The notes under the pieces are model-generated. The model searched no databases. It had not been told where the DNA came from and saw only the letters and a list, made by a program, of their open reading frames with translations. 64,000 nt of DNA from Gongronella butleri (taxonomy: Eukaryota; Mucoromycota; Mucoromycetes; Mucorales; Cunninghamellaceae). Both the position numbers and the translations under genes were made by a program. Positions 1-64,000 of this stretch are shown piece by piece. The DNA lies in assembly GCA_025201375.1 (NCBI GenBank), contig JAIWZP010000017.1:248001-312000 (forward strand), written 5' to 3'. Each line of letters begins with the position of its first letter. The first letter of the stretch is position 1.

Positions 1-826
1 GGCCGCAGCGATTGAAGAGGTCGTCGACGATGCTTTGGTATTGTGGGCTATTCATTTGGATGGCGAGGTTGAATGGGAAGGTGAAATTGGTGAAGCCTTG
101 CTTTGCAATGTGGACATTGTCCTTTTCGCCGCCACCGAGCTGGATATTGGAGTGACCCGGATAATAAGCCTTAGCGACAATGGTGTCAAAGGTGATGCCC
201 TCGACGTTTGGGTTGTTGACAGAGATTTGCAGCTGGAAGCCGAGATTGACATTGGCATTGGACACATTGACACTTGGCTGGCTGTCCATGCCGCTGACAG
301 ATACTTGCGGCACCTTGAACAGGGCGGCAAGCACACCGATGGTGATACCAACGGCAAGCAAAAGAAGCAGACATACGCAGCTGCAGTAGCGCGCCCATCG
401 TGGGCAGCATGTCATGCACCCACAGCACGCTTTATCAAAGCAACGACGTGTACGCGATGGTTTCTCACGGAAAATGGGCGATTGCTCCTCATCGTCGTCG
501 TGAATTGCGCTGTACCTTCCGCCATTCGCGCGTGTGTACGCCTCACTTGACATGTTCATCTGCCCCGTCAAGGCCACATCCGACATGCTCTGCCGAGATT
601 GATACCCGCCCATCATTGGCGGCAGCGACGTGCGTGACGACGCCGGCGTCCCTCGAAACATCATGTCGTTGTGCACGTCGTCCGTCGAATAGCGCGGCGG
701 CGTCCCCGAGGGGCTATCGCTCCTAGTGTAATCATAAAAAGGTGGCGCATGCGACGACAAATCCTGCTGAATATGTGGTGGCAACGGCGGTGGCGTCGAT
801 GTCGTGGGTTGGTAGCTGCGTCGCAT
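1..826 (-). CDS. LEA_2-domain transmembrane protein (3' end off window)
   Basis: The minus frame is open from an ATG at 826 to the window edge, giving about 275 residues with no stop and no intron needed. The N-terminal ~115 residues are polar and rich in Pro, Ser and Thr. A Cys-rich juxtamembrane stretch (CCGCMTCC) follows, then one hydrophobic segment (VCLLLLLAVGITIGVLAAL). After it comes a beta-rich domain with the LEA_2 signature of repeated Asn-Val pairs (VNVSNANVNLGFQL, then VNNPNVEGITFD). This is the layout of fungal and plant LEA_2/NDR1-like type II membrane proteins: cytosolic tail, single anchor, lumenal or extracellular LEA_2 fold. The exact role is unknown. The Cys cluster could be palmitoylated (inference). 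The C-terminus lies left of the window. The start is the first in-frame ATG after an A-rich leader. Confidence 0.75.
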   Translation of the reverse strand, partial: MRRSYQPTTSTPPPLPPHIQQDLSSHAPPFYDYTRSDSPSGTPPRYSTDDVHNDMMFRGTPASSRTSLPPMMGGYQSRQSMSDVALTGQMNMSSEAYTRANGGRYSAIHDDDEEQSPIFREKPSRTRRCFDKACCGCMTCCPRWARYCSCVCLLLLLAVGITIGVLAALFKVPQVSVSGMDSQPSVNVSNANVNLGFQLQISVNNPNVEGITFDTIVAKAYYPGHSNIQLGGGEKDNVHIAKQGFTNFTFPFNLAIQMNSPQYQSIVDDLFNRCG

Positions 827-1723
827 ATTCAATTGAAGCAGGTACAAAAAAAAAAAAAAGAAAAAAAGAAAAAACAAAGATAAAAAAAAAAAAAACCAGA
901 AAAGAAGAACAAAGAATGGAAAAAAAAAGGCACAGCCTAGAGGTCTGACGTTTATCCGTTCTTGATCTTTTTCGTCGGAAACGAAACGGTGGCGGACCCT
1001 ATTTTTAGTAGCCTTGGCCATGGTCTCGTCATGATTCTAGTCCCCCGCTTCCCCTCCCCCCAGGCATGTCTGAGATTTCACGTTTTGAGTGGTCCAATCG
1101 TCAGAAAATGATCATCGTGCTAGCCATTGGCACCTCCCCTGAAGGAATGGACCCCCCTTGTTGCTGCGAAAATGTCGAAAAAAGAGTAATGTCGTGGTCT
1201 GGGCAAAAAAAAAGGTTGCTCAGGAAAAAATGGCGGATGGATCCGATTGAGGCGAAGGAGCCAAGCCAACTGGTGTTGCCATGATGGTCTATTTTCCGCA
1301 GTCCAACAAAAAAAAAAAAAAAAATAAGGGGGGAGGCCAATTGGTTGCCGCTTTCAGGTCATTGTTGCCAAGAAAAAAAAAGGCCCGCCATTGGTCACAC
1401 TTATGGCATGACTGAAACATCGGCCATTCGTTTGCCATTCTGTGTTCCCATTGTGTCACTTGATCTGCTGCCTAAACACAATGAAAGCAGGGGCGTGTGG
1501 CGGTGTGCATGATTTGGGAATCTCAATTTTTATGGCTCACACGCGCTCTTTTTTTTTTTTTTTTCCTGGAACGCGCGGGTTTCTTTTTTTGGCTATTTTT
1601 GTCAAGCTGTTTTTTTTATTTTTGTCGAGATCACAGGGGAGGATTGTGAGCGACGCGAGGCAAAAGGGAATCATCTATTTTAGGGTCAGGGCAGGCGTTT
1701 TTTTTTTTTTTGGTTTCTTTCTT
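827..1723. other. Intergenic spacer, homopolymer-rich
   Basis: This spacer lies between the 3' end of the dymeclin gene and the start of the LEA_2 gene, both on the minus strand. It contains many A or T runs of 8 to 18 and no coding signal on either strand. It presumably holds the LEA_2 gene promoter and the dymeclin terminator, but no clear TATA box was seen. Confidence 0.6.
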
Positions 1724-4700
1724 TCATGCTTGGGGCGGTGAGAGGGGCGTGGATGTGGATGCGGCGGGTTCTTGGACGAGACGATAGGTGTCCAAGACGT
1801 GTGATGTGTCCTCGCTCCAGTACATATAGGTGCGCCTGTGGATGAGTGCCCAGACGTACGGGACGAAGAATTGGTGGCAATCCTGGTCCTCTTCGTATTG
1901 GAATTTGAGGTCGGGTAGAGGTTGCAGGCGATTGGCGGGCCACGTGCGTGCGGCCTGCTCAATGAGGGCCAGCACCTCGGTGGACGATGGCGATTTCAGC
2001 TGCGCCTCGGCGACGCGCACGTGGAAATAATTGATGACGGTGTCAATGTTGCTGACGACAGGTGCAAAGCGTGGTTGCAGGTGCAAACTCTTGAAAAGAT
2101 CGCGTTTCAGCAGCAAGCAGTACACGAGCTGAGCATTGTGCATCAAGCGGTGGGTCAGCACCGCGTTCATGATCTCCAGCATCAGCATGAGCAAGTCCTC
2201 GTACACAGTCATGTCCACGGGCAATGCAGGCATCGCACTGGCTGCTGGTGGCGGGGTTGTCACGCTTGAAGCGCTTCCGTCGTCTGACGCGCCCCCATCC
2301 GTCGTTGGCGTCATGGCCACATCATCCTCCTTGCTCATCAATTTCGCAGACCACTTTTGGTATCGTCGCGCAATCAGCTCAAACACGCTAAAAATAAAAG
2401 CAAAAAAAAGTGAGTTTCGACGTGTCGCGACGCGTCGTGAGCCCCAGTTTTTCTTTCTTTCTTACCCTGTCAGCCTCTGCGCTACATAGGAATGCATGTC
2501 CAACGTGGATCCCGCCATGTTGGCTAGAATAGCAAGGCAATTCGTGTGAAAGTAGATATCCTAAGGAGAAAAATTGAGCGTGAGCCTCCTCTTTTGCGCG
2601 TCGCGCCCTCGTGTTCGTGTTACCTTTTGATGTGACAGATTGAATTGCAGCACGCGGATCAGCACGAGCATCGTCAGGCTGCCTAGCGACACTGAGCGCA
2701 AAAGTGGGCGCTCTGTAAACCATGGAATATTCGAGACCATCTAAAAAGAAGCGAAACGTAAGAATCGTGGCACACCCACTTTCCCCCTGACCAAGGTGGC
2801 CCTTTGTTACATACCACTTTCTGCATCGTGTCATTGTTCACCTCGTCTTGACTGAAAATCAGCAAAATGACCATCAGGATGTAAATTTGCGAAAAATTTG
2901 TGCGCTGTTCAATTGACTCGTAAATCATCTTGAGAATGGGGATGTACTATGGACAAAAAAAAAAAAGAATGAACATCACGGCTTTCGAACCAAGGCCAGC
3001 TGTTTTAAGCATGTTTTGGCCTGTGCGCGTGAAATGACACTTACAATGGTCTCTGGATCTGTTCTTGATAGCACATAGACGCGGAACGACTCGTTCTCAA
3101 TGAGCAGCAGGTAGAAAAGGAGCATGTGTTCTTCGACGTGGATGGATCTAAAGCGTCCATTGGCGCGTGAGATACCCGATTCAAAAGAGAAAAAAAAACG
3201 GGCATCTTACTGGCAAAAAATGTTAAAGAGCGCCTTGTACGAGATGAGGTGCGTCGGATCGTGGTCTTCAAGATCGGATGACAGCACTAGATAACAAAAA
3301 AAAATTGAGGGTCGAACCAGTGCAAAATCGAAAAAGGGGGGGGCGGTTTTACGTTGCAGATTGCGCAGACTCGCGATGGTTCTCCTGTAGAGGTGCGATT
3401 GTGTGCAAAGAAGCAGGATGACAAGGAGGCTGCGGTCGGCGACGGGCAGGGTATCGGCATCGGCCGCTGACGAGCGGCTGGCAAAGAGGTAATTGTACGC
3501 AGAGAACACCATGCTGGACGATTGAGCGGGTGGGCCCTTTTGTTCAATCACAATATCTAACAGCTTGGCAACAATAGCATTGGCTCGGTCCCTGGAAAAT
3601 AAGAAAAAAAGTGCGTGTCAATAAGGGTCCACGCGCGTCGCGTCGCGTCATGCCATTGTTTTGCTTTTTTTCGTACGCAAACTTGGTCAGCAGCAGATCC
3701 AGGAACAAGTTTGGCGCCGCGTTTGGCGAGTGATGCATCTGTGTCGAGAACAGTACCACCATCAGGTTCAGCAATTCGACGTAAAACTCGTACGTGTTGT
3801 AATTGGCACTAAAAAAGAAAGAAACGAAGAAAACAACGCGTGTGAACGCGCTTGCAGCGTACTTTTTTTTTTCTCTTTACCTTGGATCGAGGTCGATGAG
3901 GAGCTTGAGCACCGTGTCAAGCAAGTGTTCGGTGGTTGGCCGTGGATCGTCTGTGATTTTCTGCAAAATGGGCAATTGGTCGGGCACGAGCGCGTCTTTG
4001 TTGGTATCGGGCACGGGAGAAATGGGCGACATGTCGTCAGGGCCTGGGGACAGCAATTGTGACAAGGAACAAGAGATGGACGACCATGACGATGACAACA
4101 TTGGGCAGCAAAAAAAGGAAAAGGGAGGGAAAGAAAGGATAAAAAGGATGAGTGCCCTCTTTTTTTTTTTTTTTTTTCCTAAATATGCCGTCCTCGTATT
4201 TTTTTTTTTTTACCTGCGAATTGATGAGGGAGGGCGTCGGGCGACAAATTCCCAATAAAGTGCTTGATGAAGACGCGTACGAGAAAAAGGGCATTGTACG
4301 CGCATGTGGGGACATTCCTACGCGAGAAAAGGTAAGTTCACATATTTTTTTCTTTTTTCTATTACCATGTGTTGTGTTGTTCGTGATGATGTAACAACAG
4401 ATGCGCTTGGCTGAGCAGATGCAGGACGAGTCCGTGGAAATTACGCGTTTTGACATTATTGGTCGCGAGTTCAATGGAAAGCGCGACCGTCTCCATTTCT
4501 AAATCAAAGGCGTCCTGACTACAATAGAAAAAAAAAAAAGTAAGAAAAAAAAAGCGGTGCTGCGACCACGTTTTCCATGTCACTTACGGCGTGTAGGCCG
4601 GGGGGAATTTTGACGCGACGAGCAATGATGTCCAATAGGCATGGTCGGCCGGGTCGAGAGCGGCGGTGGACGAGAGCGCCTTTAGCGCGGCTGTCTGTGC

Positions 4701-5042
4701 TGCCGTGAAGTGATGAGTTGGGTTGTTAAGATGAGGGGTGAGCAGTGGTGTGGTGGACGACGTCGTTGTGGCCGTGGTGGACGTGGACGTGCTTGTGCTC
4801 GCGCTGAGTGCCGGCTGCAGGTGCTGCTGGTTGTGCTGCTGCTGTTGGTGTTGCTTTGTGCCGAGCGCAGGCGGCGACGTCGAGGGCGATAAGGTCGACG
4901 CAAACGAATATGCCGTGTTTGGCGACACTGGCGACGAATGGTTGCTCTGATACAGCGACGGGCGCCTGTACGCTTGCTTGTCGTTGGTTAGCGTGCGGTG
5001 CGGCGCAGTCAGCTCAGGAAACGGTGGCGAGGAAGGCGCCAT
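1724..5042 (-). CDS. DYM: Dymeclin homologue (12 exons)
   Basis: Exons (high to low): 5042-4588, 4518-4366, 4317-4214, 4043-3881, 3808-3677, 3591-3353, 3286-3211, 3147-3045, 2946-2815, 2740-2624, 2560-2466, 2387-1724. All junctions are GT-AG and keep frame, giving 810 aa; human dymeclin is 669. Blocks that match the family include YWTSLLVASKFP near the N-terminus, YNALFLVRVFIKHF, YVLSRTDPE, YFHTNCLAILANM and the C-terminal block LVYCLLLKRDLF to FFVPYVWALI. Dymeclin is a peripheral Golgi protein of largely helical repeats that shuttles to the cytosol and supports ER-Golgi trafficking. The extra length is mostly a low-complexity Ser/Thr/Gln insert in the first exon (roughly residues 45-110). 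The start at 5042 was chosen because upstream in-frame codons encode an unlikely poly-Phe stretch. The gene is absent from yeast, so its presence supports an early-diverging fungus. Confidence 0.93.
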
Positions 5043-5592
5043 CAACGAAAAAAAAAAAAGAAAAAAAAGGGCAACAACAACAAAGAAACTAAAAAGAAGC
5101 ACAAGGAATCCAGGCACGCGCCTTTTTTTGCGACTAAATAATTTGTGCTCCTCTTGGCCACGTGACACAGACTCTCCTCGCTCTAAGACGCCCTCCCCTT
5201 TTACCGAGAAATCCATTTGTACATCGACCAAGGCATGCTGCAAGCTTTTCAATGCATCAATTCATTCAATTCATCCTTCCGATGCATGCTAAAAGAAAGC
5301 CAACGTCCAATTGGTCCTGGAAAATGGAGGATATTCGGACGCATGACGCCCAAATCGCAAAAAAAGAAAAAGAAAAAATAGGCAAGTCTCCTTTTTGGTG
5401 TTCTTTTTCATTTTCCTCCCCCTCTTGGATCAACAGAGACACTTCTTCTTTGACCTCTTGTTGCTCTTTTTTTTTTTGCTTTTTGTTTGATTTTTTTCGT
5501 GCTTTTGCTATTTCCCCCCTTTTTCACTTGGCCACGCTCGCCCTCTCCCTTTTGCCTCCTCCCTCGCCCTCATAAAAAGTTAGATTTGCACC
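5043..5592. promoter_or_regulatory. Divergent intergenic promoter region
   Basis: This 550 bp region separates the head-to-head dymeclin (-) and Gln-rich (+) genes, so it must drive both. It is rich in pyrimidine tracts on the plus strand from about 5385 to 5570, just ahead of the plus-strand start. No convincing TATA box was found. Confidence 0.4.
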
Positions 5593-6332
5593 ATGCCTGG
5601 TAAAATGTCGTCGTTGTAAAAGATGACCTTGCCACTCATCCGTGCCTTTTTTTTCTAGGTAACCACTACAAAAAGTCGTCGGACCGTCGTAACTCGCTGA
5701 AACAGCAAGGTACTCAGCAGCAACAGGCTCCCCAGCAGCAGCAGCAACAACAACAACAGCAGCAGCAGCAACCACACCAGCAGCAGCAGCCGCAAGGGAA
5801 AAAGAACATGCAAGGTAAAGTCTAATTCGCTCTTTATCTATCAAATGATGGCTAAATCACACTCCTTGCTTTCGATGACAGGACGACACAAAGATACCCA
5901 TTACCAAAATAGGCGCCATGTTGGCTTGAATGGCTTCAATGGAGCCGAGATCATCGCGTTTCTGAACCAACGTAAAGAAGGATGCCAATTGGGGCAATGG
6001 ACGGAGCATGGCGGACGCTGACGCGTGTTTCCTTTTTTTTTTTTTTTTTCCTCCTAGGCTACTCGGACACGTTGAGCGCCGTGCACAATTCCAACCTAGA
6101 AGCATCCTTACGACCTGTCAAGTACGAAAGCCAAGAAAAGGCCTGGGGCAACAAGGGCTCCGGCGCTGGATCGACGGCCTGGGGCCAAAAGGGTAAAGAG
6201 ACGCTTGTTGAACCAGTTTTTTTTTTAAAAAAAGAAAATCCCATTCTAAACGTGTGCATTTATTTATCTCTAGGCGGTGCCATGGCGAACGGCCAGGACT
6301 TTATGACCGAGCTGTTGGACCGAGCAAAATAA
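5593..6332 (+). CDS. Small Gln-rich protein of unknown function (5 exons)
   Basis: Exons 5593-5599, 5659-5814, 5882-5971, 6058-6192 and 6274-6332 join in frame at GT-AG sites to give about 148 aa. The first coding exon is only 7 nt (Met, Pro and one base). Residues ~20-50 are a polyglutamine tract broken by a few Pro and His. The C-terminal half is conserved-looking and charged, with NGFNGAEIIAFLNQRYSDT, a Gly/Trp repeat (KAWGNKGSG, TAWGQKGG) and an acidic-helical end (DFMTELLDRAK). I do not recognise the family. The basic N-terminus, the Q-tract and the lack of a signal peptide or membrane segment fit an RNA-binding or chromatin-associated protein, but this is not demonstrated. AT-rich AATAAA-like sequence follows the stop. 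It converges on the Yippee gene 138 bp away. Confidence 0.72.
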
Positions 6333-6470
6333 ATTCATTGTTCTCATTCAAAATAAAATAAAAAAAAAAGAAAAACATGACAAAAGGACATGGCTGCGGC
6401 ATGAATTTCCATTTGCATGGCATGCCCCACTGCGGATACGCCGGCTCTTTTTTTCCGTTAGGACATGGTG

Positions 6471-6877
6471 TCATGACGGCACGGGTGGATGGTTTGTTTC
6501 CTTGATGATGCGGCGTCTTTCCAAGATGAACTTGTTTTCTTTGAATTTCTGGCTCGGCTCATACGCATGTAGGTATTTCCAGCCAAGCTGTGTGTGGCAG
6601 TTTGAGCACGAAATGTCCGCCACGGTGTGCATCCCAGTCATCAGCATTTTGCGCTCACCCACGCCAACAAGCACATTTTCCACGTGGGTCACCAGAAGCG
6701 CGCGGCCCGTCTAAGAAACGAACAGCCAATTCATGCATCCGATTTCTGTTTTGGTTGTCTGTACGCGCTTACCTGGCCGTGATATGCCCGCGAGAGAATG
6801 TGTTCCTGATAAGCCAGATGTGCATGGCAGCGAGAACAGGTGTACAGAGGCCGGCAATCGTCGAGGTAGGTCAGCAT
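6471..6877 (-). CDS. Yippee/Moh1-type zinc-binding protein (2 exons)
   Basis: Exons 6877-6773 and 6710-6471 give 114 aa, close to the usual ~120 aa of the Yippee/YPEL/Moh1 family. The zinc-binding pairs are visible: CSRC near residue 14 and CSNC near residue 67. Family blocks flank them: AHLAYQEHILSRAYHGQ, GRALLVTHVENV, DISCSNCHTQLGWKY and KFKENKFILERRRI. Yippee domains form a single zinc-stabilised beta fold related to cereblon and Mis18. The yeast member Moh1 is linked to stationary-phase survival and GID-type complexes. The start is the ATG just before LTYLDD, the expected N-terminus of the fold. The intron is 62 nt with a GTAAGC donor. Confidence 0.93.
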
Positions 6878-7679
6878 GATGTGGATGGGAGAAATGGAAA
6901 TGCTAGAGCATCACCGGCTTGTCTATCTACAGTATCAATCTCAGCAAAAGGAAAGGAAAAGAAAAGAAGCGAGTAAAAATGCGACGAAAAGATTACTGAT
7001 AACGCCATCCTCACGCGTGATTGAAAGCTTTGGTCATGGGATCACGCAAGATGTCATACGACAATGGAAAAAGAGCAACAATACCCACCTGATCCTGCCG
7101 CCGGTCTTCCAAATGGAGGCAATTCTTCCACCTCCCTAATGGGCCACCCCGCATTGCCTCATCGTTTTGCAAAACGAAAAAAAGGAAGTCGCAAAACAAA
7201 TAGCACATCGCATAAAATACACGCGAAACGGACGTAAAATCATGTAAAAATAAAAAAATATCATACTGTATGATATGATAACATGCGTTTTGAAGCATTG
7301 CAAGCATTATTTGCAAACAAATGCAGTACAGTAGTACGGGTTTGAGCTGTAAAAGGGGTACTGTAAAATCACCACCATCTTGTCGAGTGCCGCAGCAATG
7401 CAGGCCCAGGCGCCCAACGTACTACCGGTATGATACTGTATCATTTCGACGCGGCGCAGGTCGCCTCAAAAGATAGATCATCGGCCAAAAACGGCGAAAG
7501 ATAAATGCACAAAACGACAAAGCAGCACAAATTTCATCCGTTTTGTACGGTACTTCTGTTGGATTTTTGCACGCAAATACTGTAAAGCGTTTGATCTGCC
7601 CATCATGTTTCGATCTCAGTATCATAGACAGAAACTGATGCGTGCTACAGTATGACCTCAATGCCTCAAGCATCGCACA

Positions 7680-8300
7680 ACACTGCACAAAAACTTGTAC
7701 ATTCACCGTTCAAGCACCAAAAACGTGTTTTTCAGACTTTAATGGCCTCTTGCTTGTGCCTCCAGAATTTTTTTTACAACCTGCTCGCCCGCCAATGAAA
7801 CCTGCGTCACGGTAAACTGTAGCCCGCCAGTGCTCAAGACGGACCCGCCCGATTTTTTTTGGACTCGAAAATGCCGAAATCGTCCTATTTGTACTATTTT
7901 GCATTCCTCTCATCATATGCATGGTCGACCCTGCTCAAAAATACTGTAGCTGCATCGTCGCATGCATTCAGCGCAAATTTTGCAACAAAAAAGCCTAAAC
8001 CCCCAAAGCGCTACGACCACTTTTAAAAAATTCAGGGGTCACTCAGGGGTCACACATTTCAAACTCAGAATATGCCAAATTTGGAAAATTTCGAACTCCG
8101 AGAGATCAATGCATCCCAAACAGGCAAATCCAACGATTTGCTACTGGCAGGCAAAATGCCAGATCGCCCCAACTTTAGAAAATTTCCCAAAGAGAGAGTG
8201 ACGCATGAAAGGCGATCGACCGAGAAAAGTGCCAACTTTGGGAAAGATTTTTTGCAAAATTTAAGGTTTGACACTTCCAAATTCAGGTGCGTAAATTGCA
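7680..8300. repeat. Degenerate dispersed repeat, blocks A and B (island 1 copy)
   Basis: Block A (about 7680-7920) recurs at about 38257-38520 and 49200-49390. Block B (about 7960-8300) recurs at about 49400-49740. Shared landmarks include GCGCTACGACCACTTTT, the repeated CAGGGGTCACTC and GATCAATGCATCCCAAACAG. Copies differ by substitutions and indels, so they are old. No intact ORF runs through them. Confidence 0.75.
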
Positions 8301-8376
8301 TTGAATTTTTTTTATTTTTTTTATTTTTTTATTTTTTTATTTTGCACACTTTTGTGTGCTGATGAGTGGGCTATGA

Positions 8377-8393
8377 TACTGTACTGTACTGTA
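8377..8393. repeat. (TACTG)3 array abutting the left end of element 1
   Basis: Three TACTG units plus a final TA directly precede the CAGTACC terminus of the palindromic element. Each unit reads as TA + CTG, which has the form of a TA-target cut-and-paste footprint. Confidence 0.7.
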
Positions 8394-9409
8394 CAGTACC
8401 ATACCCTACAAAAAAAAATGTCGCAAAGTCAATTTTTCTGCAGTGCCAGCTGCAAAATTTATCACTTTAATCTCCTCTGTATTGATCAATAATGACTCCA
8501 ATGACATGAAATTTTGTAGAAACAATGGTTTGGATGTATAAAAAAGATTATAAAATTATGACATGGATGAAGTGAGCGGGTTTTGAAATAGACTAATAAA
8601 GGAGAACCTGACGCGTCACGCGACGCGACGCGTACCCAAGCGTGTACAATGACCTGTGGAGGCGAATTGACATTATGAATGAATATCTCCAAATTTTTTT
8701 GAGACAATCATGGATATGTCTAATTATTTTTGTCAATTCATTTTTGGGCACACGCGTCATGCCAGAGCGCAGCGTGTCAATTGGTCAAATTGCCCCTATG
8801 ACGCGCTAGGCAGCAAAAAACTATGGAAAAATGATTTTATCTCTAGCAAACAATTTTAATCTCTTTGTTGACTTGAAAATATGATAATTATTTAATTTGA
8901 AAGCATAGAAGTAGATGCTATTGACTACCTGTGATTATATCAACCAGTTAGGGCATCACGGTCACATTAAGGAAATCGCGACATATGACGCGTCAGACGC
9001 GCCACAGTGACAATTTGACCAATTGACACGCTGCGCTCTGGCATGACGCGTGTGCCCAAAAATGAATTGACAAAAATAATTAGACATATCCATGATTGTC
9101 TCAAAAAAATTTGGAGATATTCATTCATAATGTCAATTCGCCTCCACAGGTCATTGTACACGCTTGGGTACGCGTCGCGTCGCGTGACGCGTCAGGTTCT
9201 CCTTTATTAGTCTATTTCAAAACCCGCTCACTTCATCCATGTCATAATTTTATAATCTTTTTTATACATCCAAACCATTGTTTCTACAAAATTTCATGTC
9301 ATTGGAGTCATTATTGATCAATACAGAGGAGATTAAAGTGATAAATTTTGCAGCTGGCACTGCAGAAAAATTGACTTTGCGACATTTTTTTTTGTAGGGT
9401 ATGGTACTG
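8394..9409. mobile_element. Foldback/MITE-like element 1, TA-flanked, Tc1/mariner-type ends
   Basis: A 1016 bp near-palindrome. The left arm runs from 8394 to about 8796. The right arm, about 9007 to 9409, is its inverted complement, leaving a unique loop of about 210 bp. The ends read CAGTACCATACCCTAC and the reverse complement, flanked by TA on both sides (8392-8393, 9410-9411). TA duplication with CAGT-type ends is typical of Tc1/mariner non-autonomous derivatives. Neither arms nor loop encode a transposase; the 73-residue ORF found in each arm is a mirror-image by-product. The arms contain clusters of ACGCGT and CGCGACGCGACGCG. Confidence 0.85.
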
Positions 9410-9481
9410 TACAGCCTTGCGAAATGACCGATGCAGAAAGTTAAAAGCCAAGCTACAGTAGTAGCAGCGCATTGCAAGCAA

Positions 9482-9830
9482 GTTATTCCATTAGATGCTT
9501 TGCCCCGCTTTTTGTTACGTATTTAGTAAAACTGGAATAAAAATCATTCACAAGTTTATTACTGTAGAAGACCACCGTTGTCGACAAGCAAATCGCGATC
9601 AAATTGATGAAAAAGTGATGAATTTTCTCTGCGAGTTTTAGCCATGCATCCTGCATCGACGAAACTGGTCTCATTCGACAGAGTGAGGAAACAGATGCAT
9701 GCCTTACTTCGACACGTTACTCAGTAAAAGCGCCATGTGTTGTCGCCCAATCAGTTGCCGAGAACATCGAAGTACTGTAGTAGGGATGATGTATTTCAAA
9801 CAAATTCAAGCTCACTCTATACTGTAAAGC
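9482..9830. repeat. Degenerate dispersed repeat, block C (island 1 copy)
   Basis: This copy shares landmarks such as TTAGATGCTTTGCCCC, AGCAAATCGCGAT, TTCTCTGCGAGTTTT and GAAACTGGTCTCATTCGA with copies at about 49911-50320 and 52325-52735, and more weakly with 11470-11780 and 51100-51480. It is non-coding in its present form. Confidence 0.7.
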
Positions 9831-10351
9831 TGTTTGAGCTCGTTTGAAATCGGATTTTTCGAGCTTGATTGAAAAGCTTGAAAAAGCTTGAAAATATTTT
9901 TGGACGTGATCACCCATGCTGAACATCTGTGATCTCCCTGTGAAATTCCTCATAAAGGAGGACAAATCAAGCTTTAAGCTCAAGCTTCAAGCCGAGCTTG
10001 ATCGAAAAAGCTTGTCCGAAAGCTTGAAAATGCAAAAAGGTCTCAAAAAAAATTGAAGAACACACCACAGAAATGATGAAAATTCAGAGTACAGGTATGA
10101 TACCACCTTCAATATTTTTTTCAAGCTTTCAAGCAAGCTTTTTCAAACACCAAAAAAAGCCTCCTAAGCTTGATTGAAATAAATTTTTTTTTTGCATGTT
10201 TGAGCTTGAGTCAAATGTCAAACTAAGCTTTTTCAAACAAGAAGCTTTCAAACACATGTTTGAAATACTGTACATCCCTACTAGGAGCTCATCGCGGTCA
10301 GTTTTTTTATTTGCGTGCAGGGTGCAGCAAGCTCCAATGATTCATGACGGT

Positions 10352-10378
10352 TACAGTACTGTACAGTACTGTACAGTA
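10352..10378. repeat. (TACWG)5 array abutting the left end of element 2
   Basis: Five units alternate TACAG and TACTG and end with TA, directly before the CTGTACC terminus of element 2. This matches the arrangement at element 1. Confidence 0.7.
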
Positions 10379-11399
10379 CTGTACCGTCCCCTACCAAAAA
10401 AAATGTCGCAAAGTCAATTTTTCTGCAGTGCCAGCAGCACTCACGTTAATCACTTTAATCTCTTCTGTAGTATTGATCAAAAATGGCTCCAGTGACATGA
10501 AATTTTGTACAAACAATGGTATGGAGGTATAAAAAAGACTACAAAATTATAAAACGGATATCGTGAGCGGGTTTTGAAATAGAACAAAAAAGGGGAACCT
10601 GACGCGTCACGCGACGCGACGCGTACCCAAGCTTATACAATGGCCTGTGGAGACGAGTTGACATTATGAATCAATATCTCCAAATTTTTCTGAGACATCC
10701 GTGGAAGTGTTTAATTATTTCTGCCAATTCATTTTAGGGCACACGTGTCATGCCAGAGCGCAGCGTGCCAATTGGTCAATTTGTCCCTATGACGCGCAAA
10801 GCGCCAAAAAAGCATGGAAAAATGATTTTATCTCTAGCAAAAAAATTAATCTCTTTGTTGACTTGAAACTATGATAATTATTTAATTTGAAAGCCTAAAA
10901 GTAAATGCTATTGAGTAGCTGTGATTATGTCATCCAGCTAGGTCACCACGGTCACATTAAGGAAATCGCGGCATATGACGCGTCGGACGTGTCACAGTGA
11001 CAAATTGACCAATTGGCACGCTGCGCTCTGGTATGACACGTGTGCCCTAAAATGAATTGGCAGAAATAATTAAACACTTCCACGGATGTCTCAGAAAAAT
11101 TTGGAGATATTGATTCATAATGTCAACTCGTCTCCACAGGCCATTGTATAAGCTTGGGTACGCGTCGCGTCGCGTGACGCGTCAGGTTCCCCTTTTTTGT
11201 TCTATTTCAAAACCCGCTTACGATATCCGTTTTATAATTTTATATCTTTTTTATACCTCCATATACCATTGTTTACACAAAATTTCATGTCACTGGAGCC
11301 ATTTTTGATCAATACAGAAGAGATTAAAGTGATTAACGTGAGTGCTGGCACTGCAGAAAAATTGACTTTGCGACATTTTTTTGGTAGGGGACGGTACAG
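10379..11399. mobile_element. Foldback/MITE-like element 2, diverged copy of element 1
   Basis: A 1021 bp element with the same architecture as element 1: arms of about 405 bp around a ~210 bp loop. The ends are CTGTACCGTCCCCTACC and its complement, flanked by TA (10377-10378, 11400-11401). The two arms of this copy agree with each other more closely than with copy 1. For example, both arms share changes absent from copy 1 (CCGTCCCC against CCATACCC). No coding capacity. Confidence 0.85.
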
Positions 11400-11469
11400 T
11401 ACAAATTTACATCACACTCGAAGTTGTTTGCAAAATGCTATTTCACGTTGGGACGCGTTTCGGGGCTAG

Positions 11470-11780
11470 CTACACTTTGTTTTCGAAGAAATGGCGATAA
11501 AGGTAGATTTTTAAGGAAAAAGATGATTTCTCGATTAGTTTTGTACTGATCATGGTGGAACGGGGTTCATTCAACTGAGAATCAAATTCGCTGTCTTTTA
11601 TCATCGCAGCGCGACGTGGTTTGTTTCTTTCCTTTGCCGAGCAAATACGTGGAGGTTGAAATGGTTGATCGTGTGTCCCAAGTGTGCAAAGGGTGCTCAA
11701 CGGTATTGTCGTGCAAAGACAAAATAACACGCCTGCGCGCCTCTTATCTCTTTTGCAAATTTCAGCCTGATCAATCGATA
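11470..11780. repeat. Degenerate dispersed repeat, block D (island 1 copy)
   Basis: Colinear with about 51100-51480. Shared landmarks include GGGTTCAT followed by AGAGAATC, TGAAATGGTTGAT/TGAAATCTTTGAT and GTGCAAAGACAAAAT/GTGCAGGGACAAAAT. It is a diverged member of the same family as block C. Confidence 0.65.
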
Positions 11781-12841
11781 ATTTATCATAGCAAACCAGA
11801 GTTGAGATGGTGAATTTCTGGGAAACATGCCGATTTTTTTCGTCCGCGACTCGATTGCCACACGGGTTTTGATTAGAAAATGGATGACGATAGCAAGGTG
11901 ATGCATTATGCTTGGAGGTGCACGGGGTGGGATTACCCGTGGCGTGCGCCATTTCTTGGTTTTCACATGGGCGCGTGCTGCTATGTTGGGTGCTCGATTG
12001 CGTCCGGCACGATCGGAAAGCGATTGGGCTTGGGGGGGGGCAGCGTGTGTTTGATTCAGCGCGGTGTGAACCAAAAAGTCTGTGTGCAGCCAGCTGCCTC
12101 GCACACTAAACGAGGCGCGTGTGGCAAAAACACACGGCATTGCATGGAAAAGACGCTCAAAGAGTGGCCAATGGTGCATTGAATGCCAATGGATGCGCGG
12201 CTTGGCCAGCAGCAGCTTACGAAAGAAGGATGGGGGGATGAGGGGAAAAAAGGGGGACGGTCTGTCATCTGACAAGGCGATCATCGGTGTGCCTTTTTTT
12301 TTTTTTTGTGTGTGAGAGTGCGCACGGCCATGTCGCCTCTTTTTGTGCATCCCAATGCCCATTCCTCGGGATCAGCTTGGGCCGATGGTTTGTGGGATGC
12401 GCTACAAGACAAGAGAAGGCCGGCCACAAAAAATAATAAAAAAAAAACGAAGTGGCGGAGGGCTTTTTTTTTTTTTTTTTTGGGCCTTTTGAGTCATGGT
12501 TGGCACGCAGGGCGGGGGAACAAAAGGGAAAGCACGAACCATCATCGTTGTTGGTAACCTTGTTTGGAAGGCCTGGGACATTCACACACGGGCAACCCAA
12601 AATCATATGCCTGCTACGGGCAGCTCGGACGAAGTTTTGCCCTGTGTCACGACAGCACTGACGTTGCACAAAAAGATGGCAATCCCATCCATGGCGGCCC
12701 GTTCCAAGCTCCGCAATGCACTTAATTTTGGGGTGGGGTAACGAATTGAGCAGGAATTTCTCTTTCTTTTTTCCCTCTTTTTCTTTTTTTCTTGACACCC
12801 CCCCCTTTTTTTCTTTTTCTTACGACACGACTCGCTCCCTC

Positions 12842-14456
12842 ATGGACCAGATCAGGCACAGCATCCGCAGCAGAATGCCGCCCAAGGCGACCATTCAAAT
12901 TTTGCGCAAAGTGTTCGCGTTGCCGGCACCCGCGGCGCGCTTGCTTCTTGACGATATCACCAAGCCGCGCAAGGCACACAAGTCCTGGTACAAGAAGGTC
13001 AAGTGGAACGGCGAGTGGTCTGGTTGCTGGATTGGCGAGAATATCCAAAAAGTCGACGACCAGGGCCTGGCCGACCGCATCGCAAAGGCCGACATTGTCA
13101 TTTTCAATGTGCATGGTAAAAAAAAAAAAGACACGCGCATGGATCGCCCTCAACTCAACTTTCCCCCCTTTCTTTTAATGATGGAATTTAGGTGGCGGCT
13201 TCCGTGTGGGAAAGAGTAAGCAGCAGATGGCTCATACGCGTCACGGGGAAACGCGTCCACTCATCCATAATTCCACTTTTTCAATGATTTTGCACCCGTG
13301 CAGGCACCATGTTTTTGGCAACGTACATCAAGTGGATCCGCGTGCTCAAAGAAAAGTACGGTGTGACGCTGTTGATCATGTCGGTAGACTACAGGTACGC
13401 CTTTTTTTTTTTTTCTTCTCATTGTGCCAAAAGAAGCATTGGAACGTGATTCATGAGTTGATTTGGTGATCCGGCAATTGCCCTCCCTTTTTCTCATTTT
13501 ATTTCATTTTTATTTCTTTTTGGGAGCGCAGGCTAGCACCTGAATACAAATTCCCAAGCCCCGTGGAAGATGTGGTACGAGCATATGAATGCCTCGTCAA
13601 GACACACAAGGTGGACGGGTCCAAGATCATTGCCACGGGTGATTCAGCAGGCTCTGCGCTCGTTTTGGAAATGTTGTTCATTACGCACGACCCGAGCATG
13701 TTTGAGATTGTCACGGACGACCCTGACGGCGAGGCCGAGACGGGGGCGCCAATTTTGACGGAATTGCCGCGTCCTGCGGGCACGGTGTTGATCTCGCCGC
13801 TGGTGACGGAGGAGACGACGTCGCAGTCGTGGAAGGAGAATGTGAAATATGACTATGTGTCGCAGTCGACGGCGAAATTGATCAAAAAGGACTATTTCCA
13901 GCCATTGGACGCGAACGCGCCACCCGATGCGCAGCATGTGCTTGGGATCATGAAGCTGCAGACCGGGTTCCGCGCGTTCTTTAGTCCGCGCGTGCTCATG
14001 TACATTGGCAACAAGGAGGTGATGCGCGACGACGCGCTTGATCTTGCGGCCAAGGCCGAGCAGGACGGCGTGGACATTGAAATTGTCATGGAAGACTGCG
14101 TGCACGACTGGTTCTGCGTGCGCGAGGTCGTCAAGGACAAGGCGGTCCTGGAGCGCGGCGATAAAATCTTTGCCGATTTCTGCTACCGATCCGTCATCTT
14201 GTCTCGCGATCCCAATGCCAAGATGGGCCACGCTTACGACACCGCCGCCGCATCGCACCACTCGTCCAACCCGGCCTCCGTCTCACGCGATGGCCTGCAT
14301 GCCGTCCCCGAAATGAACGAGGACGAAGACGACGAATTCCACGAAGCAATGACAGACTATACCGACCTCAATTCAACCACGTCCACCGCCGTCTACGAGC
14401 GCTACGTATCCAATGACAAGGGCACACGAACAAAAACATTGACCGTGTTTGTCTAG
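12842..14456 (+). CDS. HSL-type alpha/beta hydrolase (esterase/lipase), 4 exons
   Basis: Exons 12842-13115, 13192-13215 (24 nt), 13304-13394 and 13532-14456 give 437 aa. The oxyanion-hole motif HGGGF is assembled across the first intron, around residue 91. The nucleophile elbow GDSAG lies in the last exon. An Asp (near VMRDDALD) and a His (CVHDWF) are placed to complete the Ser-Asp-His triad. LAPEYKFPSPVED is a standard HSL-family block. The enzyme should hydrolyse carboxyl esters of lipids, sterols or small acyl groups; substrate cannot be read from sequence. The last ~70 residues are an acidic Ser/Thr-rich tail outside the fold, possibly regulatory. No signal peptide is obvious. The start is the ATG of the first long exon, preceded by a pyrimidine-rich leader. 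Confidence 0.9.
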
Positions 14457-15086
14457 CTTTTCCCCTCAACTCGTGTCGTTTTTCCCCACTTTTTTTCTCT
14501 CTCTCTCTTTTTTTTTTACCCTCTGTATTCCACCATGTACTTTGATTACTCTTTTTGTCATAAAAATAGTGTGTCTTTTTTCATCCATTTTCGATTAGGT
14601 TTGGGCCACGAGACCCATCTTTTTGGGTATGCGTGAATAAAACAAGCGGAATCAGCCTCCCCTTGTCAATTGCCGTGGAAAAAAGGCAAGTGCGAACGTG
14701 CGTTTTGATTGTCAGAGAGATCGGCAGGCGTCCCAACATTGATGGCGCGGCCGCAGATGCGGTGTCATTGACAGGTTCAAAAATCAAAAGAGCGCTTTTT
14801 TGTGATTTTGATTTTGATTTTTGCGCCCACTGTGAGGTCCTGGTGGTCTCGCCCATGTGATTGCTCTTTGGGGTACATGATCAGCATGGTCGTTTGGGCC
14901 CGTGAGATACCTGGCATACACGAGCTGGGCATGTCTGCTTGGCAGCTTGGCGTCCAATTGGCCACAATTTAGTGAGAGCTAGAAAAAAAAAGGGGGATGT
15001 TCCAACTGCGCTCTTTTTTTTTTTCTGGCTCAATTCACTTTTTTTTTGTTCACTTCTTTCACTCTTTTTTTTTGTTTTTGTTATTT
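14457..15086. other. Intergenic spacer between hydrolase and STIMATE genes
   Basis: 630 bp between two plus-strand genes. Pyrimidine-rich stretches follow the hydrolase stop and precede the next start (15010-15080). No gene or RNA seen. Confidence 0.6.
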
Positions 15087-16123
15087 ATGCTATCTCGCTT
15101 GGCGTATCGTTTCGCTGGTTTTGACGAAAGTACGTGTTTTGACGCGGCGGGCGGCCCTCCAGCTGACGACGAAGGGTGCAAGTTGCTGGATGGGTTTGCT
15201 ATTGTCGTGCAGATCCTCTTGGCGTCGTCGGCGTTTGGCGTCCTCGTGTTCAAACGTTACAGGGAGCGGCCCCAGCGCCCCGTCGATATTTGGTAGGCGG
15301 CTGTTTTTTTGCCCATGGGGGGCATTTCAATTGGCTCACGTTTCTTTTTTTCCCTCCATGAACGCAGGGCATTAGACGTGAGCAAGCAATTCCTCGGAGG
15401 CGCAGTCGTGCACGCGGGGAATCTGCTCGTGAGTTATTTGGTCGGGCGACCAAAGCATGGAGCGCCGAGCAATTTGTGCGTTTGGTACCTTTTAAACGTG
15501 TTTCTGGACTGCACGATTGGCGTGGGCATTCTGTGGTGCTGGCTGCGCGCGCTGCAATGGGTACTCGAGACGCAATTGCACATCACCTACGTGCGCAGCG
15601 GCAAATACGGGCCTGGTCCGCTGCATCGCCGCCTAAAGCCATGGCTGAAGCAGACGTTCATCTTCATCCTGGCCGAGGCACTCATGAAAACGTGTGTGTA
15701 CACCATGCTGCGCCTTTTCCCCGTGCTCTTTCGCATCGGCAATTGGGCACTCGAGTGGACAAAGGGCAATTACCGCTACCAAGTCATCTTTGTCATGCTC
15801 ATGTAAGACACTTTTTGTGCAAAAAGTGGCACACGTCACCTCACGTCACATCATGTCGTGTCGCGTCACGTCATGCCACGTCATGACAAAAAAGCGCGTC
15901 GGGATCGCATAAAATCGCATGAATTACTTACTTTTTATTATTTTGACCCAGATTCCCCCTCCTGCTCAACGGCATGCAATTCTGGATTGTCGACACGATT
16001 GTCAAAATGACGCCGGTGCATCCGGGCACCGAGTCGTTGCCGTCGCACCATGATTCTGCTACTGCTGCTGCGGAAGAACAGCGCGATGTCGATGAAAACA
16101 CGCCATTGATTGGATCGCGATAA
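15087..16123 (+). CDS. STIMATE/TMEM110-family multipass membrane protein (3 exons)
   Basis: Exons 15087-15292, 15368-15802 and 15952-16123 give 270 aa. The family signature is clear. After CKLLDGFAIVVQ come a first membrane segment, FKRYRERPQRPVDIW, LDVSKQFLGGAVVHAGNLL, then CVWYLLNVFLDCTIGV and, at the end, FPLLLNGMQFWIVD. About four to five membrane segments are predicted by eye. Human STIMATE is an ER protein at ER-plasma-membrane contacts that promotes STIM1 conversion. The fungal members (vacuolar-membrane-protein family) lack a STIM partner in most fungi, so the function here is open. The C-terminus carries an acidic tail ending NTPLIGSR, which resembles a dileucine-type vacuolar sorting signal (inference). 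The second intron contains repeated CACGTCA-like words. Confidence 0.9.
15829..15889 (+). repeat. CACGTCA/CATGTCG degenerate array inside a STIMATE intron
   Basis: About nine imperfect copies of a CACGTCA-like heptamer lie in tandem just after the donor of intron 2. Their cores resemble CRE-type ACGTCA sites. This may be simple-sequence drift rather than function. Confidence 0.5.
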
Positions 16124-16172
16124 TGATATCACTTTGTTTTAGATTCCCCCCTGCTCCTCCATGCCCTCCCAC

Positions 16173-16178
16173 AATAAA
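16173..16178 (+). terminator. AATAAA polyadenylation signal, STIMATE gene
   Basis: AATAAA lies 50 nt past the STIMATE-family stop codon, a usual distance for a eukaryotic cleavage signal. Confidence 0.5.
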
Positions 16179-16588
16179 TTAAGCCTTGCTTATGTCTTGT
16201 CAAGTTTGCTTTTGCGCAGAAATTTGCTTTTTCTCCGCATCCATCACCTTTTGGATGACAAAACGGTCTACTTTGACTAACCAACAACTCACGAGCGAGT
16301 TACATCAAGCCAAAAATCAAATCAATGCGTGGTCCAACTCGCAAACCCGCCAAAATGCTTAGGAACAAGCCAAATTCTGCTTTTCTCTGCATTCAGAGGC
16401 ACTCGGCTGCTGAAAAGTGCAAAAAAGCGCGTCAGTCAACAATTTGGCGGGCGCATTGCCGGAGTGTGAAAATGCATAAATACAAGAAAATAAAGAGGCG
16501 GAGGCGCCATTTCAACCCTTTTCTTTCTCATTTTCTTTCTTGTGATTCCTTGATCGTTGTTGATCACACCCCCATATAGAAAAAGGAC

Positions 16589-17134
16589 ATGGTTAGCAAA
16601 GACGACGACAGCGCGAAGCAGGTGGTGGACGAAACAAAGCAGGCGCAGGTACAGCGCTTTGCGCAGCTTGTCAAAGAAAAGCGCAAAAGCAAGAAAGACG
16701 CCTCGGATCTCGCGATCGATGGGGACGACGACGAGGAAAAGAGCGAGCGCAAGCGTCTCAAGCTGGAGAAGAAGCTGTCGAGGCGGCAGCAGCCTTCCGA
16801 GTCCGCGATCGAGGGCAACGCTGGCACAAACGACATGGAATTGGACGAACAAGACGAACAAGACGACGACGACGCGGCCGATCGTGAATTACAAGAGCAA
16901 GACCAAGACGAGGAGGAGGAAGAGGACCGGGGACTTGAGATGTTCCCTGAATTTGCCGGTCCGCAGCAGCATACACAGCAAGAAATTGAGATTCTGCGCA
17001 ACATGGGTATTCCCGAGTGGCTTTTGCAGCCGACGGTCGTCAAACCCGAGGAGGGCTGCGCCTTGGAGGACGTGGGGCTGTCTCCTAGTCTCGTGGAACG
17101 CTGCCAGGAACAAGGCATTGACCGGTTCTTTGCT

Positions 17135-17206
<72 letters not shown>

Positions 17207-19098
17207 GGAAAAAAGCTAAAAAGTCGCGCATTCATCTCATCCACTTTATTTCAACCAGTGCAAATGAAAGTGATTCCCGTGTTTTTACGGCGGCAAGCAC
17301 TGTACGATTCTCGGCACGCGCCAGGGGATTTGTGCATCTCTGCGCCCACAGGCAGCGGCAAGACAATGGCCTATGTGCTCCCCATTGTCGATATTTTGTC
17401 CAAACGCATTGTCACACGGTTGCGCGCGCTCATTGTGCTGCCTACACGCGATCTCGTCCAGCAAGTCAAGGAGACATTCGATGCCTTTGTCAAGGGCACC
17501 AACCTCAAGGTTGCCACCGCCGTCGGACAGCACTCTTACGGCCATGAACGCGCCGCATTGGTTGGCCAGGGCACAGAGACGTAAGTTTAGCCACATGAGA
17601 GCAACCAGGCCGATGGAAATTCGTTTGAAAAGACAAGAAAAGGGCCAAAAAAGATGAGAAATTGGACCAAAAAAAGAAACGCGAAAAAGTGGCCCAGGCG
17701 CCAACGTGAAAAAGATACGATAAAAGGAAACCTGCAAGATCGAGAGAAATTGGAAGAGGACGCGAGGCGATCGGAAAAGATGTAGGCACTCACGCCTCTT
17801 TTTATGCAGATTTGACGGCGGTTTCTCCAAGGTGGATATTTTGATTGCCACGCCTGGCCGTCTGATGGATCATTTGAAGGAGACACCTAATTTCACGCTG
17901 CAACATCTGCGATTCCTGGTCATTGACGAGGCAGATCGCTTGCTGAATCAAAATTATCAAGATTGGCTGCATCACATTCTCCAAGCGACGCGTCCCGCGG
18001 CCGCATCACTGCATGATGATAATGATACCACCTCGCTCCCCACCAACAAGCCCTGCATCACCCTCAAGACCAATGCCAATGGGTAAAAAGAAAAAGAAAA
18101 AGAAAAAGAAAAAAAAACAGCACGAAAACTCAATTTTTTTTTTATTATTTCAGAGTGATTGAATCGGACGCGATGGCGCCCAGCTTTTTGTCGTCGCGCT
18201 TCCAGCTCCCCGGCACGGATCTCGACTTGCCCAAGGTGCCGAGCGTAAGTTGCTATTTTTCTTTTTTTTGAGTCACTGGATGCATTGAAGGCTGAAAAAT
18301 GGCTTTTTAGGTACAAAAACTACTGTTTTCGGCAACGTTGACCAAGGATCCCGGCAAGATTGCGAGCTTGCACCTTGTTGACCCGGAGTACATCAGTGTG
18401 CAACGCGAGCAGGGCGAAGCGGGCGAGGCGCAGCAGCAGTACACGACGCCAGCCGGGCTCAAGGAGTACATGACGATCTGCTCGACAAGCAGCAAGCCAC
18501 TGGTGCTGATTTACCTGCTGTGCCACCTCAAGATCACGTCGAGCCTGTGCTTCACAAAGTCGGTCGAGTCGGCGCGGCAATTGCGCATGCTGCTGGACAC
18601 GTTTAACAAGGGCTTGCCCGACGACCAGCGGCTCAGTGTCGTCGAATATTCGAGCGACCTGACAAACGCGAAACGCAAGGCCATGATGAAACAATTCAAA
18701 GATGGCCAGATCGATTTGTGAGTAACCCTTTCTTTTTTCCCTCAATGGCAGAAATCACGCTGATCAACTACTTTTTTTTTTCTTGCCGCCTTAGGATGAT
18801 CTGTTCTGACCTGATTGGGCGTGGTATTGACTTGGACAATGTGAGTGTGGTGATCAGCTACGATATTCCTCTGTTCATGGACAAGTATATTCATCGCGTG
18901 GGCCGCACAGCGCGTGCAGGGCGGTCAGGCACAGCATACACGCTCGTGGAGACAAAGGAAGCGCGGTATTTCAAAGCAATGTTGCGCCAAGCGGGGCATG
19001 CCAAGCAAGTGGACCGCTTGGATGTCGCGCGCAACGAATTGGACACCTACCAGGAAGGCTATGACGCTGTCATGGCCCTCCTCGAGCAAGAAGACTAG
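16589..19098 (+). CDS. DBP6: DEAD-box RNA helicase, DDX51/Dbp6 type (6 exons)
   Basis: Exons 16589-17135, 17259-17580, 17810-18082, 18154-18244, 18311-18717 and 18795-19098 give 647 aa. The N-terminal ~130 residues are Lys/Asp/Glu-rich and nucleolar-like. Helicase motifs appear in order: SAPTGSGKT (I), [10 protein letters not shown] (Ia), [10 protein letters not shown] (Ib), VIDEADRLL (II, DEAD), LLFSATLT (III, SAT), [10 protein letters not shown] (V) and [12 protein letters not shown] (VI). An upstream Q-motif-like region precedes motif I, with LRRQALYD in place of the usual FPVQ block. The insert between motifs II and III, including LPGTDLDLP, is typical of the Dbp6/DDX51 subfamily. These helicases act early in 60S ribosomal subunit assembly in the nucleolus. 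Intron 1 carries 68 consecutive A residues immediately after its donor. Confidence 0.95.
17138..17205 (+). repeat. A68 homopolymer in DBP6 intron 1
   Basis: An uninterrupted run of 68 A begins right after the GT of the donor. It is one of the longest runs in the window. Confidence 0.9.
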
Positions 19099-19132
19099 CC
19101 TTTTGCTTTGAAACACATGTTGTGCCCATCGA

Positions 19133-19138
19133 AATAAA
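19133..19138 (+). terminator. AATAAA polyadenylation signal, DBP6 gene
   Basis: AATAAA lies 35 nt after the DBP6 stop codon. Confidence 0.5.
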
Positions 19139-19339
19139 AAACGAACCTTAAAACGAAATCGGGGTTGAGTGTCAAAAGCATGCACACACACACAAAAAAA
19201 AAAAAAAAAAGGACCAAAAACAAAAAAAAAAAAGAGATAAACGCATTTTCTCCGCTCTTTTTTTTTTATTTCGCTTTTCTTCCCTGTTTCTATCTCTTTT
19301 CCGCTTTCACGTCCCACACCCCTTTTTTTTTTCTTTATC

Positions 19340-20408
19340 ATGGATAAGGCCAGTTCTCGTGGCGACCCAGGGCCTTCCTCTGGTGCACACGATAGCAACA
19401 AGACATATGGAACACTTGCACCTGGACAAGGGTCGTCGTCGACGCTCCGGTCGGACGACGAGCCCCGACGACGTCAAACGATCGATATCGACGCCATGGA
19501 AGACGACGATGCCCTTGTACCGGACGAAACAGACATTGCTGACGACGCTGAGCCAGTGGAAGACGAGGACGAGGAAGACGAAGAGGACGAGGAAGAAGAA
19601 GAACAAGAAGAAGACGACGCACGACCGTCTTTACGGCGTCGCGTGACGTTGCGGCGTCACTCGTCGCATGCCGAGGACGACCGGCGCTCGTGTACGAGCA
19701 TTGAGCGCGAAATGACGCTCAAAGACCGCCAAGAGGTAAAGAAGACAAGGACGAAAACAGGAAAAGAAAAGAAGGAGGGAACCATTGATCATGGGAGGCC
19801 CAAAACAGACCCCTGGACACGCTGACATTTAGAGAATTTTTAAAAAAAATTAGGAAATGAACAAACGGCATCCATTTGGTTTGCCTCTCTGGAAACCCGC
19901 GCTGTACAAAAAATCACGCTCGGTGGTGCGTCGCGCAAACAATGCATTGCACGCGTCTCCATCTTCATCGCCGGAATTGTTCCTCGATCCTGGCAACATT
20001 GCATGGCTGTTTGTGTTTGGATGGTGGCTCTCTGCCGTCACGTTTATTCTATCGCTCGTGATGATGTGCGTGCCGCCCAATGGCCGTATCTATGGTCTCG
20101 TTTTGCGTGAACTCGCGTTTTACCTGCTTTGGCCGTTTGGGCGCTATGTTGAAAGGCACGTCGAGATTACACCCACGCCATTGTCCCCTCAAGATACCCA
20201 ACACGATGACGAGGAGGCCATTGGTCTGCTCAATGGCCAGCCATCCAAGCGACATGCACATGACCTGCTCCATGGCATCATCGCCTTTGTCCGCCTTGGC
20301 CCTGCAGCCTGGATCTATTATCTTCTCTTTTTCGCCATCCTGGGTAAGATTATCCCATGTGCTCACACTAAGAAAAAAAACAGGCACCCCCTGATCTACC
20401 TTGTGCGA

Positions 20409-20455
<47 letters not shown>

Positions 20456-22062
20456 AATTTTCTAATTTTATTGTCTTTTTTTTTGTTTGTTAGCGCCCCT
20501 GCTCATGGTGGTGTCGACCATTTGCTGGCTGTGCGTCATCACGATTCCCATGGCGAAGCTCAATTATCTGCTTGTGAGGCACTTGCGGCGGCATCCATTG
20601 AGTCTGCGCTTCAAAAGCAGCCCATCGGTGCAATTGGCGGCCACAGGCAAGCCTGCAGTGATTCTGCTGTGCACGTACCAGGCCATTGGCTGGCAATACT
20701 ACAAGTACACGTACGACGGCATCAACATCATCTTCATCAACACCATGCCACTCGTGTTTTTCGTCATTTTTGACGATTTTGTCCTCAAGCACTACTTTCC
20801 CGATTGGGCCATCACGCAAGCAACCTTCCTGTTCATGCTGTCGCTTGTCTCCGTCATTCCGCTCTCGTACTTTATCGGCATGGGCGTCAGTTCCATCTCC
20901 GCCCAATCTTCCATGGGCCTAGCCGCCGCCATCAATGCCACCTTTGGCTCCATCATTGAAATCATCCTTTATTCGGTCGCCCTGATGAATGGCAAGAGCA
21001 GACTCGTCGAGGGCTCGCTCATTGGCAGCTTCTTGGCCGGCGTGCTCCTTATGCCTGGCATGAGTATGATTAGCGGCAGCGTCAAACGCAAAGAGCAGCG
21101 CTTCAATGCCAAGAGTGCAGGTAAAAAAAACAAAAAGAAAAAAAGTTCGATCCACGCCAATTAAGAGCGGATCAAGAATGGGGGGGGGAATGACGACACA
21201 CGCTAACCCCGCTTTTTTTTTCCCCCCTCAGGTGTCACGGCCACCATGCTCATTATGGCCATTATTGGCTCGCTCACGCCAACCTTGTTTTACCAGATGT
21301 TTGGCTCGGTAGGTGGCGGGGGGAGGGAAGCAGAGAGAGGAAAAAAGAGTAAAAACGAGAAAAACGGGGGAAAATGCGAAAAACGAGCAAAAACGAGCAA
21401 GAACGGGCAAAAAATAAAAGAAACGACAGGATCTCATTTTTTTTTTTCACGTCCTAGTTTGAGCTCAAATGTGTTGGCTGTCCAGATACCATGTCAAATG
21501 GCACCATTGCTTGCAATCGGTGCTATTACGACCAAATGAACCCGACGATCGATCCTGTGTATCAAAACAGCGTCAAGCCGCTCATGTACATCTGTGCGGC
21601 CATCCTGCCCTCGGTAAGAGATCCCTGGAAACGCGTCAGAAGGACGCGAAACGTCTGTTTGGGAAGCAATTGGCGACGAATTCATGCGATGGCACTGCGA
21701 TGCGACGCGTTGGCACCAAACCACGTGACGTCTCACCTCTTTTTCTAATTTTTTGGCAGGCATACGTGATTGGCTTGGTATTTAGCTTGCACACGCACGT
21801 CGAAATGGTGTGGAATAGCGCCAAACCGGTGCAGGCGCAGGAATCATACTACCAAAAGCTGCTGCCTGGCCATATCATCTCTCAATTGATCCATCACGGC
21901 TCCACACATGCACCTGCTGCCACAGCACCGCCTGCAAACCAGCCAGATGCGCACACACATCGTCAAGATCACATCCATCCGGCACCCGCATCCCACCATG
22001 CCGATGGTAACCGCTTTTTTTTCTTTTCTACTCTTTTCTCATCTCAATGTCTCTCCAATTCA

Positions 22063-22100
<38 letters not shown>

Positions 22101-22434
22101 TTTTGGTTGTAGGTCTGCACACATCACCTCTGATTGCCGTCAAACACCCATCAGCAGTGTCCCCGATGCCCACATCCGCCGGTGACGGCAGCCCCTCGCT
22201 TGTTCAAGCGCCTGTTGCGTTCATCCACGCCAAGGAACCCGAGGAGGAGGAGGAAGAGGAAGAGATGGCTGGCCACGACTCGCCCAATTGGAGCAAAACA
22301 AAGAGTTTTACCATTCTTTTCGGATGCACATTGCTTTACGCCATTGTTGCCGAGATTCTCGTGGACACCGTCGACATTGTCATGGAGAGCATTGCCATTG
22401 ACGAGAAATTCCTCGGTCTCACGCTGTTTGCCTT

Positions 22435-22507
<73 letters not shown>

Positions 22508-23123
22508 GAAAAAAAAGAAAAAAAGGGAAAAAAAAAAGAGGGAATTGACCTCCATTCTTTGATCTGTTAGGTGCCCAACATTACCGAATTCATGAATGCA
22601 ATCTCGTTTGCCCTTTACGGAAATATTGTGCTTAGGTAACGACCGGTCCTTGCGGGGCGAGCGGATCAAACAAAGAGGGCCAATTCGCATGAACCTTTTT
22701 TTGATCCCCCCCTCTTTTAGTATGGAAATTGGTTCCGCTTATGCGCTGCAGGTGTGTCTCCTGCAAATCCCGTCCATGGTCGCCTTCTCGTACTGGTTCA
22801 ATTATGGCAAGGATGAGCTGGCAGACTACACTTTCAGGTACAAATGCCAAAAAAGCCAAAAAAAAAAAAAGAAGCATCATCACCTGACCGATGCATTCCT
22901 TCCCCCACCCCTTTTTTTTTTTTTTTAGCCTTGTCTTTCCTCGGTGGGACGTGATCTCGGTGGTGTTTTCCGTCTTTTTATTGACGTACACGTATCAAGA
23001 AGGGAATCCAACTATTTCAAGGGCTCGATCCTGTTTCTCAGCTACATTGTGCTTTTGCTTGCTTTTTACTTTATTCCCCCCTTTTCAGAAACAAGCGTTT
23101 TGATCGGTGCGGGGCCGACGTAG
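19340..23123 (+). CDS. VNX1: Vacuolar cation/H+ exchanger of the Vnx1 (CAX) type, with a C-terminal frameshift
   Basis: Exons 19340-19735, 19854-20343, 20494-21120, 21232-21308, 21458-21613, 21760-22006, 22113-22435, 22571-22635, 22721-22837 and 22929-23123 (~897 codons). The ~130-residue N-terminus is acidic, with a Glu/Asp run. Membrane segments follow. The first CAX repeat holds SSISAQSSMGLAAAINATFGSIIE, whose GLxAAxNATFGSxIE core carries the cation-binding acidic residue. The second repeat has the matching VPNITEFMNAISFA block. The large acidic/His-rich loop between repeats (HTHRQDHIHPAPASHH, then a Glu run) is typical of Vnx1, a low-affinity Na+/K+/H+ exchanger of vacuolar or endosomal membranes. 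In the last exon, frame breaks after YTYQEG and resumes with SNYFKGS: one base is missing at about 23005. Either a sequence error or a true mutation would delete the final ~40 residues. Confidence 0.9.
20411..20452 (+). repeat. T42 homopolymer in VNX1 intron 2
   Basis: 42 T in a row upstream of the acceptor at 20493. Confidence 0.9.
22438..22495 (+). repeat. A58 homopolymer in VNX1 intron 7
   Basis: 58 A directly following a GT donor at 22436-22437, then A-rich sequence with single G interruptions. Confidence 0.9.
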
Positions 23124-23429
23124 ACAAATGAGCCATCCATTGGCCCTCTTTTTTATGGCTTTCAGTGCGAAATAAACTTTTTTTTGGTCTTTTTGGTTTG
23201 GGCTGCATGATGATTTGCAACCCTCGGATTGGGGGCGGGGGGGGAAGGGGGGAGGGAGGAGGGGGGCGACAAGGAAAAAAAAAACTCTTCTTGGCTTTTC
23301 GACCCACAGAAAAAAAAAAAAAATCAGGCCTTGCCCAAAAAAAGAGCGAATGAGGTCCGGTTTGGCAGATTTTTTTTCTTCTTTTCTTTCTTTCTCTCCA
23401 CCCTCTCTCTCTAGATACCAGTGTCGTCC
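23124..23429. other. Intergenic spacer between VNX1 and ceramide synthase
   Basis: 306 bp with long purine stretches (G- and A-rich, 23225-23345). It holds the VNX1 3' end and the ceramide synthase promoter. No other feature seen. Confidence 0.6.
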
Positions 23430-24975
23430 ATGGCCGAGCCAACGCTTGTCAAGCAGAAATATGTGCCTCCTCCAAAGTCCATATCCGAGACATTTTTGCA
23501 ATATGAGATAGGTAAAGTCTAGGAAAAATGGGAAAAGAAGAAAAAAGGACGTGTCTGTCGTGCCTTTTGGTTCTTGTCGGTGAGAGAGACCGAACACGGA
23601 CTCATCTTTTTGGGGGATCATCTCTTGTTAGAAATCACGGGGTCGATCGTTAGTGTGGTGGTGCTTGGCTACCTGCTCGGTCTGTCCTGGGCGGAGAAGA
23701 GCATTTTCCTCTCATACAAGCTGGGACCTAACACGTACACAAAAGGCGTCGACGACGCTTATTTCGTCCTCTTTTGGGTCGTTGCCTTTACCTTTTTGCG
23801 CGCCGCGCTCATGACTTATGTCTATCATCCATTGGCACGTGTTGTCGGCGTGTCTCCTGCTGGCAAGCGACAGCGCCTCGCGGAGCAAGGCTTCGCTTTC
23901 ACGTATTATATCTTCTTTTGGACTTGGGGCATGGTAAGCGAGCATTTTTATTTTTATTTTTTGGATTTTGACAAGGAACCACGGGCCGTGGGAGAGGCAG
24001 CATCGAGAGAAAAAAAAAATGGCAGGCCATGGATTCGCTTTTTCCCTTCAAAAACGACGCGTCTCACTCTCATTTTTTTTTTAAAAAAAAACAAAAAGGT
24101 GATCATGTACGTCAGCCCTCACTGGTTCAACACGTCGCAATATTGGATTGACTACCCGCACATTTTCTTGTCGCGCACGATGAAATGCTATTACCTGATG
24201 CAAATGGCGTTTTGGTTCCACCAGCTGTACACGATTCACATTGAAAAGCGCCGCAAGGACCATGTCGCCATGGTCACGCACCATTTCATCACCATTGCCC
24301 TGCTTGTCTCGAGTTATGTCGCCAATTTCACTCGCATCGGCAATGCCGTGCTGTGCTGCATGGATTTGGCGGATGTTTTGTTGGCGGTAAGCGATCTGGA
24401 ACACGGCAATCGGCTAAAGAAAAAAACGGGGGCAAGACGGAGGACGGAGGAGCGGCCCACGCGTCAATTGGCGAGAGAAACGCGTGGAAAACTCAATCAA
24501 TCAATTTTTTCTAGCTTGCCAAGATCTTGAAATACGTGGGCTTCACGACATTGTGTGATTATGCATTTGCCATGTTTGCCATTGCGTGGCCGGTGACGCG
24601 CCACGGGTTCTTTTCGGTCATTGTGTATGCGACGATCACCGAGCCGTCGAAATACCTGGATATGCTTTGGGAGCCCGAGAAGGGCAAGTATTTTACGCCA
24701 TTTACACAAAAGCTATACATCTTCTTGTTCCTGTCGCTCAATTTCATCATGGTCTATTGGTTTGCCATGATCTTGCGCGTCATCATCAACGTCGTCCGTG
24801 GCAACAATGCAGAGGACACGCGCAGTGATGATGAGGATGAAGAAGACGAGCCCAAGGTTCCCAATGGCAAGATGTAAGTGCTCCCAATTGGATTCCCCGT
24901 GTGCCCCCCCCTCCTTGTCTAGCGCGCTCACCATGAGCATTTCTTTTTTTTTTCTCCCACAGGAAACATCAATAA
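23430..24975 (+). CDS. LAG1: Ceramide synthase, TLC-domain Lag1/Lac1 type (5 exons)
   Basis: Exons 23430-23511, 23632-23933, 24099-24386, 24515-24873 and 24963-24975 give 347 aa. The TLC domain is evident. Markers are FVLFWVVAFTFLRA, the Lag motif region with the catalytic His pair in MVTHHFITIALL, then NFTRIGNAVLCCMDLADVLL, where the D-x-x-D-type acidic residues lie. Several hydrophobic segments place it in the ER membrane. Lag1/Lac1 proteins acylate sphingoid bases with long-chain acyl-CoA to make (dihydro)ceramide. The C-terminus is acidic (DTRSDDEDEEDEP), as in yeast Lag1, where CK2 phosphorylates it. A terminal 13-nt exon adds KHQ after an intron with consensus GTAAGTG and CCCACAG. If that intron is retained, the protein ends at GKM instead; both forms are credible. 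Confidence 0.95.
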
Positions 24976-26329
24976 TAGATCTTTTGCCGTCCCCATTTCC
25001 CCCCCCCTGTTTTTTTTTATACTTTCACCTTTTCCGCCCGCACTTTTTTCACTCTTCTCATTGTCGCCTTGTCCCCCCCCCACTCTTTTCTTTGCCCGTC
25101 GCCTCCTTTTTTTATTGTTTTATTGTAGCCGGCCTTGTAAATTACTTTTTTGTTGCTTGTTTGGTCGTCGACGCGGCAACCCTGGTATTATACGCTGAAA
25201 AAAAAATAAAATTTCTGTCCTCCTTATCTTTTTGTCTCGCGTTGTGCTTTTGTGTATATGTCGGACATGCCGCTTTTGGTGATCAATGCGCACACCCTGC
25301 TTTTGCCACATAAACAGACCGCCCCAAAAAGGTGCATTGACGCTTACTGCATGGCCGGCCGCAACCGCTCGGCACTGTCATGGCCCCATTGTTTGTTTGG
25401 GACGCGAAATGGGCGTAAACAGTGACGATGGGGGGATGGAAATGCAAAAAAGGGGGGCCAAGCGCAACATGACCCATTGCAACGCGGCGCAATGACCTTT
25501 TTTTGGACCGGCATTGGGTTGCTTCCGCTTTCCGTGATGCTCGTGTCACCTGTGCAAGGCAGCTGGGAAATGGCAGCGCTGATACAACTTGCTCGTTTTA
25601 TCATTTTTGTCCCTGTTTCGTGTTTGGCGCGTCGTTTTTTCGTGTCTGGTCATTGGTCCTGGCTTGCTTTGAAAAGCTTCGTCCTTTGACGATGCAACAG
25701 TGTGGCGTGGCGGACCATGAGCGGCGCTGCGGTGCGTTCAAAATGTGTGTGCCATTCACATGGGCCTGTTTTTTGTTTTTCCGTGCCCCTGAATGAGACA
25801 TTGGGCTCCCTGGGGCTCCCCACGAACTCTGGGATAAGACGGGCACACAGCGCAGACACGCACAATTGGGATAATAGCGTCGTCATGTGACCCATTCTTT
25901 GTGTCCCCATTTTCACCGCTGCGCCTTTGCCCAAATGCAGCAACACGTCTCTGGCCACCGATCCCGGACGACGCGCAACGGACGCGCCTTTCACCAGCGG
26001 CTCTCAGGGCTCGTTTAGTTGACAGAGAAATGCGGCATCGTAACCCCAGCGGCCTCAAATTGGACGCTTTTTAATATCTTCAGACATTGCTCGAGCATTG
26101 TTTTAGATGATGCCCCTCTCAAACTCTCCACGGACCGTCCGGACTTCATGTTGATCATATTAACTTGAAATAAAATGTTGCCGGACTGAATGGTTGCAGA
26201 GAACGATGCAATCGATACGCTTTTAGTGTATTTTTGTTACCTGTCGATGAGCCCAAAGCCTTTTAGGGAAAAAATGATTTGAGCCAGTTATTCAGAGGCT
26301 GCTCGTTCAAATGAGCCCAAACTTGCGGC

Positions 26330-26990
26330 ATTGCGATCACTAGATCGTTCATCACAACGATTTTCAAAAGTCGCGAATTTTCACAGGGGCACAGCCGATC
26401 ACAGGAAAATCGACAAATTTAGGTCCTCAGATCGCCACGTCATTCAGCCATATGGTAGGTGGCCATTATTTATCGATGGAAATGCAATAAAAAACTGGGG
26501 TCCGTAGATTGGTTGACGCGCAAAACGCAAAAAGCTGCTAATTTTAATCTCAAGGAAAAATCGATGAAGATTGGCCGCAGCGCCTTGCAGGTCATATCAT
26601 CTGAAAGAGCACGATTTGAAGCATGCGTAGCCATTGGTGATCAGTGAAAAAAGATGGATTTTGGCAGAACAAACGCGACCGGAAAGTTAAGCGTACGGCG
26701 TCAACGCGTGGTAAACCGCGTCAGTCTTTGATGTACGCGCGCGTATTCCTAATCAAATCCATGCGCCTGGAACGCCTCTTTCTGTTGGACGCGTCAAAAG
26801 CGCCTTTACAACGCGTTTTTCTGGCGCGATTCGCGTGCAAAGTTTTAACCAAAATCGCGCATTGCTCGTCACTGAGCAGATGGACCTCGTTCTTTTTTGG
26901 CCTTTTTCGTGGTTTCTCCACGCAGGCTTTCTTGGGTGCAAGTTTGGTAGATTATTAGCGACCTGATTTTTCCATTTTGGTTTTGGAGTC
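26330..26990. repeat. Degenerate dispersed repeat, block E
   Basis: About 650 bp, colinear with about 51640-52290 (both contain TTAGGTCCTC, CATTCA followed by CATATGGTAG/CACATGGTAG, AATGCAATAAAA and AAATCCATG). Its tail (about 26860-26990: GAGCAGATGGACC, TGGTTTCTCC, GTGCAAGTTTG) recurs at about 38595-38710 and 56960-57130. Confidence 0.7.
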
Positions 26991-27736
26991 TCGCCACTTC
27001 TAAATTTCGATTTGCTTGTAGCGTGCGACCAAGGCGTTGTGGCCGCTGCAAATCGCGTCCCACTGGGCTTTCCAGCTCGCGTTTTCCTGTTGAGGCGGAT
27101 TTCGGAGCTTGGCAATATGTTGCTGGCGAGTATCAATTGATTTCGGTCGAAAAATCGCAACCTGTATAGCACTCGCAGAGAGGCGTTGCCAAACGAACCC
27201 AAACTTTTTACAGTAATCAGCTGTGATATATGCATTCCACAAGGTCCATTTTTCCTACCAATTCTACTAGTAAAAATCGTGCCTATTTGAGGAATACACG
27301 CTAAAATCTAATTTTTTAGTCAAATCTTTTCACAAGCAAGCATCCAGGTCTCAAACGTTGAACCATGCTTTGGTTGCCTCTGTGTGACAACTGATCCAAA
27401 TTTGAGAGAGATCGGGTTACTGCAACACGAGCAATCGCGAACATTAAAGTCCGTGTCGTGTATTTTTGCTCATTGCGCGCTGCTCCTTGATCCCATCGAC
27501 ACCAAACTTTCGACATGTGCTTTTGACCATTGTTGATCGCTTGCTGTAAGAGTAAAAATGGAGTTCGATTAAGCGGTTGTCGAGAAATTGCAAATTTTGC
27601 TTTTTTGTCGCCTTTTTGCCGCTTTCCCCGGGACACCCAAAAAAATCTTCTGGTCCTTGCGCTACAAATGGCCGTGCGGGCTCATGTGCGACCATTGCTA
27701 CGGAACACGCGGGTTTGGGGTCCGTGGCATGCAGCG

Positions 27737-28014
27737 ATTTTTTTGTTTTGGCAATTTTTCTGACACGGCGATGTGTCACATGCTTCGCTTTTTTTTGTTT
27801 GGCAATTCCTTTTGACTTGGCGACGCGTCACGTGCCACAATTTTTTTTGTATGGAAATCGATTTGACTTGGCGACGCGTGATGCGCGTGTTTTTTGCTTT
27901 TTTTTTTTTTTTAAGGAAACGGCTTGACACGGCGATGTGTCACGCTTTTTTCCACCCTTTTTGATTTTTTTTCTATGGCAATTCATTTTGACTTGGCGAC
28001 GCGTGATGCATATT
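27737..28014 (+). repeat. Minisatellite, ~5 imperfect units of ~50-65 bp
   Basis: Each unit has a T-rich half with GGCAAT or GGAAAT followed by GACTTGGCGACGCGTGATG or the variant GACACGGCGATGTGTCAC. Units start near 27737, 27788, 27841, 27891 and 27945. The second half of each unit is a partial palindrome around GCGACGCGT or GGCGATGTGTC. Confidence 0.75.
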
Positions 28015-28844
28015 GTGTGTACAACGACATTGCAGCAATGCTCCTTTGCAGTTGGCCTGTGCAACAGGTGAATGATTGCGTGGATCCGATATCAGGGAGG
28101 GGAAGAGGCTCTCACGGTTCACCTGTTTGCGATTCTCTAGATGCTCAACGCGCTCATTTGACACGTCTTAGCCCATGCCGGGTAAATTTTTGTCAAAAAG
28201 AATGACATTGTGGCGTCCATTGCCACGTTTTGCAAGCAAATGGCGTGATGCGCAGGGCGCTACAGGGCCCGCGGGCTGCTGAAATACGCGGTGTGAACTT
28301 TATTTGCATGAGAAATCCAAAGCAGTGTGCCCAGAAAGTAGCTCGAGCCGATGATTCGGGCAATTGGACGCTGCACCTTATTCTCACTGTCGTTTTCGTA
28401 TGGTGAGCATGGTCCTTACCCGTGAGTAATATCTAAAATATGCACGATGCTGAGCCGCATGGCCGTACAAAGGCCGTACAAGAGAATCATCCCGCTCAAT
28501 TGGTTCCTATTTTATATTTTCTCATCGGCCAAGCAACATCAAAGCCATTGACTAAAGGGGTGCAAAGAGAGAGAGAGAGAGAAATCAACGAGTGCGCATT
28601 TTTTTTTGGCGGACAGATCGAATGATAGTATGAAAAATTAAAAGAGCACCCTTCGATTGTGACATGAGTCATTTTTTTTCTGCGAAATAAGATGCAATTG
28701 CGTGTTGCGTCAACGATGATTAAGTGTAGATAGCACGCAAGGTGACATGGGCGATGGCGAGAGCGTCTTTTTTTTTGTGCGCGCGTTGCGCCGTGATGAG
28801 AAGATTGTAGCAAGAATTGCACCATCATGCACTTTTGGCTCCGA

Positions 28845-28849
28845 CCAAT
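28845..28849 (+). promoter_or_regulatory. CCAAT box upstream of the dioxygenase gene
   Basis: CCAAT within GACCAATCA, 61 bp upstream of the TATA element and in the orientation of the gene. It fits a Hap2/3/5-type site. Confidence 0.45.
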
Positions 28850-28909
28850 CATAGGTAAGGCTTACCCCGCCCCTTCAAGCCCGCCCCTCCCCCCGTCTGT
28901 GCAAAAAGA

Positions 28910-28916
28910 TATAAAA
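28910..28916 (+). promoter_or_regulatory. TATA box of the dioxygenase gene
   Basis: TATAAAA lies 91 bp upstream of the ATG at 29007, after a C-rich stretch and ahead of a pyrimidine-rich leader. Confidence 0.65.
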
Positions 28917-29006
28917 GGGAGCTTCATTGTTCCTCACTTTTTTAACGACTTTCTCATCACTTTGCAAATCTATTCTTTTTTTAATTTTTCTGCAAACACA
29001 ACCAAC

Positions 29007-29780
29007 ATGGCTGCTTCCACTGCTTCTGCTGCTCCCGTCACTGGCAAGACCTGGCGCGGATTCTCGATCACTGGGTCCAATGAGATTGATGCGGTGTTTC
29101 CCGAGCGCATCACTGGCCCATCGGCATGGGATGGCAAGATTTTGGAAGAGCACCCCGAGCAATGGATCTACCACGTCACCGAGGAAGACATTGCCGACAT
29201 TGACCGCGCACTCAAGCACTTTAATGCGCTGGATGTGCCCTTGGTAAGTGCATTGTGTGGCGTCCAATTGGACGCGTCGCAACTCACTCTAATTTATCTC
29301 TTTTTCAATAGACCGAGATCAACAAGACCAACTTTCCCCTGACGACTTTTGCAAGTGTGATTGCGTCGCAAAAGAGTGAATTGTTCCAAGGCCGCGGGTT
29401 TAGCTTGATTCGTGGATTCCCCGTGACAAAATACGAGCGCAAGGACCAGGCGGCGATCTTCATGGGTCTTGGTGCCTACATTGGGTCGCGCAAGCCGCAG
29501 AATCACAAGGGCCACGTACTTGGGCACGTCAAGGACATCACGATTGGGTCGCAGACCAAGAGCGTGTATGACCCTGAGGATCCTACGACGCGCATCTATG
29601 CGACACGCAAGGCACAGCCTTTCCACGTGGATGGCACCGACATTGTCGGCCTGTTCTGCCTCCAGGAGGGCTACAAGGGTGGCCTGAGCTCCGTGGTCTC
29701 GTCTCACACCATCTACAACAAGTTGCAGGAACAGCGACCCGATATTGTCAATCTGATGAAGGAACAATGGCTCTGGGACA

Positions 29781-29818
<38 letters not shown>

Positions 29819-30276
29819 AAAAAAAGGCCGTTTAAACCCACTTTTTTTTTAACGCGATTCACAGGAAGGGCGAGCACAAGCCCGACGAGGCGCCTTACCT
29901 TGCCGCTGCGCCGCTTGTCTACTACCACGATCGTCTGTTCACCTTCTGGGGTCCTCACTTTTTCGAGACGATGACGCGTTTCAAGGACGTGTCTGTCGAG
30001 CCCGAGAAGTTTGAGGCGATGAAATACGTGCAAGAGCTGTGCGAGAAGGAGGCGCTCAATATGAAATTGGAGGTTGGCGACATCCAGCTCGTGCAAAATT
30101 ACCAGATCCTGCACGCACGCACCGCCTATACGGACCGCCCTGGCCAGACGCGCCATCTGCTTCGCCTCTGGCTGCTAGTCAAGCCTGAGGAGGTCGGGTT
30201 CCCCATTCCCTTCAAAAAGGGCGATTTCGACTACGAATTCACCGGAAACCACACTGTCCCGCTCGAGGCAGAGTAA
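29007..30276 (+). CDS. TauD/TfdA-family Fe(II)/2-oxoglutarate dioxygenase (3 exons)
   Basis: Exons 29007-29243, 29312-29781 and 29865-30276 give 372 aa, the normal size for the family. The metal ligands are seen as HVD (QPFHVDGTD, about residue 200) and the distal His in YQILHART. An Arg in RHLLRLWL is placed to bind 2-oxoglutarate. Fungal members oxidise small acids; yeast Jlp1 uses sulfonates and others use taurine, xanthine or unknown substrates. Substrate cannot be assigned. No signal peptide or membrane segment was seen, so it is probably cytosolic. A strong TATA box and a high share of common codons suggest active expression (inference). Intron 2 begins with GT and then 34 A. It converges with the Trp-Trp repeat gene 239 bp downstream. 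Confidence 0.92.
29784..29817 (+). repeat. A34 homopolymer in dioxygenase intron 2
   Basis: 34 A immediately after the donor GT. Confidence 0.9.
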
Positions 30277-30385
30277 AAATTGCCATCCTTTTTTTTTTAT
30301 TTTCCTCTCTTTTGCCACATCTTTACCCCCACCCCCTCTTCCACACTTGCTGCTTCCCATACCACTTCCGCTTTTATTCAACAAC

Positions 30386-30391
30386 AATAAA
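30386..30391 (+). terminator. AATAAA polyadenylation signal, dioxygenase gene
   Basis: AATAAA lies 110 nt past the stop codon, in the convergent spacer. Confidence 0.45.
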
Positions 30392-30515
30392 CTCAATTGA
30401 AGCCAATGTCGATGAAAAGGAGCATAATTTTGCTATTTTTGATAGTTTTCACAAACATTTAGGAACAAAAAAAATTGATTTATTGAATTCGTGTTTGCAG
30501 ATTTCTTTTTTTTTT

Positions 30516-33500
30516 TTATGCGCTACTGCGGACTTGTTCAAGGTGGCGTTGCATGCGCTGTGCACGCTCCAGATCCTCTTCAGCGTCTTGCACCATGGTG
30601 CGCGCTTCGGCGTACAGGCGTTCCCATTCGCTATCGCTGATCCATTTGCGATCCGACGCGTCATTGCTGCTGGTCGACGCGCTGCGCTGCGCTGTCGAGG
30701 ACGACATCATGGTCGAGGATGCCTTTTTCGCCTTGTCGGCTGTTTCGTTGGCCATGTCGTGCGTGCGCTGGCTCATGTCGTCAAACTTATTGTGCGCTTC
30801 GTCGGACCAATGGTGCAGACGTTCCTGGAGCCGCTCGGTGCCCGATACCGCGCGATCGTTGAGCTCATTCACCTTTTGGTCAAAAGAGTCGCGCCATGAC
30901 CGCGCTGTGCCTCGCGCGTCCTCCGCCGCCGCGTCCACCGACGAACGTGCATCACGCGCCGCGTTATCCATCGATTGCTGCGCATCCTGCTTCGTGGACG
31001 ACCACCAATGCTTCGCTTGCTCTGAACCTAGACATGATAAAAAAAAATGTGAGCAATACTGTAAACCCCCAACAGCAGCGCGTTTTTGTGCATTACTGTT
31101 ATTGATGACGTTCTCGGCATCACGCGACATTTGGTAAGCCTCGTTCTCGGTGGATTGCCACATGTCCTTGGCCTTGTCAGTGCCTATTTTATAAAAAAAG
31201 TCAATAAATTCGGCCCATTGTGCGTTTTGTTTCCTTTCTTACGCTCATTGACTGCGTTTTCTGCATCGCGTGACATTTGGTCGGCCTTGTCTTGCGCGTC
31301 TTTCTTGGTCGATTGCCACCAATGCTTGGCTTTGGCCGCATAAAAAAAAAAAAAAAAAGAGTCAATGGCGGCCATCGGTGTTTCTCGAGTAAGCCTTACT
31401 CTCATCCATGACTTTCTCAGCGTCGTTCGACACCTGTTCAGCCGCGCCTTGCGCCTCTTGCTTAGTCGATTGCCACCAATGCTTGGCCTTGTTCGTAGCT
31501 ACATTAGAAAAATTGGGCGAGGAAATGAGCACTCTTTGTTTTTTTTTTTTGCGAATGCTTTTTTTAAAATAGGTCGTACTATCGTTGAGCACGGACTGAG
31601 CATCGCGTGAGGCTTGGTCCATTGAATTTTGCGCGTCTTGGGCCTTTTCATTGGCGTCGCGCTTCATCTGGTCCCAATTGTCCTTGGCATTGTCGGCTGT
31701 TTGTTGCGCGTCGTTCTTGGTCGATTGCCACCAATGCTTTGCCTTGTCGGCAGCTGGTTTGAAAAAAAAAAATGAAGGATCAGCAGCCATTCGTGCAGCA
31801 ATCGCGTTTTTTTTTTTTTTTTTTTACAGTCATTGATTGCGCTTTCGGCCTTGCCGTGCATCTCATTGGTCTTTGCCTGGGCGTCACGCGTCGCTTGGTC
31901 GGCGGCATCCTGCGCGTCTTGCTTGGTAGATGACCACCAGCTCTTGACCTGGTTCGTGCCTTTTTTCAAATAAAAAAAATAAAATAAAATCAGTTTTTTT
32001 TTTTTTTTTTTTGTCTCCTTTCCCATCTCCTTTGGAGAGCCCACTCACGCTCGTGCATGGCATCGTCGGCCTTGGCCACGAGGTCATCGACCTTGTTGCG
32101 TGCGTCGCGCGTGGCCTGGCTGGCGGCGTCTTTCATTTCTTGCGCTTTCGTATCGGCATCGCGTTTCAATTGGCTCACGCTACCCTTGGTGTCGTCCACG
32201 GACTGCTGTGCGTCGTCCTTGGCCGATTGCCACCAATGCCTAACCTTGTCAGCGCCTATTGGAAACGGTGAATATTAGTGCGCTTTTTTTTTTTTCTAAA
32301 TTTTTCATTTTTAAAATGACGTCCTTACTCTCGTCGGCTTTGGCTTGGGTGTCACGAGCCGCTTTATCGGTCATGTCCTGCGCATCTTGCTTGGTCGACT
32401 GCCACCAATGTCTGGCTTTGTTGGCACCTGGACCAAAGACGCGTTAAAATCTGCGAAAACACGCCATCTTTCAAAAAGTACTCACCTTCATTGGCCGAGT
32501 CTTCCGCTTTGCGCTTGAGCTCGTTCGCCTTGCCCTGCGCGTCGCGCGTCGCTTGATCGGCGGTGTCCTGAACCTCTTGCTTGGTCGACGACCACCAGCT
32601 CTTGACCTTTTCCGCGCCTACAATAGGATTGCAAGGTAAGTCAGTGGCCTCCCCTCTTATCTATTTTGTGTCATTTTACCATCCTTGGCGGCGTCATCTG
32701 CCGTGTCCGTGATGTCGTTTGCCTTGCTTTGCATCTCATATGCCTTTTTTTGAGAATCACGCTCGACTTTGTCGGTGGTGTCCTGCGCCTCATGCTTAGC
32801 TGACGACCACCAGCTCTTGGCCTTGTCCACACCTACAATTTAATTGCGATGGATCCATGATTCATATCATGTTTCTTCATTTTTTCTTATTTTTTCATTT
32901 TACCTTCATTGACGGCATCCGTGGCCATGTTCTTGGCGTCGTTTGCCGTCTCCGTGATGTCGTTTGCCTTGCTTTCCATCTCATTTGCCATTTTTTGAGA
33001 ATCGCGCTCGACATTGTCGGTGGTGTCTTGCGCATCACGCTTGACCGACGACCACCAGCTCTTGGCCTTGTCCACGCCTAGAATTGAATTGCAATGCATC
33101 AATGGATCATTTCATGTTTTCTTCATTCTTTCATTTTACCATCATTGACGGCATCCGTGGTCGTGTTCTTGACGTCGTCCGTGATGTCATTTGCCTTGCT
33201 TTCCATTTCAAATGCCTTTTTTTGAGAATCGCGCTCGACTTTGTCGGTGGTGTCCTGTGCATCATGCTTGGCCGACGACCACCAGCTCTTGGCCTTGTCC
33301 ACGCCTACAATTTTTGTTGCAACGGATCAATGAATCATTTCATGTTTCTTGAATTTTTTTTTTTTTTACCATCATTGGCGGCGTCTGTGGCCTTGTTCTT
33401 GATGTCGGTTGCCTTGTTTTTGACATCGTCTGCTTTGTTTTGCGCGTCGCGAGCAGCATAGTCCGTCATGTCCTTTGCGTCCTTTTTGGCAGATTGCCAC

Positions 33501-34752
33501 CAGTGTTGGGCATTGGCGTCTGATTTTGTGAGCTCCTCGGCCCTTTGGAACGCGGTGGTCCAGACGGGCGCATTGGATGTTGTGCCAGCATTCACTGGGG
33601 CCGGAGCCGATGTTTCGGTGGCCATGGACGAGGAAGAAGGCGATGATTTGCCGGACAAAAGACTGCGATCGTCAAACACTTGCGAATTGACGGCATGGCC
33701 CGGCTCCTTTTCGTCGCCAATGCGGTCCGCGGAGCCGGCACGGAGCCATCCGGTCAATGCACTGCCTCTGCGGCCAGTGGCGCCTTGGCTCATGTTGGTT
33801 TCTGCGCCACCCGACGATTGGATCGATGCATTGGCCGATGATTCGGCGGATTCCTTGATTATGGACGTGTCAGCGATCGTCTTTGACCCAGCGGCGGGTC
33901 CTTGGCCGGCGGCATGGGCTCCGGCGTGGCTCATAGTGGCATCGGATGCCGCCTCCTTGGAGCCCCAGAACCACGAGTGCGTTTCCTTGGTCGAAGAGGT
34001 GTCCATTTCATTCGAAAGGGCGTGTTTGGAAGAAGAAGAATTGTCCTTTGGCGAGGCATTCGAGTGCCAGAAGGAATTGGACGCGTTTTCTGGTTCCTTT
34101 TTAGGATGCCAAGGCTTGAAATCCGGTGAGGTTTCGTCCACGTTGGCGGGATGCAATGCGGTGCCTGCATGGCCGTGCTCGCAGCTGATGCGCTTGTCCC
34201 ATGCGGGTCTGTGCAGCTGCCCATTGGGGTCTTTGTGCCAGTGGTTCTCGTCGTGATCGGCAGAGGCATTCTTATTGGCATACAATGTGCGTGTCGCGCC
34301 ACTGGCATTCGCGTGGTCGCCTACAAGCGTCGCCTCTTTCAACATTTGCCCTTGCAACCCGTCCGCGACCTCCATGTCCTTGCGCGCCTGATTCAATTCG
34401 TACATGGCTCGCTCCAAATGCATCTCGGCTTCGCGTGTCTTGTCCATCGCCACATTCGCCTTGCCATGCGTGTCGTCGTGCGCGTGTTCTGCATAAAATT
34501 AGTATGAAATGGTGTGAATTCGTGTGAAATGAGTCAATTGGGCTGAATTCCAATTGTGTGGATGTTTTCTTTTCATCTCTTACGGTGCTGCTTGGCAAAC
34601 ATGGCGGCGCCTCCAAGCGCCAACACGCCACCAACAACCAAGGGCGCCGCGGCATTGCCAGCCCGATACTCTTGTTGCTGCTGCGGCATGCCACGCGGCG
34701 TCTGGCGGATCGACTTGACCGCCGAACTGATCATTCCAGATGTGCCTTTCAT
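30516..34752 (-). CDS. Trp-Trp amphipathic repeat (LEA-like) protein, 14 exons with a tandem exon array
   Basis: Exons: 34752-34584, 34488-33370, 33304-33140, 33077-32904, 32832-32680, 32617-32486, 32427-32329, 32255-32049, 31959-31828, 31753-31580, 31498-31400, 31329-31243, 31183-31097, 31027-30516, giving ~1102 aa. Exon 1 encodes a short basic segment and one hydrophobic stretch (PLVVGGVLALGGAAMFA), a possible anchor or mitochondrial-type leader. Exon 2 is a long Ser/Ala/His-rich region ending with the first repeat. Exons 3-13, and the start of exon 14, each encode one repeat opening with a variant of DKAKHWWQSTKKDAQ and continuing as a charged Ala-rich helix. Every internal intron is phase 1, so exons can be added or lost without a frameshift. 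The composition resembles group-3 LEA or apolipoprotein-like helices that coat membranes or protect against desiccation; this is inference. I know no named family for it. Confidence 0.8.
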
Positions 34753-35114
34753 GGTTAATAGAAAAAAATTGGATGAAAAAAAATATACAGCTATGGATCA
34801 GAAAGGATGCCAAAAAATAAGGCAAAAAAAAAAAAAGTGCAGAAAATTGTGCGACATGGGTCTGCATGAATTTTCATAGCAATGCGAGATGCATGTGGAC
34901 TCCGCCAATGGCTAGGTTGTGGGCCGATTGCACATCCGCCGACCTCGAGACACGCGATTCGCAAAATCGATGGGAAAATTCATTATATTTTTTTTTTCAA
35001 AAAGTAAAACGAAAGAAAATATGTACAACAATTGGGCCTGGTATCGAATCTAAAGAGACTAGTGTGTTTTAAAACGCGTTCCGCGGGGAATGGGGAGCAA
35101 TCTTGGTTGTTGCA
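34753..35114. other. Spacer: promoter of the repeat protein and 3' end of the O-fucosyltransferase-like gene
   Basis: 362 bp, AT-rich with several A runs. No convincing TATA box in minus orientation and no other gene. Confidence 0.5.
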
Positions 35115-36928
35115 CTACAGCGCCGCACTTGTGTCAGATGGACCCGACGATGCAGCAGCATTGGCGGCCGCCGCCTTGCGCTGCCAACCCATAAAACGCG
35201 TCAGTGGCGTCTGGGGAACCTCAAAGAACGAGTAGCCTTTTTTTTTTCAAGAAAAAAAAGGAGTGTTTAGTGTCATTTCCCAACTCTTTTCCCCCTTTTG
35301 CTCTCTCTCGCTCTTTACCTTGGCCGGCGACGAGAATGTCGAGCATTGGCTCGAGCAATTGGACATAATCGACGTACGGATCCGTGAATTCTGGCTGGTG
35401 GGGGATCCACGTGTTCATGTCAATGACGCCCCAGCGCTTCATGTCGTCTTTTGTGAAGAGGCAGGGGAAAAAGTCGAGGAGCGGGCGATAAATGTCGGGT
35501 CGTGTGATGGGCGAGGCGATATGGTCGTTGACCAAGTAATAAATTGGGTAGCGCAGCTCGATTTGGCGGTAGTTGATGCAGGCGTTGAGCAATTCCTGCC
35601 TATCGTCTGGTGTGTGCGTGGTTAAATGGCGCTGCTTGGCCAGGACGGTGGCCAACGGGGTATCTTTTTGCACGGGCATGGCGGCCGAGAAGGCCTGGTT
35701 GATGGGGATGTCGCCAAAGACTTCCATGACAATGGCATCGACGATCTTTTTCTGCATCATCGGGTCCAATTCGTCAATGCTCGTGACATTGCTGGCAACA
35801 CGCGCATCGGCCGCCACCACGCGGCCTACATTGAGCCGCAGGCTGCTAAAGGCATTGACCCCGCCAAGCGTCTTGACCATGGCATACGCGTCGTACGTCA
35901 GCGGTGCAAGCTGGTTGGGCGTGACAAACAAATGATGGCTCAACGCGCGTCGAAGCGCCATTTGCTCCTTGCTTGCCGGCAATGGATACCGCGGCGTCGA
36001 CGACAAGGCGCCCAGCTGCAGATATTGCCTGTCGTGCACCTTGGACCACTGAGAAGGCGACAACACGTTGCGCAGTGGAGCCAAAAACTTCTTTTGCTGC
36101 CCATTGGTCAACGCGATAGCCGCCCCAGCACCTGCACCTCCTCCAACATTGGGCTGTTGCTTCAAGGCAGCGAAGCGGCGCAATGAATCGGACCACGATG
36201 TCGTGGTGGTGGTGGAAACTGGGTGAGACTGTTTATCAGATGGGCCAAGTAATGTCGTGTTTTCCGCGTACGTCATGACGTCGACGACCACGACATCTTC
36301 AATGACATCATTGACGCCCGAAGTTGATTCGTGCACGCCCCAGCCATGGCCCTGTGTCCGCTCCAGAATAATGACGTCGAATTCATCCGCAATCGCCTGC
36401 AAATCGAAAAAAGTCGACCAAGGCACCTCTGCCCAATTTGGGCAATCGTTCGTGTCATGCGCTCCTGCGCACCTCGCCTGATCTTGTGACTCGTACGCGG
36501 CCGCTAGATCTGGGAAGGGCTGCCAAGCCAACGGATGGCCTAAACGCAGCTGAGGTGCAATCACTACTCGGTTCAGCTCTTTGCCAAGACGCACCGCATT
36601 CCTAAACGCTTCGTGTTGGTCTGTAAACTCGCTAAACAAGTAAAAAAAAAATCGGGCGTGAGTCGCAATTCTTTCCCAAAATACACGCAAAAGAGCGAAA
36701 CTTGGCTGTTTACCCGTGAGGCAGCCAAGACAGGTACTTTGTCGCATAGGTCGATGGTGCTGGTGCTGTTGGTGGAGGTGACTTTGGTTTGCCATGGCGT
36801 GGTGCCGTCTGCACGTTGGCGTGGAGTGTACGGTCTTGAGAAAAGAACGACGGCAGCACGGACACGGACAAAAATACAAAGACAAGGACGAGCAGCAGAT
36901 AGTAAATAAGCCTGTTGAGTCTCGTCAT
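35115..36928 (-). CDS. O-fucosyltransferase-like type II membrane protein (3 exons)
   Basis: Exons 36928-36714, 36631-35319 and 35236-35115 give 549 aa. The first ~30 residues are a basic start plus one hydrophobic segment (LIYYLLLVLVFVFLSVSVL), a type II signal anchor. The catalytic-like region opens with the block typical of fungal GDP-fucose O-fucosyltransferase-like proteins (KYLSWLPHGEFTDQHEAF, then RVVIAPQLRLG). The C-terminal part (VDYVQLLEPMLDILVAG, then FFEVPQTPLTRF) also fits. It is expected in the ER or Golgi lumen. Donor and acceptor sugars cannot be read, and the GDP-fucose motif HxRRxD was not recognised, so activity is uncertain. The start is the only ATG giving the anchor. Confidence 0.72.
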
Positions 36929-38256
36929 GGTGGATACACAACCAAAAAAGAAAAGAAAAGGCAAGAACAGAACAAGAGAAGAAAAAAAAAAAGGGGGGGG
37001 AAACGAACAAAAAAAAAAAAAAAAAAAAAGGAAAAAGGAAAGAGAAACAAGCAATGGAACAGCGGGAGTGGGTATGCCGCCAATCAGGAAAGGATCACTT
37101 TTTTGTTCTTGCCAAACACACTTGTCGCCTCCCTTTTGCGTCAACATTAAAAACAAAAAAGGGTCTCCTTTTGCATGAAACAAAATAATAATAACGTTTT
37201 CTCCCCACTTTCTCTTCATTCCCCCCTTCCCCCCTTCCCTCCCTCCCCTTGGCCTCCTTGTCAACATTTCAGCCCTGCAGAAATACAGAATCGCTGGTCG
37301 AGTTGTCGGTCTCTCGTCACACAAGATTCCCATGCTCAGCCAGAAAAAAAAATAGAAAACAATGGGCCATGCATGGCTCGCTGATGCAGCACAACAATGG
37401 GACAACGCTGCTAGTGCGTGAATGGCTCTCGCGTTTCTTACGCGTGTCACACCGCGCGGCCCGTGAATGCCATGAGGAAAAAAAAAAGAATCCAAGGAGG
37501 CAAAGTATGCCAAATTGACGCCAGCCTTAAATGGCTCTGTGGCACACGGTAATGAACAAAAGTAGGCACTTGACAGCCCGCGTTCAAGGGGTCGCAGTTG
37601 TCAAAATGACGTCGAAAACAGGCCAGCAGAAACGCGTAATAAAGCCGCCCAATTCTTGCTAATTCTTCGATTTTTGAGAAGGCTTCGCATGCTTTTCCCG
37701 TTAGACGATTGACTTCGTCGCACACAACGTCAGCACGCTCGATGTCGCGCTTTTTACTTCAAATCTGTGTCTTGCGTCCATGGCGCGCGTCTTTGTGGAT
37801 CAAGAAAATGTTTTATGCTTTTACATTATCATTTCACAATCCTGTGACGCTACAGTATGACTGTGTTTAGCGCACATAGAAGATTTGGAGCAGTGTTACT
37901 GTATTTTCTTCATGGCTGAGACTGTTTGCAGCTTCTCTGCGCGCAACCAATGCTTTTATTTCTTCAAAAATGCATTTTTCTTGATCCACAACACTGATTC
38001 GATTCCGTGATCCTATGATATACTCGTGGACTTCTTAAATCTTGTGAGGGCGTTGATGCTAGAGTTTTGGGGGCATGGCCTCCATTTGAAAAAGCAATCG
38101 GTTAACCAGCAGTGCTCCAGCAAATGAACGAAAACTCGATTATTTTCATTATTTTGTGATTTTTCGTACAAAATAATGTGTTGGGACTCGTCCGTGTTGC
38201 TGTAATAAGCTCAATGGACAGAACCTGACGCGTGCTTTCACGTCAAAGCCTGAAGC

Positions 38257-38710
38257 GTCGCGCTACACTGCACAAAAACGTGCACATTTACCTTTTAGAC
38301 ACCAAAGAGCGCGTTTTTCAGACTTCACCGGCCTGCTGTGCTTCCAGAAATTTTTTACAGTCCACCTGCCCGCGGATGAAAATTGCGTCACGGTACGAAC
38401 CACAGCTCAGTGTTCGCGCCGGGTCAGCGCGATTTTTTTGAGCCTGCAAATTCCAAAAGCGCCAAATTTGACCTATTTTGCATTCACCTTGCCATCTGCT
38501 TGGCCGACCCCGGTCGAAAGCAGCTGGGTGCGGCCGTATGCGCGCATTTTCCCCGTGCAATTCACCGTTCAAGGTTGATCTACTGTAAAAGAGCTCATTG
38601 CTTGTCATTGAGCAGACGGACCCCACCTCTTTTTGGCATTTCTCGTGCTTTACCATGCTATAATTGCCTTTGTGCAAGTCTGATGCATTTCTAGAAACCT
38701 GATTTTCCAT
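38257..38710. repeat. Degenerate dispersed repeat, blocks A and E-tail
   Basis: Block A: CACTGCACAAAAAC, GTTTTTCAGACTT, CTTCCAGAAATTTTTTACAG, shared with 7680-7920 and 49200-49390. The E tail (GAGCAGACGGACCCC, CTCGTGCTTT) follows directly, an order not seen at the other copies. Confidence 0.65.
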
Positions 38711-39043
38711 TAGTTGCTTTCATATCATATCATCACGCCACCATGAATTTTTGGTTTGTGCATGGCGCGCGATTACAGTATCATAAAATTATAGTCACGT
38801 TTCACTCGCACGTTTCCACGTTGCGACGCACCTCGAGGGGCTTGCAACTTTGATTGCGCTCGTGAACGTTGATTTTCGCTTTAAAATGACCATCTATAGA
38901 GCTTCTCGAGAAGAGCTTATTCAAGCATCTCTATATTTTGATGAGACAGAAAGCAAATGATGTCAAATTTTCTCGAACATCGGACCGTCGGAACGTCCAC
39001 AATCTTGAATTTGCTGCGATTTGGCTCTTTGATCGCATTGCCC

Positions 39044-39046
<3 letters not shown>

Positions 39047-39110
<64 letters not shown>
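39047..39110 (+). repeat. T64 homopolymer in intergenic DNA
   Basis: 64 T in a row, the longest run outside an intron in the window. Confidence 0.9.
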
Positions 39111-39112
<2 letters not shown>

Positions 39113-39519
39113 ATCGATGCGCGTACAATCTGCTGTGGACGTGATAGGCATCTCATTGTCGCGTGTGGAGCAAAAAAAAAAACATGGAAATCGTTTAGGA
39201 TCGGCGAGGATTTGCAAAAACGACGCGGGTGCACTTTGTAGTGTTGATTTTAACAATGAGTGCAAAGTCTTTGTGTGGTGTCCGTCTTTTTTTTTTTTTA
39301 CGCGCCGCGGCCGAAAAAGGCAATCGGGTACTCTCGGCTGGCTCAGGGCAACAAAGAGGAGCTGGATACACGTGAAAAAAGTTTAAAAGATGGACCAGAT
39401 GGATTTATTGGGTAATCGACGCGTAAAAAGGAAGTTTTATCATATTATACAAAGCAAGCATCTAAATGTGTATACAAGGTTGGGGGTGCTGCAAAAAAAA
39501 AAGGGGAAAGAAAAGAAAT

Positions 39520-40700
39520 CTATTGCTCATCGGGCATGAAGATGCTCTCGATGATGATGCCGGTGACCTGGTAGGGGTCAATGTTAGAAGCGGGGCGGCG
39601 GTCCTCAAAGTAGCCCTTGCCCTCCTTGCCGACGTGGCGGGGGATACGGATGGAGGCACCACGATTGGCAACGCCATAGCTGAACTCGTCGATCTTGCCG
39701 GTTTCGTGGCGACCGGTGAGGCGCTGGTCATTGTCCTCGCCATAGACGGCGATGTGCTCGGCGTGGCGCTTGCCAATCTTGTTGATGGCCTTCTCAATCT
39801 CGGCGAGACCGCCCTCCTCGCGCATGGCCAAGGTGGAGACGTTGGTGTGGCAGCCGGCGCCATTCCAGTCACCCTTGACGGGCTTGGGGTGGATGGTGAC
39901 AACGATGCCAAAGTCCTCAGAGACGCGCTCCAACAGGTAGCGGGACATCCAGAGCTGGTCGCCCATCTCAATGCCTTCGCAGGGGCCGACTTGGTATTCG
40001 AATTGGCCAGGGGCCACCTCGGCGTTCACGCCAGAGATGTTGATGCCGGCAAACAAACAGGCACGGTAGTGGGCCTCGACAATGTCACGGCCAAAGATCT
40101 TGCCCGCGCCAACACCGCAGTAGTACTTGCCCTGGGGCTCGGGGAAACCGTGCTTAGGCCAGCCATAGGGCTTGGCGGTCTCGGGGTCAATGAACATGTA
40201 CTCTTGCTCAATGCCGAACCAGGGCACTTGGTCGGCGTGAGCATCCATCTGCTGCTTGCACGCGTGGCGGTGGTTGGTCTTGTGGGGAGTACCATCGGGG
40301 TTGTACGTGGCGCAAAGGACCAACTATTTAAAAAAAATCAAAAAAAGATGAGTGCCACGCTCAATTCCACATTTACCCTCCCAATGCCACGTCCAATTGG
40401 GGTTCCTTTTTTTTTTTTGCAATTGCTTACCTTGTTGTCACCACCGCGGAAGGGGTCATTGTACAGGGCAACGGGCTGGATCAAGACATCAGAGTCATGG
40501 CCTTCGGCTTGGTTGGTGCTGCTGCCATCAAAGTTCCACTCGGGCAAGTCAGCGGCCGTGGTGGGCACCTTGTTGACAGTGCGGGTCTTGGAGCGCACAT
40601 TGTTGTTGCCATCGATCCACACGTACTCGACCTGGACCTTGCCGTGCTGCTCGAGCGACAGGTATTTACCAAGGATGCTGTTGTTGGAGACGACCGACAT
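39520..40700 (-). CDS. GLN1: Glutamine synthetase, eukaryotic GSII (2 exons)
   Basis: Exons 40700-40431 and 40323-39520 give 357 aa, the standard length of fungal cytosolic glutamine synthetase. It joins glutamate and ammonia using ATP. Signatures: WNFDGSST (beta-grasp domain), EQEYMF (metal-binding Glu), [10 protein letters not shown](F)[12 protein letters not shown] and SIRIPR with the substrate-binding Arg. It ends FMPDEQ. The active protein is a decamer. Codon use is strongly biased to C/G-ending common codons, as expected for a highly expressed gene. The promoter has a TATA box and two GATAAG sites. The neighbouring NRPS-like reductase is on the same strand but functionally separate as far as sequence shows. 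Confidence 0.98.
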
Positions 40701-40787
40701 GGTTGTTTTTGTGTGTAGAGGAGGGGGTAGAGAGTGGAAACAAAAGAAGAATGGAGAAATGGGATTTCTTTTTCCAAAGATCCCTTG

Positions 40788-40795
40788 TATTTATA
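40788..40795 (-). promoter_or_regulatory. TATA box of glutamine synthetase
   Basis: On the minus strand the sequence reads TATAAATA, 88 bp upstream of the glutamine synthetase ATG. Confidence 0.7.
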
Positions 40796-40844
40796 CGGGT
40801 TTGGCATTTGTGGGGGACAAGGTGCCCTGGCTGGTCTTCATATC

Positions 40845-40850
40845 CTTATC
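40845..40850 (-). promoter_or_regulatory. GATAAG site upstream of glutamine synthetase
   Basis: GATAAG on the minus strand, about 50 bp upstream of the TATA box. Fungal nitrogen GATA factors (AreA/Nit2/Gln3 type) bind HGATAR and commonly control glutamine synthetase. Confidence 0.45.
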
Positions 40851-40887
40851 ATGGCCAAACCCAGCGTAGCGCGCATCTTTGCTTACG

Positions 40888-40893
40888 CTTATC
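40888..40893 (-). promoter_or_regulatory. Second GATAAG site upstream of glutamine synthetase
   Basis: A second GATAAG in the same orientation, 43 bp from the first. Paired GATA sites are typical of nitrogen-controlled promoters. Confidence 0.45.
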
Positions 40894-40900
40894 TCGATGT

Positions 40901-42036
40901 GTCACTTTCCAAATTTGGACCATATAATAGAAGAGTAGAAATCAGCTCATATGGCAGCAACTTGGATCATGGCGACCGACAAAAAAAAAGTGCTAGCAGT
41001 GGGTCAATTCACTTAAAAGTAGGAAAATGGTGGGTCAATTGATGTCATTTTTTGCTTTTGGTGCTGCTGCTTAGCAACGTGCCTTTTAGGACCAGCGTGT
41101 TTGTCGTGCCTCGCTCCTTTTTTTTTTTTTTTTGTTGTATGATCTTGGAACACACATTGTCACCGCGGAGTTGTCCCAAAAGGAATATCGTTCGCTTGTA
41201 ATCGTATCTGCGGGCAAGCGCTCTTTCAGTGATCGGAACAGCAGCCCTTTTGATTGGCGGAGATATCGAACATGGCCTAAAAACAGAAATACCCAAGCGC
41301 ACCATTCACAAGCGGGTGCACAAAAGTAAAAAAAAAAAAAAAAAAAAAAGAGCCACAGAGGGCCCGAGAGAGCGTGTGCTGCAGGCTTGTCATGGCATGA
41401 TTATCTTTCATCGCAATCGAGATGGCCCTGTTTATCTTTTCGCTGATGATCTTGTGCCAATGAATGGGCACAGCGTAGCGCGCCTTGCAGATCATCGTGT
41501 CACTCGTTTCTATGCGCACATCTTTTACTCGTTTGCAAAGATGCAAAGATGCATCACGTAAAAAAATAAAATAAAAAAAAACGCGTCGTCCCGCGGCCTT
41601 ATCGCTCACGGCCCCTCTCGTCGGTACAAGGGGGATTACAAGATGCAATTGCTCCGTCCGTCGGGATTTGAGCTGGCTCAATTGTCCCCAAAGTTGATGA
41701 TCATCATGTGCTATCATAATGGCCATCGCGATTCCAATTTTGATTTACCAAATGCACCCTTTTCACGGCCCAAGTGCATCTTGCTGCCTTTGACACGCTG
41801 CTGAATGAGGGAAATCATTTTAATTCATGCGATCAAAAAAAAAAAAAAAAAAAGAGGCAATGCGCGCGTGTGCACGTGTGCTCACACCAATTGCCTGTGT
41901 GTTGGGGGTGGGGGGCCATCAGATCGGCAGCAATTGTGCGGCAATTAAGCTCAATCACACCCCTTTTTTTCATTTTTTATGGTTCACGGCTTATAGATGA
42001 CTGCCATTCCTTTTTTATTATTGATGCATTTGGCAA
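40901..42036. other. Intergenic region upstream of glutamine synthetase
   Basis: About 1.1 kb between the glutamine synthetase promoter and the 3' end of the reductase gene. It holds several poly-A/T runs and no coding signal. The word GCGTAGCGCGC occurs both at about 40864 and at about 41472, followed each time by a GTGTCACT, suggesting a short duplicated promoter segment. Confidence 0.5.
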
Positions 42037-42509
42037 CTAAAAGATCTTTGCGCTGACGCGTCGCCATTGTTCAATGTACTTGGCAAAGAGGGCCTTGTCG
42101 TTGACGGCAGGCGCGCTTTGCAAGTCACGTGCAGTGAGAAGCGTGCGTGTTGTGTCCCACACGGGCATGTTTAGGTCGCCCGTGGAAGACAATGAGGCTT
42201 CATAAAAGGACATCAGGCGGTACGCGGGGTTTGTCTCGTCGTGTGCGAGTGCATCGATCCATTCAGGCATGGGGACCGTGTCGAATTCAAGCCCACAGTC
42301 GCGTAGCGTCGCGAGAATCGCCCGCCACGTGGTCATGTGCGGGTTCACAATATGAAATGGACCGGCAAAGTGCTTTTCGCCCGAATTGGGCGGTGTCGGC
42401 GGTCGAATGATTGCCTGATGCCATTGCGCAAGCATCACGTCGTTGATGCTGCGCGCCGCATAGTCCACAGGAAGCCAGTCAATGATCAAGTCCAAATCAG
42501 GCATCTTTT

Positions 42510-42562
<53 letters not shown>

Positions 42563-44383
42563 AGTTGAGTTCTTTGTTGTTGTCTACGCGCGTTTTTTTT
42601 TCTTTTCTTTTTTTTTTTTTTTTGACCACTTTCTTACCTTGTGCATGATGCCTGCACCGCCGACGATCATGAGAGGGTATTGCTCATCGTAATTCCAAAC
42701 GCCATGGACGGTGTCGCCGGTGATTTGGCCGACGCGCTCGACAAAGACGGGCATTTGCTTTTTCTGGGCTAGGAATTGGAAGAGGCGCTCGACAATGTAC
42801 TTTGACTGTGCGTACCCCATGGGCATGGTGCTGTCGCGAGGATTTTCCGGCAATGGTTCCTCGGGGATCAAGGGGTACTTGCCATCGGCGGTGGTCAAAT
42901 TGGCATCCCAATTGGCGGTGGCACTGACACTGCTGAGCGTGTGCACGTGCATGGCGGGCTTGTCGGGTCCGCGGTAAGCGAATTTGAGCAAATTGTACAT
43001 GCCGCGCAGAGTCGCGCGGTCAAAATGGTCAATTCCTTGATTGAAATCGAGGAGCCACGCGCAATGTAGGATGATGCTGACGTTAGCCTTGATTTCGCTG
43101 AATTGCGCGTCGCTGAGCCCGAGTCGCTCGTCATCCAAATTCATGACGAGTGGAATCACGGTGTTTGCCGCCAAACACGCTTGCAAGAGGCCGACATCCA
43201 ATTGGCGCTCGTGGAAGGTGCGCACGAGCCGCTCTTTTGCGTCTTCCGGCGTTTTTGCGCGGATCAGGCAATACACGGTGGTCGTCTTGTTGCGCAACAG
43301 CAGATCTTGCAAGGCAAACGAACCAATGGACCCCGTGACGCCAGAAACCATGTACACCGCGGCGTGACCATGGCTGTATGTCGTGTTCACCGTGTCAAAG
43401 TCGCGGTCGGCACGCGCCAGATACTGCTCCGTCAGCTCCTTTGTGCGTTCGAAGCCATCGGCATCGTTAATGGCCGCGTCAGTACCTGCTAAAAGGGCCT
43501 TGGCCAGCGAGTCCACGCTTGGGTGCTGGTACACAAAGTTGTGAGGCACCCTGTCGAACCAGGCAAGCATCTTGTGGCGCAATTGCGTCGCCAGCAGGGA
43601 GTTGAGACCCAAATCAAACAGAGAGGCTGACAAATTCTCGTTGATCAACGATTCGGGCACTTCCATGACATCTGCAGCAGCATGCACGAGGCACGTGGTC
43701 AACTGCGCTTCTGTCATCGCCTAGGATAAAATAATAAATGTGAGTGTTGTTGGTGGAAAATGTCTTTGATTGGTCTTTTGTTATACCTTGCCGTCAAGTC
43801 TCGTTTCATCCGAGCGGTCCGCGCCGCCTTCACCCAGGAACGCGTCGTAAATTCGGTCAATGACATCCTTGTATTCCGCAATGACGCGCTTGCGGATGGC
43901 CGTGCCTGAAATGCACAAAAAAATCCAGAAAAAAAAAGATTAAAGCTCGCCAGACGTGTGTTTTTTTTTGGGGGGGTTTACCCTTGTCGGTCTTTGGCAT
44001 CTGCTTGTCTGGCGGAAGGATATACACCAATTGCTTGAGAATCTTTGCAAAATTAGGCGCATCCTTGTTGGCGTCGTTGATGGCCTCTTGAACTATGCAT
44101 TTATAAAAAAAATCAGCAATTGACGCGACTCGCTTCGGACTCTCACTGATTCTTATGTTACCTTGATGCTTGATTTCTGCTGGTGAGAGCTTGTTAGCCA
44201 CGCTGTAATCCAGCTCAATCAGTGCAAAGGAAGCTGGACGGCCGGAACCACCCACGATAGCCTCGGAAATGATGTGATGGGTGCGCAACGTGGCTTCCAT
44301 GGGCAGAGGATTGGTCTTTTCGCCATTGGCACTGACAAAAAAAGAATAGAAGAAAAGAAAGATGAGTTGTTTATGTAGCGTTT

Positions 44384-44415
<32 letters not shown>

Positions 44416-45882
44416 GCGTTTTTACAAGGCAATGGTGTCGTCGCGGCGGCCAAAGTACTTCCAATAGCCTGGAAACTCGCTGCTCTTGTAAAAGAGGTCG
44501 TTTGTCTCATAGACGCCGTCGTCGCGGAAGGCAATCGCCGTGGCGAGTGTGGGGCAATCGCTGCGCACTGTCAAATGGAACAAAGGCTGGCTATCGGGCG
44601 TCGTCATCTCTTCGGCTTCCCACTTGGCATAGAGTTGGATGCTGTCCAGTACTTTAAGCGCATGGCAATTGCGGCGATCCGACAACGACGAACCCATAAA
44701 GAAAGCAATTTCTGCAAAAAAAAAAAAAAAAGTGAGCAAGGTGTCGCACATTTATTTTTGATTAGCAATTATTCACCTGTCGTGCCATATGCCGGGCACA
44801 AGTTGATATTGAGCATGTCCACCAAGTGCGACGCGACTTCTTCCTTGAGCGGCGCGCCGCCATACTGCAACATACGGATGTTTTTGTAATATTCGGGCTT
44901 TTTCCACGCATCTGGTGCGTCGTCGTCGAGCAGACGCAAAGAGATGTGCTCAACAATCAAGGGCGCCGTCATGATCAACGTCACGCGTTGTTTCTCGATG
45001 GTCTTTAGCAACGTATCGATGGATGGCGGAAATTGGTCGTGAAACGTGATGGACGCGCCGAATTGAGCCACCGACAGCGTGGTAAACACGCCAACAACGT
45101 GGAACCTGGAATAATTCATTAAAAAAGCGCGAAAAAAGAGTCAATTTGTTGGACAATTCTGTGTGTCAATTCTCTTACAAAGGCATATTGGACATGAAAA
45201 CGTCATCCGAGGTAAGTTTCACGTTAAACGATTCAAAGTGCACGCGTTTGAAATTGGCGAGATGAAGGGTGTAGCGATTGCTGAGGCGGATTGGCTTTGG
45301 AAAATCCGTAGAGCCTGAGCTGTGGATGATTAGCGCAATGTCCTCGATTTCGTCTGGTGCGAACGTCGGCACAGGCAGAGAAGACGCGCCATGTTCCGCT
45401 GCGGGGTCATTGGCAAGCGCAGGCAAGTCGAGCGCATCAATTCGCGTCATCTTGCAATCATGGAAGGCATTGGCGGCCGCCAAGCCGGCAATATGGGCGT
45501 AAGGCGGTGTAGCAAGAACGAGAGCACACTCTGTCTTGTTGAGGAGATTCTCGAGCGCGGCCTGGGAATTGCGCGTCGAAAGGAGCATTAGCGTCACTTT
45601 GCAGCGTGCCATTGCCAGCATCCACACAAGATAGTCCGCCGAATGATCTGCCATGAAGCCAACGACAGGGCGTGCATGTGAACCAGGAGGTAACTTCTCG
45701 ATTTGAGGCAGCATGTGCCGCGCCAGAGCAATGGATGCCCGCTTGACTTGATCGTACGTATACGATGCCATCAAATCACCCTCGCTTTCCAAAAGCTTGA
45801 GATACACCTTGTCACCGTGCGCCTTGGCATTGGCATCAAAGTAATCAATAATGGAAGTATGTTGTAGTCGATTTTCGATCAT
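42037..45882 (-). CDS. NRPS-like A-T-R enzyme (adenylation, carrier, thioester reductase), 8 exons
   Basis: Exons 45882-45179, 45105-44777, 44711-44426, 44331-44162, 44092-43982, 43905-43787, 43720-42638 and 42504-42037 give 1089 aa. Adenylation domain: IIHSSGSTDFPKPI (A3-type loop, with Asp where Thr/Gly is usual), CPAYGTTGE (A5), YWKYFGRRDDTIAL (A8 region) and NGEKTNP (A10, catalytic Lys). Carrier domain: LFDLGLNSLLATQL, with Ser as the phosphopantetheine site. Reductase domain: VSGVTGSIGSFALQDLL (NADPH-binding GxxGxxG) and MGYAQSKYIVE (YxxxK catalytic pair). The set activates a carboxylic acid, loads it on the carrier and releases an aldehyde. It resembles aminoadipate reductase (Lys2) and fungal carboxylate reductases. 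Lys2 is longer (~1400 aa) with an extra N-terminal part, so a different acid is likely. Start chosen at 45882, giving the usual N-terminus of the adenylation fold. Confidence 0.93.
42512..42560 (-). repeat. Homopolymer tract (T49 in gene sense) in the last intron of the NRPS-like gene
   Basis: 49 A on the plus strand, read as T in the gene. It lies beside the acceptor GCAAAAG of the last intron. Confidence 0.9.
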
Positions 45883-46415
45883 CTTGTGATGAATAACAGA
45901 AAAAAAAGAGGGTGCAAATAGCCAAAAAGCGCAGTTGCTATTTAACAGATCAGCAATTTTATGCCATTCGGCACGTTCGATGGAATCCCCGCGTTGTCAT
46001 TGGGCCCGTCCTCGGGGTGGAGCCCAATGGAAAACGAGCAGCAGGAAGAAAATAATTTACCCGACAGATTTTCGACACACCTCCTTTTTTTTCGCCTCCC
46101 TTCCTGGCTGTAAATTTTTATCCGTCCATGGCATTGCATTGTAAAGGAAAAACGGTTTTTATTTTTTGCCGGCATCGTGCTGCATAGTGCATCGAGCTGC
46201 GTAAGGGACAAGCATTGGAGGACAAAGGCCAAGTGAAACCACTGGACTGGTTTCCAAAATGCATTCCTGTCAGTTGATCGCAGCTCATTTGTTGTTTTGG
46301 GAGCCGGATCAAGGCTCGCGTAATCTTTTTCCATAGACCGAGAGCCAGTCGCTAGGTTGTAGTTTGACAAATTTAGGACAATTGGTTTCTTGGCCGCCCC
46401 CACGCGCGCCAAACT

Positions 46416-46446
<31 letters not shown>

Positions 46447-46830
46447 ATGATTTTGGAGCTGAGCAGTAGGTCGTGAACCATCTAGGCTAATGAACAGCGT
46501 CAACTATGAGGGCAAACCCACACGGTGGCAGAAGAATGACATCATTCAAACAAAAAATCAGCAAAATAAAATGACCATTTCAGGAAAAAAGGCAAACGCA
46601 TGGCATTTCAAGTAACACAAGGCGCAATGTGACGAGGTGCCATGAATTGCTGGAATACACCTAACCGCCGCGCAGGCGTGTGTTACGGTGTTGCACAAGA
46701 GCAGGGCATGAAAAAGCCGCAATGGGGTGAATTTCAGGTGTGCGACACTTTTTATTTTAATTTACAGATGCAAAGAGGAACGATCGCGATTCTGAGATGC
46801 TTTAAGAACGCGCGAGCGAGACTAATTAGG
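45883..46830. other. Intergenic region between NRPS-like and PIG-P genes
   Basis: 948 bp. It holds the promoter of the NRPS-like gene (immediately right of 45882), a run of about 28 A near 46415-46443 and no ORF with family features. No clear TATA box in minus orientation. Confidence 0.5.
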
Positions 46831-48297
46831 CTAGCGGCGCCGATTTCCTTGGGTGCTAGTGAAAGATGAGGATGAAGACGTGCGCTGGTGGCCAGATTGT
46901 GATGACGTGCGCTGATGACCCGACAAGGAAGAGGTCGATGAGGTGCGCTGATGGCTCGACGACGAGGATGCGGTGCGCTGGTGGCCAGATGAGCGCGTCG
47001 AGAGCGGAATGACGGACGGATCTTGGTACAGGAACGTGTTTACGACGGCAATAGGAATATCATGCAATTCGGGCATATAATCAGGCGGGCGCGCCGCAAC
47101 GGGTGGTATGCTGTCTTTGGCCATGATCACCGCGTGCTCATCTAAGGGAAAAAAAAAAAAAAAAAAAAGGCAGTCAGTTGATACGAGCACGTCTTTTTTT
47201 GCCTGAAAATGCCCCAATTACCCGTGATCGCTTCCAACGTATCAAAGGGAGGCGTGTTCATCATGTTGTACGTGACGTAGTAAAAGAAGATGAACCAGAC
47301 CAACACCATCAGCCATGTCGGGATGGCCAGCGCCCAGTACCTGAGAAAAAAAAAAAAAAAAAAGAAAAAAAATGAGCCGCAGCTTTGGGGTGTCTTTTTG
47401 GTCGTCGAATTGAGCGCGTTGTACCTGCTTGGGTAGTAGGTAATGCCCAAATCATGTAGAATGCGGTCAGGCAGGTACGCCCAGATGATGTAGAGGCCAA
47501 AAACGACAAAAGTGGCCAGGTACATGACAAAGCCATAATACTCGTAGATGGGTGTCTTGTTTGTGATGGCCACGGGCGGCGCGCGCTCCACTTTGTCCGG
47601 CAAAGAAGGCAACCTGAAATAAAATTATGCGCGTGATGAGCCATTGTGAGACGCGACGCGATTTTCGCGCTTTTTTTTTTGTGCCCAACAGCCGTGCCCA
47701 TGCCCTCAATCCGTTTTCACTGGTCATTTTCCTTACTCTGAATACGATCTTGGACGATGTCCCTTTTGAAATTCTTTGGATGGCGTCGATTTTTTGTCGC
47801 TGACCCCTGTTTTGAGCGCGTCTGCCGTTTTTGAAGGCGTCCAGTCCTGATCTTGGTATAACTTGGCCGACTTTTCGTACTTTTTGGACAAGAAGCTGCT
47901 GAATGAATTGCGACGCCGCTTGCTAGAGCATCAAAAGAACACAAAAAAGGCGGGTTTTTAGTCGTGTTGGTTTGGTTTTACGCGTCGTGTCGAACGAACG
48001 AGCGACTTACAGCGCAACAGCGGGCTGATGCATGGCATTCATATGCGCCGTGGCAAGAGTGGCCATGGAGGTATCATTGGATGCAAGCATGGAGGGACTC
48101 ATTGGCGCGTGCTGGCTGCTGCTGCGTACGAGGCTGACGAGCGACATCTCGGAGCGACTCATGTTCAAAGGCGAAGCGACAATTTTGTTTTCTTGCACAG
48201 CGTCTTCATCTTCCTCGCGCAGCTCATGCAGCGTCGTGATAATTGACGGTAGATGCGGCTTGGAAAATGGCGCGCTGTAAGAAGAATCGTCAGCCAT
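46831..48297 (-). CDS. GPI19: PIG-P/Gpi19 subunit of GPI-GlcNAc transferase, extended (5 exons)
   Basis: Exons 48297-48011, 47922-47737, 47613-47425, 47340-47222 and 47141-46831 give 363 aa. The PIG-P core spans about residues 170-265: IYEYYGFVMYLATFVVFGLY, then WAYLPDRILHDLGITYYPSRYWALAIP and a second membrane segment ending NMMNTPPFDTLEAI. PIG-P is a small two-pass ER subunit of the complex that makes GlcNAc-PI, the first GPI-anchor step. The protein is about twice the usual size. A ~160-residue Ser-rich N-terminal extension has patches such as SKRRRNSFSSFL that look like phospho-switch sites. The C-terminal tail (PIPLYQD-type region plus at least five copies of GHQRT or HQRTSS) is unusual. 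The core assignment is secure; the extension boundaries rest on the splice pattern. Confidence 0.88.
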
Positions 48298-49199
48298 CGA
48301 GCTTAAGGGCGCGTAAATGTAAAAAGAGAAACTTGTGAAAAAGTGGGAAACGAAGTGCTGCGCGGACTTTTGCTCCCTTTTGATTCCCGTCTTTTGCTGA
48401 ACGCGTCCTCCTGCTATGCTGCTTGTTGAAATGTCATGTCTTTCCAGCAGAAAAATCTTGCATCCAAAAAAAAAAAAATGTAAAAACCGCATCATCAATG
48501 TAATTTTGATGCAAACGTTGAGGCTGCATTGGCTTCTAGAACAAGAGACTAGCTGTATCACACTGCAGAGAAGCCACTTTTTCGCGTTTTTTTTGTATTT
48601 TGCGTGCCTCTCGCAGCAGACAATCTTCTCAAAAATCCAATTGTAACCCCAATGGACATTGAGTGGTGCGAATCTTCTGCTTTCAAAGCATCACCAAAAC
48701 CCGCGATTCCCTCAAAAACGACTAGTTGCGCGTAATTCACTTGTTTCCGTAGTATTTACACACAGGATTACAGTACCAATGTAGTGATTTGGATTTCTAG
48801 CTGTATTTTGCTTTATGTAGCCCCTTTTTCACCTGCACGTTCTCTCTCTTTTTTTTTTTTGTTCCTTTCTTGTTACGTACAGTATTTAATGCGCCTCTGT
48901 CTCCGTTTTTACTTTTTCTCTTTAGTGTTGGGCTTGCATTGGCCTACATAAAAGCGTTTGCCGTGTTACAGTAGTTCTTGGTGGGTCGGAAGCCTCTTAG
49001 TGGCACAACGCCGGTACAGTACGCCCGTGGCCCGTCGCTTAAGTTGTTGTTTAAGATATCATAATGGCAAGTTCAGTGAAATGAACACGAAGAAACACAA
49101 TACGTATATCATATACTGTACGCACAAATAAAAGGTTTGATATGTGCATCTGTCCGTTTTTTAATCTCAACAGACAGAACGTGAAATGCGATGTCACTT

Positions 49200-49740
49200 C
49201 AATGCTTGCTGCAGCGCGCTACGCGGCACAAAAAAGCACTCACATTTGCCATTAAAAAAAGGCAAATCTTGTTTTTCAGACTTTGGCGGCTTACTGTATG
49301 TGCTTCCAGAAATTTTTTTACAGCCTGTGAATTCCAAATTCCTTCAGTTTACTCTATTTTGCATTCAACTCACCATCTGAATGGTCGGCACCGTTCAAAA
49401 ACAGCTGCATCGCATTCAGCGCAAAATTTGTAACAAAAAAGCTTAAAACCCCAAAGCGCTACGACCACTTTTTAAAAATTCAGGGGTCACTCAGGGGTCG
49501 CTCAGGGGTCACACATTCAAACTCAGAAAATACCTAATTTGATAAATTTTGAACTCCGAGTGATCAATGCATCCCAAACAGGTAATTCCGACAATTTCCT
49601 ATTGGCAGACAAATTGGCAGGCCCTCTCAGCTGGAAAAAAAGCCCAAAGAGTGACGCATGAACGGCGGTCGACCGAGAAAAAGTACCTACTTTGGGTAAG
49701 ATTTTTTTGCAAAAATTTAAGGTTTGAGACTTTCAAAATA
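49200..49740. repeat. Degenerate dispersed repeat, blocks A and B (island 4 copy)
   Basis: Colinear with 7680-8300. Here the CAGGGGTCACTC word occurs three times instead of two. Confidence 0.7.
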
Positions 49741-49910
49741 CTGTAAGTTATGATATGTCTGGATTGCATGGATTTTTTTTACAGTATTTTTTTATTTTGC
49801 ACATTTTTGCGTGTTGATCATGGATGAGTGGTGGGCTGCTGGTGGCTGATGAAAATGGTCAATGCAAAAAGTTCAAACCCAAGCTAGAGCACTACTGCAA
49901 CTCATCCCAT

Positions 49911-50320
49911 TAGATGCTTTGCCCCCCTGTTTGTTAGTACAACAGTAAAACTCTAATAAAAACCGAGCGCGACTAGACCATTGTCGAGCAAATCGCGATT
50001 GAAGATTTTGATGAAAAAGTGAACTTTCTCTGCGAGTTTTGGTCATCCATCGGTGAAACTGGTCTCATTCGATAGGAATTCAACAGATGCCTTTGAAATG
50101 TCAAAAGCACTGTTGGTTGCTTTTCCAGTTGTCGAAAAAATTGAGCTTGAAAATTGATCCAATGTTTGAACGACTTTTACAAGCAGGCAAGGTTCATCCA
50201 TTGAGTTCACAAACAATCAGGAAATAACACAGAGTGCGTCTCTTTCGATCGGTGTCACTTTCACGGCGATCCACAAAAAATATTTTGAGAACCCGTTGTG
50301 AATTTGTGGAAATATCAAGA
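49911..50320. repeat. Degenerate dispersed repeat, block C (island 4 copy)
   Basis: Matches about 9482-9830 and 52325-52735 (CCATTAGATGCTTTGCCC, AAATCGCGATTGAAGATTT, AAACTGGTCTCATTCGA). Confidence 0.7.
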
Positions 50321-51099
50321 TTTGGATTCATTTGCACAGTGACTCGGTCGACTCATGGTTTAAACAACGTCTTTTCAAAAAAAAAGACGCGTCGATATAA
50401 CGTACGTAATGTGTAGCTTTTGTGCGATTCAACCATGATGATTTGTGGCGTTAAGTTCTGCACTTGTAAAAATGTCTTGATTTCGAATTCATTTGCACCA
50501 CAACGGTCCAGTCTAGCTACAGTATCGCTGGTTTTCAATGTCATTTGAACAAGGCGCGGCGAAATAGTCAAGGAGCAAAGGTTGGGAGGCAATCGAATCA
50601 TGATTTGTGTTGGTCATCATTGGATTTGTGACAATTCGTAAAAACGGTGCATGCCACGAAAACGACCCGATCAACCTCTGGTTTTTTAATTTTTCCTTCA
50701 AAGAGAGACGCTGAAAAAGCCAAGAGGCAAAGTTTGGCGGTGACCGAATCATGATTTTACCGCGAAATGATTTTTACGAAAACGCGCTACAGCAAAATTT
50801 TCAGCAATGTCGTGGTTCCCGACAAACCACATGGTTGACCTTTGCTTTTTTATTTTTTTATGACAAGAGAGGGGTAAAATCCACTACTGTACTACTGTAC
50901 ATGTAAAAGTTTCGTGGCGCTGAGATGAGTCATTGGTGACGAAATGTTTTTTTTTCAAATTTAGAAAAAAAAGTGGATCAGGTCAAAATGCATCTGGAGG
51001 GTCCCTCGCTTTGAGAAGAGGGTCAAGCCCAAACAAAGATCTCAAATTCGTTTGGCAACCTACACACTGGGGATCTAAAAGCCATGCCATTACAAGCAT

Positions 51100-51480
51100 A
51101 AACCCCCTCTTTCTAAGCAAATCTGCAATAAAACTTGGGGGTCGATCAAGCTGTTTTCGAGGAAAATGAGATCAAAGCCAAAATATAGAAAATGAACTTT
51201 CTTGATCAGTTTTGGTCGTACGCGCGTGAAACTGGGTTCATCCGACAGAGAATCGAATTCAGCATCTTTGGTCACAGTAGCTCGCCATCCTTTGCCTTGT
51301 CCATTGCCGAAAAAAATGAAGCTGAAATCTTTGATTGGGCGTCGCAAGTGTACAAATGTTGCCCATCATCGGCGTTGCCGTGCAGGGACAAAATGACACT
51401 CTTGCGTGTCTCTTTCTACTCGCAAGTTTTGAGCATGGCAAAATAGCAATCAAACGCGCCAGAGACAAAATTGAGAATTT
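51100..51480. repeat. Degenerate dispersed repeat, block D (island 4 copy)
   Basis: Colinear with 11470-11780; see that entry for landmarks. Confidence 0.65.
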
Positions 51481-51639
51481 ATAGGGAAATATCGATTTTC
51501 TCGTCAACGGCCAGGTCAACCCCCGGTTGTTTTACTTTTGTTTGGAAAGAAGAGAGAGGCCGAAATACCCACATGTCAAAGTTTCGTGGAGCTGAGAGCA
51601 CTCGATGGTGCCCCTTGTCGAATTGAAAAAAGCACGATT

Positions 51640-52290
51640 TTCCACCGATTTTCCAAGGTGTACAGTCACGAATTTTTAATCCGTAAAAAATTAGGTCCTC
51701 GAATCGCCGCGACATTCAACCACATGGTAGAAGAATGTATCCATTTATCAATAAAAATGCAATAAAATCCAAGGGTTCCATTGACTGGTTTTCGCGTAAA
51801 TTGCAATTTGCTTTGTATTTTTGCTACAAGGCTACTGTATCTCGACAAAGACTGGCCGCTGATCCTTGAAACGCAGCTCATACAGTAAGAAAGAGTGCAA
51901 TCTGCTGCGTACGTGACCATCAATGATCTCTTTAAAAAACAAGTTCCAGACAGAATTGACGCGAACAGATTGTTTGCGCGGCAAATTGGACGCGTGAAAA
52001 ACCCCGTCAGACTTTAATTTAAGGGCGCTTGTTTCAAGTCAAATCCATGTATCTGAATCCTCTTTTGCTAGTGAATGCGTCGATACGACTCCAAGGACGC
52101 GCTCCTGCGTGTCATTTGTCGGCAAAGTTTATTCCAAAATCCCGAATTGCCTGCCAACCAGTAGGTCAATCTCACTCTTTTTGGCCATGTTTCGTGGTTT
52201 CTCCCTGTGCTGCCTCTTGCGTGCAAGTTTGGAGGAATTCTGGAGATCCTTTTTTTTCGATTTTGATTTTGGAGCTCTGAGATGGCTATT
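51640..52290. repeat. Degenerate dispersed repeat, block E (island 4 copy)
   Basis: Colinear with 26330-26990. Followed directly by a C-type copy at 52325, an arrangement absent from island 2. Confidence 0.65.
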
Positions 52291-52324
52291 TTTTGATTTG
52301 CACTAGGCGCGCCCCAGCGCGCTG

Positions 52325-52735
52325 GAAGTCACCCCATTAGATGTTTTGCCCCCCTGTTTGTTAGTTAATCTGGAATAAAAATTGGGGGTCGACGAGACCA
52401 CTGTCGAGCGAATCTCAATCAAAGATTTTGTTGAAAAAAAATGTTGTCTCTGTTAGTTTTGATCGGATTGCGGTAAAACTGATTCCTTTTGGCAGAGATT
52501 CAACTGCTGCTTTCAACAAATCGAAAGCGCCATGGGTCGCCTTGTCCGTTATCGAACAAATCGAATTTAAAAATGGACGCAATGGTTTGATCGGATTTTG
52601 CAAGCGTACAAAGTTCGTTCATCGGGCGTGCAAACAATTAGAAAACGGTGTACGAGCGTGTCTTTTTCTAATGGTACCAGTTTCACCGCGATCCGTGAAA
52701 AAAATGGGGAATCTGTGCTGAATTTGTGAAGATTA
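52325..52735. repeat. Degenerate dispersed repeat, second block C copy of island 4
   Basis: Third copy of block C. It shares CCATTAGATGTTTTGCCC, GTCGACGAGACCA, AAACAATTAGAAAACGG and TTTCACCGCGATCCGTG with 49911-50320. Confidence 0.7.
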
Positions 52736-52899
52736 TGGTATTTTCTTTGAATTCATCCGGGCAATGGTCTGATAGACCTCTGGATTATCATAATGTTTCA
52801 TGTGAAATAGGACAGGGGAAGAGAATGATAGGACTTTAGGGTAGCTTATCATGAGATAAAAAGTGAGAGAGAGAAAAGAGAGGAAAATAGTGGGGAAAG

Positions 52900-53634
52900 A
52901 GACGTTTACATAGGATGTCATTTGGAAATACACTCTTTTTTATTGAAATGATAGTAGCTTCAAGAACAAGGCTTGCCATAACCACGCCCACGCCAAGCAG
53001 TCGCAACAATTTCATATTACCATGGCAAAAAAAAAAGTCAAAAAAGGTCTTTTTCGTTGTTGTGTTTACCTTGAGAAATGTCTGAGCTATCCTCTGCGCT
53101 GGGCGAACTATCCACTCCAGCACTGCGGCAAGTTGAAGCCAGCAGCCACTGCCCGCCTTCGGGTTTGGCAAATCCCTTCACAGGCCCGCAAAATTGAGTT
53201 CGGAATGGCGCGTCTGGTTCATGATCTACTTTTAAGTCAGAGCACGGTGACCGGGTCGATTATGCATTCTAGCCACGTCCTAGCACAGAATCACAAGACT
53301 AACAAGCATTCCCAGCCGACCGCTGCCAGGTACTGGCCGTGAAGTCACCACCTTTGACGGAATTTGTCGATTCCAAAGACAAAAGGTCCGAATGTCCCTG
53401 AAACCACATCGTTCTGCTCTATCTTCGGCATGCTAGGCAAAAGAATGATGTAACAACGAACCTTGCATACCAAAGTAGGTCTCCAGTGGTATGCAAAGGC
53501 AGGTGTCGTCTCACGATCTAGCTTTGTGTGCCCACCAAGCAAGTTGAATGGGCACAGCTTGTGTGGATAGCTCAGCGAGAAAGAAAAAAAAAAAACAAGC
53601 GACACCGGGTCCCCTTTTCTCAAATGGGAAGGCG

Positions 53635-53673
<39 letters not shown>

Positions 53674-53770
53674 GAAGCACTAATTGAAAGTGCAGCTGTG
53701 CAATCGAGGGTCGTGAGAGCAAGGGCCTGCGCATTGCTGCCTGTGCAATTGCGTGGCCTTGGCAGGGTGT
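52900..53770 (-). other. Possible decayed or unrecognised gene
   Basis: This stretch is less AT-rich than its surroundings. On the minus strand, short open segments sit next to splice-like sites: a segment around 53100-53230 ending in a GTAAAC donor, and another around 53340-53520 ending in GTGGTG-type sequence. Frames do not join into one protein by eye, and no family was recognised. It may be a pseudogene or non-coding. Confidence 0.15.
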
Positions 53771-53996
53771 GACAAGGATTCATGCGCGAGAGTCTTTTTT
53801 ATGCACATCTGATTGGCCGAGAATACTGCTTCAGACGCGCCATAAGAAAAAGAGGCGCAGTGGTGTGTCGGCGCTCCAAATAGACCTGTTGTAGCAAACC
53901 AGAGGCGACACTGACAAAAAATAAAAGAGAACAAAGGCGCGTCTCAATTTTTTTTTCTCTTCTTCCTCGTTCCCTTCCCCCATTTTTTTTTATCAT

Positions 53997-55995
53997 TTGG
54001 ATTTTTTCGCGAACAAAGACTGCTCTTTCGAGAGCTATTGCCTGGAACATCCAAATCCTCCCGATAACCTGCGGGTCATCAAGGCTTTGCGCATGATATT
54101 CAAGGAAGCGGCAAAACATGCACTGGATCGCTGCAAGGACCGCGAAGAATCTTTGAAATTGCAGTTTTTACTAGAAAAAATAAGTTTTTTTTTTTTTTTT
54201 TTTTTGCATTGGTGTATGATATCTTACTTATGGTTTTGTCATATTAGCGATACAGTGACGCACAGCTGCAAAAGCTGTTGAATTGTGGCCAGCAACAGCT
54301 AACTGTCAATATCAACGTCTGCAACAACGAAGTCCACAATGGCTCAATCAATGTGGGCGGCACCACTAGCCACCGCGTCAAGCGCGTGCGCTTGAATCCT
54401 CCTCGAGTGAGTCTGCGCTTCTTTTTTTCTTTTTAAATGGACACGCAATCTAACTTTTTCTGTTTTTTTTTAATGTAGTCGTCGCCAGTGCCAACCACCG
54501 CGCCTGCACCTGACTCCGTTTTTTCCGCGCCGACCGCCATTCCCAGCGAACCGCCATCACCGCGTCGCGCGCCTCCAGCCCCATGGCCAAGCTGCACAGC
54601 GAGATGAAGGCTAAATACCTGGCAATGGAGCGCCACAAAATGTGGACCCTCAGCACGGGGAAGGTCGTTGAGAAAGCCCTTCTCGACTATGCTGCGCATC
54701 TCAAGGACGAAAAGTAAGATCACAATCGTTTGAGATTCTCTCAATTCACCTTTTTTTTAAGCGTTGCCCATTCGTTTATGGTCGATCCACGAGACCCCCA
54801 GCTGGTCATCCAAGGCGTCTTTTCGGAAGAGGAGCTCACGGAGATTGCATCGACTGACGCCAAGCCCAAGCCGCAAATGCCGCCCAAGCTTGGAGAGCTC
54901 ATCAAGTCGCTCAGGCTTGTAAGTTGAGGGTGATGCACTAATGTAATCCGATGGCTCATTTTTTATTTTATCTCTCAGACGACCACCTCGGCGCTGCGCA
55001 AGCGCATGCGCAATGTCATCGCCAATGTGCTTGAGGACGAGGACGAGGATGCCATCTGGGTGCTCACGACCATCCAAGAACTGTAAGCAAATGGTGTTTT
55101 GGATGAAATGAAGAAGGCTGATTTAATCAATACTTTTTTTTTTTTAGCGTCACAAAACTCGAGTATGGTCATCTCGACAAATCGCATTACGAGTCCTGGT
55201 TTGACGTCCATGTTTGGCGATTTATTGACCAGCTGTTTGTTTATGGCACGCAACTCGAGGTTGTCCGGTAAGAAATTTACAATCGTAACAAAATGCTCGC
55301 TCGAGTAAAGCATTTACAAGATTTCTGCTTTTTTTATAGTGGTGATTGTTATGCGTCTCGTGCCTCGGCAATGCGCCGCAACAACGCGCGTGCTGACCCA
55401 ACATGCCGCCAACGCGTGGGCCACCGCCTTGACCTTGTCATCCGTGCGCATCACACCGACAGCAAGGTTGACCTCGAATTCGGTGGCGGCGAGTCGTCCA
55501 AGGCGTTTGACGGCTGCAGCGAGACCAAGCTGATGAATGAGTCTGGTCTGAAGCTGCCCAAGGCGCTAAAAGACATGTTCGACGCGCTCACTCAGGTGGC
55601 CCCCAACAAAGCGCGCAAGATCGAAACGATGGGCCTCATCACGTTTGGTATGATAGCATTGACTATTTTTTTTTTAATTTTCACCTACTTACTGCCCATT
55701 TTTAGGCCTCCATTTCGATGCGTTGTTTGTCGACAGCCATCGCGGTTATGCCTGCCGCATTACGCGCCTCCAAAAGGCCATCGATCTCGTGCCCTCCGAG
55801 GCCAATTTCGCGGACCCAGTCCTCACGGCCATTGGCACCGCCTGGCAAATCAAGCAGCAGGCCAACGCGGTCTACAACCTGGTAGTGTGCGACGCGAACG
55901 GCAACGACGACGAAAGCGAATGGTTCGCCAGTATTGGCCGAACGTGGACGAAGCGCGAGACTGTCGACTTCCCTGCCGCCGCTTCTTCCCCGTAG
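53997..55995 (+). CDS. Uncharacterised Mucoromycota-type protein with a nuclease-like motif (about 8 exons, 5' end uncertain)
   Basis: Exons: about 53997-54179, 54248-54406, 54547-54713, 54762-54918, 54979-55082, 55148-55267, 55340-55647 and 55706-55995. Conserved-looking blocks: MWTLSTGKVVE, AHSFMVDPRD, HVWRFIDQLF, GHRLDLVIRAHH followed by LEFGGGE, KLPKALKDMFD, METMGLITF-type and GYACRITR. I recall this pattern from a large uncharacterised family of Mucoromycota proteins, but cannot name a domain. The D(x)nExGxE arrangement in the GHRLDLVIR...LEFGGGE block resembles a PD-(D/E)xK nuclease core (inference). The first segment lacks an ATG and its 3' junction reads AT rather than GT (ATAAGT at 54180), so the first exon is tentative. 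The 5' edge lies next to repeat island 4. Confidence 0.65.
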
Positions 55996-56072
55996 CGAAA
56001 TATGATACCATGCCATGCATTTTTTCTGTTACTTCTCTCCCACTTCCCCTACCCCCCTCTATTCTCTCTGTA

Positions 56073-56078
56073 AATAAA
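56073..56078 (+). terminator. AATAAA polyadenylation signal
   Basis: AATAAA 78 nt after the stop of the Mucoromycota-family gene. Confidence 0.45.
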
Positions 56079-56294
56079 AACATTCACATGACCATGGCAA
56101 TCAAATTTATTTATTTTCGTTGAATTATCTTAGTTTCTTAAGTTAATTACAGCATATGATATTGTAAAAAAAAGCAAGGAAGCATCCCCAACTATGAACA
56201 GAAATTGTGATGATCCTACTTGATGCTCCTTGGCTTTAAGGCGAGGATGCGTCCAAACGGTTATGCGGGGAGGGCATTGACGATCGAAGGGCGA

Positions 56295-56525
56295 CTAGGC
56301 CAAGGTGAAGGCAAACGCCATGCCAAAGAGGCCCACTAAAAGGAAGTGCTGGGGAGAAAGCAAGCGGGTTTATTGGCAAGGAAAGCAAGCAAGTAGGAAA
56401 GGAAACGTGTGTTAATCAGAATAAAGAGACAAAGGGAAAAGCTAGAAGGAAAAGGGTTTTTAATAGACACGCGATGAAGGATGGCGTGGTCGGAGACTGT
56501 GGAGACCACGTATTGCGTCAGTCAT
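56295..56525 (-). CDS. Candidate tiny membrane protein gene (2 exons), doubtful
   Basis: An ATG at 56525 lies about 55 bp below a minus-strand TTTAAATA element (about 56578-56585). The open stretch encodes 19 residues (TDAIRGLHSLRPRHPSSR). A second segment, 56348-56295, opens after a strong TCTCCCCAG acceptor and encodes the very hydrophobic HFLLVGLFGMAFAFTLA before TAG. A phase-0 junction is possible with an unusual GTCTAT donor near 56468. A ~36-residue one-pass protein would fit a small respiratory or ER subunit, but no family was recognised. Confidence 0.25.
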
Positions 56526-57519
56526 GCAATCGACAGAAAAAGAAAAGAGAGCGAGCGGAACTCGATGATGATCTCTGTATTTAAACAAATGAGGCCATGT
56601 CTGGATTGTGCGTGCACAGCGTGGCAAGAGATCGGACTGAGGATCGAGTACGCGTGCAACGCCGTCGACAGGCACACTTGGCTTTAGAATTGAGCGCTTG
56701 CGACGCGGCGGAATCGAGGCTTGCCTTGAGATGCGCGTGTAGCGCGGCCAAAAAAAGACGAGGTGATGATGACTGGACTTGATGGACAATGCTGGTGGCC
56801 AAGCAAGATATGGATGCGGCTGCGCGTGTAGATTGAGCAAGGCGTGAGTCGAGCCAATTCATTACGCGCTGGATGTGTCGCGATGCGTTGCGACGCGCGC
56901 GTCTGCGCGGCGCTGTGGCGCGTTCCCAATGGCATTCGCCTGGAATGAAAAATCGAAAATCGCTGATTGCTCATCAGTCAGCAGCTGGACCACCTTTTTT
57001 AATACATTATTCCTGGTTTCTCCGTGCAACTGCCTTTTATACGTAAGTTTGACGTCGTTCTGGGGAATCTTTTTTTTTCGATTTTGGTTTGGGAGCTCGG
57101 CCACAATTAATTTTGCATTGGCGCATGGGGCCCTTCTGACAGCTGCAGCTTGATTCCACAGGAATTTCTGACTTGTCACTTCACTTTATGGTGCGTTTTG
57201 GGTTATGTACTATCATAGCGTGATTGCCAATTAAATGCTTGATTCATCGCTAAAAATTGCCGCATTGGCAGGAAAAGCTGAATAAAATTGTCCAATTGGT
57301 GAAAATTGCTCTCGCTAGGTGTCCAGTAAAATAAGTTTGAATCATCAAGGTTTCCACAAGTGAATTAAATACGCGCAATTGCGTGTACAACGCGTAGGAT
57401 TTGTGAAAAGGCTCTTTATTATACGTGTTTTGCCGTTCTTTTATGCTACAATATCTGTTTTTATTCATGCAGTGCAACGTTTTGGGAGAGCAGCGTGTTG
57501 GATTCCTTGGCAAAAGATC
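56526..57519. other. Intergenic region upstream of the tiny gene and downstream of SEC31
   Basis: About 1 kb. It contains an E-tail repeat copy (about 56940-57130) and no credible gene. Confidence 0.55.
56940..57130. repeat. Degenerate dispersed repeat, E-tail copy
   Basis: Shares GATTGCTCATCAGTCAGCAG, TGGTTTCTCCGTGCA, TTTTCGATTTTGG and GGGAGCTC with 26860-26990 and 52160-52290. Confidence 0.65.
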
Positions 57520-60500
57520 TTATGGCGTGAACGATTGCGCTAAATCCCTTTTATATTCAATGACTCGTTTGACCGCCAACAGCCAGCTGCCGCATTCCTG
57601 ATACTTTGTTGTGACAAGCGACATGTGCAGGTCAAGTGCACGATCATATCTCGCGCTTGCCAAGGCTATAGCACAACATGCGGCACAAAAAAAAAAAAAA
57701 AGAATAAAGTCACGTAAACAAGGGATGTTTTGACATTTTTTTTTCTGTTTCATTCTTACCTTGAGCTAATTGTAGGAGATATTGAGCCACGTCCTCCGAT
57801 ACGGTGCGCGCATTGAGCGCGTCAAACAATTCAGAAAGTTTTTTTGCCGTGTCGTCCCACTGTTTGCGCTGGCTTGGCTACGAGAAATCAATAAATTCAT
57901 GGTAAGGTGGGCGTTTTTTTTTCCAGATGCGTCGCCCATGTCGTGCTTACCTCCATAAAGTGCCTTGAGAGAGGCAAAGCCTGCGACAGGACGTGATAAA
58001 TCGTCAAAAGGTCGGGGCGGATGCGCGAGCGGTCTTCGTTGCCTGTCGGGTCCCCAAAAATTGGGGAAAAAAGAGATGAGAAAAAAAAACGCAATAAACG
58101 CGTGTGTTGCTCTTACCCATTCTTGCCGGGGAGCGTTCTTGCTGTGGTGAAAAGCGAGTGGGACCTTGTTCGCGCTGTGGTGATGCTTTGTGCTGCGTGT
58201 CAGCCGTTGGCGATGCTTCGTGGGCGGCCATCTGCTGATGATGATGGTATTGGGGACGCGGTGGCGATGTGTCCACGTTGAATTGGGGTGTTTTGTGGTC
58301 TTGTGAGGGGTGTTGCAAGTAGACTTTGGACGGTGCGCGATTGATGCGGTGTTGCTGCTGTTGCTGCTGTTGTTGGTATTGCTGCTCGGGCGAGATGGTC
58401 AGTTTTCCGAACGCTTGGTTCATTGCAGATGGCGCTTGTGGTGTGGGACGCGGGGGCGACGCGTCAAACGGAGGATTTTCGGCAGGTGAAGCGTAGTCGA
58501 GTGTGTCAATATCCTGATCGTCGTCGTCGGCGTCGGCAAAGTACTCCATGTCTTCAGAATCGTGGTAGACAGAGCCATCCAGACGCGAGAGGCGGTAGGC
58601 AAGTGCGGGGTCCATGTGGGGAGGCGGAGGAGCGTGTATTGGTGACAATGTTGGCTGTTCCGAGGGTGACAATGAATCAAAAAAGAAATCCTCTTGATAA
58701 AGTGAAGGCAATTGGTGCTGGATCGGGTCAAAATGGAGTGTATCGCGTCCTTGTTGATGTTGTTGATGTTGTGCTGTTGCTGCCGCCTGCAAAAATCCGC
58801 CCGCGCCAAGCATGTCGGTCGATATTTGGCGCGACAGGCGGTGGTATCGCCTTGCTTGCATTGGCGGTGGTGGCGGTGGTGGGTGCTGCACGTATGGCGG
58901 TTGGAATCCGTCCGGCAAGGGTGTTGGCAACTGTGTAGGAGGATGGATGGTCGTCATAAAAGGCTCATGCTGATGATGAGGATGAGCATGCTGGTGATGA
59001 TAGGCAGTGGCGCCCTGGGATGGATCAATTGGCGAGACGGTGCTGATGCTGGGCATAGGTGACGACGTGATTGCTGTTGCTGGTGCGCGTGTGATTTCCG
59101 AGGCGCTATCAAAGGGGTAAACAGGGCGTGTTGGTTGAATCAAGGCGGCATTGATCTCCATGGCGCAGTAAATGCGGTGGTGCAGCCATTGGACGTCTTT
59201 TGATGGGGTTGTGATACGCTCGACGTATTGGAACGCAAGATCCATGTGGCCCTCGCGCGCGAGTAAACGTGTATACGCCTCGTACTTTGCAAAGAGCAGG
59301 TCATTGCCACCAGGAACAGGCATGGTCATTGTGTTTGACGCGCTGGACGACGTTGCCTTGTTTTCAAACGCGATTAAGAGCACCACAACCATCTCCATAA
59401 GCGCAACGAGCGCCAAGTCGTGCTTTTCGCGGTCAGCCATGGTGTCAAACGACGCGTTTTTGTAGCCAATTTCGTCGTCTGCGGTCCAAAGAGCAAGGAC
59501 GCGGTCGACATTTCCCGCGACCATGTAACAGACGCGTGCCTGGCGGAGCCATTGCTGCGGGTCGTCTTCGTTGGCGTCGAGCGGTGTGGTTGTTTCGTGG
59601 TACGCGCGCGCCGCCGTTTCCAAGCGCTGGCCAAGCAAATCACAAAGCGGGCTGAAATGCGTGGGCGGCGCGTACGTGCACAATACGGCCAAAACGGACC
59701 GCCAATCGTCAACGTGACAATTCTGCACGTGGCTTGTCAAATCCTGGCGCACAATGCTGTCCAGCAGCTGCATAGACGGCACATGTGCTCGTTTTTCGAG
59801 ATACGCGCGTCGCGTCTTGGCAAACACCTCTTGCCCAGCACTCACCGCCAATAAAAGCGCGTCTGCCATTCTTTCGTTGTCTTGGAGACACAATGACACG
59901 GCCAAATCCAAATTGCCCACCGCCACGGCCTGCGAGATTTGCCGATCAAGTAACAAACTCCGTGATGGGGCCGTCAATTCGCCCTTTTTGCCAACTCTTG
60001 CATTTTCGTCGTCATCTTCATCATTTCCAGTGTCGATCAATGGATATGTTGAAGCGGCCAAGTGGTGCTGCTGCGGCTGCTGATGATGATGCTGTGGGTG
60101 CTGCTGCTGCTGCTGCTGCTGTTGCTGGAGCTCCGGTGGAAGCATCCATCGTTGGCCAAAGACATGTTGTGGTGGCAAAGGGGCGTCGTTTGTTGAAAAT
60201 AGGTCATCAAGCGGTGATCGTTGGCCATGCTGATCCAATTGCCCAGCCGCCGATCGGAAAATACCAGAAAGCGTCGACGTCGCGGGTGAAGGCGTCGCGT
60301 CGACCCTATTTATGGCGCCAATGGCCGGTGGTGGCGCGTCAAGTGCGTTTTCGGGGTGCATGGGCGACATGGGCGGCGATAGCACGTTGTCGCCACCGCC
60401 GCCGCCGCTCAGTGGTGCATTGGAGGGCATGGTGTCTTGTTGCCGCAATGGCCGCGATTCATTGAGAAGTGTGGATTTCGTGTTTTCGCGCGACAATGGC

Positions 60501-62434
60501 GTTAAATCAAAAGATGACAAGAATTCGATGAGTGCCTTGCGTGGTGATGCGGCAAACAGGCACTGCAGTACTGCCCAATCGTACGACGATGGCTGCTGCT
60601 CGCATCGTTCGTTGATCAAGCCATTTAATGCGCGGCGATCCACACGTGCCGTTTCAAGATGGCGGATCCGCTTCGCGATTGCCGCGTCCTGGACTGTGCT
60701 GAGCGTGACGCGCGGATTTCCTGTGGAATTGGTGGCGGCGGGAAGATGTGGCGCCTGACGCGGGTCACTACTTGGGCGCTGATGTGTAAAAACAACCAAT
60801 TTGCCGCCATACCCAAATGACGCGCCGACGGGTCGCCGCAGCCACTTTGGTGGCGGCTTGGTGGGTGCCGGCGTGGTTGCTGCGGGCATGATGGCGTCTT
60901 GTGGAGCTGGCGTTGCCGCCAGGTCGCGGTCGTCGCCCAGTGCATGATCATGCGCAATGGTCCAGATAAAGATCTAGCCCGGAAAAATGATCAAAAAAAA
61001 AAAAAAAAAAAGCGGGCGGGTTACTTTTTTTTTTGTCCCTTTTCTTTTTCTTTTTCAAAATTTTTTTTCTTTGCTACCTCGCCAAGGTGCCAAGAAGCGA
61101 GCCAATTCGGGTTTCGCGGGCAAAAGTCAACTTGCAGCGCGTATTCTTGTGTACATGCAATGTCTGTGGCTGTGCCCTGACGTGGATGCCAGCTGACGAT
61201 GCGTCCATCCTTGCTCGACGACACAAGCACGTCACTGTCTTGCCGGCACCACGACACGTCTGTGATGCTTCGTGTGTGGCTCTGCAGCACCTTTTCCGGC
61301 CGCTGCGCGTGTCTTAAGTCCCACAGCATTAGATGTGGATAATTGTCGTCACTCGACGCCGTCACCAGCTGTGTTGCCTATCAACGGTGAGCCAGAGAAA
61401 AATGGGCGTACAAAAAAAAAAAAAAAAAGCAAAAAATTAAAAAAAAACGACGTATGAGAAATTTCGTGTTTTTCAATGGTTGCAAAACAACTTGCATTGT
61501 CGGGATTCCATGCCATGGCGGCAATGGGATGGTCGCCCTGGAGCGTAAAAGCCTGCCTACGTGCGCGCAAGTCAAGGACGGCGGTGCGGCCACTGGACCG
61601 CGCGAGCCCGAGAATGTGCGAGACGTGACTATTCCACGTGAGATGCGTGACCGAGTCCATGGCGCTGTCCGTCTGGAACCCAGCCTTGTATGGCCGCTCG
61701 AGCCCGTGCGACAGATCCCAAATAGCGACCTAATTGGCATTAAAAAGGGAAAATTATCATGAGCCGGGTGTCCACAGCCATCCACGATCCACCAATGACG
61801 ATGGAAAAGGGGAGAGGTGCGGACCCTACATCGTTGTCGTTGCCAGCAGTCGCGAGTAGATTCGTCTGGTGCGAATTGAAGTCCATGTGGAGAATCCGGC
61901 GCGAGTGTGTGGATGTTTCATGCAATAGCGCGCTCCGACCGGGGCTGAACGATGAAAATAAAAGGATTAATGAGACAAAGGGCAGGGCACGGACCCATTT
62001 GTGCCCAATTGGCCCAATTGGCCATGGCGGGCGTCCTTTTTCTTTAAATGTGGTTCCTTTTTACCTCTTTTCTGTGTCAGCCATGGCCCAAGGATCCCAC
62101 AATTCGAGCCCCCCGTGGTCTGTGCCTGCCGCAAGAAGGCCCCAGGTGTGTGTCGCTTGGTAGCTACCCCACGCAAGTGTCGACACGCTGCGAGAACGAG
62201 CAAAAAAAATAAAAAAATAAAAAGTGGCCCTTTTTTTGTAACTTTTTTCAATTACCGTGACGACGTGGGCGCCTTGCCTAGCGGCACTTGGCGTGTGCCG
62301 TTGATGTCCGTGGTGAGATGGAAGAGGTCGAGTTGAAAGTGGTGGTCGTTTGTCTCTGAAGCGGTCGCGAGGACGGGTGTCGTCGGACACCACGCAAATG
62401 TGGTGTGTGGCAGCTCGTGTATTAGTCGTGTCAT
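57520..62434 (-). CDS. SEC31: Sec31, COPII outer-coat protein (9 exons)
   Basis: Exons 62434-62256, 62187-62065, 61944-61830, 61729-61496, 61377-61078, 60973-58117, 58042-57951, 57877-57760 and 57665-57520 give 1387 aa. Residues 1-~340 form WD40 repeats (GLELWDPWAM, VAIWDLSHGL, LMLWDLRHA, GRIVSWHP, IFIWTIA). The blade-completing KWLRRPVGASFGYGGKLV block and the helical ancestral coatomer element follow (about 345-700). Next comes a long Pro/Gln/His-rich linker (about 700-1250) that recruits Sec23/Sar1, then a C-terminal helical domain (PSQRKQWDDTAKKLSELFD to AVKRVIEYKRDL). Sec31 pairs with Sec13 to make the outer cage of ER-export vesicles. Intron 4 uses a GC donor (GCAAGT) instead of GT. The linker contains several polyglutamine/His tracts. 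Confidence 0.95.
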
Positions 62435-62818
62435 CAATAAATGTATGGTACAAAAGTGTCCGAGTGGCCGCGGGTTGGTGGCGTCAGCAAGTTGGGGGAG
62501 GGGGGCGGGCCGAGAACAAAGAATAAGTAAAAAGAAAAAGAAAAGCAGATGAAATCCAGGGGCAATAGGGCGTTTTGGATCTTGGAGCCCGCCCTTGTGT
62601 CGCCAAAAAAGGCGTTTCCGACACAAACCCAGAGTCATGCCGCTAACCTGCGAGCGCGCCAAAAAAAAAAAAAAAGTAAAAATAAAAAAAACACCGACAT
62701 GGAAGGCGGGCTCTTTTTTATTGTCCATTTGTATTGGATGAGGTGGTATTTTGAAGAGAGAAAAAAAGGCATTTGTATATGTACAGAAAAGAGGGGGAAG
62801 AAAAAAGACAAAAAGATG
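62435..62818. promoter_or_regulatory. Spacer: SEC31 promoter and bZIP 3' end
   Basis: 384 bp between two minus-strand genes. Pyrimidine tracts (in gene sense) lie at 62510-62550. No TATA box seen. Confidence 0.4.
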
Positions 62819-63983
62819 CTACTGATGCTGAATGACGCCCTTGATGATGGACAGATCGCCGTCGCTAAAGGGCTTTTCCGGGTCGTAATTGAGCGACGCG
62901 GCGCGTAGGGTCCGGCACAAAAAGTCCATGTCGTAATCTGGGCACACAGCATTGACATGTTCCTTGACTTCACGGCGATTTTTGCCCTGGTCCTTGGCCT
63001 GCTCAATCAAGCCAATAATCTTGAGCTTACATTTGAGTGGCAATGCGGGTGGTGTGCTGACGAGGCCAGAATTCAAGGGCAACAACGAGAAATCCGGGTA
63101 CAATGTGCCATTGGCGGCCGTTGGCGCCACATTTGTATCTGCCGTGGACGAAAGCAGACCTGTCACGTCCTGCAAAAGCCAGTCGTCGACGGCGGACGGC
63201 GGGTTGCGGTAATTCAAAAAGGAAGTAGGCACCTGGGGTTCCGATTTTAAGGGCGCGAGCTGATCCTCAATTGTAAATGCCTGCGGCTGCGCAGCAAAGA
63301 ATGACGACGGCGCTTGGGAGGGTTGATGCTGCTGATGCTGTTGCTGCTGCTCATGCTGCGACTGCGATTGGGACGTCAGCGATGTGCCAAAAAGAAGGGA
63401 AGGTGTATCCAAACCAGGTGGCAAGCCATTAGCATTGCCGGCCGACGCATCCATGGCCAATTCAAAATTCGTGAGTGGATCCAGATTGTCAAACAGGTTG
63501 TCCGGCGCAAACATAGCATCTGGCTGGAATGGGCCCGAATGGCTCGTGTCGAAATCACTGGCCGATGCACTGGACATGGACATCTGCATCGCATTGCTCT
63601 CCGTTTGTCCACGCGCGACTAATTGTGACGACCCGTCGTATGTCGATGATGTTGGCGTCGAAAGCGTGCCCATGGACGAGTCGGAGGATGCAGGCGACAG
63701 CTGTTGTTCTTGCGATTTTTGTTGATTTTGCTGTGTGGAGGCCGATGAAGGCGGCGAATTGGACAACGGAGGCGACGCCAGTGGTTGTGAAGAAGGTGGG
63801 TGCGACGGCAACGGGTAATCAAAGGTGAATGGCGCGCCCTCTTTCAACTGCTCCTTGAGTTTGGCAACTTGTTCCTTGAGCGAGGCGTTTTCCATCTCCA
63901 GATCGATTTCCTTGGCGCTTTTTTCCTCCTCTAGCTGCCGGATCCGTTCCTGAAGCTCGCCGACAAATTTTTCTTTGCGCTCT
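62819..63983 (-). CDS. AP-1-like (Pap1/Yap1-type) bZIP transcription factor, 5' exon off window
   Basis: One exon is visible, from an acceptor TAG at 63984-63985 to the stop at 62819 (388 residues). It opens in the end of the basic region and the leucine zipper: RERKEKFVGELQERIRQLEEE, continuing EIDLEMENASLKEQVAKLKEQL, with heptad-spaced Leu/Ile. RERKEKF before the zipper is typical of fungal AP-1 factors (Pap1, Yap1). A long Ser/Gln/Pro-rich activation region follows, then a C-terminal block (LKCKLKIIGLIEQAKDQG, then NAVCPDYDMDFLCRTLRAASL) that aligns in position with the Pap1 C-terminal redox region. Two Cys (CPDYDMDFLC) are close-spaced there, fitting oxidative-stress control by disulfide (inference). 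The basic-region N-terminus is right of the window. Confidence 0.85.
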
Positions 63984-64000
63984 CTACATCATCCAGTAAT

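Follow-up and report, generated by a model that had tools for sequence, protein, structure and literature searches.

Probable stacked excision footprints of Tc1/mariner elements in TACWG arrays of Gongronella butleri

The window analysed here is a 64-kb stretch of DNA (64,000 nucleotides) from the assembly of Gongronella butleri (Mucorales, Cunninghamellaceae), which comprises 33.0 Mb in 110 contigs. A Sec31-like protein encoded in the window is 100% identical, over 97% of the query, to a G. butleri protein. It carries two palindromic elements, each with an array of five-base units at its left edge (Table 1). The letters and coordinates that an earlier note gave for the arrays are correct. That note described array 1 as three TACTG units; these are present (8377-8391), but the preceding TGA unit (TATGATA, 8372-8378) was overlooked, and array 1 thus consists of four stacked footprint-like units of two classes, TGA and CTG. 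Array 2 holds five CWG units (10352-10376). The last TA of each array (8392-8393 and 10377-10378) doubles as the left copy of the adjoining element's TA duplication. The TACAG to the right of element 1 (9410-9414) is probably no unit at all, but the host repeat's own TGCAGCC with a G>A change. The two arms of element 1 match each other at 99% over 412 bp, compared with about 88% for arms between elements 1 and 2, a difference which suggests that the arms inside one element keep each other alike.

Table 1. Features of the window (positions) and loci of the 360-aa Tc1 family
Feature	Position or locus	Strand	Description	Basis
Repeat R, left part	8250..8371	+	Element 1 inserted into R	Matches L039, L009, L004, L042, L020, L022, others
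Array 1	8372..8393		TA-TGA-TA-CTG-TA-CTG-TA-CTG-TA; mostly absent from host-repeat paralogs	Sequence
Element 1	8394..9409		Palindromic, non-autonomous Tc1/mariner, 1016 bp, starts CAG, ends CTG	
Right TA duplication copy, element 1	9410..9411			Sequence
Repeat R, right part	9412..9545	+	Extra TACAGTA at 9454, near R's CAAGC-TA-GCGC site	R paralog comparison
Array 2	10352..10378		TACAG-TACTG-TACAG-TACTG-TACAG-TA	Sequence
Element 2	10379..11399		Palindromic, non-autonomous Tc1/mariner, 1021 bp, starts CTG, ends CAG	
Right TA duplication copy, element 2	11400..11401			Sequence
Mixed unit chain	7264..7274		TATCATA/TATGATA with CTG, next to TACTGTA; solo stacked-scar example	Motif positions
Second cluster of solo TACWGTA scars	48769..51887		15 TACWGTA starts	Motif positions
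360-aa family copies	L079-L081, L085-L090		Ends also in L004, L041	Sequence comparison

The arrays are real and beyond chance. When the window was simulated 100 times with an order-2 Markov model, the longest TACWG run was zero units in eight replicas, one in 91 and two in a single replica, against the three and five observed. TACWGTA ranks second among all heptamers of the window by excess over the order-2 expectation, with 44 copies against 1.6 expected. The window also contains tandem arrays of other kinds, one with a 245-base unit (3.0 copies, 32705-33407) and one with a 52-base unit (2.8 copies, 27738-27879).

The palindromic elements belong to a larger family. A query with one arm gave at least 43 matches, a lower bound because only 40 of the 368 candidates were scored. 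A terminal-region pattern returned 76 ends, and CWG stood before TACC in 73 of these (ATG in two, CCG in one). Among the 57 CWG ends sampled, 52 had TA outside (the remainder CA in three, GA in one and TG in one). The left edge, at which the earlier note placed the arrays, is not the rule: 13 of the 57 ends have outer units, which may lie on one side of an element or on both and include CCG (L070) and TGA (L072 and the window).

The earlier note proposed a search for an autonomous relative encoding a DDE/D transposase, and such a relative lies at locus L039. It has the same ends and an open frame of 343 aa of Tc1 type, with matches to PF13358 (1e-16), to PF01498 (3.6e-16) and to the SB100X entry 5cr4 (4.7e-31), and with 34 residues between the second D and the E, counted by eye. 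L082 likewise has a 343-aa frame; in L040 and L042 the longest start-codon frames reach only 242 aa and 161 aa. All four relatives combine transposase coding with the first ~25-35 bases of the palindromic family. Judged by these sequences, the palindromic elements are non-autonomous Tc1/mariner elements with a Sleeping Beauty-like transposase relative that shares their ends. Profile matches across the genome number 74 for DDE_3 and three for DDE_1, each of the three with an internal stop. A CSG-ended family also exists (L043, ends TA-CCGTGGCTC), with eight more places at equal score. A search of the sampled loci for an element that would leave TSA scars brought up mainly inner parts of the palindromic element and no TSA-ended family. 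Loci L044 and L045 each contain a pogo-type element about 2.9 kb long; the two are 98% alike, have ends TA-CAGTAGGTTCTGG and carry stops in their transposase frames.

The motif of the arrays is abundant in the genome as a whole. The 33 Mb contain 16,213 copies of TACWGTA and 9,529 of TATSATA, and 554 of TAGWCTA, a control of the same form. Read backwards, the three patterns occur 6,355, 1,031 and 3,872 times; these controls are rough, as their dinucleotides differ, and by them the TACWGTA excess is just 2.6-fold. Because element ends and chance copies are included, the counts of TACWGTA and TATSATA are upper bounds for scars. Both motifs are conspicuous when the 32 TA-NNN-TA pairs are compared, whether in the window, in a set of nine C1 loci or in a set of 23 transposase loci. 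TACSGTA is enriched in the last two sets and not in the window (one copy), and some other pairs are mildly raised in one set, such as TACCCTA and TAGACTA in the transposase loci. TACWGTA, TATSATA and TACSGTA all have the form TA-x-N-x'-TA, which is what annealing of two three-base overhangs around a single mismatched middle base would leave. TATSATA occurs in the window at 7259-7274, 7429, 8372, 49057 and other positions, and it looks like a second scar class. Scars like these seem to be scattered by the thousands through the genome.

CWG runs were counted in loci not selected for arrays, namely the window and L024-L091 with three overlapping loci removed. Solo runs of one to five units numbered 258, 11, 5, 1 and 1 (276 in total), and runs touching known family ends, of one to six units, numbered 49, 8, 2, 4, 3 and 1 (67 in total). 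The earlier note named TACWG arrays away from elements as a possible refutation of excision footprints. Runs are indeed mostly solo, but this is what a footprint model expects.

Comparison of paralogs gives a view of how units arise. A pairwise scan of 65 non-overlapping loci (218 kb, 4,740 alignments) replaced an alignment of the arms to their majority sequence, which was noisy for some rows. Distinct length differences of one to seven bases numbered 407, 56, 101, 49, 87, 13 and 13; these rates are not transferable to the genome, because many of the loci were chosen for holding elements. Of the 87 five-base differences, 32 place TA-NNN-TA where the paralog has TA, although some of the 32 rest on one paralog and the direction, gain or loss, is not established for each. 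The NNN was CAG or CTG in 23, CCG or CGG in six and TCA or TGA in three, and the other 29 classes had none. The remaining 55 fail this strict test and include unrelated changes as well as some missed scars. TA-CWG-TA motifs are copy-specific between paralogs: away from element ends, W was the same at five sites, swapped at none and otherwise substituted at one, with 87 gaps; at ends it was the same at five, swapped at one and other at one, with few usable sites in either case. Three-base differences are frequent (101, of which 55 are tandem duplications) and reflect a second process. A four-base class of TACGTA type, CG without the middle base, also appears among the paralog differences.

Empty sites can be read in host repeat R, into which element 1 is inserted. 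A pattern search for the element-1 site found 13 places, none with units; eight read exactly GAGTGGGC-TGCAGCC-TGG and are exactly empty, and five have other small changes. The sampled R copies in L004, L039, L067 and one in L020 are close to GGGC-TGCAGCC at this site, and the copy in L022 has units a few bases off it. Because R copies read TG there, we infer that the target TA of element 1 arose by a G>A change. For a different TA of R, 98 listed matches, three of them nested, represent 95 places. The TA is bare and the length unchanged at 64 of these, and 10 more have unchanged length without the TA. Other lengths occur at 21, and nine of those read TA-unit-TA: six with a single five-base unit (CTG in four, CAG in one, TCA in one) and three stacked (CGG then TGT; CAG then TGA; TCA then GC-TA). 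Two more of the 21 have the four-base form TACGTA (C21:407105 and C34:959615). A third R site had units in none of its 10 pattern matches; in the sampled copies L006, L011 and L022 units are apparently present there.

It is highly probable that each TACWG array is a stack of excision footprints left by Tc1/mariner elements with TA-CWG ends. In Sleeping Beauty, the first nick is reported to fall three bases inside the element, leaving three-base 3' overhangs from which end joining makes the footprints (PMC7827188). One account gives these footprints as TACAGTA and TACTGTA (PMC4378557), in agreement with the TAC(A/T)GTA form quoted in the earlier note. By analogy, a Sleeping Beauty-type transposase would insert an element at TA and later excise it, and each flank would then be left with a three-base CWG overhang. 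Pairing would occur at C and G, the middle A:A or T:T mismatch could be resolved either way, and the repaired site would have gone from TA to TA-CWG-TA. Such a scar holds two TAs, so a later insertion and excision there would add further five-base units, each unit representing one insertion-excision cycle. Elements of other classes may contribute TSA and CSG units and thereby produce mixed chains. The idea that the arrays are stacked Tc1/mariner footprints had been put forward in the earlier note, and support for it comes from transposase genes with the same ends, bare sites in most paralogs, copy-specific five-base gains at TA in strict sequence classes, mixed classes within chains, and random W letters without a slippage signature. 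The paralog differences from TA to TA-CWG-TA have the three-base footprint of Tc1/mariner elements as a group, rather than of one named family.

Replication slippage would produce arrays differently, by expansion of a chance TACTGTA into a five-base microsatellite which elements adjoin by accident. The units do lie head to tail, array 2 alternates strictly, as a ten-base slip could make it, one long array (C18:321731) is nearly uniform, with W letters TAAAAAA, and slippage is common in this genome, where tandem duplications make up 208 of 407 one-base and 55 of 101 three-base differences. Among five-base differences, however, tandem duplications account for just 10 of 87. The W letters were compared in 31 arrays of at least four units, drawn from the first 50 forward places listed among 301 forward matches. 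They behave as coin flips: adjacent letters were the same 53 times and different 59 times, and letters two units apart 38 and 43 times, so neighbouring units are not alike as slippage would have them. Other unit classes are interspersed, array 1 being one chain with mixed classes, and 81 of 196 unit adjacencies in sampled chains, some from loci selected for long arrays, join different classes. Moreover, paralogs start from a bare TA and not from one unit. Pure slippage is rejected by the uncorrelated W letters and the few five-base tandem duplications; we consider slippage an improbable origin of the arrays, though some units may have been gained or lost through it. A binding site for a host factor could also explain why TACWGTA and TATSATA are enriched, since both are near-palindromic and clustered in parts of the window. 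This is very improbable given the clean five-base differences at TA between paralogs and the head-to-tail stacking in mixed order. Least credible of all is a three-base target duplication of the PIF/Harbinger kind. The target duplications of PIF are CWG-like, but the transposase here is of Tc1 type, and a duplication predicts T/A or A/T, read inward, in every element. The end triplets of 18 of 28 elements are TT or AA and cannot be one duplicated CWG, which refutes such a duplication for these elements.

The middle base of the terminal triplet is itself variable. A Tc1 family with a 360-aa protein has nine copies that differ from L079 at 0-3 positions over 1,250-1,251 columns, and because they are so nearly identical the family appears to have been active very recently. 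Its 18 outermost triplets are CTG in 11, CAG in six and CGG in one; those assigned to L004 and L041 prove from their coordinates to be the distal ends of the L086 and L085 copies. When the terminal W is mapped on a tree of 51 palindromic-family arms (49 ending in CWG), a minimum of 12 changes is required, compared with a mean of 14.2 (range 9-17) for shuffled labels, which leaves W with little if any family signal. One change suffices for the nearby R position and three for M, and none of the arm columns requires over six. For the 28 elements with both ends listed, the W pairs are TT in 13, AA in five and mixed in 10; independence predicts 12.9 mixed. A circle intermediate as the sole cause of W changes would make every element mixed and is rejected. 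Three junctions between elements lack the second triplet that ordinary insertion predicts. Neighbouring elements have one common CWG in L003 (near 2512) and in L077 (minus strand), and in L079 (near 701), where the left end of the 360-aa family abuts another element, the junction reads CACTG-TA-CAGTG.

The unstable outer W is unexplained by the textbook mechanism. We tentatively propose that in one Tc1 clade each move re-draws the middle base of the terminal CNG, with CNG being read from either strand at some step. Possible routes would include a hairpin end opened on either side, or element ends joined to scar overhangs. Alternatively, the outer CWG could belong to the target and not to the element. 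The true starts would then be TA-CCRT or TA-CAGTG, insertion would be almost only into stacked CWG-TA-CWG, and the arrays would be footprints of other families. This freely accounts for a W that varies among copies that are nearly identical and takes its value independently at each end, for the two junctions with a single common CWG and for the L079 junction; it also fits other Tc1 families keeping their terminal triplet, as in a 336-aa family with CTG in all six ends (one end per copy). The cost is a near-absolute choice of stacked CWG sites, with CWG at 73 of 76 ends when no more than 18 of the 276 solo runs contain at least two units. The TSA units that are frequent in chains are not seen at that place, and the CWG-CSG-CWG chains that excision should give are rare (two chains with W-G-W). 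We regard the target explanation as rather unlikely and lean to the re-drawn base. The stacked-footprint reading of the arrays holds in either case.

Single Tc1/mariner footprints are well known. Our literature search, whose scope left most subscription journals outside, found neither stacked Tc1/mariner footprint arrays nor such a genome census described. The system resembles Sleeping Beauty in its seven-base scar with either middle base, in its related transposase with 34 residues from the second D to the E, and in its TA duplication. It differs in that this is a natural genome where candidate scars run to thousands, form stacks of up to several units and are interspersed with two other scar classes, and in that one clade varies in the outermost middle base between near-identical copies. 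Palindromic (foldback-like) Tc1/mariner elements likewise have long inverted arms, a TA duplication and ends common to autonomous elements; here, by contrast, the arms nearly fill the 1 kb element and many copies are flanked by scar arrays. Slippage microsatellites have five-base units head to tail as well, but lack the random-looking middle letter, the interspersed classes and the bare-TA starting state seen in paralogs here.

If TACWGTA and TATSATA are largely scars, past cycles of insertion and excision can be read from the sequence of this genome. The cycles could be put in order against repeat copies, and the healing of donor breaks would be open to study. Stacked scars may serve as a record of past jumps. 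If the terminal base is in fact re-drawn, it would be a coin flip at each hop, and the stacked scars would be a hop counter for each site. Should the unstable end base be part of the element, it would point to a stage of cutting or pasting that has so far gone unrecognised.
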